Source: Pirellulales bacterium (GTDB lineage Bacteria > Planctomycetota > Planctomycetia > Pirellulales > Thermoguttaceae). Taken from it: a DNA stretch of 39,926 bases. Position 1 is the stretch's first letter; every line of letters starts with the position of its first letter. Location: positions 1 to 39,926 of the forward strand of contig JAFGLH010000255.1 in assembly GCA_016928165.1 (NCBI GenBank), given 5' to 3'. Below are positions 1-39,926 of the stretch, piece after piece. The notes under the pieces are model-generated. The model saw only the letters and a list, made by a program, of their open reading frames with translations. It was not told the origin of the DNA and ran no database searches. Position numbers and translations under genes: made by a program.

Positions 1-72
1 CATGCCTCACAAAACGCACGTTGGAACTGCCAATTAGCCCCTTTGTTGCCCATAGATTCTGCTGACGAACCA

Positions 73-107
73 AAAAATGAGCCAGTCCCCGGCCCGTGAT
101 AGGTTAC
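73..107. repeat. Half copy of the GGGGAC-type palindromic element (MITE end)
   Basis: This is the reverse complement of the end of the complete element at 20565-20708. It carries the core GAGCCAGTCCCCGGCCC followed by the terminal sequence GTGATAGGTTAC; the full copy ends GTGAATGGTTAC on the same strand. The opposite half is missing, so this looks like a truncated copy. It lies just past the stop codon of the helicase gene. The rest of positions 1-154 shows no gene. Confidence 0.7.
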
Positions 108-154
108 CGAAAAAGCGCACAGCACTTCTCGCGGAGAAGAATGAATATCCTGCT

Positions 155-1474
155 TTACAGCGCCCGGCGGATGCGGCGCGTGCGGCGGCCGAAGACCGGC
201 TTCGGCGCGAGCGGCTCGGCGGACTTGCCCTCCTCGGCGTCGAAGTCGTCGCTTGGCTGCGGCTTGCTGAGGGCCACGAAGTCCGGTATCTCGGCCCGTT
301 TCAAAAGCCGGTTGATCCGCATCTCGATCCGCGTCAGCTCGTTTCCCTCCTCGGGCGTGACGAAGGTGAAGGCCACGCCCTCGCGGCCCATCCGGCCGGT
401 TCTGCCCACGCGATGCACGTAATCGTCGCAAAACTGCGGAATGTCGTAGTTGATGATGTGCGAGATGCTGGTAACGTCGATTCCCCGGCCCACCACGTCG
501 GTAGCCACCAGGATCTTGGTTTGCCCGTCGCGGAAGCTGCGCATCACGCGGTCGCGGGAGCGTTGTTGCAAGTCGCCGTGTATTGTGTCCACGTCTTTAA
601 ACGACCGATCGAGCCGGCGATAGACCTTGTCGGTCCCTCGTTTCGTTCGGCAGAAGATGATCGCTTGCCGGGGCTGCTCGCGTTCGAGCAGCTTCACCAG
701 CAGATCGTACTTTCGTTCGGAGTCCACGGTGAAGTACCACTGCTCGATCGTCTCCACGGCCAAGTCTTTGACGGAAAAATCGACCGATTCCGGTTCATGC
801 ATGTAGCGCTCGGCCAGCCGTTTGACCGGCGGCGGGATGGTGGCGCTGAGGAGGAGCGTCTGCCGCGAACGTGGACAGCGGCGGAGGATTTTTTCGATGT
901 CCGGGCGGAAGCCGATGTCCAGCATACGGTCGGCCTCGTCGAGGACGACGAAGCGGATCTCGCCCAAGACCAGCGCGCCTCGGTTCATCAGGTCCATCAC
1001 CCGGCCGGGCGTGCCGACGATGATCTCCGCCCCGCGGCGGAGTTGTTCGACCTGTTTGCGGATCGGCTTGCCGCCGTAGACGGCCACGATCTGAATGTCC
1101 CGGCCGGCGGCCAACTTTACACATTCGTCGCGGACCTGGACGGCCAACTCGCGGGTCGGCGCCAGCACAATCGCTTGCGGCCACATGGCCTCGGATCGAG
1201 GCAACAGCCGTTCGAGGATGGGAATGCAAAAGGCAGCCGTTTTTCCGGTACCCGTTTGCGCTTGTCCCATCAGGTCGGTGCCTTCAAGCGCGCGGGGAAT
1301 CAGCCCGGCCTGGATCGGCGTGGGATCGAGATATTCAGCCGCGGCGAGCGAGGCGAGCATCGTCTTTGACAATCCCATCCCGGCAAAACCGGACGGGGTG
1401 TGCTTATCGGCGGCGGCCGGTTTTTTTCCGCGTCGGCGCGGTCGTTTACGGTTTGGTTGTTTTTTGTCTGGCAA
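155..1474 (-). CDS. DEAD-box ATP-dependent RNA helicase
   Basis: An RNA helicase of the DEAD-box family (RhlE/CshA-like), expected to unwind RNA duplexes in ribosome assembly or mRNA decay in the cytoplasm. All core motifs are visible, in order: the Q motif (PTPIQ), Walker A (AQTGTGKT), PTREL, TPGR, DEAD, SAT, and near the C-terminus HRVGRTGR. The tail is short and basic (RRTRRIRR), a plausible RNA-binding extension. The open frame extends back to 1579, but that stretch overlaps the neighbouring inositol-phosphate synthase gene and a spacer of CCACTAT repeats. The first internal ATG (1378) would cut off the phenylalanine upstream of the Q motif. A TTG at 1474 is therefore the preferred start, giving 439 residues. 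The start is uncertain; the family assignment is not. Confidence 0.93.
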   Translation of the reverse strand: MPDKKQPNRKRPRRRGKKPAAADKHTPSGFAGMGLSKTMLASLAAAEYLDPTPIQAGLIPRALEGTDLMGQAQTGTGKTAAFCIPILERLLPRSEAMWPQAIVLAPTRELAVQVRDECVKLAAGRDIQIVAVYGGKPIRKQVEQLRRGAEIIVGTPGRVMDLMNRGALVLGEIRFVVLDEADRMLDIGFRPDIEKILRRCPRSRQTLLLSATIPPPVKRLAERYMHEPESVDFSVKDLAVETIEQWYFTVDSERKYDLLVKLLEREQPRQAIIFCRTKRGTDKVYRRLDRSFKDVDTIHGDLQQRSRDRVMRSFRDGQTKILVATDVVGRGIDVTSISHIINYDIPQFCDDYVHRVGRTGRMGREGVAFTFVTPEEGNELTRIEMRINRLLKRAEIPDFVALSKPQPSDDFDAEEGKSAEPLAPKPVFGRRTRRIRRAL

Positions 1475-1475
1475 A

Positions 1476-1500
1476 ATAGTGGGTAGGAAATAGTGGATAG
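1476..1500. repeat. Degenerate CCACTAT direct-repeat spacer
   Basis: Read on the minus strand, the junction between the inositol-phosphate synthase and helicase genes contains CCACTATCCACTAT, then a third copy (CCCACTATT) after a short gap. Such a spacer is unlikely to be coding. This supports placing the helicase start downstream of it. Confidence 0.55.
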
Positions 1501-1509
1501 TGGATTGTG

Positions 1510-2811
1510 CTAATAATCGCTCGCGGCTTCGCACTCGGCGGCCCACTGTTCGAGCGACTCGAATTGCCGATCGAAACAATGTTCGGTCGCTCCGTAGGGA
1601 CTCTTAAAAAAGCTGGCCAGGAAGGGCATTTGTCCGATGTGCCCGAGACGATGGGCGTATTCGGTCAGCCGCACGAGGTCCAACACCAGCGGGGCGGCCA
1701 GCGCCGAATCGCTCCCCTGCCAGGTGAATTGCAGCGTCATCGGCACGCCCAGGAAACCGGCGAAGTGGATGTGATCCCAAGCGGTCTTCCAATCGCCCAG
1801 GTCGGGCAGATATTCGATTGAGACCAGCGTATTTGGTTTGTAGCCGAGTATCTCGCGGATCAGGTGATCCTTGCTGGCGACTTTGGCGCGCTTGTTCTCG
1901 GGATCGTCGAGCACCTGTCCGTCCATGTTGCCGAAGATATTGTGTCCGACCCAACTGCGGACTCGCAGGTTGCGTCGGGCGAACATAGGCGCCAGCACGC
2001 TTTTCATCAATGTCTCGCCGGTCTTGCCGTCACAGCCGTAATGGCAGGCCTTTTTCGTCCGCGCCAGTTCGTCGATCGCCGCCGGCGAGTCGGCCAACGA
2101 AGGCGTGAAATTGACGAACGAATGGCCGGATTGCAGGGCGGCAATCGCATACAACGAACTTGCCGGCAGGGGACAATCGGGGACTGTCCCAATTTTCGCG
2201 GCGTGGTCGATGTCGCTTGTCGATTGGACGTTTTCGCCGCGAAAATGGGATTGTCCCCCTTGCGCTGAATTATGGTCCAATAGCTTTTCCAGCTCCCCCC
2301 AGGTTGACGGCGAGCGGGAAACCTCCGCCGGCGGCTCGGTCGAGGAGATGTTGACGACTATCAGATGCTCAATATTTTCGGCCGCGACGAACTCGTTCAT
2401 ATCGCGGGCCAACCGCTCGACGGCCTGTCGCGGAGTCTCGTCTTGGGGGATTGCCAGATCGGCCAGCTTGGCTATTGTCTCGCCGACGCCGATGGTTGTG
2501 CCCGGCCGGATGCGGCGGTCTATCTCTTCCAATTCCGGCCGACACTGTTCGAGCAGGTCGGCCATGGGGATTCTGGTTTGCTCGACGATTCGGGCGACCT
2601 CTCCGGCGAGCGGGGCGCGGCGGATTTCGTGCCCCCCGACGACAAATCGACCCCAATCGGCCAACTTAAGACGCTGAAACCGGGGCAATTGGCTTACCAA
2701 GCCCGCCGATTCGATCAGCCCCCTTTTAAGTGCCGCCAGTCCCAAAATGGCCGTCGAGGCAACGCCCCCTCTGGCCCCGATCAACCAAACGCCAATTTTC
2801 TTCTCGTTCAT
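1510..2811 (-). CDS. Inositol-3-phosphate synthase family protein with an in-frame repeat insertion
   Basis: A member of the myo-inositol-1-phosphate synthase family, which converts glucose 6-phosphate to inositol 3-phosphate using NAD as internal redox cofactor. The N-terminus has a dinucleotide-binding signature (GVWLIGARGGVAS). Family hallmarks follow: NISSTEP, PLPASSLYA, VNFTPS, KTGETL, the NIFGNMDG block and SIEYLPDLGDWKTAWDHI. Length is 433 residues. The odd part is residues ~183-213, which are encoded by a palindromic element (2169-2259) inserted between LEKLLDH and PLPASSLYA. The frame is kept on both sides. In this family the PLPASSLYA block normally follows the preceding helix closely, so the insert would form an extra surface loop. 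AGGGAG lies a few bases before the ATG. The next gene upstream is a Gfo/Idh/MocA dehydrogenase, 48 bp away, so the two may be co-transcribed. Confidence 0.88.
   Translation of the reverse strand: MNEKKIGVWLIGARGGVASTAILGLAALKRGLIESAGLVSQLPRFQRLKLADWGRFVVGGHEIRRAPLAGEVARIVEQTRIPMADLLEQCRPELEEIDRRIRPGTTIGVGETIAKLADLAIPQDETPRQAVERLARDMNEFVAAENIEHLIVVNISSTEPPAEVSRSPSTWGELEKLLDHNSAQGGQSHFRGENVQSTSDIDHAAKIGTVPDCPLPASSLYAIAALQSGHSFVNFTPSLADSPAAIDELARTKKACHYGCDGKTGETLMKSVLAPMFARRNLRVRSWVGHNIFGNMDGQVLDDPENKRAKVASKDHLIREILGYKPNTLVSIEYLPDLGDWKTAWDHIHFAGFLGVPMTLQFTWQGSDSALAAPLVLDLVRLTEYAHRLGHIGQMPFLASFFKSPYGATEHCFDRQFESLEQWAAECEAASDY
2169..2259. repeat. GGGGAC-type palindromic element inside a coding region
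   Basis: The left arm reads GGGGACAATC, a 9-nt insertion, then CCCAATTTTCGCGGCG. The right arm is the inverted copy CGCCGCGAAAATGGG followed by ATTGTCCCC. The loop is about 35 nt. The core CCCATTTTCGCG/GTCCC matches the second hairpin of the MITE at 20646-20695. The whole element is translated as part of the inositol-phosphate synthase gene. Confidence 0.8.
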
Positions 2812-2859
2812 AACTCCCTATTGTCGGACAACTTCCGGACGCCGTCAACGGGTGTTTGT

Positions 2860-3897
2860 CTACACCTTCACCGCTCGATTTTTCAGCAGCGATTCGGTCT
2901 GTTTTTGGCAGATGACCAATGCGTCGCGGGCCAGGTTGCCGGCCAACAGCGGCGACGGCTCCTCGGCGCGGACCGAGCGGACCATTTCCTTCAACTCCGC
3001 CGCGAATACGTCCAGCGGATCGGCCGAGCCGATCTTCGGGCGGGTTGCCTTATTGCCGACCAACAGCGTCAGCGGCGTAAGCGCGTCGCCCAGCTCGGGC
3101 AGCGCCATGTAGTCGCAGAACAAGGTCGCCTTTTCCAGATATATCTCAAATCCGTAGGAGAAGGGCCGGGCCTGCTGGTCAATCACTCCGCTTGCGGCGC
3201 TAACCATTCTCGGCGGATCGTAGAGGAATTGCGTCGTGAACCGTTCGGCCACCTCGCCTCTCATTGTACCGATGGTATGCACCGCCCGAGGCATTCCGAA
3301 AATCAAGCGGATGAAATGGGCGTCGTGGATGTGCAAATCGAGCATCGGCCCGCCGGTCTTCTTGGGATCGTAGAAGTTGGGCAGCCAGTTGGGATCGGAG
3401 ACGAGCCGCTTGAAATGCCCTCCGATCGGCGCGCCGTACTTGTCGCCGCGGATCGTTTTGTAGACGAACCAGAACTCGGGAAAGAAGGGGACCACCTGCC
3501 CGATCATCAACAATTTTCCGGCCCGCTCGGCCGCTTGAACCATGCGGTCGGCGTCGGCGGTGGTCAGCGCGATCGGTTTTTCGCAGAAGACATGCTTGCC
3601 CGCCGATAGCGCGGCGACGGAGACCTCGGCATGCCAGTCGGGCGGCAGACAGACGTCGATCAGGTCGAGCGTCGGGTCGGAGATCATCTCGTCGATGTCT
3701 CGATAGCAACTGACGCCGGAGAGGTCCATGATCTCGCCTTGCGGTCCGAAGTTTCCCTTGATCGCCCGCCAATCGCCGGCCAGCCGCTTTTTATCCTGCT
3801 CGCAAATGGCGGCGACCTTCGCGCCGGGGATTTTTCGATAGGCGAGGTAGTGGATCATGCCCATGAACCCGATGCCCGCGATGCCGATGCGTATCAT
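2860..3897 (-). CDS. Gfo/Idh/MocA family NAD(P)-dependent oxidoreductase
   Basis: A 345-residue oxidoreductase of the glucose-fructose oxidoreductase / inositol dehydrogenase / rhizopine catabolism family. The N-terminal Rossmann motif GIAGIGFMG, the LIDVCLPPDWHAE strand and the family signature CEKPIAL (the conserved EKP lysine) are all visible. The C-terminal domain has the usual GGPMLDLHIHDAHFIRLIFG segment, whose HD and H residues line the active site. There is no signal peptide or Tat motif, so the protein is cytoplasmic. It lies 48 bp upstream of the inositol-phosphate synthase gene on the same strand, which makes an inositol or inositol-phosphate role possible. This family is too broad in substrate (sugars, amino sugars, inositols) for the context to decide. 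Confidence 0.9.
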   Translation of the reverse strand: MIRIGIAGIGFMGMIHYLAYRKIPGAKVAAICEQDKKRLAGDWRAIKGNFGPQGEIMDLSGVSCYRDIDEMISDPTLDLIDVCLPPDWHAEVSVAALSAGKHVFCEKPIALTTADADRMVQAAERAGKLLMIGQVVPFFPEFWFVYKTIRGDKYGAPIGGHFKRLVSDPNWLPNFYDPKKTGGPMLDLHIHDAHFIRLIFGMPRAVHTIGTMRGEVAERFTTQFLYDPPRMVSAASGVIDQQARPFSYGFEIYLEKATLFCDYMALPELGDALTPLTLLVGNKATRPKIGSADPLDVFAAELKEMVRSVRAEEPSPLLAGNLARDALVICQKQTESLLKNRAVKV

Positions 3898-3922
3898 TAT
3901 GTTGCTCTGTTGGTTGTGTTTA

Positions 3923-6900
3923 TTATTGTCTTCTACCGTGAATGAACCAGTGCATCATCAGAGCCGCGATCTGTCCGCGCAATGTATCTTTACCCGTGCG
4001 GGAGGCCGCCAATTCCTCAAATCCGGCGCGGGCCGCGGCGAGACGAGTCTCAATCTCCTTCCGCCAACCGCGACAAGCAATCTCGTCGTCGGGCAAATCG
4101 ACGTCTCCCCGGATTTCGTTGTTTGCCAACAAGGCGACCAAAGCGGCCTGTTCCGGTCCCGCGTATGTTTCGTGATGGGCCGTTTTGCCCTGAGTGAAAA
4201 CCACGTCGGCGGGAGCGAACATGTCCTTTGCGCCCTTGGCCTTCGCGCGACCTTCCGAAATGTTGACGACCTGAGTGGAATCGCCGCGGGCGGCCAGCCA
4301 TTCCATCAGCGGCGGGCCTTGTTCGTCCGCCTCCAGCGAGTCCCAGGTGCTTGCGGCCAAGTCCTCGGCGGTCAACCGACGCTCGGCCCCACCGGCACGC
4401 TGGACTTGTTTTTGCACTTCGACAATCCGCACCTGGCGATAATGCCGAGAAGTCTCGAAATATAGCTCGTCCAATAATCGTTCGCGCTCCGCCGATTCCG
4501 TAACGCCTATCATTTCCAGCACGGCGTTGTCCAATCGTTGTCGGTCCCGTTGCTGAAGTTCCTCACTTAAGCCAATGGGGCGTTTCGTAATAAGCTGTAA
4601 GTGCTCTACGGTGTGGCAATCCATGAATTCTTCTTCGACAAGAGGTCCGACCACGCGAGCCTGCATGGATGTAAATGCTGCCGAGATTTTTTTGGCAAGT
4701 CGCTTATTGATTCCCAGTGGAGATGGAACTTGCATCAATTTCACGTCCACCACTTCGGTTTTTAAGTTGCCTTCCGTGCCGGCATATCGGCCGTAATAGG
4801 TTTTAAATAGAGCCACAAGCGTGCTATTAAGTACCGCAGCCAGTACTTGCTTGCTCCTATCGGAGATTTCCGGAAAGGATATTATGTCATAAAGGTTACA
4901 GTTGCAGATGAGTTGCTCGGGATTGTCAGGGGTAATATGTCTATACTGTTGTGATTTGGGCCAGAAACATTCGCCTCGCGTTCCACCCGACAAATCAAAC
5001 CACAACGGGCGAGCGGCGCAAGTGCTGCGTTCCGGGACAGGCACATACTGCGATTTTTTCGAGGCGAAGGTCTGCTTTGCTCCCCAACGGATGTACTTGG
5101 CGACGTATGTGCCGGCGAGTTTTCTTAGCGGCTGGTTAACCCACAGCACCACGCGGTCAATGTCCGCGGCGCGGATCACCGGCCGATCGACCGCCATCAG
5201 GCTATGGACCTCCGGCCGTAGATACTCGGCCTCGATGGGGTGCAAAGTGTTGTCGCCCGCGCGGACAATTCGCACTTTCCCGCTTTGCACTTCCTTTATG
5301 GGGCAATGGGTCATCAGCCCGACGTTGTTCCAAAGCATCCCTTCCTTGACTTGCCGCAAGACCTCATCGGTCGCGTCGCGGGGCATAAAGAAGGCGTCGC
5401 ACCCGCTTTTGATTCCAAAACGGACTTCGGCGATTTCACCCAGCTTTACGAACCGATGGCCGTAGTCGCGCATGAGGCGGAAATAGATGTCCGGCGCACG
5501 GACGAACCGGCCCCACTTGCCGGCCAGATAATCGCCTGGACAGACTTCCATTTCCTCCAAGACGCCGTTCCCGTTGGGGCGTTCGCCGTTCTCTTCGTCA
5601 TTGTCGTTGCCGTTTGACGCTTCCGCAAGCGCCGTGCCGGCGAGGACGCGGCCCGCCTCCACGCCCTCTTGCCAAAGTTGGGTTTGGGGGATAGGAATGA
5701 TACGCAGATGTTCGTCGATTTGCTCTTGTTTGACGGTTTCGACGAGCCGTCGAAACCGCGTTGCGCCTTCCTGCCGAGCCGCTTCGTCGCCGTTATCGCG
5801 GCGGCCGAGGATGTCGGCAAGGGGCTTTTGAAGACGGACGAATTTCACGAGGTTTTCATTCCGCGCGCGTTCGTCTCCGCAGCGCTGCATGACGGTCGCG
5901 CAGGTCTTGATTCGGGCATCCTCGAACCACGGTTCATCGACGCTCTCGATGACGGCGATCAGCTTGAAGTTTTGCAGAATCCATCCTTGCAGCGCGAAAC
6001 CGTATTCCACGTCCAGCCAGCTTGAGCTGGTCAAGAATCCGAAGTAGCCGCCCTCCTTGAGGTATTTTGCCGCGATCGGCCAAAAGTAGCAGTGCAAGTC
6101 GCTGCGTCCCGAGAGTTTCAAACCCGGCCACGCATCGGAGACCAGTTTTCGGAGGTATTCCTTTGTACTCTTAAGCCGGCTTTCCAAGGATGAATTTGTT
6201 TCACCGTTGCTTTTCTTTACCGAAGATCGCTTGGGAATCAATTCTTGACGGACATAAGGCGGGTTGCCAACGACCGCGTCTAGAGGTTCGAGCGGAACGG
6301 GTATCGATACTTTTCCGTCGTTGGCCGGGACCGGCACGGAGCAAAACTCCTTGGGTCGCTCGATCAGTTCGAAGAAATTGCCGCGCCGCACGAGGGGATA
6401 GTTTTCTTCGTCGAGGATTTGCCGCGAGGCCAGATTCAACGTCGCCAAGTGCGCGGGAAACAAAGCGATATCGCATCCATAAATCTCGCGCAACAGCTCC
6501 TGGTGGCTCTTGTCGTGGTCCTGATGACGCCGTCCCCCGCTCCGTTGGCGGCTGAGCCACGCCTTGCGATGGTACGCCCTCACCAGAAAGCTGCCCGAAC
6601 CGCAGGCCGGATCGAGAACGTAATCGCCGGCGCGGCGGATGCAGAAGGCGTTGATAACGTCCACGATATCTTCGTGGGTAAAATATTGCCCAAACTTTTG
6701 ACGTTCCTCGGGGGCAATAAGTTTCTGGAATATGCCGCCAATCACGTCGTGGGGGATGTTGCGAAAATTGTAGAGTTCGAGGTTGGCGAGCAAGCCCTTC
6801 CAGCCTTGACAGGCTTGCGGTGAGGCAAACACGAGCCGGCTGACCCAGTCGTTCACTTCCGGATAGAATATCGGCTCGTAATCGCCGGTGGCGGAGACGG

Positions 6901-7774
6901 CCGCTGCAAACTGTTTCCGAAAATATTCGTAAACATTTCGATAATCTTGCTTGCCGGACGGCATGTCTAATTTTTTAAGGCTGTCCGGGTATTGTGCGCG
7001 CACGGCGTCGTAAAAAATGGCGCGGTTGCAGAATACATAGCAGAGCGTGCGAGCTGCCCGATCAAGCGTCTCGCGCCACAATGTCGCATTGCTTGGATCA
7101 AAGCTCCATTGCATCTCGTCAATTAGCCACTCTTGAAGTCTGGAAGCAAACGCCTTGTCCCGCGAACATTCCTCGGCAAGGAAATCCCGGGTTCCAACAA
7201 CCGGCCAGTCCAGATGGCTTTCCAGAGAACGGATGAAAATCTCGTCCGGGCGCATACCCCAGTCGGGAATCCTGCCTAAGACGATTTCGGCAAACTCGCC
7301 AAAGAATTTTGGCAGGAACACATCGCGCACTTTAGCTTGTACTTCCGGAAGATTGCACTGGCCTGAGTTGTCTAAACGCAGCCCAAGATCCCATTCCTTG
7401 ACGCGCCGTTCGATCATCGGCTTGTTCCATTGGCTGCGATCGAACAGCACGAAGGTATTGACGTTCCAAGTAAAAAAGAACTTCGCTTGAACGTTATCGG
7501 CCTTGAAAAAAGCGTCCTGCATCAGAGCCGGATCATAGGGAGTGCGCCCCTCCGACGTGCCGGGCATCTTGGTCTCGCCGGTGAGAATTGGCGAGCGGTG
7601 TTCCCGATCAAGAAAATGGAGATCCTGACGTTTATTGGTTCCGCGTCCATATTCCTCGATATGCACATCACCGAAAGGCCATTCCGGATGTGCGGCGAAT
7701 AATGACTCCGCCCATGATTTGACATCCGCGCAAAACGAAACTTCATGTTTACGAGTACTCGACGATTTTCCCAT
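3923..7774 (-). CDS. Type IIG-like restriction-modification protein (Eco57I-type N6-adenine methyltransferase)
   Basis: A 1283-residue single-chain enzyme that probably both cuts and methylates DNA. A nuclease-like N-terminal part holds Asp51 and the Glu67-x-Lys69 pair (GETK), a plausible PD-(D/E)xK site. A helical linker follows. The methyltransferase core starts at GQYFTHEDIVD, with motif I DPACGSGSF (residues 388-396) for S-adenosylmethionine and motif IV NPPY (504-507), typical of N6-adenine methylation. The later region, with YGRYAGTEGNLKTEVVDVKLMQVPSP, resembles the TaqI-like C-terminal target-recognition domain. No separate restriction or specificity gene lies beside it; its neighbours are metabolic genes. 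AGGAAG precedes the ATG, and a TTGACC/TTTATC promoter candidate lies in the 97-bp gap before rhaB. The recognition sequence cannot be predicted from this reading. Confidence 0.85.
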   Translation of the reverse strand: MGKSSSTRKHEVSFCADVKSWAESLFAAHPEWPFGDVHIEEYGRGTNKRQDLHFLDREHRSPILTGETKMPGTSEGRTPYDPALMQDAFFKADNVQAKFFFTWNVNTFVLFDRSQWNKPMIERRVKEWDLGLRLDNSGQCNLPEVQAKVRDVFLPKFFGEFAEIVLGRIPDWGMRPDEIFIRSLESHLDWPVVGTRDFLAEECSRDKAFASRLQEWLIDEMQWSFDPSNATLWRETLDRAARTLCYVFCNRAIFYDAVRAQYPDSLKKLDMPSGKQDYRNVYEYFRKQFAAAVSATGDYEPIFYPEVNDWVSRLVFASPQACQGWKGLLANLELYNFRNIPHDVIGGIFQKLIAPEERQKFGQYFTHEDIVDVINAFCIRRAGDYVLDPACGSGSFLVRAYHRKAWLSRQRSGGRRHQDHDKSHQELLREIYGCDIALFPAHLATLNLASRQILDEENYPLVRRGNFFELIERPKEFCSVPVPANDGKVSIPVPLEPLDAVVGNPPYVRQELIPKRSSVKKSNGETNSSLESRLKSTKEYLRKLVSDAWPGLKLSGRSDLHCYFWPIAAKYLKEGGYFGFLTSSSWLDVEYGFALQGWILQNFKLIAVIESVDEPWFEDARIKTCATVMQRCGDERARNENLVKFVRLQKPLADILGRRDNGDEAARQEGATRFRRLVETVKQEQIDEHLRIIPIPQTQLWQEGVEAGRVLAGTALAEASNGNDNDEENGERPNGNGVLEEMEVCPGDYLAGKWGRFVRAPDIYFRLMRDYGHRFVKLGEIAEVRFGIKSGCDAFFMPRDATDEVLRQVKEGMLWNNVGLMTHCPIKEVQSGKVRIVRAGDNTLHPIEAEYLRPEVHSLMAVDRPVIRAADIDRVVLWVNQPLRKLAGTYVAKYIRWGAKQTFASKKSQYVPVPERSTCAARPLWFDLSGGTRGECFWPKSQQYRHITPDNPEQLICNCNLYDIISFPEISDRSKQVLAAVLNSTLVALFKTYYGRYAGTEGNLKTEVVDVKLMQVPSPLGINKRLAKKISAAFTSMQARVVGPLVEEEFMDCHTVEHLQLITKRPIGLSEELQQRDRQRLDNAVLEMIGVTESAERERLLDELYFETSRHYRQVRIVEVQKQVQRAGGAERRLTAEDLAASTWDSLEADEQGPPLMEWLAARGDSTQVVNISEGRAKAKGAKDMFAPADVVFTQGKTAHHETYAGPEQAALVALLANNEIRGDVDLPDDEIACRGWRKEIETRLAAARAGFEELAASRTGKDTLRGQIAALMMHWFIHGRRQ

Positions 7775-7810
7775 TTACGGCTTCCTGCTTATCCGGGTAT
7801 CGGAACAAAG

Positions 7811-7838
7811 GATAAATAGCCAATATGATGTAGGTCAA
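7811..7838 (-). promoter_or_regulatory. Candidate sigma70-type promoter of the restriction-modification gene
   Basis: On the minus strand TTGACC (7838-7833) and TTTATC (7816-7811) are separated by 16 nt, about 40 nt before the ATG at 7774. The local sequence is AT-rich compared with its surroundings. It suggests that the gene has its own promoter and does not depend on rhaB transcription. Confidence 0.4.
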
Positions 7839-7871
7839 TTGGGAAGACATATATTCTACAGAGGATTTCAT

Positions 7872-9359
7872 TCAAGCAATAGCCTGTTCAAACCGCTCAT
7901 ACGCCTCGTCCCAGGCTGCGGTGTTTTGCGGCTGGTACTCTTCGACGGGGAAGCTGCGGCGGATTACCTCGCGGGCCTCGGCGATCGACGAGACGCCGCC
8001 GTCGGCCAAGACCTGCATCATCAGGTTGCCGATGGCCGTGGCCTCGATCGGACCAGCGACGACCCGGCGTCCGCAGGCGTCGGCCGCCGCCTGGCAGAGC
8101 TGGCGGTTCCGCGTGCCGCCGCCGACGACGTGGATCGTTTCAAGCCGGCTGCCGGCCAACTCCTCGCACATGCCGAAGACCTGGCGGAACTTCATGGCGA
8201 TGCTCTCCAACGCGCAACGGAGCACTTCGCCTTTACCTTCGGGCGGCGTCTGGCCCGTGCGGCGGCAGGATTCGGCGATTGCCTCGGGCATGTCGCCGGG
8301 GGCCATGAACTCGGGGGCATCCGGATTGACAAATCGCTGGAGCGGTTTGGCGGCGGCGCTGAGTTTGTTGAGCGCCTCCCAGTCGAAGTTCGCGCCGGCC
8401 AGATTCCATGCCCGGCGACATTCCTGGACGAGCCACAGCCCGGCGATGTTCTTCAACAGCCGGGTGGTTCCGCCTACGCCCCCCTCGTTGGTGAAGTTCA
8501 ACCGCAGCACGGCGTCGTTGACCAGCGGTTGCGGCGATTCAATGCCCATCAAGGCCCAGGTGCCGAGGCTGACGTAGCACCAGTCGGGCGTTTGTCCGGC
8601 GCGGCTTGCCGCCGGGACGGCCATCACCGCGCTGGCCGTGTCGTGAGTGCCCGGCAGGACGACTTTCGTCTCCGGCAGGCCGCACTCGTCGGCCACGGAC
8701 TTCCGCAGCGGGCCGAGCGACGTGCCCGGCTGTTCGATCCGGCCGAGAATCTTTGTCGGCAAGGAAAACTTTTCCAGCAGTTCCGTGGACCAGCGGCCGG
8801 CGATCGGGTCGAAAAACTGGCTCGTGCTGGCCTCGGTCATCTCGTTGCGCTTTGCGCCGGTTAGCAGCCAGTGGAACAGGTCGGGGACCATCAGCAGCGT
8901 TTCGGCCGCCTCCAGCAGCGGCGAATCGGCCAGCTTCATCGCCAGCAGTTGATAGAGCGTGTTCAGTTGCATGAACTGCAAGCCGGTGTGGCGGAAAATT
9001 TCCTCGCGGGGTACGATCTCGAAGGCCCGCTCCATCATGCCGTTGGTCCGCGAGTCGCGGTAGTGATAGGGATTGCCGAGCAGTTCGTCGCCGCGGCCGA
9101 GCAGTCCGAAGTCGACGCCCCATGTATCAACGCCGACGCTGACGATTTGTTTGCATTTTTCGGCCGCCGCCCGCAGTCCTTGTCTGACATGGGTCCATTG
9201 TCCGAGCAGGTCCCAATAGAGTCGGCCGTCCGTCTCGACCGGTCCGTTGTCGAAGCGGTAGACCTCTTCGAGTTTAAGGATGTTCCCGTCGAAAAGCCCC
9301 AGCACGTGCCGACCGCTGGAGGCGCCCATGTCGACGGCCAGGTAAGCCTTTTGCGTCAT
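7872..9359 (-). CDS. rhaB: Rhamnulokinase
   Basis: A sugar kinase of the FGGY family, 495 residues, matching rhamnulokinases throughout: DMGASSGRHV at the N-terminal phosphate-binding loop, VGVDTWGVDFGLLG, NPYHYRDSRT, the LFHWLLTG segment, LPGTHDTASA, the SLGTWALMG block and the C-terminal VGGGTRNRQLCQAAAD motif. It would phosphorylate L-rhamnulose to L-rhamnulose 1-phosphate in the cytoplasm. No rhamnose isomerase or aldolase gene lies nearby, so the remaining pathway genes must be elsewhere if the pathway exists. It is transcribed divergently from yajC across a 266-bp gap and stops 97 bp before the restriction-modification gene. The start ATG at 9359 is natural, since the ATP-binding strand begins four residues in. 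Confidence 0.93.
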   Translation of the reverse strand: MTQKAYLAVDMGASSGRHVLGLFDGNILKLEEVYRFDNGPVETDGRLYWDLLGQWTHVRQGLRAAAEKCKQIVSVGVDTWGVDFGLLGRGDELLGNPYHYRDSRTNGMMERAFEIVPREEIFRHTGLQFMQLNTLYQLLAMKLADSPLLEAAETLLMVPDLFHWLLTGAKRNEMTEASTSQFFDPIAGRWSTELLEKFSLPTKILGRIEQPGTSLGPLRKSVADECGLPETKVVLPGTHDTASAVMAVPAASRAGQTPDWCYVSLGTWALMGIESPQPLVNDAVLRLNFTNEGGVGGTTRLLKNIAGLWLVQECRRAWNLAGANFDWEALNKLSAAAKPLQRFVNPDAPEFMAPGDMPEAIAESCRRTGQTPPEGKGEVLRCALESIAMKFRQVFGMCEELAGSRLETIHVVGGGTRNRQLCQAAADACGRRVVAGPIEATAIGNLMMQVLADGGVSSIAEAREVIRRSFPVEEYQPQNTAAWDEAYERFEQAIA

Positions 9360-9513
9360 GGTCGTTTAACACCTTTCTTTGGCATGAAAAAACAGCGATA
9401 GAGAACCATGTTTTGATCGTCATGGTGTCCGTTTCTATCGCCGAGGTCAAGTGCCGCGGCGGGCGTTCCACCCTCGGACTCCGGCGAGGGACTATCCGAT
9501 TTCGCGGAATTCC

Positions 9514-9531
9514 CTGTAAATACTGTAAATA
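9514..9531. repeat. 9-bp tandem repeat in the rhaB/yajC divergent region
   Basis: CTGTAAATA occurs twice head to tail (9514-9522 and 9523-9531), about 95 bp before the yajC start. The rest of the 266-bp divergent gap shows no gene. The repeat could be a regulator site or part of an AT-rich promoter for yajC-secDF; nothing in the sequence decides. Confidence 0.45.
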
Positions 9532-9625
9532 GGCGGATCGAATCGCCCCCCATCTGCCCTTGCCGCTTTGCGGACAAGAGTTTAAGATAATGGGCTTATT
9601 GTCGTTCAGTATGGGAGGAATAGCC

Positions 9626-10018
9626 ATGGGATCGATGCTAGTGACATTGGCGTCGGGGGCGGCGTTGCTCGCCGACAAGGCGGCCGGAAACGGCGGGGGA
9701 GGCGATGCCGCGCCGACCGGCGGGCTGGGGGGCATGCTGCTGCCGTTGGTCCTCATTTTCGCCCTCTTTTATTTCCTCCTGATCCGCCCCCAGCGGCGCG
9801 AGCAGAACCGGCGCCAGACGATGCTCGCCGCAGTGAAGAAGAACGACCACGTGCTCACCGCCGGCGGCATCTACGGGGTGGTCTCCAACGTCGACCGGGA
9901 GGCCGACGAGGTGACGATAAAGGTGGACGAGGGGGCGAACGTGAAATTGCGGATGACGCTCGGCTCGATCGCCCGCGTATTGAACGACGGGACCGCCGAT
10001 CAATCGGACAACAAATAA
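9626..10018 (+). CDS. yajC: Sec translocase accessory subunit YajC
   Basis: A small inner-membrane protein that joins SecDF and the YidC/SecYEG machinery. A single membrane segment (GMLLPLVLIFALFYFLLI) is followed by the diagnostic RPQRREQNRRQ, then a cytoplasmic domain with KKNDHVLTAGGIYGVV and a TIKVDEGANVKLRM strand, as in YajC. The open frame begins at 9560. However, GGGAGG at 9613-9618 stands 7 nt before the ATG at 9626, so that ATG is taken as the start, giving 130 residues. The N-terminus before the membrane segment is longer than in the Escherichia coli protein and is glycine- and alanine-rich. It lies 31 bp upstream of secDF, the usual operon partner. Confidence 0.93.
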   Translation: MGSMLVTLASGAALLADKAAGNGGGGDAAPTGGLGGMLLPLVLIFALFYFLLIRPQRREQNRRQTMLAAVKKNDHVLTAGGIYGVVSNVDREADEVTIKVDEGANVKLRMTLGSIARVLNDGTADQSDNK

Positions 10019-10049
10019 CAGAATAATTCTTTTCAGGAAACCGTTCCTC

Positions 10050-12995
10050 ATGCCTTGGCTCGCAAATCCCCTGTTCGCCCAGACCGTCGCGGAGCAAACG
10101 TCGCCGGCCGGCATCCCTTGGTACCTCAACTTGCTGGCCTTTTTGGCCATGGTCTTCGCGTCGTTCCTCTTGGGCGGCTACTTGGGCAAGAAGCTGCGCA
10201 TGCCCGACCACGGCTGGAAAATCGGCTTGATATTGTTCAGCTTCCTGGCGAGCGCGGCGGTCCTGACGGTGGGACCGAAGTGGCACCTGGGCATCGACCT
10301 CAGCGGGGGCGCGTATCTGGTCTACCAGGTCGATCCGGCGCAAAAGATGCCCGGCAAATCCGTCGACATGGACGAATTGATCAGGGCCGTAAAAAGACGC
10401 GTCGATCCCAGCGGCGTGAAGGAAATCAACATCATCAAATATGGAAATGAACAGATCGAGGTTACCATCCCCGAGGTCGAAGAGGAAGAGGTGGAACGGA
10501 TCAAGAGCCTCATCACCACCACGGGAAACCTCCAGTTCCGCATACTGGCCAACACCCGCAGACACAAGGATCTCGTCGAGCGGGCGAGAAGCGACGCGGA
10601 GCAAATGAAGTACTTGGACGCCTCGGGCAATCTAGCGGCCTGGTGGGTGCCGGTCAAAGAGGGCGAAGTGTCGAGTGTCCTCGACGACAAGAATATCGCC
10701 GTGCGCAAGCGAAAAGCCGGCAAACGAGAGGTCATCGAGGTCCTCGTCGTCGCCGACCCCTACAACATCACCGGCGCCTATCTGACCAACGCCAGCGCGG
10801 GCGCGGACGACAAGGGGCGGGACGCGGTGAATTTCGTCTTCGATTCCGACGGGGGAGACCTGTTCGGGGAACTGACCGGCGAGTACCAGCCCGAAAAAGA
10901 CGGTTTCACTCACCGCCTGGCCATCATCCTCGACGACGTGCTCTACTCGGCGCCGGGCCTGGAAGACAGGATTTACAACCGGGGCATTATCAGGGGCAAT
11001 TTCACCAAGGAGGAAGTGAACAATCTGGTCAACGTGTTGAAGGCGGGCAGCCTGCCCGCGGCCCTGGCCAAGGAGCCGATCAGCGAGCTGTACAGCGGCC
11101 CCTCGTTGGGCCAGGACATGATTAAAAAGGGAACCCGCGCGATGATCATCGCCTCGATCCTCATCCCCTTGTTCATGCTTTGGTACTATCGCTTCTGCGG
11201 GATCGTGGCCGACTTCGCCCTGCTGCTGAACATGATGATGTTGCTGGCGCTGATGCTGATCTTCAAGGCGAACTTCACCCTGACGGGCTTCGCCGGATTG
11301 GCGCTGACGGTGGGCATGGCGGTGGACAACAACGTGCTGGTGTACGAGCGGCTGCGCGAAGAGTTGGCCCGCGGCGCCGCCCTGCGGATGGCGATCCGCA
11401 ACGCCTTCCAGCGGGCCAGCACCACGATCGTCGACGCCAACCTGACCACGCTGATCGCGGCCGCCGTGTTGTACGTGTTCGGGCGGGAGCAGTTGAAGGG
11501 CTTCGCCGTCCCGCTGTTCATCGGCGTGACGCTGAGCATGTACACCTCGATCTTCGTGGCCCGAGCGATCCTCGACGTCGCCGAGAAACGCCGCTGGATC
11601 ACCCATGTCAAGATGCACAGTATGGTCGGACACACGAACTTCGACTTCCTTCGCTGGTTCCCTCTTGCCGCCACGGTTTCGGTCCTGTTCGTAGTAATGG
11701 CGGTGGCGGTTTCCTTTCAGCGCGGCAAGGACCTTTTCGACATCGACTTCACCGGCGGCGTATCCGTCCAAATGGCGTTCGACCGGCCGGAAGATATTAA
11801 ATACGTGCGAGATGAATTGCGCGGCCGGCTTCCCGACCTGGCGGTCAACTCGGTCAAGCAAGAAAAGGACGAACTGGGAGGGCTGGGGTTCCTGGTAAAA
11901 ACTTCGGAGATGAGCATCAAGAAGGTCAAGCATGAATTGGCCGAGGCGTTCGGCGAAAAGCTGACGCGGAACGCGCTGGCCTTCACCGCGCCGGAAACGA
12001 TTCCCACCGCCGATGCCGAGCCGGCGGCGCCGGGGAAGAAGCCGGCGGACAATGCCGAACAACCGTCCCCGGCCGAAAAGAAAACCAAGCCGGACCCGTT
12101 CGCCGGCGGACAGCGAACGGAACTGACCTTCAAGTCGCCCATCAACCACTTGGCTGTCAGGCAGGGCCTGGAAGCGGCGATGGAGCAGGCGGGGCTTTCG
12201 CCCGACGACGTGATATACAATATCTCCAACGATACGTACCAGGAAGGAGAGAACCAGAAATACGACCAGTGGCGGTTGAAGATCATGCTTCCGCCGCAAC
12301 GGGTTGAATCACTGTTGGAGGGCATGAAGGCGCATCTCGCGGAGACGCCCGTCTTCCCCTCCTCCAACGAGATCGGCGAGGCCGTGGCGAGCGGCACCCA
12401 GACGCTGGCCATCTCCACTCTGACGCTGAGTTGGGTCTGCATCATTATCTTCCTCTGGATCAGGTTCCAAGGAGTGTCTTTCGGATTGGCGGCCGTGGCG
12501 GCCTTGGTCCACGACGTGTTCATCATGCTGGGGGCCGTCGCGATCAGCGCCTATCTGGCGGACTATCTGGGCTTCCTGATGATCGATCAGTTCAAGATCA
12601 ACCTCCCCATCGTGGCCGCGTTTCTGACGATCATCGGCTTCTCGGTCAACGACACGATCGTCATCTTCGACCGCATCCGCGAGGTCCGCGGCAAGGACCC
12701 CAACCTTACCCGCGAGATGGTCAACCTGAGCACGAACCAGACCCTTTCCCGCACCTTGCTGACCTCTTTCACCGTCTTGCTGGTGGTGGTGATTCTTTAC
12801 ATCTTCGGCGGCGAGGCGATTCACGGCTTCGCCTTCACGTTGATCGTAGGCACGGTGACCGGCACCTACAGTTCGGTCTACGTTGCCTCGCCGATTTTGC
12901 TTTGGATGGTCAGCAAGAAGGGGCCGGTCGCCGGCAAAAAACGGAAAAAAAGCGACGATCTCCGCCATACGAACATGCCCTCGAAGCGGATGTAA
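10050..12995 (+). CDS. secDF: Fused protein-export subunit SecDF
   Basis: A 981-residue fusion of SecD and SecF, the proton-driven membrane components that pull exported proteins through SecYEG. Two hydrophobic segments (WYLNLLAFLAMVFASFLLGG and IGLILFSFLASAAVLTVG) precede the SecD signature LGIDLSGG. A large periplasmic P1 domain follows, then the SecD membrane bundle with FAGLALTVGMAVDNNVLVYERLREE. The SecF half begins near residue 525 and shows FDIDFTGG (about residue 565) and the membrane block IIGFSVNDTIVIFDRIRE. The SecF periplasmic part is enlarged by a Pro/Ala/Lys-rich linker at about residues 645-690. An AGGA sequence precedes the ATG. The gene follows yajC by 31 bp and converges on tilS. 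Confidence 0.96.
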   Translation: MPWLANPLFAQTVAEQTSPAGIPWYLNLLAFLAMVFASFLLGGYLGKKLRMPDHGWKIGLILFSFLASAAVLTVGPKWHLGIDLSGGAYLVYQVDPAQKMPGKSVDMDELIRAVKRRVDPSGVKEINIIKYGNEQIEVTIPEVEEEEVERIKSLITTTGNLQFRILANTRRHKDLVERARSDAEQMKYLDASGNLAAWWVPVKEGEVSSVLDDKNIAVRKRKAGKREVIEVLVVADPYNITGAYLTNASAGADDKGRDAVNFVFDSDGGDLFGELTGEYQPEKDGFTHRLAIILDDVLYSAPGLEDRIYNRGIIRGNFTKEEVNNLVNVLKAGSLPAALAKEPISELYSGPSLGQDMIKKGTRAMIIASILIPLFMLWYYRFCGIVADFALLLNMMMLLALMLIFKANFTLTGFAGLALTVGMAVDNNVLVYERLREELARGAALRMAIRNAFQRASTTIVDANLTTLIAAAVLYVFGREQLKGFAVPLFIGVTLSMYTSIFVARAILDVAEKRRWITHVKMHSMVGHTNFDFLRWFPLAATVSVLFVVMAVAVSFQRGKDLFDIDFTGGVSVQMAFDRPEDIKYVRDELRGRLPDLAVNSVKQEKDELGGLGFLVKTSEMSIKKVKHELAEAFGEKLTRNALAFTAPETIPTADAEPAAPGKKPADNAEQPSPAEKKTKPDPFAGGQRTELTFKSPINHLAVRQGLEAAMEQAGLSPDDVIYNISNDTYQEGENQKYDQWRLKIMLPPQRVESLLEGMKAHLAETPVFPSSNEIGEAVASGTQTLAISTLTLSWVCIIIFLWIRFQGVSFGLAAVAALVHDVFIMLGAVAISAYLADYLGFLMIDQFKINLPIVAAFLTIIGFSVNDTIVIFDRIREVRGKDPNLTREMVNLSTNQTLSRTLLTSFTVLLVVVILYIFGGEAIHGFAFTLIVGTVTGTYSSVYVASPILLWMVSKKGPVAGKKRKKSDDLRHTNMPSKRM

Positions 12996-13018
12996 CTGAA
13001 CTTATGCAAAATCGAAAA

Positions 13019-13150
13019 CGAAAGTCCCCTCTCCCTCCGGATGAAAACGGGGACAGGCGCCGCAATCGGTAGTGGTTTTCGTTGCGTAACAATGCAAGGG
13101 GGTTGCGGAGCCAGTCCCCGTTTTCATTACGCCAGGGTTAGGGTGAGGGC
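13019..13150. repeat. Nested palindromic repeats between secDF and tilS
   Basis: The outer parts (TCCCCTCTCCCTCC at 13023 onward and GGGTTAGGGTGAGGG near 13134-13149) look like the two halves of a CCCTCACCCTAACCC/CTCTCCC element. Between them lies an inverted repeat, ATGAAAACGGGGACAGGC... paired with GCCAGTCCCCGTTTTCAT, whose arms continue into CGCCGCAA and TTGCGGA. The inner element belongs to the same GGGGAC family as the MITE at 20565-20708. This arrangement reads as one repeat inserted into another. Confidence 0.6.
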
Positions 13151-13172
13151 AGATCGGCCGATAATCAATTGT

Positions 13173-13199
13173 TGGGGTGGCAGTTGAACTGCCACCCCA
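13173..13199. terminator. Perfect 13-bp palindrome between convergent genes, possible bidirectional terminator
   Basis: TGGGGTGGCAGTT, one central G, then AACTGCCACCCCA form a perfect stem. It lies between secDF (+) and tilS (-), which converge. A TTTTT run follows on the plus strand only after 8 nt, and the minus side has no T run, so intrinsic termination is a guess. It may instead be another dispersed repeat. Confidence 0.45.
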
Positions 13200-13230
13200 T
13201 CGTGCGTTTTTCGAGACCCAATCCGAATCG

Positions 13231-13272
13231 CCCTCACCTCCGACCCATCTCCCGAAGGGAGAAGGGAGATGG
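13231..13272. repeat. CCCTCACC/CTCCCG palindromic repeat overlapping the 3' end of tilS
   Basis: CCCTCACC is followed by an inverted repeat CCATCTCCC (13245-13253) / GGGAGATGG (13264-13272). Related copies lie at 14321-14401 and 39902-39926. The TCA inside CCCTCACC is the tilS stop codon (TGA) on the minus strand. Confidence 0.7.
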
Positions 13273-14256
13273 ACGTCTCAACCGTATTTTGCCCGACGCG
13301 ATTTCCGCCGTCACGCCGCCGGGCAGGTCGCGCCGCGCGTCGGCGCCCGCGGCGGCCAGCCGGGCAAGCTCCTCCCATTGGGCCATGCCCATCGGCTGCA
13401 AGGGCCATTGCCGCCGCCGCCATACGGCCATGAACAACTCGCGGACCAGATGCGGCGGCCAATCGACGAGCACGCCGAGGTCGACCGCAACCGCGTCCTT
13501 GTTCTCGATAACCACGCACTGCTCGAACCGCTCCTCCACCAGCCGGTCAATCACCGCCTGGGACCGGCCGGCGATGGCGCCGAGCCTCAGCAGCGCGGCG
13601 TCGATCTCGGGATTGAAACGGCGGCGGAGCCGGGGCAGCAGTTCCAGGCGGATGCGGTTGCGGGTGAACCGCCGATCGGCGTTGCTCGCATCGACCCGAT
13701 ACGTTTGGCCGAGGTCGCGCAGGTAAGCGAGCAACTCTTCGCGGCGGATTCCCAACAGCGGGCGGACCAGCGAGGCGTGGCCCAGCCTTCTGGTGCGGGC
13801 CATGCCCGAGAGGCCGCGGACGCCCGTGCCGCGGACGATCCGATGCAGGATCGTCTCGACCTGGTCGTCGGCCGTATGGGCGGTGACGACGAATCGCGCG
13901 CCGAACTTTTCGGCCGCTGTTTTGAGGAACCGATACCGGCAGCGTCGCGCGGCGGCCTCGACGCCCTCGCCCCGCCGTTGGGCTTCGCGGCCGACGTCGA
14001 TGCGTTCCGCCTCGCAATCGATTTGCAACCGACCGCACAGTTCGACCACGAATTGCCGGTCTTCGTCCGCATCGGGTCTCAGCCCGTGGTCGAGGTGCGC
14101 GGCGACGATGCGTCCCTCGCCGGCGGACCTGACGGCCGTCATTGCCCGCAACAGCGCCACGCTGTCGCATCCGCCCGAGACCGCCGCGAGGACCGTCACG
14201 TCGGCCCAGTCGCCGGGCGGCCAGGAGTCGATCAGCTTGGATTCGAGCGGGTGCAT
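13234..14256 (-). CDS. tilS: tRNA(Ile)-lysidine synthase
   Basis: An N-type ATP pyrophosphatase that modifies the wobble cytidine of tRNA-Ile(CAU) to lysidine, so that AUA codons are read as isoleucine. The P-loop SGGCDS (residues 27-32) follows a beta strand, with the family's AHLDHGLRPDADED, the TAHTADDQVET motif and RGTGVRGLSGM after it. The second half has the NADRRFTRNRIRLELLP segment and a short C-terminal domain. Length is 340 residues. The last dozen codons (SPFSLREMGRR) and the stop lie within a dispersed palindromic repeat, so the C-terminal tail is repeat-derived. No strong ribosome-binding site precedes the ATG. Confidence 0.92.
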   Translation of the reverse strand: MHPLESKLIDSWPPGDWADVTVLAAVSGGCDSVALLRAMTAVRSAGEGRIVAAHLDHGLRPDADEDRQFVVELCGRLQIDCEAERIDVGREAQRRGEGVEAAARRCRYRFLKTAAEKFGARFVVTAHTADDQVETILHRIVRGTGVRGLSGMARTRRLGHASLVRPLLGIRREELLAYLRDLGQTYRVDASNADRRFTRNRIRLELLPRLRRRFNPEIDAALLRLGAIAGRSQAVIDRLVEERFEQCVVIENKDAVAVDLGVLVDWPPHLVRELFMAVWRRRQWPLQPMGMAQWEELARLAAAGADARRDLPGGVTAEIASGKIRLRRPSPFSLREMGRR

Positions 14257-14311
14257 TTTTTGGTGGTCGGCGGCCGGTGATTAGCGATTGTCCAAGAATA
14301 ACTATGGGGGT

Positions 14312-14401
14312 TTTTGCGGCCGCCCTCACCCCCTGCCTGGGCTGATGATTTTGCGGCCGCCCTCACCCCCTTCCCATCTCCCGCAAGCGGGCGAGGGGAG
14401 T
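14312..14401. repeat. CCCTCACC/CTCCCG repeat with a 37-bp partial tandem duplication
   Basis: The sequence TTTTGCGGCCGCCCTCACCCC occurs at 14312-14332 and again at 14349-14369. The second copy continues into the hairpin CATCTCCCGCAAGCGGGCGAGGGGAG. The flank GGGGAGTAAT matches, in inverse orientation, the repeat at the window end (ATTACTCCCC). Confidence 0.65.
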
Positions 14402-14427
14402 AATGCTTGAACAACCGCTTAGTATAG

Positions 14428-14485
14428 CCGGGCCGTTTGCGGTCCGTGTTTTACGCGATCAATATGCGGGCCGCAAGCGGCCCGG
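14428..14485 (+). repeat. 19-bp stem-loop with GU-compatible mismatches
   Basis: The left arm (14428-14446, CCGGGCCGTTTGCGGTCCG) pairs with the right arm (14467-14485, CGGGCCGCAAGCGGCCCGG) across a 20-nt loop. The two imperfect positions are U-G pairs if the plus strand is transcribed but A-C mismatches on the minus strand. If this is an RNA structure, it favours a plus-strand transcript, that is, towards rny. Confidence 0.5.
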
Positions 14486-15254
14486 TGAAACGGTTTACCC
14501 TTTCCGCACACCGCCCTCTATCCCGGTCCTTCCTTCCTTACCCCATTTATCCTGCCCGATCGACATAAACCGCGCTGAAATCAGGGGTTATCGTGCTTCG
14601 GGCGGGAAACCCCGTTGCAGTACGATACATCTTTGTTAAGATTAGCTTAGGTGATAATAAACTGTCTTCGGCGGGCCGGTTGTCGGCGGCCGAAGTCGAC
14701 GAAGGACATACCGACTGAGTGTTTTCCGGTTTTTTCACGAGCGGCGTATTTGGCGTCAAGAACCAGTCGATTGCCAAGGCCATGCGATGTTGGAAATTCT
14801 TGCGATAGTCATCCGCTGGTTGACGGGTTTTCGTCCGCGGGCCAATGCCCCTTGCCGGACGAGCGGCCCGCGTCTGCCGGTTCGGACAGGCTTTCGAGTT
14901 TTTTTGGGCGACCGCCGTTGGGCGGTGCCGCGTTTTGGCATCGGTTGGATAACAATGCGGCTTGATCCAATTCCTTGCGTTTGCGTGCGTCGGGAATCTT
15001 CGCCCCTTTTGTGGCGCGAACCGACGGCGCGGGCCAAGACCCCGCTTTGCGACGGCGACCGACATTGAGCGCGTAACGTTCAAGCGGCGTGTTTTCGCGC
15101 CGCGGAAAGAGCGGCCCCCGCGGACTCTAAGAGGGGGTCGTGTTCCTGTCGAACGCCCGACTCTTTTCGCCGGACCGACGCTCGGCGGTTCGTCGCGGTC
15201 GTCGACTCTTTGCCGCGCATTCACGGTCCCGCCGAGTAATATGGGGATAACATC

Positions 15255-16820
15255 GTGATCGTGACGAAGACCATGGCCGCCATCATCGCCGGCGTTTGCG
15301 TGGCGACGTTCGTGATGGCGTTTATTCTCATCCGGCTGCTGGACCGGCTGCGGCGGCGCGACGCCGAGTCGGAGGCGCGGGAGATCGTCCGCAAGGCCGA
15401 GATCGACGTGGAGAACCGCCGCCGCGAGGCCGAGTTGGAGATCAAGGAATCGGCACTGCGGCAGCAGGAGGAAAGCGAAAAGGAGCTTCGCCGGCTCCGC
15501 GGCGAGTTGCACGAGCGAGAGCGGCTCTTGGACAAGCGCCAGGACGCGCTGGAGGAACAGGCGGAAGTGCTGCGGAAGCAGGAGAAAATGGTCGAAAGCA
15601 CCCAGCGGAAGCTCACCGAGCGGATCCAGGACGCCAACCGCCGCAAGGAAGAACTCGCCAAACTGCTGGACATGCAGCGGCAGACCTTGCACGAGCTGAG
15701 CGGGCTGAACAAGGAGGAGGCCACCGGACGGTTGCTCGAACTGCTCGACGAACAACTGCAAAAAGAGACCGGGGCGGCGATTCTGGCCCACGAAAACCGG
15801 CTCGCCGAGACCTGCGAGGCGAAAACCCGCGAGGTGCTGCTGACTTGCTTGCAGCGCTACGCCGCCGCCCACACCGCCGACACCACGACCAGCACGGTGG
15901 ACATCCCCAACGACGAGATGAAGGGGCGAATCATCGGCCGCGAGGGACGCAACATCCGCGCCTTCGAGAAGGCCACCGGCGTCGACGTGATCATCGACGA
16001 CACGCCGGGCGTGGTGATTGTCAGCGCGTTCGACACGATCCGCCGCGAGGTCGCCCGGCTGGCCTTGGAGAAGTTGATCGCCGACGGGCGCATCCACCCC
16101 ACGCGGATCGAGGAGATAGTCGCCGGCACGCAGCGCGAGTTGGAGCGGCACATTCAGAAGCTGGGCGAGGCGGCCTGCATGGAGGCCGACGTCCACGGCC
16201 TGCACGAGCGGCTGGTGAACCTGCTCGGACGGCTCAACTTCCGCACCAGCTACAGCCAGAACGTGCTGCGGCACAGCATCGAGGTGGCCTTCATCGCCGG
16301 CATGTTGGCCGAGGAATTGGGCTTCGACGGCAAGCTCGCCCGACGCTGCGGACTGCTGCACGATATAGGCAAGGCGGCCGATCACGAGATCGAGGGAGGG
16401 CACCCGAAAATCGGCGCCGACCTGCTGAAACGATACGGCGAGAAGCCCGAGGTGGTCCGCGCGGCGGTGGGGCACCACGACGACCTCCGCGTGGAGAACC
16501 CCTACACGGTGCTGGTGGCCGCGGCCGACGCGTGCAGCGCCTCGCGCCCCGGCGCCCGCCGCGAGACCCTCGAACGATACGTCAAACGGATGGAGGAATT
16601 GGAGTCGATCGCCGGCGGCTTCGCCGGAGTGGAGCAGGCCTACGCCATCCAGGCCGGCCGCGAGTTGAGGGTATTGGTCAGCGCCAAGGAGACGACCGAC
16701 GAATCGGCGGCGAAGATTTGCCGCGACATAGCCGCCGCCTTCGAGCAGCAACTGACTTATCCCGGCGAAATAAAAGTAACCGTTTTGCGAGAAACAAGAC
16801 ATATTGAAATGGCTCGGTAA
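15255..16820 (+). CDS. rny: Ribonuclease Y
   Basis: A membrane-anchored endoribonuclease that starts bulk mRNA decay. An N-terminal transmembrane segment ([19 protein letters not shown]) is followed by a long charged coiled coil (about residues 35-160), then the KH RNA-binding domain with [15 protein letters not shown] near residue 225. The HD phosphohydrolase domain has RHSIEVAF and GLLHDIGKA near residue 370. Length is 521 residues, normal for the family. GTG at 15255 is taken as the start (GGGGAT lies 9 nt upstream); an ATG six codons later is the alternative. The following gene is the cyclic-nucleotide phosphodiesterase ymdB, a widely conserved neighbour. Confidence 0.96.
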
Positions 16821-16922
16821 GGGGTCGGGGATCAGGGGCCAGGGATCAGTCATAGCAGCTACGCTTCCCCATCCTTTGTCCTCTGACTTCCGTCCTCTGA
16901 CCTCTGACCTTTGACCCCTCCC
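16821..16922. repeat. Spacer of degenerate GGGATCAG and CCTCTGAC repeats
   Basis: The rny-ymdB gap begins with a GGGGTCGGGGATCAGG run (with a second GGGATCAG) and ends with several CCTCTGACTT / CCTCTGACC / TTTGACC units. The two halves are roughly inverse complements (GGGGTC at one end, GACCCC at the other), so a loose stem-loop is possible. No coding frame crosses it. Confidence 0.55.
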
Positions 16923-17729
16923 ATGCGAATCCTCTTCATCGGCGACATCGTGGGCAAACCCGGGCGGCACATCTGCACGCAGGCAATCCGCCCGCTGCGC
17001 GTCGAGGAGGAACTCGACCTGGTGGTGGCGAACGGGGAAAACGCGGCGGGTGGGTCGGGAATAACGCCGGTTATCTTTCAGGAATTGATGACTGCCGGCA
17101 TCGACGGGATCACCCTGGGCGACCACGCCTTCCGCCGCCGCGAGGTGTTTTCGATCCTGCAAACCGAGCATCGGCTGGTCCGCCCGGCCAACTATCCGGC
17201 TGCCGCCCCAGGCCACGACCTGATGATCCTCAAGACGCGCAAGAAGATCAACGTGGCGGTGTTCGTCCTCTTGGGCCGGGTGTTCATGCCGCCGATCGAT
17301 TGCCCCTTCGCGGCCGCCGATCGGGTCTTGAAGCAGGTGCCCGGCGACGTGAAGGTCGTGCTGCTCGATTTCCATGCCGAGGCGACCAGCGACAAGCAAC
17401 TAATGGGCCGACACCTGGACGGCCGGGCGTCGGCCGTGCTGGGAACCCATACGCACGTCCCCACGGCCGACGAGCAAATCCTCCCCGGCGGGACGGCCTT
17501 TCAGTGCGACGTGGGCATGACCGGCCCGCACGACAGCATCCTCGGCCGGCGGATCGACCGGGTGATGGAGACCGTTCGCACGTTTCGTCCCACTCATTAC
17601 GAAGTCGCCGGCGGCGACGTCCGCATCAACGGCTCGATCGTCGACGTCGATCCCGAGACCGGCCGGGCAACCGGCATCCGCCGAGTTTGCATCGATCAGA
17701 CCGAAGCCAAGCGGCTCTCCGGCAAATGA
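16923..17729 (+). CDS. ymdB: YmdB-family metallophosphoesterase
   Basis: A dinuclear-metal phosphodiesterase of the YmdB family, known to hydrolyse 2',3'-cyclic nucleotides and thought to act with RNase Y on RNA turnover. Metal-binding motifs are visible in order: FIGDIVGKPGR at the N-terminus, ANGENAAGG, TLGDHAF, LLDFHAEATSDK and LGTHTHVPTAD. An in-frame TTG lies at 16911, but the ATG at 16923 is the likely start because the first beta strand (MRILFIGDIVG) begins there. That gives 268 residues, normal for the family. It follows rny by about 100 bp of repeat-like spacer on the same strand. Confidence 0.93.
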   Translation: MRILFIGDIVGKPGRHICTQAIRPLRVEEELDLVVANGENAAGGSGITPVIFQELMTAGIDGITLGDHAFRRREVFSILQTEHRLVRPANYPAAAPGHDLMILKTRKKINVAVFVLLGRVFMPPIDCPFAAADRVLKQVPGDVKVVLLDFHAEATSDKQLMGRHLDGRASAVLGTHTHVPTADEQILPGGTAFQCDVGMTGPHDSILGRRIDRVMETVRTFRPTHYEVAGGDVRINGSIVDVDPETGRATGIRRVCIDQTEAKRLSGK

Positions 17730-17769
17730 CCAACTAGCGGCTCTGGGTTAAACGAAGCAAGCGAGAATA

Positions 17770-17796
17770 TTGCATGTTGTCCGTATTTGTTATAAT
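17770..17796 (+). promoter_or_regulatory. Extended -10 promoter for the GH31 gene
   Basis: A perfect TATAAT (17791-17796) is preceded by TGT, making an extended -10 (TGnTATAAT). A weak -35 (TTGCAT at 17770) lies 15 nt upstream. The gene starts at 17866, which implies a leader of about 60 nt. Confidence 0.55.
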
Positions 17797-17865
17797 GCGG
17801 GTCTCCCTCCTGAAGTTTCACGCCGCTTTTACAGCACGCTTTCACACGCAACCCGCGAGGCCGCC

Positions 17866-20034
17866 ATGTACTTGCGATTCTTCACCGCCGGATTGTTTCT
17901 CGTGATCTGTTTGTTTCCTTCCCACGGCGAATCGGCGACGGCCGCTGGTCAACGGTGCACGCGGGTCGCGCCGGGGGTATGGCGGGTGCGATTCGGGCAG
18001 CCGGAGGAGTTAACCCCGATCAAGTTTCAAGAACATCCGCCGCGATTGGAGGCAATGGAAAAGTTGCAGCCCGTCGGAAAAATTCCGATCGATCCGGCCG
18101 ACATTGGATTCAGCACGAGCGGGCGCGGCGCGGCGTTGAAAGTGCCCATGACCGAGAACGAGCGTTTCTACGGCCTCGGCATGAACCTGCGAGTCTTCCG
18201 GCTAAAAGGGAAGAAAATCGTCCGCGTTAGCGACAATCAGACCACGGACTTGGGTGATTCCCACGCCCCCGCCCCGATCTATGTATCGAGCAGAGGATAC
18301 GGCGTACTGGTGGACACCGCTCGATGCGCCTCGTTTTATTTCGGCAACCTCAGCGCCAATCGCGACTCCGCGGCCGACGAGAAAGAATCACGCGACCGGA
18401 AAATAGCCGACGGCGTCGAGGAGCTTTACCGCCCGCGCGGTCCGGGATCGATGTTCGTCGGCGTCGACGTGCCGGCGGCCCGCGGTGTTGATCTATTCAT
18501 TTTCGCCGGGCCGGACTTGCGGCAAGCGGTGCAGCGATATAATCTCTTCTCCGGCGGCGGATTCGTGCCGCCGATGTGGGGATTGGGCGTTTGGTATCGG
18601 GCATCCGCCAAGCTCGATCAGGCAAGCGTGATGAATTTTCTCCGCGAGTTCCGCGAGCGGCATATCCCTTGCGACGTTTTCGGCCTCGAGCCGGGCTGGC
18701 ATTCGGGCTGTTATCCTTGCACCTTCGCGTGGAGCAAAATGTTTCCCGATCCAGATGGCTTGTTGGGCGAGACAAAACAGTTGGGCTATAAACTCAATCT
18801 TTGGGAACACGCCTTCACTCGCGGCGACTCGCCGCTGTACAAGCCGTTGCTCTCCTGGAGCGGCGATTTCAAGGTGTGGGGAGGGTTGACGCCCGACTTC
18901 GCCACCGCAGAGGGACGAAAAATCTTTTCCGATTACCACGCGAAAAACTTCGTCGACAAAGGGGTCAGCGGTTTCAAGCTGGACGAATGCGATCACCAAC
19001 CGCTCAGTTCTACGCCCTGGTCGTTTCCGGAACATTCGCGGTTCCCGTCGGGATTGGATGGTGAGCAGATGCACCTGCTGTTCGGGCCGTTGTATCAACG
19101 GACAATCTCCTCGATTTACCGCGACCGCAACCAACGCACATTCGGATTGGTCCGTTCCTCCGGTCCGTTGGCCGCCCCGCTGCCGTTCGCCTTGTACAGC
19201 GACGCCTACGATCATCGGGATTACGTCCGGGCGATAGCCACCTCGGGCTTCGCCGGGGTTTTGTGGTGCCCCGAGATTCGCGCCGCCGGCTCGGTCGAGG
19301 AGCTTTATCGGCGTTTGCAAACCAGCGTATTTTCGGCCGTCACGCAAGTGGACTGCTGGTTCTTGAAAAATCCCGTCTGGAAGCAGATCAACAAAGAACT
19401 CAACAACGAAGACAAGTTCATGGACGACTGGCAACGGACCGAAGCGGTCTGCCGCAACTTGCTCGAGCTGCGCATGAGTCTGTTGCCGTATCTATACTCC
19501 GCTTACGCCGATTACCATAATTCGGGCGTCCCGCCTACTCGCGCGCTAGTGATGGATTATCCCGACGATCCGGCCGTCGCCGATTTGGACGATCAATACA
19601 TGTTCGGCCCGTCGCTGATGGTCGCACCCTTGTTCGCCGGCGAGAAGCAGCGGACCGTTTATTTGCCGAAAGGCGACTGGTACGATTTTTGGACCGGCGA
19701 AAAACACGTCGGCGGAAGGAAGATTGAGGTTTCCAAGCCGGTCGATCAGATACCAGTGTTCGTCAAGGGCGGTACGCTCCTTCCGTTGGCCAAGCCGGTG
19801 GAATACGTTTCGCTGGATACGTGTTTCGATATTGAGGTGCGTGTGTTCGGCTCGGCGCCGAAGAGTTTTGTCCTTTACGAGGACGACGGGACGACGTTCG
19901 ATTTTGAGAAGGGCCGTCAAAACCTATGGGAATTATCTTGGGACGGGAAAAGCGGCTCGGTCCGAAAGACCAGCCGCTTCGACGGTCCGACTCGTTATAA
20001 AATCGTCGGGTGGAAAAGGGCGGGCGAACAGTAG
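17866..20034 (+). CDS. Secreted glycoside hydrolase family 31 (alpha-glucosidase/alpha-xylosidase type)
   Basis: A GH31 enzyme of 722 residues, predicted to act outside the cytoplasm. The chosen ATG (17866, with GAGG just upstream) starts a classic signal peptide: a hydrophobic stretch FFTAGLFLVICLF, then a small-residue cleavage region. The (beta/alpha)8 barrel follows the galactose-mutarotase-like N-terminal domain (ERFYGLGMNLRVF). The catalytic nucleophile is Asp373 in GFKLDECD. The acid/base aspartate probably lies in ALYSDAYDHRDY (Asp446 region). The C-terminal beta domains include the usual QYMFGPSLMVAPLF and WYDFWTGEKHVGG segments. It removes alpha-linked glucose, xylose or related sugars from oligosaccharides; the linkage is not decided here. 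It stands alone, with its own promoter. Confidence 0.92.
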   Translation: MYLRFFTAGLFLVICLFPSHGESATAAGQRCTRVAPGVWRVRFGQPEELTPIKFQEHPPRLEAMEKLQPVGKIPIDPADIGFSTSGRGAALKVPMTENERFYGLGMNLRVFRLKGKKIVRVSDNQTTDLGDSHAPAPIYVSSRGYGVLVDTARCASFYFGNLSANRDSAADEKESRDRKIADGVEELYRPRGPGSMFVGVDVPAARGVDLFIFAGPDLRQAVQRYNLFSGGGFVPPMWGLGVWYRASAKLDQASVMNFLREFRERHIPCDVFGLEPGWHSGCYPCTFAWSKMFPDPDGLLGETKQLGYKLNLWEHAFTRGDSPLYKPLLSWSGDFKVWGGLTPDFATAEGRKIFSDYHAKNFVDKGVSGFKLDECDHQPLSSTPWSFPEHSRFPSGLDGEQMHLLFGPLYQRTISSIYRDRNQRTFGLVRSSGPLAAPLPFALYSDAYDHRDYVRAIATSGFAGVLWCPEIRAAGSVEELYRRLQTSVFSAVTQVDCWFLKNPVWKQINKELNNEDKFMDDWQRTEAVCRNLLELRMSLLPYLYSAYADYHNSGVPPTRALVMDYPDDPAVADLDDQYMFGPSLMVAPLFAGEKQRTVYLPKGDWYDFWTGEKHVGGRKIEVSKPVDQIPVFVKGGTLLPLAKPVEYVSLDTCFDIEVRVFGSAPKSFVLYEDDGTTFDFEKGRQNLWELSWDGKSGSVRKTSRFDGPTRYKIVGWKRAGEQ

Positions 20035-20045
20035 GAATCGGTGCT

Positions 20046-20276
20046 TTAATTACTCCATTGCTCTGTCGTGACGGTGTCGGCGTCCGCTTCGACGTGGTGG
20101 ATCGGTATGCGACGGTTTCCCTATTCTCAAAGAAACTCGTTTGTGGAAAGACCGGCTATGGCCGCGGCTTGCCCCAGGGTGACTCGGTTGTCCAAAAACA
20201 TCCCTAAAGCGAGATGTAGTTTAAGATCTTCGGGGGTGAATTGTCGTTCAATTTCTTCGGGCAGCGTGAGAGTCAC
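20046..20276 (-). pseudogene. UPF0175 antitoxin-like gene with two internal stop codons
   Basis: A GTG at 20276, with AGGAG 7 nt upstream, opens a frame that reads as UPF0175: LPEEIERQFTPEDLKLHLA, then the signature VTLGQAAAIAGLSTNEFL. It stops at TGA (20129-20127) after 49 residues. In the same frame the missing end continues past a second stop (TAG, 20123-20121) as GNRRIPIHHVEADADTV, the normal C-terminus of this family, to a TAA at 20046. Two substitutions, for example CGA to TGA and TTG to TAG, account for the damage. UPF0175 proteins usually pair with a PIN-domain DUF3368 toxin, which is not here: the next gene downstream is the GH31 gene, 11 bp away. A 49-residue truncated form could still be made. 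Confidence 0.75.
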
Positions 20277-20339
20277 GGCAGGACTCCTATAGAGGGAGAG
20301 CTATATAATTATACTTCCCAGGGCGATTGCACCATAACT

Positions 20340-21418
20340 TACTGTTCGAATAGGATTTATGCAAGGTATTCGTCGTCCCAAACGGCGGCGAGGCGTTTGT
20401 TCTTGACGCCGATCTTGAGCGCATGATTATTTTTCAACAGGCTCAGGGCCATGCGGCGAAGGGTGCTGAAATTGGCGTCGGCATTCCCCCCGACGCAAAC
20501 GGCATTGATCCTCTTGGAACGTCACGTCGATAGGATCGCGTTGCCTCGCGGCCATACCCGCGTCGTAACCATTCACGGGCCGGGGACTGGCTCATTTTAT
20601 CGTCCTTTCAAGGGCGAAAAATGTGCCTGTCCCCTTCACCGCCGAGGGGGACAGTCCCATTTTCGCGGTAAAGCGCGAAAATCGGGACAGTCCCCTGTGA
20701 ACGGTTACCCCGCGTCGCGGGTCTGGTGACGATTGGGCGTAACGCGGGTGGCCGTGGACGGGCTTTGATCCAGAAACAGCCACTCGATTTCTTCGTACAG
20801 CGTCCGCTGGTTCTCTTTCACCGCCAAGACATAATCGGCCTTGCGTCGAGGATCGCTCGGGCAATCTCCGTTTGACAACCCATCGCGTCGATCGCTACCA
20901 AAGAGCCCGCCAATGCCGGCATTTTAAGGAGTTTTGGAATCGCGGTGATCTCGTTGCTCTTTTCATCGACGACCGTTTGCCCGAGGCTGATGTGATTGGC
21001 GGTTGCCCACGCGCTGACCATGTGAATGGCCGGTTTGCCCGTGGCGGCGTCGATACTTCGGCGCAGCGTCTTGCCGTCGATGGCGACGATCTGGCCCGCC
21101 GTGATTTCGTGCAGGGCGGAAATCCAATTCAAGAGACACGCCTCAAACTCGGCGGGCTTGATCGCGGCCAACACGGAGTCGAAGCGTTCGTGCGAGGGGA
21201 TGCCGCTGCTGAGGTTGAGAAACTGCGACAGCCACTTTCGCTTCTTGCGGCCGAAGTGCGCGATGGAGACAAAAACATCCGCCCCGCAAATCACGGCGCA
21301 GATGGCAATGGTGACGATGTTGATCAGCGGATAGATGACATTGCGTCGTCGCGGATCGTTCAGTTTCGTTCAGTTCAACAAAATGGTCCTGAATGCGGGC
21401 GGAGAGTTTTTTGGGCAT
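20340..21418 (-). pseudogene. Broken ISAs1-family transposase
   Basis: Starting at ATG 21418 (MPKKLSARIQDHFVELN), the frame breaks at an exact 10-bp tandem duplication (21356-21375). Removing one copy restores the family's DPRRRNVIYPLINIVTIAICAVICGAD sequence in two parts. The main block (21294-20847) has the ISAs1 DDE features VAIDGKTLRRSIDA, HMVSAWA and LVAIDAMGCQTEIA. A 1-nt deletion near 20845 shifts the frame into ADYVLAVKENQRTLYEEIEW. At NRHQTRDAG a region of roughly 75-85 residues is missing and a MITE has entered. The C-terminus resumes as DVTFQEDQCRLRRG and, after an extra G in a G6 run near 20490, as NADANFSTLRRMALSLLK. Clearly inactive. Confidence 0.85.
20565..20708. mobile_element. 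144-bp MITE with 12-bp terminal inverted repeats and 8-bp target duplication
   Basis: The terminal repeats are GTAACCATTCAC (20565-20576) and GTGAACGGTTAC (20697-20708), inverse complements at 11 of 12 positions. They are flanked by an exact direct repeat CCCGCGTC (20557-20564 and 20709-20716). Inside are two hairpins: 20582-20602 with 20614-20634 (GGGGACTGGCTC/ GTGCCTGTCCCC) and 20646-20667 with 20674-20695 (GGGGACAGTCCC/GGGACAGTCCCC). No protein is encoded. It lies inside the transposase pseudogene. Confidence 0.8.
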
Positions 21419-21621
21419 GGCTAACATCCGTGGCAGCCGAGATTCGCCCGTCGGCGCCAGCGTGGCAGAATCGGCGAATCGCAATGCCTTATTCATGCCA
21501 TATTACCCAATATGATGCTATCGCCCTGGACGGAACCCTTGCATGCAACTTGCGTTGAAGATGACACATTTATGCCTCCCCTACGCGGAACGGTCATTAG
21601 CGGAACACATTTCAGCAGTGT

Positions 21622-22476
21622 TTATACGCTTGGAGAGGCCGCGTTAAGCGCGGGTTGATAATAGGTTCCCCGGCAATAATGGCGTGGGATGAATCGCGGT
21701 CCCAGATCGGTAAGGCATTCCGAAGAGCCGACTAACAGGCAACCGTCCGGGGCGAGTTGTTCGGTCAGACGAAAGAACAGATCGCGCCGCGCCTGGGAAT
21801 CGAAATATATCGCCACGTTGCGGCAGAAGATTACGTCGAAGCACCCCAAATCGTTGAACGGCAGGAGAAGATTACGATGGGCGAAGGCAACCATCGCCCT
21901 TAATTCATCCTTGATCTTCCATTTGCCGGCGGTTTTCTTTATGAAGTATTTTTCCAACAGATCGGGCTTCATTCCACGTTGGATTTCATGTTCCGAGAAT
22001 TCCCCGATGCTGGCTTGGCGGATGGCGGCGTTCGAGATGTCAATTCCCATCACGTTAACGTCCCATAGCGCCGAGTCCGAAATGGCTTCACGGATGGTCA
22101 TCGCAATGCTATAGGCTTCCTGGCCGGTGCTGCACGCGGCCGAGAGGATGCGCAGACGTCGTGCGCGCGTCGTGCCGGCCCGGGCATCTATCAGATCGGG
22201 AAGGATTTTATAATGCAATATATCGAAGGGGGATACATCGCGGAAGAAGAGCGTTTCCTTGGTGGTGATGGCGTCGATAATCGCGGTTTGGATGGCCTTG
22301 TTCTCCGCGGACCGTGCTTTGTACGCGAGTTCGGAGAAGCTTGCGCAGCCGGCGTTTCGGACGATGTCGCCCAAGCGGCTTTCTATAAGATATCCTTTGG
22401 ATTCGTCCAGTTGGAGACCGCAAAGGTCATGTACGAGCCGGGATATCGCCGAAATGTCGCCATCTGCTACCAGCAA
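21622..22476 (-). CDS. cheR: CheR chemotaxis receptor methyltransferase
   Basis: An S-adenosylmethionine-dependent methyltransferase that methylates glutamates of chemoreceptors. The N-terminal helical domain (ISRLVHDLCGLQLDESKGYLIESRL) is followed by the TKETLFFRD segment and the cofactor site LRILSAACSTGQEAYSIAM. Then come MGIDISNAAIRQA and FDVIFCRNVAIYF, all as in CheR. Length is 284 residues. No ATG fits; a TTG at 22476 with AAGGA about 10 nt before it is the likely start. The first 50 nt therefore overlap the end of cheB, suggesting coupled translation. It is the last gene of the chemotaxis cluster, about 90 bp from the ISAs1 remnant. Confidence 0.92.
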   Translation of the reverse strand: MLVADGDISAISRLVHDLCGLQLDESKGYLIESRLGDIVRNAGCASFSELAYKARSAENKAIQTAIIDAITTKETLFFRDVSPFDILHYKILPDLIDARAGTTRARRLRILSAACSTGQEAYSIAMTIREAISDSALWDVNVMGIDISNAAIRQASIGEFSEHEIQRGMKPDLLEKYFIKKTAGKWKIKDELRAMVAFAHRNLLLPFNDLGCFDVIFCRNVAIYFDSQARRDLFFRLTEQLAPDGCLLVGSSECLTDLGPRFIPRHYCRGTYYQPALNAASPSV

Positions 22477-23590
22477 GATAACGTTTTCCTTGCCCTACTA
22501 GTTTGACAATTTCGTCGGCCATCTCTTCCAAAGAGACGGCCTTGGCAATGCCTTCGATAATAGGTTCCCGCGGCATGCCAAAGACCACGCAACTGGCTTC
22601 ATCCTGGGCGATGATCGGCGCGCCGAGCCGATGCAAGAGCCGACACCCGGCCGCGCCGTCGTTGCCCATGCCGGTCATAACAACTCCGACGGCCCTATTG
22701 CCATAAACGTTCGCCACCGAGCGGAAAAGATAATCGACCGACGGCAGGCAACTGTTTTCGGGCGGATCGTCCGTGATTCTAACCACGGGAGATTCATCCA
22801 TTATCTCCACCTTCATTTGTTTTCCCCCGGGAGCGATAAGGACCGTACCCGGCTCGACCGGCTGGCCGTCTTTGGCTTCATATACATGCAAGGCGCAACG
22901 GCCGTCGAGATCGTGTGCCAGCGAACGGGTAAACATTGGAGGCATGTGTTGCACCAACAACACCGGCGCCGCGAGATCGGCGGGGAGTCGGGGCAACATG
23001 TGCGACAGCGCTTGGGGGCCTCCGGTGGAAATCCCGAGAGCCACGACTTCCCTCTCGTTTAATCCATGCAAATCCTCGATTGTCGCGGCCAAGATATTTT
23101 TCACATCTTCGGAAGTTTGTATGCGACTCGGAGGAGGAACATGCGTTTCCAACCTTGTGTGCGGTTGGGCATGGAGAATGGAACGGATTTCGCGGGCGCG
23201 AGAAAATGCTTCAATCCTTAGCATGAGTTGCCTTCGCAACATTGCGATGTTTGCCTCGAAACTGCCTTCGCACGGCTTGACGACGAAATCGAACGCCCCC
23301 ATTTTAAGCGCTTCCAACGTCACATCCGCGCCGTCCGTGGTAAAGGCGCTCAGCATGATTACGCCCACGTCGGCGCCGGATTCGCGCAAGCGCCGGAGCA
23401 CTTCCAATCCGTCCACGTCCGGCATTTCCAGATCGAGGGTCATTAAATCGGGCTTGAGCGACTCGACCTTCTGGAGCGCGATATTTCCGTCCGCCGCTGC
23501 GCCGACGACCTCTACGCCGGCGATGCCGTTTAGAATTTCGGCAACGATTCTACGGTAAGTGACGGTATCGTCTACAACGAGCACTCGCAT
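22427..23590 (-). CDS. cheB: CheB receptor methylesterase with receiver domain
   Basis: A two-domain response regulator that removes methyl groups (and deamidates glutamines) on chemoreceptors after phosphorylation by CheA. The receiver domain has the acidic pair VDD and phospho-acceptor Asp53 in TLDLEMPDVDG. The catalytic domain carries the Ser-His-Asp triad of the family: GISTGGPQ, VQHMPPMF and GMGNDGAAG. Length is 387 residues. The C-terminus runs some 17 residues past the usual end and overlaps cheR by 50 nt. GGAGA lies upstream of the ATG. A gap of about 190 bp separates it from the chemoreceptor gene upstream; nothing else was recognised in that gap. Confidence 0.95.
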   Translation of the reverse strand: MRVLVVDDTVTYRRIVAEILNGIAGVEVVGAAADGNIALQKVESLKPDLMTLDLEMPDVDGLEVLRRLRESGADVGVIMLSAFTTDGADVTLEALKMGAFDFVVKPCEGSFEANIAMLRRQLMLRIEAFSRAREIRSILHAQPHTRLETHVPPPSRIQTSEDVKNILAATIEDLHGLNEREVVALGISTGGPQALSHMLPRLPADLAAPVLLVQHMPPMFTRSLAHDLDGRCALHVYEAKDGQPVEPGTVLIAPGGKQMKVEIMDESPVVRITDDPPENSCLPSVDYLFRSVANVYGNRAVGVVMTGMGNDGAAGCRLLHRLGAPIIAQDEASCVVFGMPREPIIEGIAKAVSLEEMADEIVKLVGQGKRYLAGSRWRHFGDIPART

Positions 23591-23778
23591 ACTGAAGTCG
23601 TCTCCACAGCGCTGTATTGCCGCGAGTCTGTTTCTTTATTTGAACGCGGTGGGAAAGCCAAACACCGAAGGAGTTCCTTCCCCCTCCGAAAAAGAGGCGC
23701 GGGAGGACGGCATCAGGCGGTGCGTCCTGATTCCCGGCCGCTATTCCGGAGGGAAAAGGGATGGTGTTCTTCCGCGTA

Positions 23779-25989
23779 TTACGTACTCATGTGAAATTGC
23801 CCCACCAGTGACTGAAGTTGGCCGGCCACGTCGGTAAGCTTTCCGCTGGCGCTTTGAGTGATCGTGGCGCCTTCGGCCGTTTGTTTTGCCGCCTGGTCCA
23901 CTTGCACGATGTTGCGGGTGATTTCCTTGGTGACGTTAGCCGTTTCGGCGACTCCCTTAGCCACGGTTTCAGCCGCCGTTGCCGTTTGAGCGATGTTGCG
24001 AGCGATCTCCTTGGTGGTGATGCTTTGCTCTTCGACGGCGGAGGCGATTACCCGCGAAACTTCGTTGACCTTCTTGATTACTTCGTCGATTTCACCGATC
24101 GACTGGACGACGTGTCCCGTCGAGTTTTGGATTCCCACGATCCGTTGACGGATATCCTCGGTGGCGGCGCCGGTTTGGCGGGCCAGTTCCTTGACTTCCG
24201 TGGCGACGACGGCGAAGCCCTTGCCGGCGTCTCCGGCCCGTGCGGCCTCGATCGTGGCGTTCAGCGCCAACAGGTTGGTCTGTTCGGCAATGTCTTGAAT
24301 GACCTCGATGACCTTGCCGATTTCGCCGGCCGCGAGACCCAATTCGGCGATCTTGTCGTTGCCGGTCTTGGTCAGGTCGGCGGCGGTGCCGGCGACGGAG
24401 GCCGCCTGCTCGGCGCTTCGGGCCACCTCGCTGATGCTGGCCGTAAGCTCCTCGACGGCGGAAGCGACCGTTTTGACGTTGCTGGACATCTGTTCGGACG
24501 ACGCCGCCATGTTGGTCATGTTCGTGGACATTTCCTCGGCGGCGGCGGCCACCGTGGCCGATTGGTTGGTGGCTTCCTCGGCCCCGCTGGCCAATTGCGA
24601 GGCCGTGGCCGATAGACTGTTGGACGACGACGACAACTCGCTGGCGTTTCCGGCGATGTTGCGAATCATGCCCTGCATCTTATCCAGGAACATGTTGAAC
24701 CATCGGCCCAGATCGCCGATTTCATCCTTGCCGGTCACGTCGAGTCTTGTCGTCAAGTCGCCTTCGCCTTGTGCGATGCCTTTCAGTTCGTTTGTTACGA
24801 TCGCTAGCGGCTGAGTGATCCTGGTGGCGATCAGCAGCGAAATGATTCCCACCACAAAAAATACAACTAGTCCGCCGGCAATGCTCCAAAAGACCAAGGA
24901 GTTGATCGCACTGCGCGTTTGGGTCACGGCATCGCGGTAGTCATCCTCATAGGCGCCCGCGCCAATTACCCAATTCCAGGCGGGAAAATGGGTATAGGCG
25001 GTGATTTTGTCGCGGGGGCGAGTTTCTCCCTTGTTTTGCCAGGGGTAGTGAATCACCTTGCATTCTCCCGGCGGGGTGGCGACTGCATTGTTGATAATCG
25101 CTTGGATGAATTTGTTGCCGCTGGCGTCCGTGGAATCCCAGATGTTTTCGCCGTCGCGTTCGCCCTTGTACGAAATGACGTACGATCCCTTGTTATCGCC
25201 GGCGGCTCCCAGGATGTAGACGTATCCGGTCTTGCCGACCACCATGTCAATAATGGCTTGCCGCAGTTCGGGGCATTCCCCTTCCTTTATTCCCACGTAC
25301 AAGGCGCCGACGACTTTCTTCTCGGCGTCGAATATAGGTTCGTAAGCGGTCCAGCACCAGCCGTCCACCACGAACGCTCGACCCTTGAACGTCTCTCCGC
25401 GAAGCAGCGCCGAAATGACGGGGTTCGGTTTTCCATCCGGATTCACGGCGGGAATATAAGTGCCGACCGCCCTGACGCCGTTCGCGTCTTTAACCGAGGT
25501 GCTGACGCGCAGCATGTCGCCGGCGTCGTTGATCCGCTGAAATATCGTACAGGTGTCTCCGTCAGTCTGTGCGGTTACCGTGTCGACGAAGGAATGCGCC
25601 TGTTTGTTGTCCGTTTTTTGACCGATTCGCTGCTTGCCGACCAGTAGGTTCGGCAGGTTCACTTCCCGGTCCTGCTTGGTATACTGGTTTTGCGCTATCC
25701 AGGACGTTTTTTCCTCGGCCAGCGACAGAGTTCCTCGACTCTCGAACAGCGCCCTGGCCATGCGCAGATCGCTGAGCAGCTTCTTATTGATCGTTTGATT
25801 GTATACGGTCAACATTTTATAGACGTCGGTGGCCGCCGTCTTCAGTCCTTTTTCGGCCTCTTGATTCATGACGGTCAAGATTTCGTTTGTTATGTAAGTC
25901 TTTCTGACCGCGATAAAACCGACGATCAGCAGCGCCGTCAGCGCCGTGCCCGAAACGCTCAAGGCAAGAATCTTTGTCCTGACTTTCAT
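23779..25989 (-). CDS. Methyl-accepting chemotaxis protein with Cache sensor
   Basis: A 736-residue transmembrane chemoreceptor. An N-terminal membrane segment ([19 protein letters not shown]) leads into a large periplasmic region of about 340 residues. Features such as [10 protein letters not shown] and [17 protein letters not shown] fit a Cache_3/Cache_2-type small-molecule sensor. The second membrane segment ([24 protein letters not shown]) is followed by a HAMP domain and a long helical signalling domain. Its hairpin tip, [18 protein letters not shown], is the near-invariant CheA/CheW contact. The C-terminus lacks a CheR-binding pentapeptide. GAGGAG stands 9 nt before the ATG. It sits inside the che cluster, so it probably signals to this CheA. 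The ligand is unknown. Confidence 0.95.
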
Positions 25990-26091
25990 CTTGATATTCT
26001 CCTCGAAGATAGTGAAATGTTGGTTGCAAACTACGATAATTACGAAATATGCGGCGACATTGACCGCAATATGACATTCTCTCGGCGTCCC

Positions 26092-26565
26092 TCAAACTTC
26101 ATCGCGCGTCACGGCGAGCACTTCCGCGACGTTAAGGATTGCCAGCAGTTCATTCTCCAATTCAACAATGCCCCCGAAATATTCTTCATTCGCGGCGGCA
26201 AGGTTCGCCGGGAGCGGCTTGATTTCGTTCCGTTGCGTTTTCACGACGTCGGCGATCCGATTCACCAGCAGTCCGACCCGCTCTCCGTCGGCGCTTACGA
26301 CGACGTTGCGGGTGTTTTTGTCGATATCGGTGCGACCCAGGCCAAGTATCTGGCGCAAATCCAACACGGTCACCACCTCGCCGCGAAGATTTACCACGCC
26401 CCGGACCCACTGGGGGGCATTGGCGACGGGCGTCACTTCGACGTGGCGGTTGATCTCCTCGACGTGTCGGATCTCCGCCCCCAAGAGCATGTCGCTGACG
26501 TAGAAAGTGACAAACTCCACTTCGCCGGACGATACGGGCATGACATTATTCATAACCGCGTTCAT
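26092..26565 (-). CDS. cheW: CheW coupling protein
   Basis: A 157-residue SH3-like adaptor that links chemoreceptors to CheA. It consists of a single CheW domain: VEFVTFYVSDMLLGAEIRHVEEI, VTPVANAPQWVRGVVNLRGEVVTVLDLR and VGLLVNRIADVVK are typical. The ATG at 26565 has only a weak GGGGAA upstream; a second ATG four codons in is possible. It lies between cheA (35 bp upstream) and the chemoreceptor gene (about 100 bp downstream), all on the minus strand. Confidence 0.94.
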   Translation of the reverse strand: MNAVMNNVMPVSSGEVEFVTFYVSDMLLGAEIRHVEEINRHVEVTPVANAPQWVRGVVNLRGEVVTVLDLRQILGLGRTDIDKNTRNVVVSADGERVGLLVNRIADVVKTQRNEIKPLPANLAAANEEYFGGIVELENELLAILNVAEVLAVTRDEV

Positions 26566-26600
26566 TGTATATTTCCCCGCTCGATAAAAATCCAGTTGTA

Positions 26601-29285
26601 TTACGAGGTTCGCGCCGCCGCGTGGAGGTAATCGGCCACGGTGGCGACCAGGCGCTCGCGATCAAGTTTGATGTGGTAATCGTCGATGCCGACTATTTTC
26701 CCGCGTTCGACGTCTTCGTCGCTGGCCAGTGAAGTCACGGCGATAATCGGAATGTGTGTGAGCGACGGCGTGTTTCTGACCCTCTGCGCCAAGTCGAACC
26801 CGTTGAGATTCGGCATTTCCAGATCGGTGACGATCAGGTCGCACGGCTTGCCCGGATGGCAGAGCACGTCCCAAGCGACCTTTCCGTCCTCGCAGGCCAG
26901 CACGTTGTAGCCTTCGGCTTGCAAAAAACCGGCCAACTGTTTGCGGAAGAAGCTCGAATCCTCGGCCAGAAGAATCGTGGGGGCGTCGCCGACGCGCTCA
27001 CCTTCGGCGGGGATGTCCTGAATCCATTCCGCGTGCGCGGAGCGGGTCAATTCCAACAAGTCCAACATGCGCGTGGCCTTGTTGTCCAGAACCAACGAGC
27101 CGATGACGCCTTTCTCTTGGAAAGTCGTGGTGTCGATGTCGGTCGACATTTGGCGGATGTCCGTCAGTTGCGGCGCTATCAGGCCGATCTCCCTTTGGCC
27201 GATTCGGTATACGATCACGTAAAGCCGTTCCTGTTCCGGACGCGGCAACGCGTTGATGTGATTTTCCAGACTCAATAGCGGCAAGGACACGCCGCGGTAT
27301 TGGAGCACCTCTTGTCCGCCGACCTTGTCGATCTGATCGCTGCGGATTCGTTCCAGCCGCGAAATCAACCCCATCGGCACGGCGAATTGCTCCGTCTCGG
27401 CATTGGTGAACAAAAGCATCGTTTGGTTGTCGGCGGCGGCCGCCGCCGTCGACTCGACCTCCCCAGCCAGTTCCTTGGCGTCGCGCGTATGCAGCGAGAC
27501 TTGCGACGCCAGTCCGGCCACGTCCACGATCAACGCCACCTGTCCGTCGCCGAGAATCGTCGCGCCGGCGAAGCAGCGGCAATCTTTCATGTGTTTGCCC
27601 AGCGGTTTGACCACGATCTCTTCGGAATCGTGCAAGGCATCGACGATCACGCCGTATCGGAGCAATCCGTATTCCACGACGATGATATTGATGTTGTTGG
27701 AGCGGTTTGCGGCGTCCGTTTCGTCGGCGCCATTCTCCAGCACCGAGTTCAGGCGAACCAACGGCAACAATGCGCCTCTCAACCGGAGCACTTCAGCGTT
27801 ATCGACGTATTGCAACCGCTCGGCTCTTTCGGCGGCCTTGACGCGGACCAGTTCGCTGATGCTCGCCTGCGGAATGGCGAAACGACGCCCGTTCGAGCGG
27901 ACTATCAATGAAGGAATAATGGCCAGCGTCAAGGGGAGCGTGATGTTGACCGACGTCCCTTCGTCCACCGTGCTTTCCACGTCGACCGTTCCACCGAGCT
28001 TTTCGATGTTCGTCTTCACGACGTCCATCCCGACTCCACGGCCGCTCAGATTGCTAACAGTTTTGGCCGTCGACAATCCGGGGCGGAATATCAGACGCAA
28101 AGATTCGCGAGCGCTCATCTCGTGGGCTTGTTCGGAAGTGATGACTCCCTTCGCGACCGCCTTGTCTCTCAACGAGGCCGCGTTGATGCCCGCTCCGTCG
28201 TCTTTGACCACAAGATGGACTTTACCGGCCTGGTGAAACGCCTTGAGGAATATCTTGCCTTTGGCGTTTTTGCCGTTTGCGGTTCGTATTTCCGGGCTTT
28301 CCAGTCCGTGATCGACCGCGTTGCGGATCAGGTGCGTCAGCGGATCGCCGATAGCTTCGATAATCGACTTGTCCAACTCGACGTCCTTGCCTTCGACAAC
28401 CAGGTCGCATTGTTTGTCCAAAGATTGGCATAAGTCGCGAACCAAGCGGGGAAACTTTCGGAACACGGTCTCGACCGCCTGAAGACGGGTCTGCATGACC
28501 GCTTCCTGGATCTCGCTTGTGACCTGATTCAGACGCGCCGAAATCGAATCCAGGTTTTCGCGGCTGTTCGTGGCCACGGTTTGCAGCAACTGATTGCGAG
28601 CCAGAACCAATTCTCCGGCGAGATTCATCAAATGGTCGAGAACGCGGACCGAAACCCTGATGTTCGCGTCCGTCGCCGATCCGTTTTGGGCGGATGTTTC
28701 CGCGGCCGTCAAAGCGTTGGATGTCTCATTCGCCTCGTAGGTTTCCGTCGTCTCGATCGAAGGCGGGTTGGCGCTGACAGGCTCCGCCTCGCCATACCGG
28801 GCCTCTTCCGAAACGTATGCGTCAACCAGATCGAGGGCTTTTTCAACGTTCGCCGTCTCATCCATTCCGCTTTGCTGCTTGACGAGGATGTCCGCGTCCG
28901 ATTGTTGCCGAGTTATCACGGCTTGCAAGTCCGATATATGGCCGGAAACGTCCACTTCCTCCGACCGATCGACGTTCTCGACCATCGCGCGAAGCGTGTC
29001 GGCGGCCTTAAACAACACTGTTGTCACGTCGGGACGAGGCACGAGCTGCCGATTGCGGATCATATTCAATACGTTCTCCATTTCGTGGGAGAGCGCTTGA
29101 ATGTTGGACAATTGCAAAAAACCGGCCGTCCCCTTGATCGAATGAACGGCGCGAAAAACCGTGTTCACCAGCTCGTCGTCGATATTCGCTCCACCGGCTT
29201 CGATGGCCAATAATTGGCTTTCGATGTCAACCAGGTGGTCGCGGGATTCAACTACAAACTCCTCTACAATTTGACGGTCAATCAT
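26601..29285 (-). CDS. cheA: Hybrid CheA histidine kinase with two CheW domains and a receiver
   Basis: The central kinase of the cluster, 894 residues. An N-terminal Hpt domain holds the phosphorylated His48 (AVHSIKGTAGF). A Glu/Ala/Thr-rich linker replaces a recognisable CheY-binding P2 domain. Next come the dimerisation helix pair (LDHLMNLAGELVLARNQL) and the ATPase domain (HLIRNAVDHGLE, DDGAGI, GRGVGMDVV). Two CheW-like regions follow (about 470-610 and 620-755), then a C-terminal receiver with Asp821 in IVTDLEMPNLNGF. The fused receiver suggests a phosphate sink or internal relay, as in hybrid CheA proteins of non-enteric systems. The start overlaps the cheX stop by 4 nt (ATGA), indicating coupled translation. 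Confidence 0.95.
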   Translation of the reverse strand: MIDRQIVEEFVVESRDHLVDIESQLLAIEAGGANIDDELVNTVFRAVHSIKGTAGFLQLSNIQALSHEMENVLNMIRNRQLVPRPDVTTVLFKAADTLRAMVENVDRSEEVDVSGHISDLQAVITRQQSDADILVKQQSGMDETANVEKALDLVDAYVSEEARYGEAEPVSANPPSIETTETYEANETSNALTAAETSAQNGSATDANIRVSVRVLDHLMNLAGELVLARNQLLQTVATNSRENLDSISARLNQVTSEIQEAVMQTRLQAVETVFRKFPRLVRDLCQSLDKQCDLVVEGKDVELDKSIIEAIGDPLTHLIRNAVDHGLESPEIRTANGKNAKGKIFLKAFHQAGKVHLVVKDDGAGINAASLRDKAVAKGVITSEQAHEMSARESLRLIFRPGLSTAKTVSNLSGRGVGMDVVKTNIEKLGGTVDVESTVDEGTSVNITLPLTLAIIPSLIVRSNGRRFAIPQASISELVRVKAAERAERLQYVDNAEVLRLRGALLPLVRLNSVLENGADETDAANRSNNINIIVVEYGLLRYGVIVDALHDSEEIVVKPLGKHMKDCRCFAGATILGDGQVALIVDVAGLASQVSLHTRDAKELAGEVESTAAAAADNQTMLLFTNAETEQFAVPMGLISRLERIRSDQIDKVGGQEVLQYRGVSLPLLSLENHINALPRPEQERLYVIVYRIGQREIGLIAPQLTDIRQMSTDIDTTTFQEKGVIGSLVLDNKATRMLDLLELTRSAHAEWIQDIPAEGERVGDAPTILLAEDSSFFRKQLAGFLQAEGYNVLACEDGKVAWDVLCHPGKPCDLIVTDLEMPNLNGFDLAQRVRNTPSLTHIPIIAVTSLASDEDVERGKIVGIDDYHIKLDRERLVATVADYLHAAARTS

Positions 29286-29872
29286 CTTATCGCTCCGGCG
29301 GATTCCGCGGACTGTTTCATCATGCTTTCGTAAGTGGGCGTGGCCCCCTTCGCAAACAGCCGATCAAAATCGAATTCTTTTTTCTCTTCCTCGTCAGGGG
29401 CGTTCGGATCAAGCGTTTCGACAAGGGCCACTTCAATGGCGACGTCTCCCCAGGGGCTCTCGTACGGGACGCATACGGATACCGCCTTGTGAGGAAATCC
29501 CATCACGTGCTGCTTGCCGACGATCGTCGTGGGAAGGCTGATGTCGAGAGAAAGGTGCTCCATCTTCGCCTTCGCCGCGCCGGCGATGATGTTCGTCAAC
29601 TCGCCGACGGCGTCGACGACGTCGCCGTCGATGTCCGTCGGCCGCTCGCCCAGCAACGCCTCCGACACCGACAAGGCGGCCTCATGGCAGAGACTCAATA
29701 CCACCGTGCCCTTGGCCTTCTTCGAGGAGAGTCCGATCACGCCGCTGACTTCGTATTCGGGTTGGATTTCTTTTTTGACAATGGCTTCCCGAGGCGTCAA
29801 CGCGCAGCCCAGCATGATGTCAAATGTCGAGACGGCCGCGGTCAAAAAGTGTTCGAGATATTTAGGACTCAT
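29282..29872 (-). CDS. cheX: CheX-type chemotaxis phosphatase
   Basis: A CheC/CheX/FliY-family protein expected to dephosphorylate CheY-P. The segment MSPKYLEHFLTAAVSTFDIMLG matches the family's N-terminus. Then come GVIGLSSKKAKGTVVLSL and the active-site helix DAVGELTNIIAG with the conserved E-x-x-N, followed by LPTTIVG. The open frame extends 32 codons further upstream (to 29968), but that part has no family match, so the ATG at 29872 is used, giving 196 residues. A charged C-terminal tail (PDEEEKKEFDFDRLFAKG) goes beyond the usual length. It precedes cheA with a 4-nt overlap and follows cheY by about 210 bp. Confidence 0.88.
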   Translation of the reverse strand: MSPKYLEHFLTAAVSTFDIMLGCALTPREAIVKKEIQPEYEVSGVIGLSSKKAKGTVVLSLCHEAALSVSEALLGERPTDIDGDVVDAVGELTNIIAGAAKAKMEHLSLDISLPTTIVGKQHVMGFPHKAVSVCVPYESPWGDVAIEVALVETLDPNAPDEEEKKEFDFDRLFAKGATPTYESMMKQSAESAGAIR

Positions 29873-30083
29873 GGCAAAAAACGAAGCGATTTGCTTGACT
29901 TGGAATGTTGTGATACTTTCAGTGACTTTCGAGGAATGCGTCCCGCCCTTCGACAAAACGCCCAACAAACATAGGTTGCAATTATCCTCATGCTCATGCA
30001 GATTCGTATGGGATGGGCACGTTTTGAAAGCGGATCGGCAAGCGCATGGTGGAGGGAAAAATGCGGTTGTAGGAAATATCCGG

Positions 30084-30527
30084 TTATGTTAACCGTTTGC
30101 CCCAGGCGCTCTGCGGCGTCGAATGTGAAACAAATTGAGGATGCCAGTTTTCGGCGGACGAGTCCGCTTTGGTCATAACGTGGTTGTTCAGAATGTCGCG
30201 AAGCTTGGCGTTGTCGAACGGTTTGACCAGGTAGTCCGAAACGCCGGCGAATATCGCTCCCGCGATGCGCTCCTTTTCGCCTTCGGTGGTAATCATGATG
30301 ATCGGCACGTCCGACCCCTGCGACCTGATCTCGCGAACCACGTCCAGTCCGCTCTTGTTGGGCATGTTCCAATCGGTCAGGATAAGGTCGAATTTTCCAG
30401 CGTTAAAATGTTTTATCGCTTCCGCGCCGTCGGCCGCTTCCTTGACGGATGTTACGCCGACGTCTTCCAATAGACGCCGGATAATCTTCCTCATGACCGC
30501 CGAATCTTCCGCAAGTAATACTTTCAT
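30084..30527 (-). CDS. cheY: CheY-like response regulator
   Basis: A single-domain receiver of 147 residues, expected to carry the signal from CheA to a motor or other effector. The acidic pocket is in LLAEDSAVMRK, the phospho-acceptor is Asp52 in LILTDWNMPNKSG, and the conserved Thr (MITTEGEKE) and Lys (DYLVKPFDN) are present. The open frame runs back to 30644, but that extension has no family match and contains the promoter. The ATG at 30527, where the first beta strand begins, is taken as the start. About 20 residues after the last helix (SSAENWHPQFVSHSTPQS) exceed a minimal CheY. It is the first gene of the cluster. Confidence 0.92.
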   Translation of the reverse strand: MKVLLAEDSAVMRKIIRRLLEDVGVTSVKEAADGAEAIKHFNAGKFDLILTDWNMPNKSGLDVVREIRSQGSDVPIIMITTEGEKERIAGAIFAGVSDYLVKPFDNAKLRDILNNHVMTKADSSAENWHPQFVSHSTPQSAWGKRLT

Positions 30528-30616
30528 GGTAGTAACTCTTAGTAGATTGCCTCTACCATGCCCCGACCGGGGTTTTCCCTCTGAACGAGGAAACGTTCCT
30601 TGGAAACACCTTTTAA

Positions 30617-30644
30617 TGCATAGCTCGAAGATGGGAGATGTCAA
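30617..30644 (-). promoter_or_regulatory. Candidate promoter of the chemotaxis cluster
   Basis: A perfect TTGACA (30644-30639, minus strand) and TATGCA (30622-30617) are separated by 16 nt, about 90 nt before the cheY start. It is the only strong candidate seen upstream of cheY, so it may drive much of the seven-gene cluster. Confidence 0.5.
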
Positions 30645-30802
30645 TTTGTGCGTTGCGGCAAGCCGTAGGAACCTTTAGATAAAATAGTATTCCAAGCCGG
30701 TCACCGCCGCGACGAGAACGCGAAACGGTTGCTTTGAACCAGTTGGAAATGGATGTTCCCGGCCATTTGGGTTAGAATCACACCCCAAACGAGGAGATTT
30801 TC

Positions 30803-31175
30803 TTGAGTATACCACGCCGATATTTTGTGCGGGCCGGAAAGCAACCATCCTTAGGATGTACCTTGTCGAGAAGGCGCCCGTCTCCGACCTGTGCGACGAG
30901 TACGGCATCAGGCGGAACGAAAACAACGGCTGGGCGCCGCGGAAAAATAGTATTCCGGCGAGTCGCCGCCAATCATCGGCGGCAAGGGATCGCAGTTTTT
31001 TGGCGAAGGACTTCAAGCAGTTTATCTACAGCCGCGGCATGAGGCAGGCGCGCCAGCCCGTACTATCCGCGGAACAACGGCAAGCCAGCGCGATTCCAAG
31101 GCGGCATTAAGGGCGAGTGCCTTCGTCCGGGCACGCCGATCTCGTTGAAAGACCGCGATTCGCATCGTGTGCCGA
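30803..31175 (+). pseudogene. IS3-type transposase remnant
   Basis: A TTG at 30803, with GAGGAG upstream, begins MSIPRRYFVRAG. After a frame change near 30838 the sequence continues as KATILRMYLVEKAPVSDLC, then DEYGI, the helix-turn-helix region of an IS3-type OrfA. A large internal part is missing. From about 31000 the integrase core reappears: DFKQFIYSRGMRQAR, then in another frame YYPRNNGK and IKGECLRPGTPISL, which resembles the last catalytic region of OrfB. At least two frame changes and the deletion make it non-functional. No terminal repeats were identified. It fills most of the cheY to AGE-gene interval; the rest (30645-30802) shows no gene. Confidence 0.7.
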
Positions 31176-31180
31176 TGCCT

Positions 31181-32470
31181 TCAAGACGGCCCATCTCGGC
31201 CTGCAAGCCGCTTTATAATCCGCACGCAGGCGAGAATGTTCTTTCCGGAGTGAAATTCAGGGTCTTGAAACTTACAGGCGGGCGGGACGTCGATCGGCAA
31301 ACCGGTCTTGCCGTCGATGTTCTGAAACGGCCCCAGCGAGGTTTTCGGATTCAGGTAGCGAGTGAAGTAGGTATTGTTGACTTGGCGATAGGTTTCCAAG
31401 AACCTCCGATTGCCGGTTGACTCGAAGGCCAGCAGCGACGTAAGCATCGTTTCCGGCAAGATCCACCAGGGCATGGTGTCATTGATCGGATCGCCGGAAT
31501 CGGCGTCGATGGATTTATAGATTCCCGGATGGCGTTTGTTCCAACCCTTCTCGATGTTCCACGAAGCCAACCGTGGACACACGTCATTGATTCGCATGCA
31601 CAGATTCCCGTGGATTCCCGCTTGTTGCGCGAGTCGAGCGAACTCCAGAGCGAAGCCGGCGAACTCAACGGCATGGCCCGGATCGACGGCCAGACGCCCC
31701 TCGGGATCGACAAATGGGCCTCCTTCCGGCCGAACGTACTCGGCCAACGCTCCGACTTGCGGCAGGTAATGCGTATCCAATAAACGTTTAGCCAGGCGCG
31801 CCCCAACGTCGAGATACGATTGGTCTGAAAGCTGTTTGGCGAACTCGTTGGCCAAATCGAGCGCTGCCGACCAAGGGTTTTCCGAGATTCGGTCGGGAAA
31901 CGTAGGATCGGGTTCCAGCAGGAAATTTCCAGACTCCAATGCCTCCAGCGATTCGTGTAGCAGCCGCTTCGCGGCCTCGATCCGCACGGCGTCCTCGGTC
32001 AGCGCGCCGTATTCCAAGAGTCCCAGGCAACCGTACAAATCACTGTAGCTCCGATGTTCTTGCGGGGAAGGGGAATGGGGCAACGTTTCTGCTTCCCCCG
32101 GGTTGAGTCTAAACGGCAGACGGCCCGCGTGGGCTTCGAGGTGTCTCTCAATTACCTCGACGACATGCCGGGCGTAGGCCGTCAGTTGCGGGGCCTGGCG
32201 CGGAAAATGCCGAGCGAAACGGGCGAATACGCAGGCGCCACGCCCGTTGATCCAAGAATATGAAAAGAGTTCTTCAGCGGGGAATTCCTCGCCGGTGATT
32301 GAATTGTAGCCGGTGTGTACGCCCGGAAAATCACGAAACCTCTCGAATCGCTGTAGCAGGAAACGAATGCGAAGATGCAGGTACTCGTGATATGCCTCAA
32401 TCAGCCGGTCGTCAAAGAGGGCCTTCTCGGATGAATCCACTATCTTAAGCCGCCGCACGATTTCATTCAT
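31181..32470 (-). CDS. AGE-superfamily (alpha/alpha)6-barrel protein
   Basis: A 429-residue protein resembling the N-acylglucosamine 2-epimerase / cellobiose 2-epimerase superfamily of (alpha/alpha)6 barrels. The best evidence is the VDPGHAVEFAGFALEFARL segment, equivalent to the HPGHxxE helix that carries a catalytic histidine in the superfamily. Also present are the YSDLYGCLGLLEYG helix pair and the W-rich MPWWILPETMLTSLLAF segment. No signal peptide is present, so it is cytoplasmic. The exact reaction is unknown; an epimerase or an unsaturated-glycoside hydrolase are possible. It is the last gene of the five-gene operon, and its start overlaps the LarA-like stop by 4 nt (ATGA), so translation is probably coupled. 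Confidence 0.75.
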   Translation of the reverse strand: MNEIVRRLKIVDSSEKALFDDRLIEAYHEYLHLRIRFLLQRFERFRDFPGVHTGYNSITGEEFPAEELFSYSWINGRGACVFARFARHFPRQAPQLTAYARHVVEVIERHLEAHAGRLPFRLNPGEAETLPHSPSPQEHRSYSDLYGCLGLLEYGALTEDAVRIEAAKRLLHESLEALESGNFLLEPDPTFPDRISENPWSAALDLANEFAKQLSDQSYLDVGARLAKRLLDTHYLPQVGALAEYVRPEGGPFVDPEGRLAVDPGHAVEFAGFALEFARLAQQAGIHGNLCMRINDVCPRLASWNIEKGWNKRHPGIYKSIDADSGDPINDTMPWWILPETMLTSLLAFESTGNRRFLETYRQVNNTYFTRYLNPKTSLGPFQNIDGKTGLPIDVPPACKFQDPEFHSGKNILACVRIIKRLAGRDGPS

Positions 32471-33762
32471 TGCATCTTCTCTCGCTTGGGTGCTACGACG
32501 GGGACGGCGCCGACGCCGTCGGGCAGTATCGCCACTGTTGCTTGAGGGCCATGTTTGCGCAGGGCCGCCGCAACCGCCTCGCCCGCGTTGTGGTAATGCT
32601 CGAATTTCATCCGTTTCGCGTCCTCGGCAGTCAGACCATCTGAGACGATGGCCAGGGACAACCGTTTCCTCATTCTGGCGATCACGGCCGCCGCCGTTAC
32701 CGCGATGGGTTCCGCCGCCTTGCCGGCCAGCGCGTCCCGGACCAAGGGGCCGGGATCATCCGTCCCGATGTAGTTGGCGTACCGTGGGTGTGGGCCAATG
32801 CCCTCGGGACAGGCGGCCAAGTGGATCAGAGTGCCTCCGTCCTTGATTACCGGTTCTGCGGCAAAAATTGCCTTCGAGGCAAGCCAAAAATCCTCCTCGG
32901 CACGAAAGGAGGTAACCAGAACGACGTCGGCCTTCTCGGGCAAAACAACCGAGTAGATTTCCTGGGCGTAAGACACGCCTCGGCGGTGCGCCTGGAGGTA
33001 GTGGCCGGCTACGGTGCGGTAGACGCGGTTGTCGGAAGTGAGCACGCAGTTGACGATAAAATCCAGGCCCACCGTATCGACCCACGTTTCCATGGCGCTG
33101 CGCACTGGATTTTCCACCACGCCGTAGGTGTTCCAATCGACTTTAGCGTAGCTTAGGTGGAAGGCGGTAACGGTTTGCCGGCTGCTGACGCCGGGATAGA
33201 GAATCTTTCCGCCGCCGCTCCAGCCGCACTCCGGATGTGGCAAGATCATCCCTACGCCAATGCGGAAGTCGGCTTCGGCTACCCGGCGGTCGATGGCCAC
33301 CGGGGTGCCGTCCGGCGCCCGGCCGTACGGCACGATTCCTCGCGGATCATCAAACTCGGAATTGAACAGCCGCACTCGGGAGGCGACCGCCGGGCCGGCC
33401 CGCAAGGCCATCTCCTCTGGGGTCATCTTCCGATGGGTGCCCAGCGCGAAGACCACGTACATGTCGCGATCGGCCACGCCCGCCGCGGATAATTCCTCCA
33501 ACAGCAGCGGCAGTATCGTTGCCACCGGTGTGTCCCGCGTTTTGTCATCGCAGATCAGGGCCGTTTTCATACCCGGCTTGGCCATTTCCCGGAGCCTGGG
33601 CGTACCGATCGGATCGGCCAAAGCCGCGCGGATCAGTTCCACCGCCGGGCGGTCCGCCTCTATACGGCGACTCGGAAATATACCGAGTAAATTGGCGGTC
33701 GGCACCGATAGCCGCATCCGCTTATTCCCATAGGGCAACGTAATCTCGGTGTGCCGGGACAT
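32467..33762 (-). CDS. LarA-family nickel-pincer racemase/epimerase
   Basis: A 431-residue homologue of lactate racemase LarA. All four key residues are present at a constant offset of two from the Lactobacillus plantarum enzyme. The catalytic histidines are His110 (GTHRKM) and His176 (LPHPECGW). Lys186 (GGGKILYPG) would carry the nickel pincer nucleotide, and His202 (TAFHLSY) would ligate nickel. The DDKTRDTP block matches the substrate-anchor region. LarA-family enzymes racemise or epimerise various 2-hydroxy acids and sugar acids by hydride transfer, so lactate is not implied. The cofactor genes larB, larC and larE are not in the window. The frame extends upstream to 33924, but the ATG at 33762 overlaps the MttB-like stop by one base (TAATG) and is preferred. 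Confidence 0.85.
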   Translation of the reverse strand: MSRHTEITLPYGNKRMRLSVPTANLLGIFPSRRIEADRPAVELIRAALADPIGTPRLREMAKPGMKTALICDDKTRDTPVATILPLLLEELSAAGVADRDMYVVFALGTHRKMTPEEMALRAGPAVASRVRLFNSEFDDPRGIVPYGRAPDGTPVAIDRRVAEADFRIGVGMILPHPECGWSGGGKILYPGVSSRQTVTAFHLSYAKVDWNTYGVVENPVRSAMETWVDTVGLDFIVNCVLTSDNRVYRTVAGHYLQAHRRGVSYAQEIYSVVLPEKADVVLVTSFRAEEDFWLASKAIFAAEPVIKDGGTLIHLAACPEGIGPHPRYANYIGTDDPGPLVRDALAGKAAEPIAVTAAAVIARMRKRLSLAIVSDGLTAEDAKRMKFEHYHNAGEAVAAALRKHGPQATVAILPDGVGAVPVVAPKREKMQ

Positions 33763-35234
33763 TAATCGACAAACTCCTTGGCGGCCCGGGCCACAATCTC
33801 GTCGATTGCCTTCAACTTGTGGCCGTCGAGAATTATCTCTGGCGTTTCCTGCCAGATTTCCCCAGCCTTTTGTCGCGACCTTCGCTCCATGCCTCCCGCG
33901 TCTCCGCCGTGAGCGGTGCTCCAAGGCGCCGTCTCGAAGAGATCGGAAAAGAACAGTTCACGTCGGAAGTGTTCCGCGGTGTGCATTTCGCTCAGGTAGT
34001 TGCCGCCGATGCCGACCGCGCGAACCGCGTCCAAAGCAAGTGTCCGCTCGTTGACTTCGATTGGTTGCAGCGCTCGGTGCATGTAACGGGCGACCTCGTT
34101 GTCGATCACCAACTGCTGGGGCGAGAAAGTAACGGCGTTTTCCAGATGGCCCACCACCCCGATGCCCACCGCGCCCGCCAGGACCGGAAACACCGTACTC
34201 ATCGCCTTTTCGATGCCGCACTGCACGTTGACGAAGCAGCTATCGGTCTTCAGTCCATGCACGCCGCTCGGACAACCGTAATACTCCGTGATGAGCTGCA
34301 CCCGGGCCGCCAACAGCGGCATGCGGTCCGCCGTGGCGTAGCGAAACAATCCCGATTTCATGTCGCAATAGGAGGGAATAATATCGACGCCGATCACGGC
34401 ATTTTCGTCGATGGCGTAGGCCAAGACCATCGGCCCCAAAGTCTCCGCGATTCCCAGGGCCAGCAGGCCCGCGGCCGTCACCGGAGCGGTTGCGCCGCCG
34501 TTGGGCATCGTGTCCAGCGTCTGCGGAAAACCGCGCTCGATATAATCCATGAAGATTTCGACCATGTTGCGGTCCAGACACAACGGCGAGCGTGCCTCGG
34601 CGTAGCCCACCAGGATCGGCTCCCGCCTGAGATTCTCCAGCCCCCCTTTGACGATCGAACCGATCTCGATCAGGTAGGGAACGTCTTCCTTCTTGAACGT
34701 TTCAACGCCGCCGAACTTCGTGGTGTACTTGGCCAGCTCGGCGGCCATCTTCACCGGCCGCAAGGGGCCGGGCGTTTCCTGATCCGACACCGGCAGACCC
34801 GTGTAGTCGATGGCCTCCAGCCGGTCGGCCAAGTGGATGGATCGGCGGACATCGTCCATGGTCGCACTGCGGCGAGTTCCGTCCAAATCGTGAATGAAAC
34901 AGCAAAACCCGCCGGCGCTTACGGTAAAGTCGGGATGGATACGATGCTTTTCCCGGCGGAACCGGACATGAGAATAGCGGACCGCCATCTGTTCCGGAAA
35001 CCGGTTCTCTACGGCGTAGTCGGCTTTCATCTTGTCGACGTACGATTGCACCACGCGGCGGGGAAACCGAACCAAAAAGCTGCTCTCGTCCACGCGACAG
35101 CCGACCCGCTTTAGATAACTAAGCGCTTTCTCGCTTTCCATCCTCATGCCGACCTGTTCCAAAATGGTCAGGGCGGACTGATGAATCTTCTCCATATCGT
35201 CCGGGCTTAGAACCCGGATGGGTTCCAGTAGCAT
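33762..35234 (-). CDS. MttB-like methyltransferase without pyrrolysine
   Basis: A 490-residue member of the trimethylamine methyltransferase (MttB) superfamily. The sequence starts with LSPDDMEKIHQSALTILEQVG, the usual N-terminal helix. Then come the VSAGGFCCFIHDLDG and GGVETFKKEDVPYLIEI segments, and the barrel strands MPNGGATAPVTAAGLLALG and YGCPSGVHGLKTDS. The frame has no internal UAG, so it belongs to the non-pyrrolysine branch. That branch includes demethylases of glycine betaine, proline betaine and carnitine, which pass the methyl group to a corrinoid protein. No corrinoid protein or reactivase gene is seen nearby. It lies 69 bp after the UroD-like gene and overlaps larA-like by 1 nt. 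Confidence 0.85.
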   Translation of the reverse strand: MLLEPIRVLSPDDMEKIHQSALTILEQVGMRMESEKALSYLKRVGCRVDESSFLVRFPRRVVQSYVDKMKADYAVENRFPEQMAVRYSHVRFRREKHRIHPDFTVSAGGFCCFIHDLDGTRRSATMDDVRRSIHLADRLEAIDYTGLPVSDQETPGPLRPVKMAAELAKYTTKFGGVETFKKEDVPYLIEIGSIVKGGLENLRREPILVGYAEARSPLCLDRNMVEIFMDYIERGFPQTLDTMPNGGATAPVTAAGLLALGIAETLGPMVLAYAIDENAVIGVDIIPSYCDMKSGLFRYATADRMPLLAARVQLITEYYGCPSGVHGLKTDSCFVNVQCGIEKAMSTVFPVLAGAVGIGVVGHLENAVTFSPQQLVIDNEVARYMHRALQPIEVNERTLALDAVRAVGIGGNYLSEMHTAEHFRRELFFSDLFETAPWSTAHGGDAGGMERRSRQKAGEIWQETPEIILDGHKLKAIDEIVARAAKEFVD

Positions 35235-35303
35235 GGATTTCTCTCCCTCTTGTGTCGTTTTAACTCGTTTTGCAATCGCTTGGGTTACCCGCTCTCCGGC
35301 GAC

Positions 35304-36461
35304 TTACACTTTGTCTCGCAACTCGACAAACTCGTCCAGCATGGTCATGAAGTTTTCGTATTTCGTTCCCTTCGCCACCGAGTGGCTGGGTCCGAAAATA
35401 AAGCCTCCGCCGGGGGCTCCGCGCCGCAGTGCAGTCCGCACGTCGCGGCGAACGTCGTCGGGCGTGCCGGTAATCAGCGTTTCGACCGGCATCCCTCCCC
35501 AGAAACAGAGCCGGTCGCCGAACCGCTCCTTCAACAAGCCGATCTCCATCCCAGCCGTCGTCTGCAACGACTGGTAGCAAGCCACCCCGGCTTCGATGAA
35601 CATTTCCATCAGCGGCATGTTCTGGCCGCAATTGTGCAGGATTACCTGAGGCACAAACCGCTTGATGTGTTGCACGCGCTGCCGGAAAAACGGGAAAACC
35701 AGTTCGCGGAACATCTTGGGCGAGATCAGCGGCGCGCGGGTTCCCGCCGTATCTTCCTCGATAATCACTCCGGGGCATTCACCGCGAATGTAGTATTGGT
35801 CAAGCGCGTCTTGAACGGCCGCCGTGCGGCGGTTGAAGGCCGCGATCACTTCCGGCTGGGAGGCGTATAGAAACAGGCCCTGTTCGATGCCGCCGAGCGA
35901 CTCCATCGCCACGACGCCGCCCCCGGTGATGCCGCCCGAGGGACTGGCAATGTAGCGGTCTCGGCCGAGTTGCTCCTGGAGATAGTCGAACGCCTCGAAA
36001 ACGCTGGGATCAGGGGGATGGACCTCGGGAAAACCCTCGAAGTCCTCGGCGCGGAACTGGCGCTTGCCCGCCATCGGGTCGAAAATGCACTGGATCTCGT
36101 TGGTTAGCTCCACCGCCTGATAAATGCATCCCCGCCGATCCTCCCATTTGTCGGGAGCGATTTTCTTTGGCGGGTCCGGAACGTAATCCTTCGGCGGAAG
36201 AAGCAGGGCCTCCTTCGGCAACAACAGGTCGGCGCAGTCTATCTTCCGGTAGAACTCGACGGTGTCGGCCTTGAGGCTTTCGGCCACTTCCTCGCGGCGG
36301 CCTTCCCAGAGGGCAATCTGTATGGCGATCTTGTTCCGCACGTAGGTCGGACGGCCCAATACCCGCTCCACGGTGTCGTAGTCGACCGCAAAAAAGCCCA
36401 GGGGGACTTTGTCCACCGGCTTACGCGCAATCGCCGCTTGCACCCGCTGTTTGGAATTCAT
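35304..36461 (-). CDS. UroD/MtaA-like methyltransferase
   Basis: A 385-residue protein of the uroporphyrinogen-decarboxylase superfamily. In catabolic clusters this superfamily usually supplies corrinoid:acceptor methyltransferases (MtaA/MtbA-like) and not haem biosynthesis enzymes. The N-terminus (NSKQRVQAAIARKPVDKVPLG) is the common UroD-like opening. LHNCGQNMPLM near the C-terminal third resembles the zinc-binding His-x-Cys motif of the methyltransferase branch. The haem-type substrate motif is not obvious. It sits 36 bp after the symporter gene and 69 bp before the MttB-like gene. This fits a role as the partner methyltransferase, or as a second demethylase. Which methyl acceptor it uses cannot be told. 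Confidence 0.82.
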   Translation of the reverse strand: MNSKQRVQAAIARKPVDKVPLGFFAVDYDTVERVLGRPTYVRNKIAIQIALWEGRREEVAESLKADTVEFYRKIDCADLLLPKEALLLPPKDYVPDPPKKIAPDKWEDRRGCIYQAVELTNEIQCIFDPMAGKRQFRAEDFEGFPEVHPPDPSVFEAFDYLQEQLGRDRYIASPSGGITGGGVVAMESLGGIEQGLFLYASQPEVIAAFNRRTAAVQDALDQYYIRGECPGVIIEEDTAGTRAPLISPKMFRELVFPFFRQRVQHIKRFVPQVILHNCGQNMPLMEMFIEAGVACYQSLQTTAGMEIGLLKERFGDRLCFWGGMPVETLITGTPDDVRRDVRTALRRGAPGGGFIFGPSHSVAKGTKYENFMTMLDEFVELRDKV

Positions 36462-36497
36462 TGTTCAACCAAGAAGTGTTCGAAGCATCGTTGATGT

Positions 36498-38483
36498 TTA
36501 TCGCAAACAGTAACCGATTAGCCACAGAATCCCCAAAACGCCCAGCGACATCAGACAAACTACGAAGAAGCCGACCACGGTGTAGCGGTCGAATCGTTCG
36601 ATCACCCAGTTGCTGTCGGGGAACAAATGGCGTCCTCGCATCCGTTGATCGAAGTGGGCCGCGTTTTCGGCCACTTGGCGGGCATCCTCGTGCGGCGGTT
36701 TGCCCATGGCGGGCGTGAGCATGCGGGCGTAGAAATCGTCGAGGTTCCGCTTGGGCACGGTCTGCCGGCTCAAGAGCGAGCACCCGTACATCAGCACGAA
36801 AGGCAGCAGCGCCGGAAACAACATGTGCAGCGACTTGACCGCCGCCGTGCCGAATCCGTCCACCCGCACGCCCGCCAAATGCAACAGGAGTATCTCCGGC
36901 CGTATCCGCCCCGCGCCGCGCAGTCGGCCGTCGGCGTTTTCGGCCAGGTCGGTAAAGAAGATCGGCGTGGTCTCGCTCGTCCGGACCAGCGTGAACGCCT
37001 CGCCCACTTTCGATGCCCGGCCTTCATCCACGTCGTACTGCGTGGCGATTTGACCGGGATATTCCACTCTTACAGCCGGGGTGCTTCCGAGGAATTCAGG
37101 TTTTTCCGCAAGCGGCGTGAGGCAGGCAAGCATGGGAAGCACGAACACCAGCAGCAGTCCGCCCAGCACCGTGGCGGCGGCTCCCGTCACGGTTGCCCGC
37201 CGCCACACAAATCCGAGCCAAAAGACGGGCCCGAACAATGCCAATCCCTCAAAGGAAAGCAGGAACTGATCGACCATATTCCTCATACTGTAGGCCACGA
37301 CGGCGGTGACAAGCAGAAACACCAGCGAAGCGATTCTACCGATGAACATATAATGGCGATCCGATCTGCCGGGAGCGAACAAGGGCCGATAAACGTTCTC
37401 GGTAAAGGTGGCGGCGGCGGCGACCATGTGGGCGCTGGCCGTCGACATCAAGGCGGACATCAGACCGGCGATGACCAGTCCGACCAACCCTAACCCGATC
37501 GGGGCCAGCAGACGCAGCATCAGTGCCCCGTAGACCTGTCCTTTAGCGATCGTCGTCGGATTGAAAAAAAGGACGCCCAACAGTCCGACTACTCCCCAGG
37601 CGACCACCGAAGTTCGCTTCAACAAGAAGCCAAAAACCACGCCAATTTGGGCGGTCCGTTCGTCTTTGGCCACGTTGGTGAGCATGTTGGACGGCCAGGC
37701 CGGGTGACCGGCGAGCATGGCCAACAGCAAGCAAAGCACGTAGTACCAAGTGTAGGTGCCCCCCTCGCCGCCGAAGACGTCCAAGAGGTGGTGCGGTACG
37801 ACCTGGCGGATGTGCGCCAATCCACCCCCTTCCGCCAGCGCGATAGGAATGACCAGCACGATGGTAAAGAAGATGACCCAGATGCTTTGAATGCAGTCGG
37901 TCAATATCGCCGCGTGAACGCCCCCGCACACGCCATACGACAGCACCAAGAGCATCGTGGCCAGTATGCACAGCGAGAAAACCAAGTCCCCTTGTGCGGC
38001 GCTGAGGCTCATCTGGACCGATACGATCTTCGTGATGCTGTCGCCCATGGCCGTGAAGCCCACCGATATCCACGTCGCCAAACAGAAAAGCGAGAAGACG
38101 CTATGCAACGCCGTCAGCGGCTTCGAGCGGTAGCGGGCCTGAAGAAGATCACTGATCGTGACGTAGCGAAAGCGGCGGAGCCAGAGGAAATATATCCAAT
38201 AAACCGGCAAGGCAAAAAGATTAGTCAGGCTGATCCACACGCCCGATAGCCCCTGTCGGAACGTCTGGTCGGCGGTCATGATCGGGGCGTCGGCGTTGAC
38301 CGATTCGCCATACTGAGCAAAGAGCGTGAAAAACTTGCCGAACGAACGGCCGCCGATGAAAAAATCTTCCGTGTTGTGGATTTTTCGAAGCGAGTAGTAA
38401 CCCACGCTAATCATTAGCGCGGCGTAGAAGGCCAGCCCGACGAAATCGGCCCACGTCAACCCCGGGGCCATGCTCTGTCCCAT
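36498..38483 (-). CDS. Sodium:solute symporter (SSS family)
   Basis: A 661-residue membrane transporter with a LeuT-like fold, predicted to import an organic solute with sodium. The N-terminus (WADFVGLAFYAALMISVGYYS) and the GYYSLRKIHNTEDFFIGGRS loop are typical of SSS proteins. Many hydrophobic segments follow, including LVGLVIAGLMSALMSTASAH, the conserved SSS segment with small residues and serines. Between two late membrane segments lies an unusual soluble insert of roughly 85 residues (about 460-545). GGAGGAG precedes the ATG at a good distance. It is the first gene of the operon and is transcribed from the divergent promoter region shared with the regulator. It probably imports the operon's substrate. 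Confidence 0.9.
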   Translation of the reverse strand: MGQSMAPGLTWADFVGLAFYAALMISVGYYSLRKIHNTEDFFIGGRSFGKFFTLFAQYGESVNADAPIMTADQTFRQGLSGVWISLTNLFALPVYWIYFLWLRRFRYVTISDLLQARYRSKPLTALHSVFSLFCLATWISVGFTAMGDSITKIVSVQMSLSAAQGDLVFSLCILATMLLVLSYGVCGGVHAAILTDCIQSIWVIFFTIVLVIPIALAEGGGLAHIRQVVPHHLLDVFGGEGGTYTWYYVLCLLLAMLAGHPAWPSNMLTNVAKDERTAQIGVVFGFLLKRTSVVAWGVVGLLGVLFFNPTTIAKGQVYGALMLRLLAPIGLGLVGLVIAGLMSALMSTASAHMVAAAATFTENVYRPLFAPGRSDRHYMFIGRIASLVFLLVTAVVAYSMRNMVDQFLLSFEGLALFGPVFWLGFVWRRATVTGAAATVLGGLLLVFVLPMLACLTPLAEKPEFLGSTPAVRVEYPGQIATQYDVDEGRASKVGEAFTLVRTSETTPIFFTDLAENADGRLRGAGRIRPEILLLHLAGVRVDGFGTAAVKSLHMLFPALLPFVLMYGCSLLSRQTVPKRNLDDFYARMLTPAMGKPPHEDARQVAENAAHFDQRMRGRHLFPDSNWVIERFDRYTVVGFFVVCLMSLGVLGILWLIGYCLR

Positions 38484-38567
38484 TGGTTCGATCCTTTCTC
38501 CTCCACGATTTTTCGGGCGTCAATCGCGTTCCACCGGCGGACATAATTATTGGGGGGGGAGAAATGC

Positions 38568-38609
38568 TTGACACGGCTTTCATTATGTCTACACTATAAT
38601 CCGTGTCAA
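38568..38609. promoter_or_regulatory. Fully overlapping divergent promoters on an inverted repeat
   Basis: On the plus strand TTGACA (38568-38573) and TACACT (38590-38595) are 16 nt apart; a TATAAT at 38595-38600 is an alternative. On the minus strand TTGACA (38609-38604) and CATAAT (38587-38582) are also 16 nt apart. Both -35 boxes are part of the perfect inverted repeat TGACACGG (38569-38576) / CCGTGTCA (38601-38608). The two promoters cover the same DNA, one reading to the regulator and one to the symporter operon. Confidence 0.65.
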
Positions 38610-38626
38610 TGACGTATTGCGTCATT
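38608..38626. promoter_or_regulatory. Palindromic operator candidate
   Basis: AATGACG, five nt, CGTCATT form a perfect 7-bp inverted repeat. It covers the predicted transcription start side of the regulator promoter and touches the -35 box of the operon promoter. That position suits a repressor or activator site, most simply for the adjacent AraC-type regulator. Confidence 0.5.
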
Positions 38627-38677
38627 AGAGTTGATTATTTGCCGCACATCAGAAACGCCCGTTGATGGCCGTTCGAC

Positions 38678-39856
38678 ATGTCCCGTCCGCCCCGAATCGC
38701 TTTGTTGATCGGCACCTCGCGCGCACACGCGCGCCGGCTGTTGCAGGGGATTGCGGCCTACGTCGAAACGCACCGTCCGTGGTCGATCTACCACGACGAG
38801 CGGCCCCTGGGCGACAGTCTGCCCGAATGGATGACTCGTTGGAACGGCGACGGAGTGATCGCTTGGATGGAAAGCCCGAAGCTGATCCGCAAAATTGTCC
38901 GGCTGGGACTTCCCACCGTCGACGTGTTCGGCGCGCGTGCCGTTGCGGGCATTCCGGCGGTCGATAGCGACGAGCAAGCGATCGCCCGCCTAGCCGCCGA
39001 TCACCTGCTGGAATACGGCTTCGATCAATTCGCCTATTGTGGATTTTCCGGGCTCCACTACTCCGACGCGAGGTGCAAGTATTTTATCGAATACCTTAAC
39101 CATCGTAACCGGCGCGCCGTGAGCGTCTATCGCTCGCCGCTGCGTTCGCGCGCCGCGGACGATGCTGGCAAAGAGGCCAAGGGGCTGACCGAGGAATATG
39201 CCGTAGCCCGCTGGCTGAAATTGCTGCCCAAGCCGGTCGGCCTGATGGCCTGCAACGACACCCGGGCACAACAGGTTATCAACGCTTGCACCGAGTATGG
39301 CATTTGCGTACCCGAAGAAGTGGCCGTTGTCGGCGTGAACAACGACGAGGTGCTTTGCGGGCTGTGTCACCCGCCGCTGTCGAGCGTCGAGACCAATGCT
39401 CCAAAAATCGGCCACGAAGCGGCCGCCCTGTTGGACGTTATGCTTTCCGGCCGCCGTCATCCGGCAGAGAAAAATTTGGTCGAGCCGCTGGGTGTTGTGA
39501 CGCGGCAATCGACTGCGGCGGCCATCGCCGATCCAAACTTGGCGCTGGCCATGCGCTTCATATCCGAACACGCATGCGAAGGCATTACCGTAAGCGACGT
39601 AGTCCGCAACTTGCCGATTTCGCGCAGCACGTTGGAACGTCGTTTCGCTGCGGCTTTGGGTCGGGCGCCGTCGGCGGAGATCAGGCGAGTTCAAGTTCAG
39701 CGTCTAAAAGACCTGCTCGTCCATACCGACCTGCCGCTGGCCGGAATCGCCCGCTTGACCGGGTTCAATCACGTCGAGCCAATGTGCAGGCTGTTCAAGA
39801 GGAAAATCGGCTGCACCCCGGGCGAATATCGACGAGCTTGCCGAATAAGTGGATGA
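38678..39856 (+). CDS. LacI-fold/AraC fusion transcription regulator (XylR-like)
   Basis: A 392-residue regulator with an N-terminal periplasmic-binding-protein-like domain and a C-terminal AraC helix-turn-helix domain, the arrangement of XylR. The binding domain shows IALLIGTSRAHARRLLQGIAAY in two parts, DSDEQAIARLAADHLLEYGF, MACNDTRAQQVINAC and EVAVVGVNNDEVLC. Residues from about 295 to the end form the double helix-turn-helix (VVRNLPISRSTLERRFAAAL and IARLTGFNHVEPMCRLFKR). The family binds a sugar or related small ligand in the cytoplasm and activates the adjacent catabolic genes. It is transcribed divergently from the symporter operon. No strong ribosome-binding site precedes the ATG. Confidence 0.92.
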   Translation: MSRPPRIALLIGTSRAHARRLLQGIAAYVETHRPWSIYHDERPLGDSLPEWMTRWNGDGVIAWMESPKLIRKIVRLGLPTVDVFGARAVAGIPAVDSDEQAIARLAADHLLEYGFDQFAYCGFSGLHYSDARCKYFIEYLNHRNRRAVSVYRSPLRSRAADDAGKEAKGLTEEYAVARWLKLLPKPVGLMACNDTRAQQVINACTEYGICVPEEVAVVGVNNDEVLCGLCHPPLSSVETNAPKIGHEAAALLDVMLSGRRHPAEKNLVEPLGVVTRQSTAAAIADPNLALAMRFISEHACEGITVSDVVRNLPISRSTLERRFAAALGRAPSAEIRRVQVQRLKDLLVHTDLPLAGIARLTGFNHVEPMCRLFKRKIGCTPGEYRRACRISG

Positions 39857-39897
39857 CCTTGACGCAGCAGCGTCGGGTATCATAAGCGGCCGTTCAA

Positions 39898-39926
39898 TAA
39901 TTACTCCCCTCTCCCGCAAGCGGGAG
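39898..39926. repeat. CTCCCGCAAGCGGGAG palindromic repeat at the window end
   Basis: The window ends in ATTACTCCCCTCTCCC followed by GCAAGCGGGAG. It matches, in inverse orientation, the hairpin and flank at 14376-14404 and is probably cut by the window edge. It lies after the regulator's stop codon and could act in transcript termination. Confidence 0.65.

Follow-up and report, generated by a model that had tools for sequence, protein, structure and literature searches.

Five genes on the minus strand of one contig may constitute, with a probability that we put at about 0.5, an inducible operon through which a methylated carbohydrate-type compound, probably an acidic one, is taken up and broken down; a sugar, a glycoside or a uronic acid bearing a methyl group would qualify. 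The window, i.e. the whole stretch of 39,926 nucleotides that was analysed, is contig C66 of a MAG of 3.62 Mb in 269 contigs (88.5% complete, 1.66% contaminated). The carbohydrate reading was reached because of the genes that neighbour the relatives of the MttB-like protein encoded here. The initial annotation had proposed the uptake and breakdown of a methylated chiral compound and suggested a betaine or an O-methylated sugar acid. This proposal is supported in part: a corrinoid carrier and larBCE were found elsewhere in the genome, and the enzyme families retain catalytic residues. Of the two suggestions, the sugar acid fits the neighbourhood better and the betaine less well.

Operon layout, regulator and genes that may act in trans

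Open reading frames and Pfam searches gave a minus-strand run of five genes in the order SSS, UroD, MttB, LarA and AGE, next to a divergent regulator. All operon and regulator families scored above the Pfam gathering score.

36498..38483, minus strand: SSS sodium:solute symporter, first gene of the operon and presumed importer (PF00474, 88.7 bits)
35304..36461, minus strand: UroD/MtaA-like protein with the zinc-ligand pattern H276-x-C278 ... H360 (PF01208, 78.7 bits)
33762..35234, minus strand: putative non-pyrrolysine methyltransferase of the MttB superfamily, Lys329 (AAG) at the pyrrolysine site (PF06253, 226 bits against a cut-off of 25)
32467..33762, minus strand: LarA-superfamily nickel-pincer 2-hydroxyacid racemase/epimerase (Lar_N, 187 bits, and LarA_C)
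31181..32470, minus strand: AGE-superfamily sugar epimerase/isomerase of a divergent subgroup (PF07221, GlcNAc_2-epim, 45.5 bits)
38678..39856, plus strand: divergent XylR-type regulator (PF13377, Peripla_BP_3; PF22177, PBP1_XylR; PF12833, AraC HTH)
38568..38609, no strand: inverted repeat TTGACACGG-N24-CCGTGTCAA, a possible operator (repeat search, 12 nt, 92% complementary)

The SSS and UroD genes are separated by 36 bp and the UroD and MttB genes by 69 bp; the MttB/LarA junction reads TAATG (1-nt overlap) and the LarA/AGE junction ATGA (4-nt overlap), exactly as initially annotated. The start of LarA was placed at the ATG at 33762, the longer reading frame from an upstream TTG being mechanical. 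The neighbouring protein, described earlier as a divergent LacI-fold/AraC regulator, joins a sugar-binding-protein fold to an AraC HTH and was assigned to the XylR type. The inverted repeat lies between the divergent SSS and regulator genes. Neither a riboswitch or other Rfam element (a cobalamin or NiCo riboswitch had been hoped for) nor a tRNA gene was found in the window. Searches against NCBIfam returned only sub-cut-off matches for the window proteins, indicating that they all fall outside the standard membership of the named subfamilies. Consequently, the substrate could not be named from the symporter, whose matches to specific transporters were all below cut-off, and the family models for UroD, scoring below their cut-offs, gave no substrate either.

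The methyl carrier had been expected to lie outside the operon unless the chemistry differs, and two corrinoid proteins (B12-binding plus B12-binding_2), candidate partners of MttB, are indeed encoded on contig C247, where an MTHFR with a DUF5981 C-terminal domain directly follows one of them. One candidate partner gene lies at L073:15819-16451. On contig C225, a homocysteine methyltransferase adjoins a pterin-binding methyltransferase, the two forming a split methionine synthase. The search for a RamA-like reactivase yielded a full RACo-type reactivase on C184, at L100:7729-9612, and that for larBCE yielded LarB on C15 (266 bits), LarC beside NikR on C83 (453 bits) and LarE on C121 (290 bits), all above cut-off. 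The GC content of these contigs (0.59-0.63, window 0.59) is compatible with one genome but is not proof of correct binning. The presence of this gene set indicates that neither the cofactor nor the methyl carrier needs to be encoded in the operon, since both can act in trans. Ruegeria offers a precedent: a single corrinoid protein there is used in demethylating glycine betaine and also in making methionine (PMC12478193). On the other hand, the carrier genes are located on other contigs, the MAG is 88.5% complete, and methionine synthesis may be all that they serve.

The MttB-like clade and the accompanying enzymes

The window MttB is the sole PF06253 protein of its genome. Its AlphaFold (AF2) model (pLDDT 91) shows a full-length, intact fold, and the best Foldseek matches were MtgB and MttB (TM 0.87/0.90 to MtgB 9yce); the PF06253 domain and the MttB/MtgB TIM-barrel fold together place it in the MttB superfamily. 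In a maximum likelihood tree of 47 sequences, from which MtpB, MtcB, MtyB and MthB were absent, it fell within a 10-member clade of Planctomycetota and Spirochaetota (support 100/100), apart from both MtgB and pyrrolysine MttB. Inside this clade, it sits in a planctomycete-plus-spirochaete group (support 100/99) and nests with Spirochaetota sequences. MtgB was paired with another sequence, L018 (100/99), and an MtgB-type glycine betaine methyltransferase was rejected because the window protein did not group with it.

Lys329 (codon AAG) aligns with Pyl334 of M. barkeri MttB. Lysine occupies this position in all 10 clade members and in none of the 36 other non-pyrrolysine rows; MtgB has Leu there. 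C321, H326, C333, R86, S88, R91 and H100 are likewise invariant within the clade and absent outside it, and Tyr364 of MttB is replaced by Gly in the window protein. Pyrrolysine at residue 334 is a trait of the trimethylamine methyltransferases only. Since Lys329 is encoded by AAG and the gene contains no in-frame TAG, a Pyl-type trimethylamine methyltransferase was ruled out. The comparison with characterised members thus gave a distinct, well-supported clade but no functional transfer: with lysine at the pyrrolysine site, their activities cannot simply be carried over.

For the UroD-like protein, a single-sequence search of the PDB gave no match. In a profile search the best match was MtaA (4ay7, 64 bits), true UroDs scoring 47 and lower. 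The H-x-C zinc ligands H276 and C278 are present in the alignment, and the third position, where Cys is expected, is His360. Histidine is also able to bind zinc and may do so here. Orthologues paired with clade MttBs were found in spirochaetes (43-44%) and Phycisphaerae (49%). The protein resembles MtaA, MtvB, OdmB and CdmB of the UroD superfamily in its best match and its H-x-C ligands and differs from them in the third ligand and in having no adjacent corrinoid gene; the known O-demethylases of this superfamily act on aromatic methyl ethers (PMC13222342).

The closest PDB relative of the LarA-like protein is the malate racemase Mar2 (6d6z). Equivalents of the cofactor and catalytic residues D72, R75, H108, H174, K184, H200 and K298 (PMC7583248) are kept in both the window protein and its spirochaete counterpart. 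With these residues and with larBCE in the genome, it resembles Mar2/LarAH6 and the gluconate 2-epimerases of the LarA superfamily (PMC7583248, PMC11770544). However, its pocket is unlike that of malate and lactate racemases (His-Pro-Glu, and Trp-Leu at the Tyr294-Gln295 positions). A LarAH6 malate racemase was rejected, since this best NCBIfam match (NF052593) reached 328 bits against a cut-off of 500.

The AGE-like protein was modelled by AF2 with a pLDDT of 90, and 39/39 best Foldseek matches were AGE-superfamily proteins. Its (alpha/alpha)6 fold and catalytic Arg, two His and Glu, shared with GlcNAc 2-epimerase, cellobiose 2-epimerase and YihS, identify it as a member: R77, H266 and E269 are invariant in 19 sequences, and the C-terminal FHSG His is present. 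Unlike those enzymes, its subgroup carries WWxLPE (WWILPE in the window) where WWPHxE is expected, and it is only 13-20% identical to solved members. A GlcNAc 2-epimerase proper was rejected on this motif and on its score (NF052547, 49.8 bits against the 600 needed).

Distribution and gene neighbourhoods

Within the organism's own taxonomic order, any MttB was found in 15/297 genomes, the best outside its own genome being 31% identical, and no synteny was detected in these 297 genomes. Close MttB relatives occur instead in a Spirochaetales MAG (71-72%) and in Phycisphaerae (50-57%), a sequence pattern that, with the tree, points to horizontal transfer. The synteny expected from the initial annotation is thus absent from the order, and a partial cluster was recovered in the spirochaete MAG G677, where orthologues of MttB (71%), AGE (53%) and LarA (53%) lie within about 20 kb. 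On its contig C46, MttB and AGE are joined by TAATG, the same overlap as that of MttB and LarA in the window; LarA lies about 8 kb upstream, with a UroD-like gene, sugar-ABC genes and a second MttB-like gene in between. Orthologous UroDs (43-44%) accompany further clade MttBs on contig C13 of the same MAG and in two other genomes (G783 and G838). The recurrence of the association in another phylum argues that it is more than chance.

LarA and AGE stand alongside MttB in only two of the genomes seen, and most clade MttBs are without both. Among 297 genomes sampled from the spirochaete class, a clade MttB was found in 3 and a LarA of more than 50% identity in G677 only, where LarB, LarC and LarE were not detectable. 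Other spirochaete LarA homologues (40-43%) adjoin NagA/NagB/SIS-domain-type genes, named by reading the sequences, and not MttB. For AGE, the best orthologue within the phylum is only 33% identical, and some but not all of these orthologues adjoin UroD. AGE relatives of about 30% identity adjoin UroD-like genes in G422, G306 and G394, the pair in G422 being accompanied by a sulfatase, a GH94 and an SSS.

Clade MttBs are frequently surrounded by carbohydrate genes (gene calls in GC-rich loci were made by codon-position scoring). One locus (L023) carries GH4, MttB and UroD, the best PDB match of the GH4 being the alpha-galacturonidase LplD. Another (L133) holds a LacI regulator, two large glycosidase-like proteins (one GH106-like), GH4, MttB, UroD and a BNR protein, and a third (L135) a BNR protein, an AXE1-like esterase, MttB and a SASA esterase. 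In L081-L083, a UroD-MttB pair adjoins a D-2-hydroxyacid dehydrogenase; the L081 contig ends after these three genes, a CUT1 sugar ABC transporter is also present in L082 and L083, and a tagaturonate-epimerase (hexuronate) cluster lies alongside in L083. The 2-hydroxyacid dehydrogenase stands where LarA would be expected, which may point to a 2-hydroxy acid as an intermediate. Clear sugar genes were absent from clade loci L134 and L136. The clade neighbourhoods examined showed neither a betaine transporter nor dimethylglycine/sarcosine genes.

Proposed pathway, alternatives and known systems

In the proposed pathway, the XylR-type regulator would sense the methylated sugar-type compound and the SSS symporter would import it. 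The MttB-like protein would then pass a methyl group to the Co(I) form of a corrinoid protein whose gene lies on another contig and which RACo keeps reduced. From there, the modules of the split methionine synthase could pass the methyl group on to tetrahydrofolate or homocysteine, with oxidation via MTHFR. The UroD/MtaA-like protein, a putative zinc protein, may be a second methyltransferase that works alongside MttB: it could take another methyl group or carry out the corrinoid-to-acceptor step. Once the sugar is freed, the AGE protein would epimerise or isomerise it at C1/C2; LarA, with its nickel-pincer cofactor, would invert a derived 2-hydroxy acid at C2. The computation itself shows the genes present, their arrangement as an operon, the linkage across phyla, the kept catalytic residues and the genes for cofactor and carrier outside the operon; which substrate class is used, in which order the steps follow, whether MttB and UroD transfer methyl groups and which acceptor receives them are what we infer here. 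A methylated uronate, being an acidic sugar, would agree with the neighbouring genes as well as with the basic residues that are invariant in the clade, although this is speculation. More tentatively, and with the odds against it, the whole Lys-for-Pyl clade could use corrinoid chemistry to strip the methyl group from O-methylated sugars or uronic acids. Methylated glycans would then be open to an oxygen-independent route whose corrinoid protein is borrowed from the split methionine synthase.

The strongest evidence counter to the carbohydrate reading is that all six substrates so far assigned to MttB-superfamily members are amines, none being an O-methyl sugar, and that every characterised non-Pyl member acts on acidic quaternary amines (PMC12155760). 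The operon could accordingly serve an acidic quaternary amine with a chiral hydroxyl, such as a hydroxy-acid betaine, a carnitine-like compound or an N-trimethylated amino-sugar acid, which MttB would demethylate in the manner of MtgB/MtcB/MtyB and whose hydroxyl LarA would invert. MtgB is the closest structure to the model, and the invariant basic R86, R91, H100 and K329 would suit a carboxylate. However, the clade is distinct from MtgB and has Lys for its Leu, and the genes nearby encode sugar transporters, glycosidases, esterases and an AGE sugar epimerase rather than betaine functions. We consider a betaine route rather unlikely.

The replacement of pyrrolysine by lysine, with C321, H326 and C333 invariant alongside and Tyr364 changed to Gly, also raises the question of whether these homologues are corrinoid methyltransferases at all. 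The clade loci examined showed no corrinoid gene, and UroD-like genes are common next to sugar genes, as would be expected if MttB and UroD had been recruited for another TIM-barrel reaction of sugar catabolism (for example, one through a Lys329-mediated imine), with AGE and LarA as isomerases. This appears unlikely, given that UroD retains its H-x-C metal ligands and best matches MtaA, that the MttB fold is intact over its full length, and that corrinoid-protein and RACo families are present in every MttB-clade genome tested for them. It is very improbable that an ordinary sugar operon (SSS, AGE and regulator) acquired MttB, UroD and LarA horizontally with no single pathway: missing synteny in the order, nesting with Spirochaetota and linkage in two genomes only would suit such an assembly, but start and stop codons overlap at two junctions, the spirochaete MttB is coupled to its next gene by the same TAATG, and MttB, AGE and LarA are conserved in parallel (53-71% identity) across phyla.

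Breakdown of a methylated carbohydrate, the reading that we prefer, would resemble the Ruegeria MtgB/MtgC/MtgD/MtgE system (PMC12478193) in pairing an MttB-superfamily demethylase with a separately encoded corrinoid protein and in sharing the Hcy and THF modules with methionine synthesis, here on other contigs. It departs from that system in the clade of its MttB, which has Lys where Pyl would stand and Gly in place of Tyr364, in having sugar-type rather than betaine-type neighbours, and in the additional UroD, LarA and AGE. The sole described route found that removes the methyl group from a methoxy sugar is the oxidative demethylation of 6-O-methyl-D-galactose by a P450, which is oxygen-dependent and releases formaldehyde (PMC10033563); the route proposed here, by contrast, would rely on a corrinoid and need no oxygen. 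The literature searched gave no report of corrinoid-dependent methyl removal from methylated sugars or methylglucuronate, which is not proof of absence. The earlier statement that no described pathway combines these enzymes agrees with the same search: the individual families are known, and no description was found of their combination, of the Lys-for-Pyl clade or of its link with carbohydrate loci.

To our knowledge, a substrate has yet to be assigned to most proteins of the MttB superfamily and to most UroD-like ones. The Lys-for-Pyl clade ties such proteins to carbohydrate catabolism and gives a specific, testable substrate class. If the proposed reading is true, methylated plant and algal sugars could be demethylated anaerobically, where only the oxygen-dependent P450 route was found in the literature searched, and MttB enzymes would act beyond amines, with lysine at the site where methanogens use pyrrolysine.

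Other features of the window

Further features lie outside the operon genes themselves.

3923-7774, Eco57I/N6 DNA methylase-like protein of 1283 aa
22427-30644, chemotaxis cluster just downstream of the operon, with CheB, a Cache-domain MCP and CheA with a receiver domain
38568-38609, near-perfect inverted repeat TTGACACGG-N24-CCGTGTCAA between the divergent regulator and the operon

The methylase-like protein may act in restriction-modification or in a related kind of defence. CheX-like and CheY-like proteins, assigned by eye, were also found in the chemotaxis cluster, and a TATAAT motif was found within the inverted repeat.

MttB paralogues

Within the family to which the window belongs, several genomes (loci L006, L008, L010, L011 and L017/L021) have two side-by-side MttB paralogues that are quite unlike each other, and such tandem pairs were spread over four genera. 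The MttB/AGE/LarA cluster of the spirochaete MAG G677 (locus L022) also encodes a second, very divergent (27%) MttB-like protein (1759-3207), which carries Ser at the pyrrolysine position and whose gene adjoins a sugar ABC transporter and a UroD-like gene.

LarA in spirochaetes

The G677 LarA keeps all cofactor-binding residues. Searches of this genome for LarB, LarC and LarE gave no match above the cut-off; either the MAG is incomplete or the cofactor is obtained some other way. In other spirochaetes (L164, L165 and L166), LarA homologues (40-43%) adjoin a NagA-like gene, with NagB-like and SIS-domain genes also present at L164 and L165, as judged by reading the sequences. Because of these neighbours, there are hints that the L164-L166 homologues serve lactate racemisation during N-acetylmuramate use.
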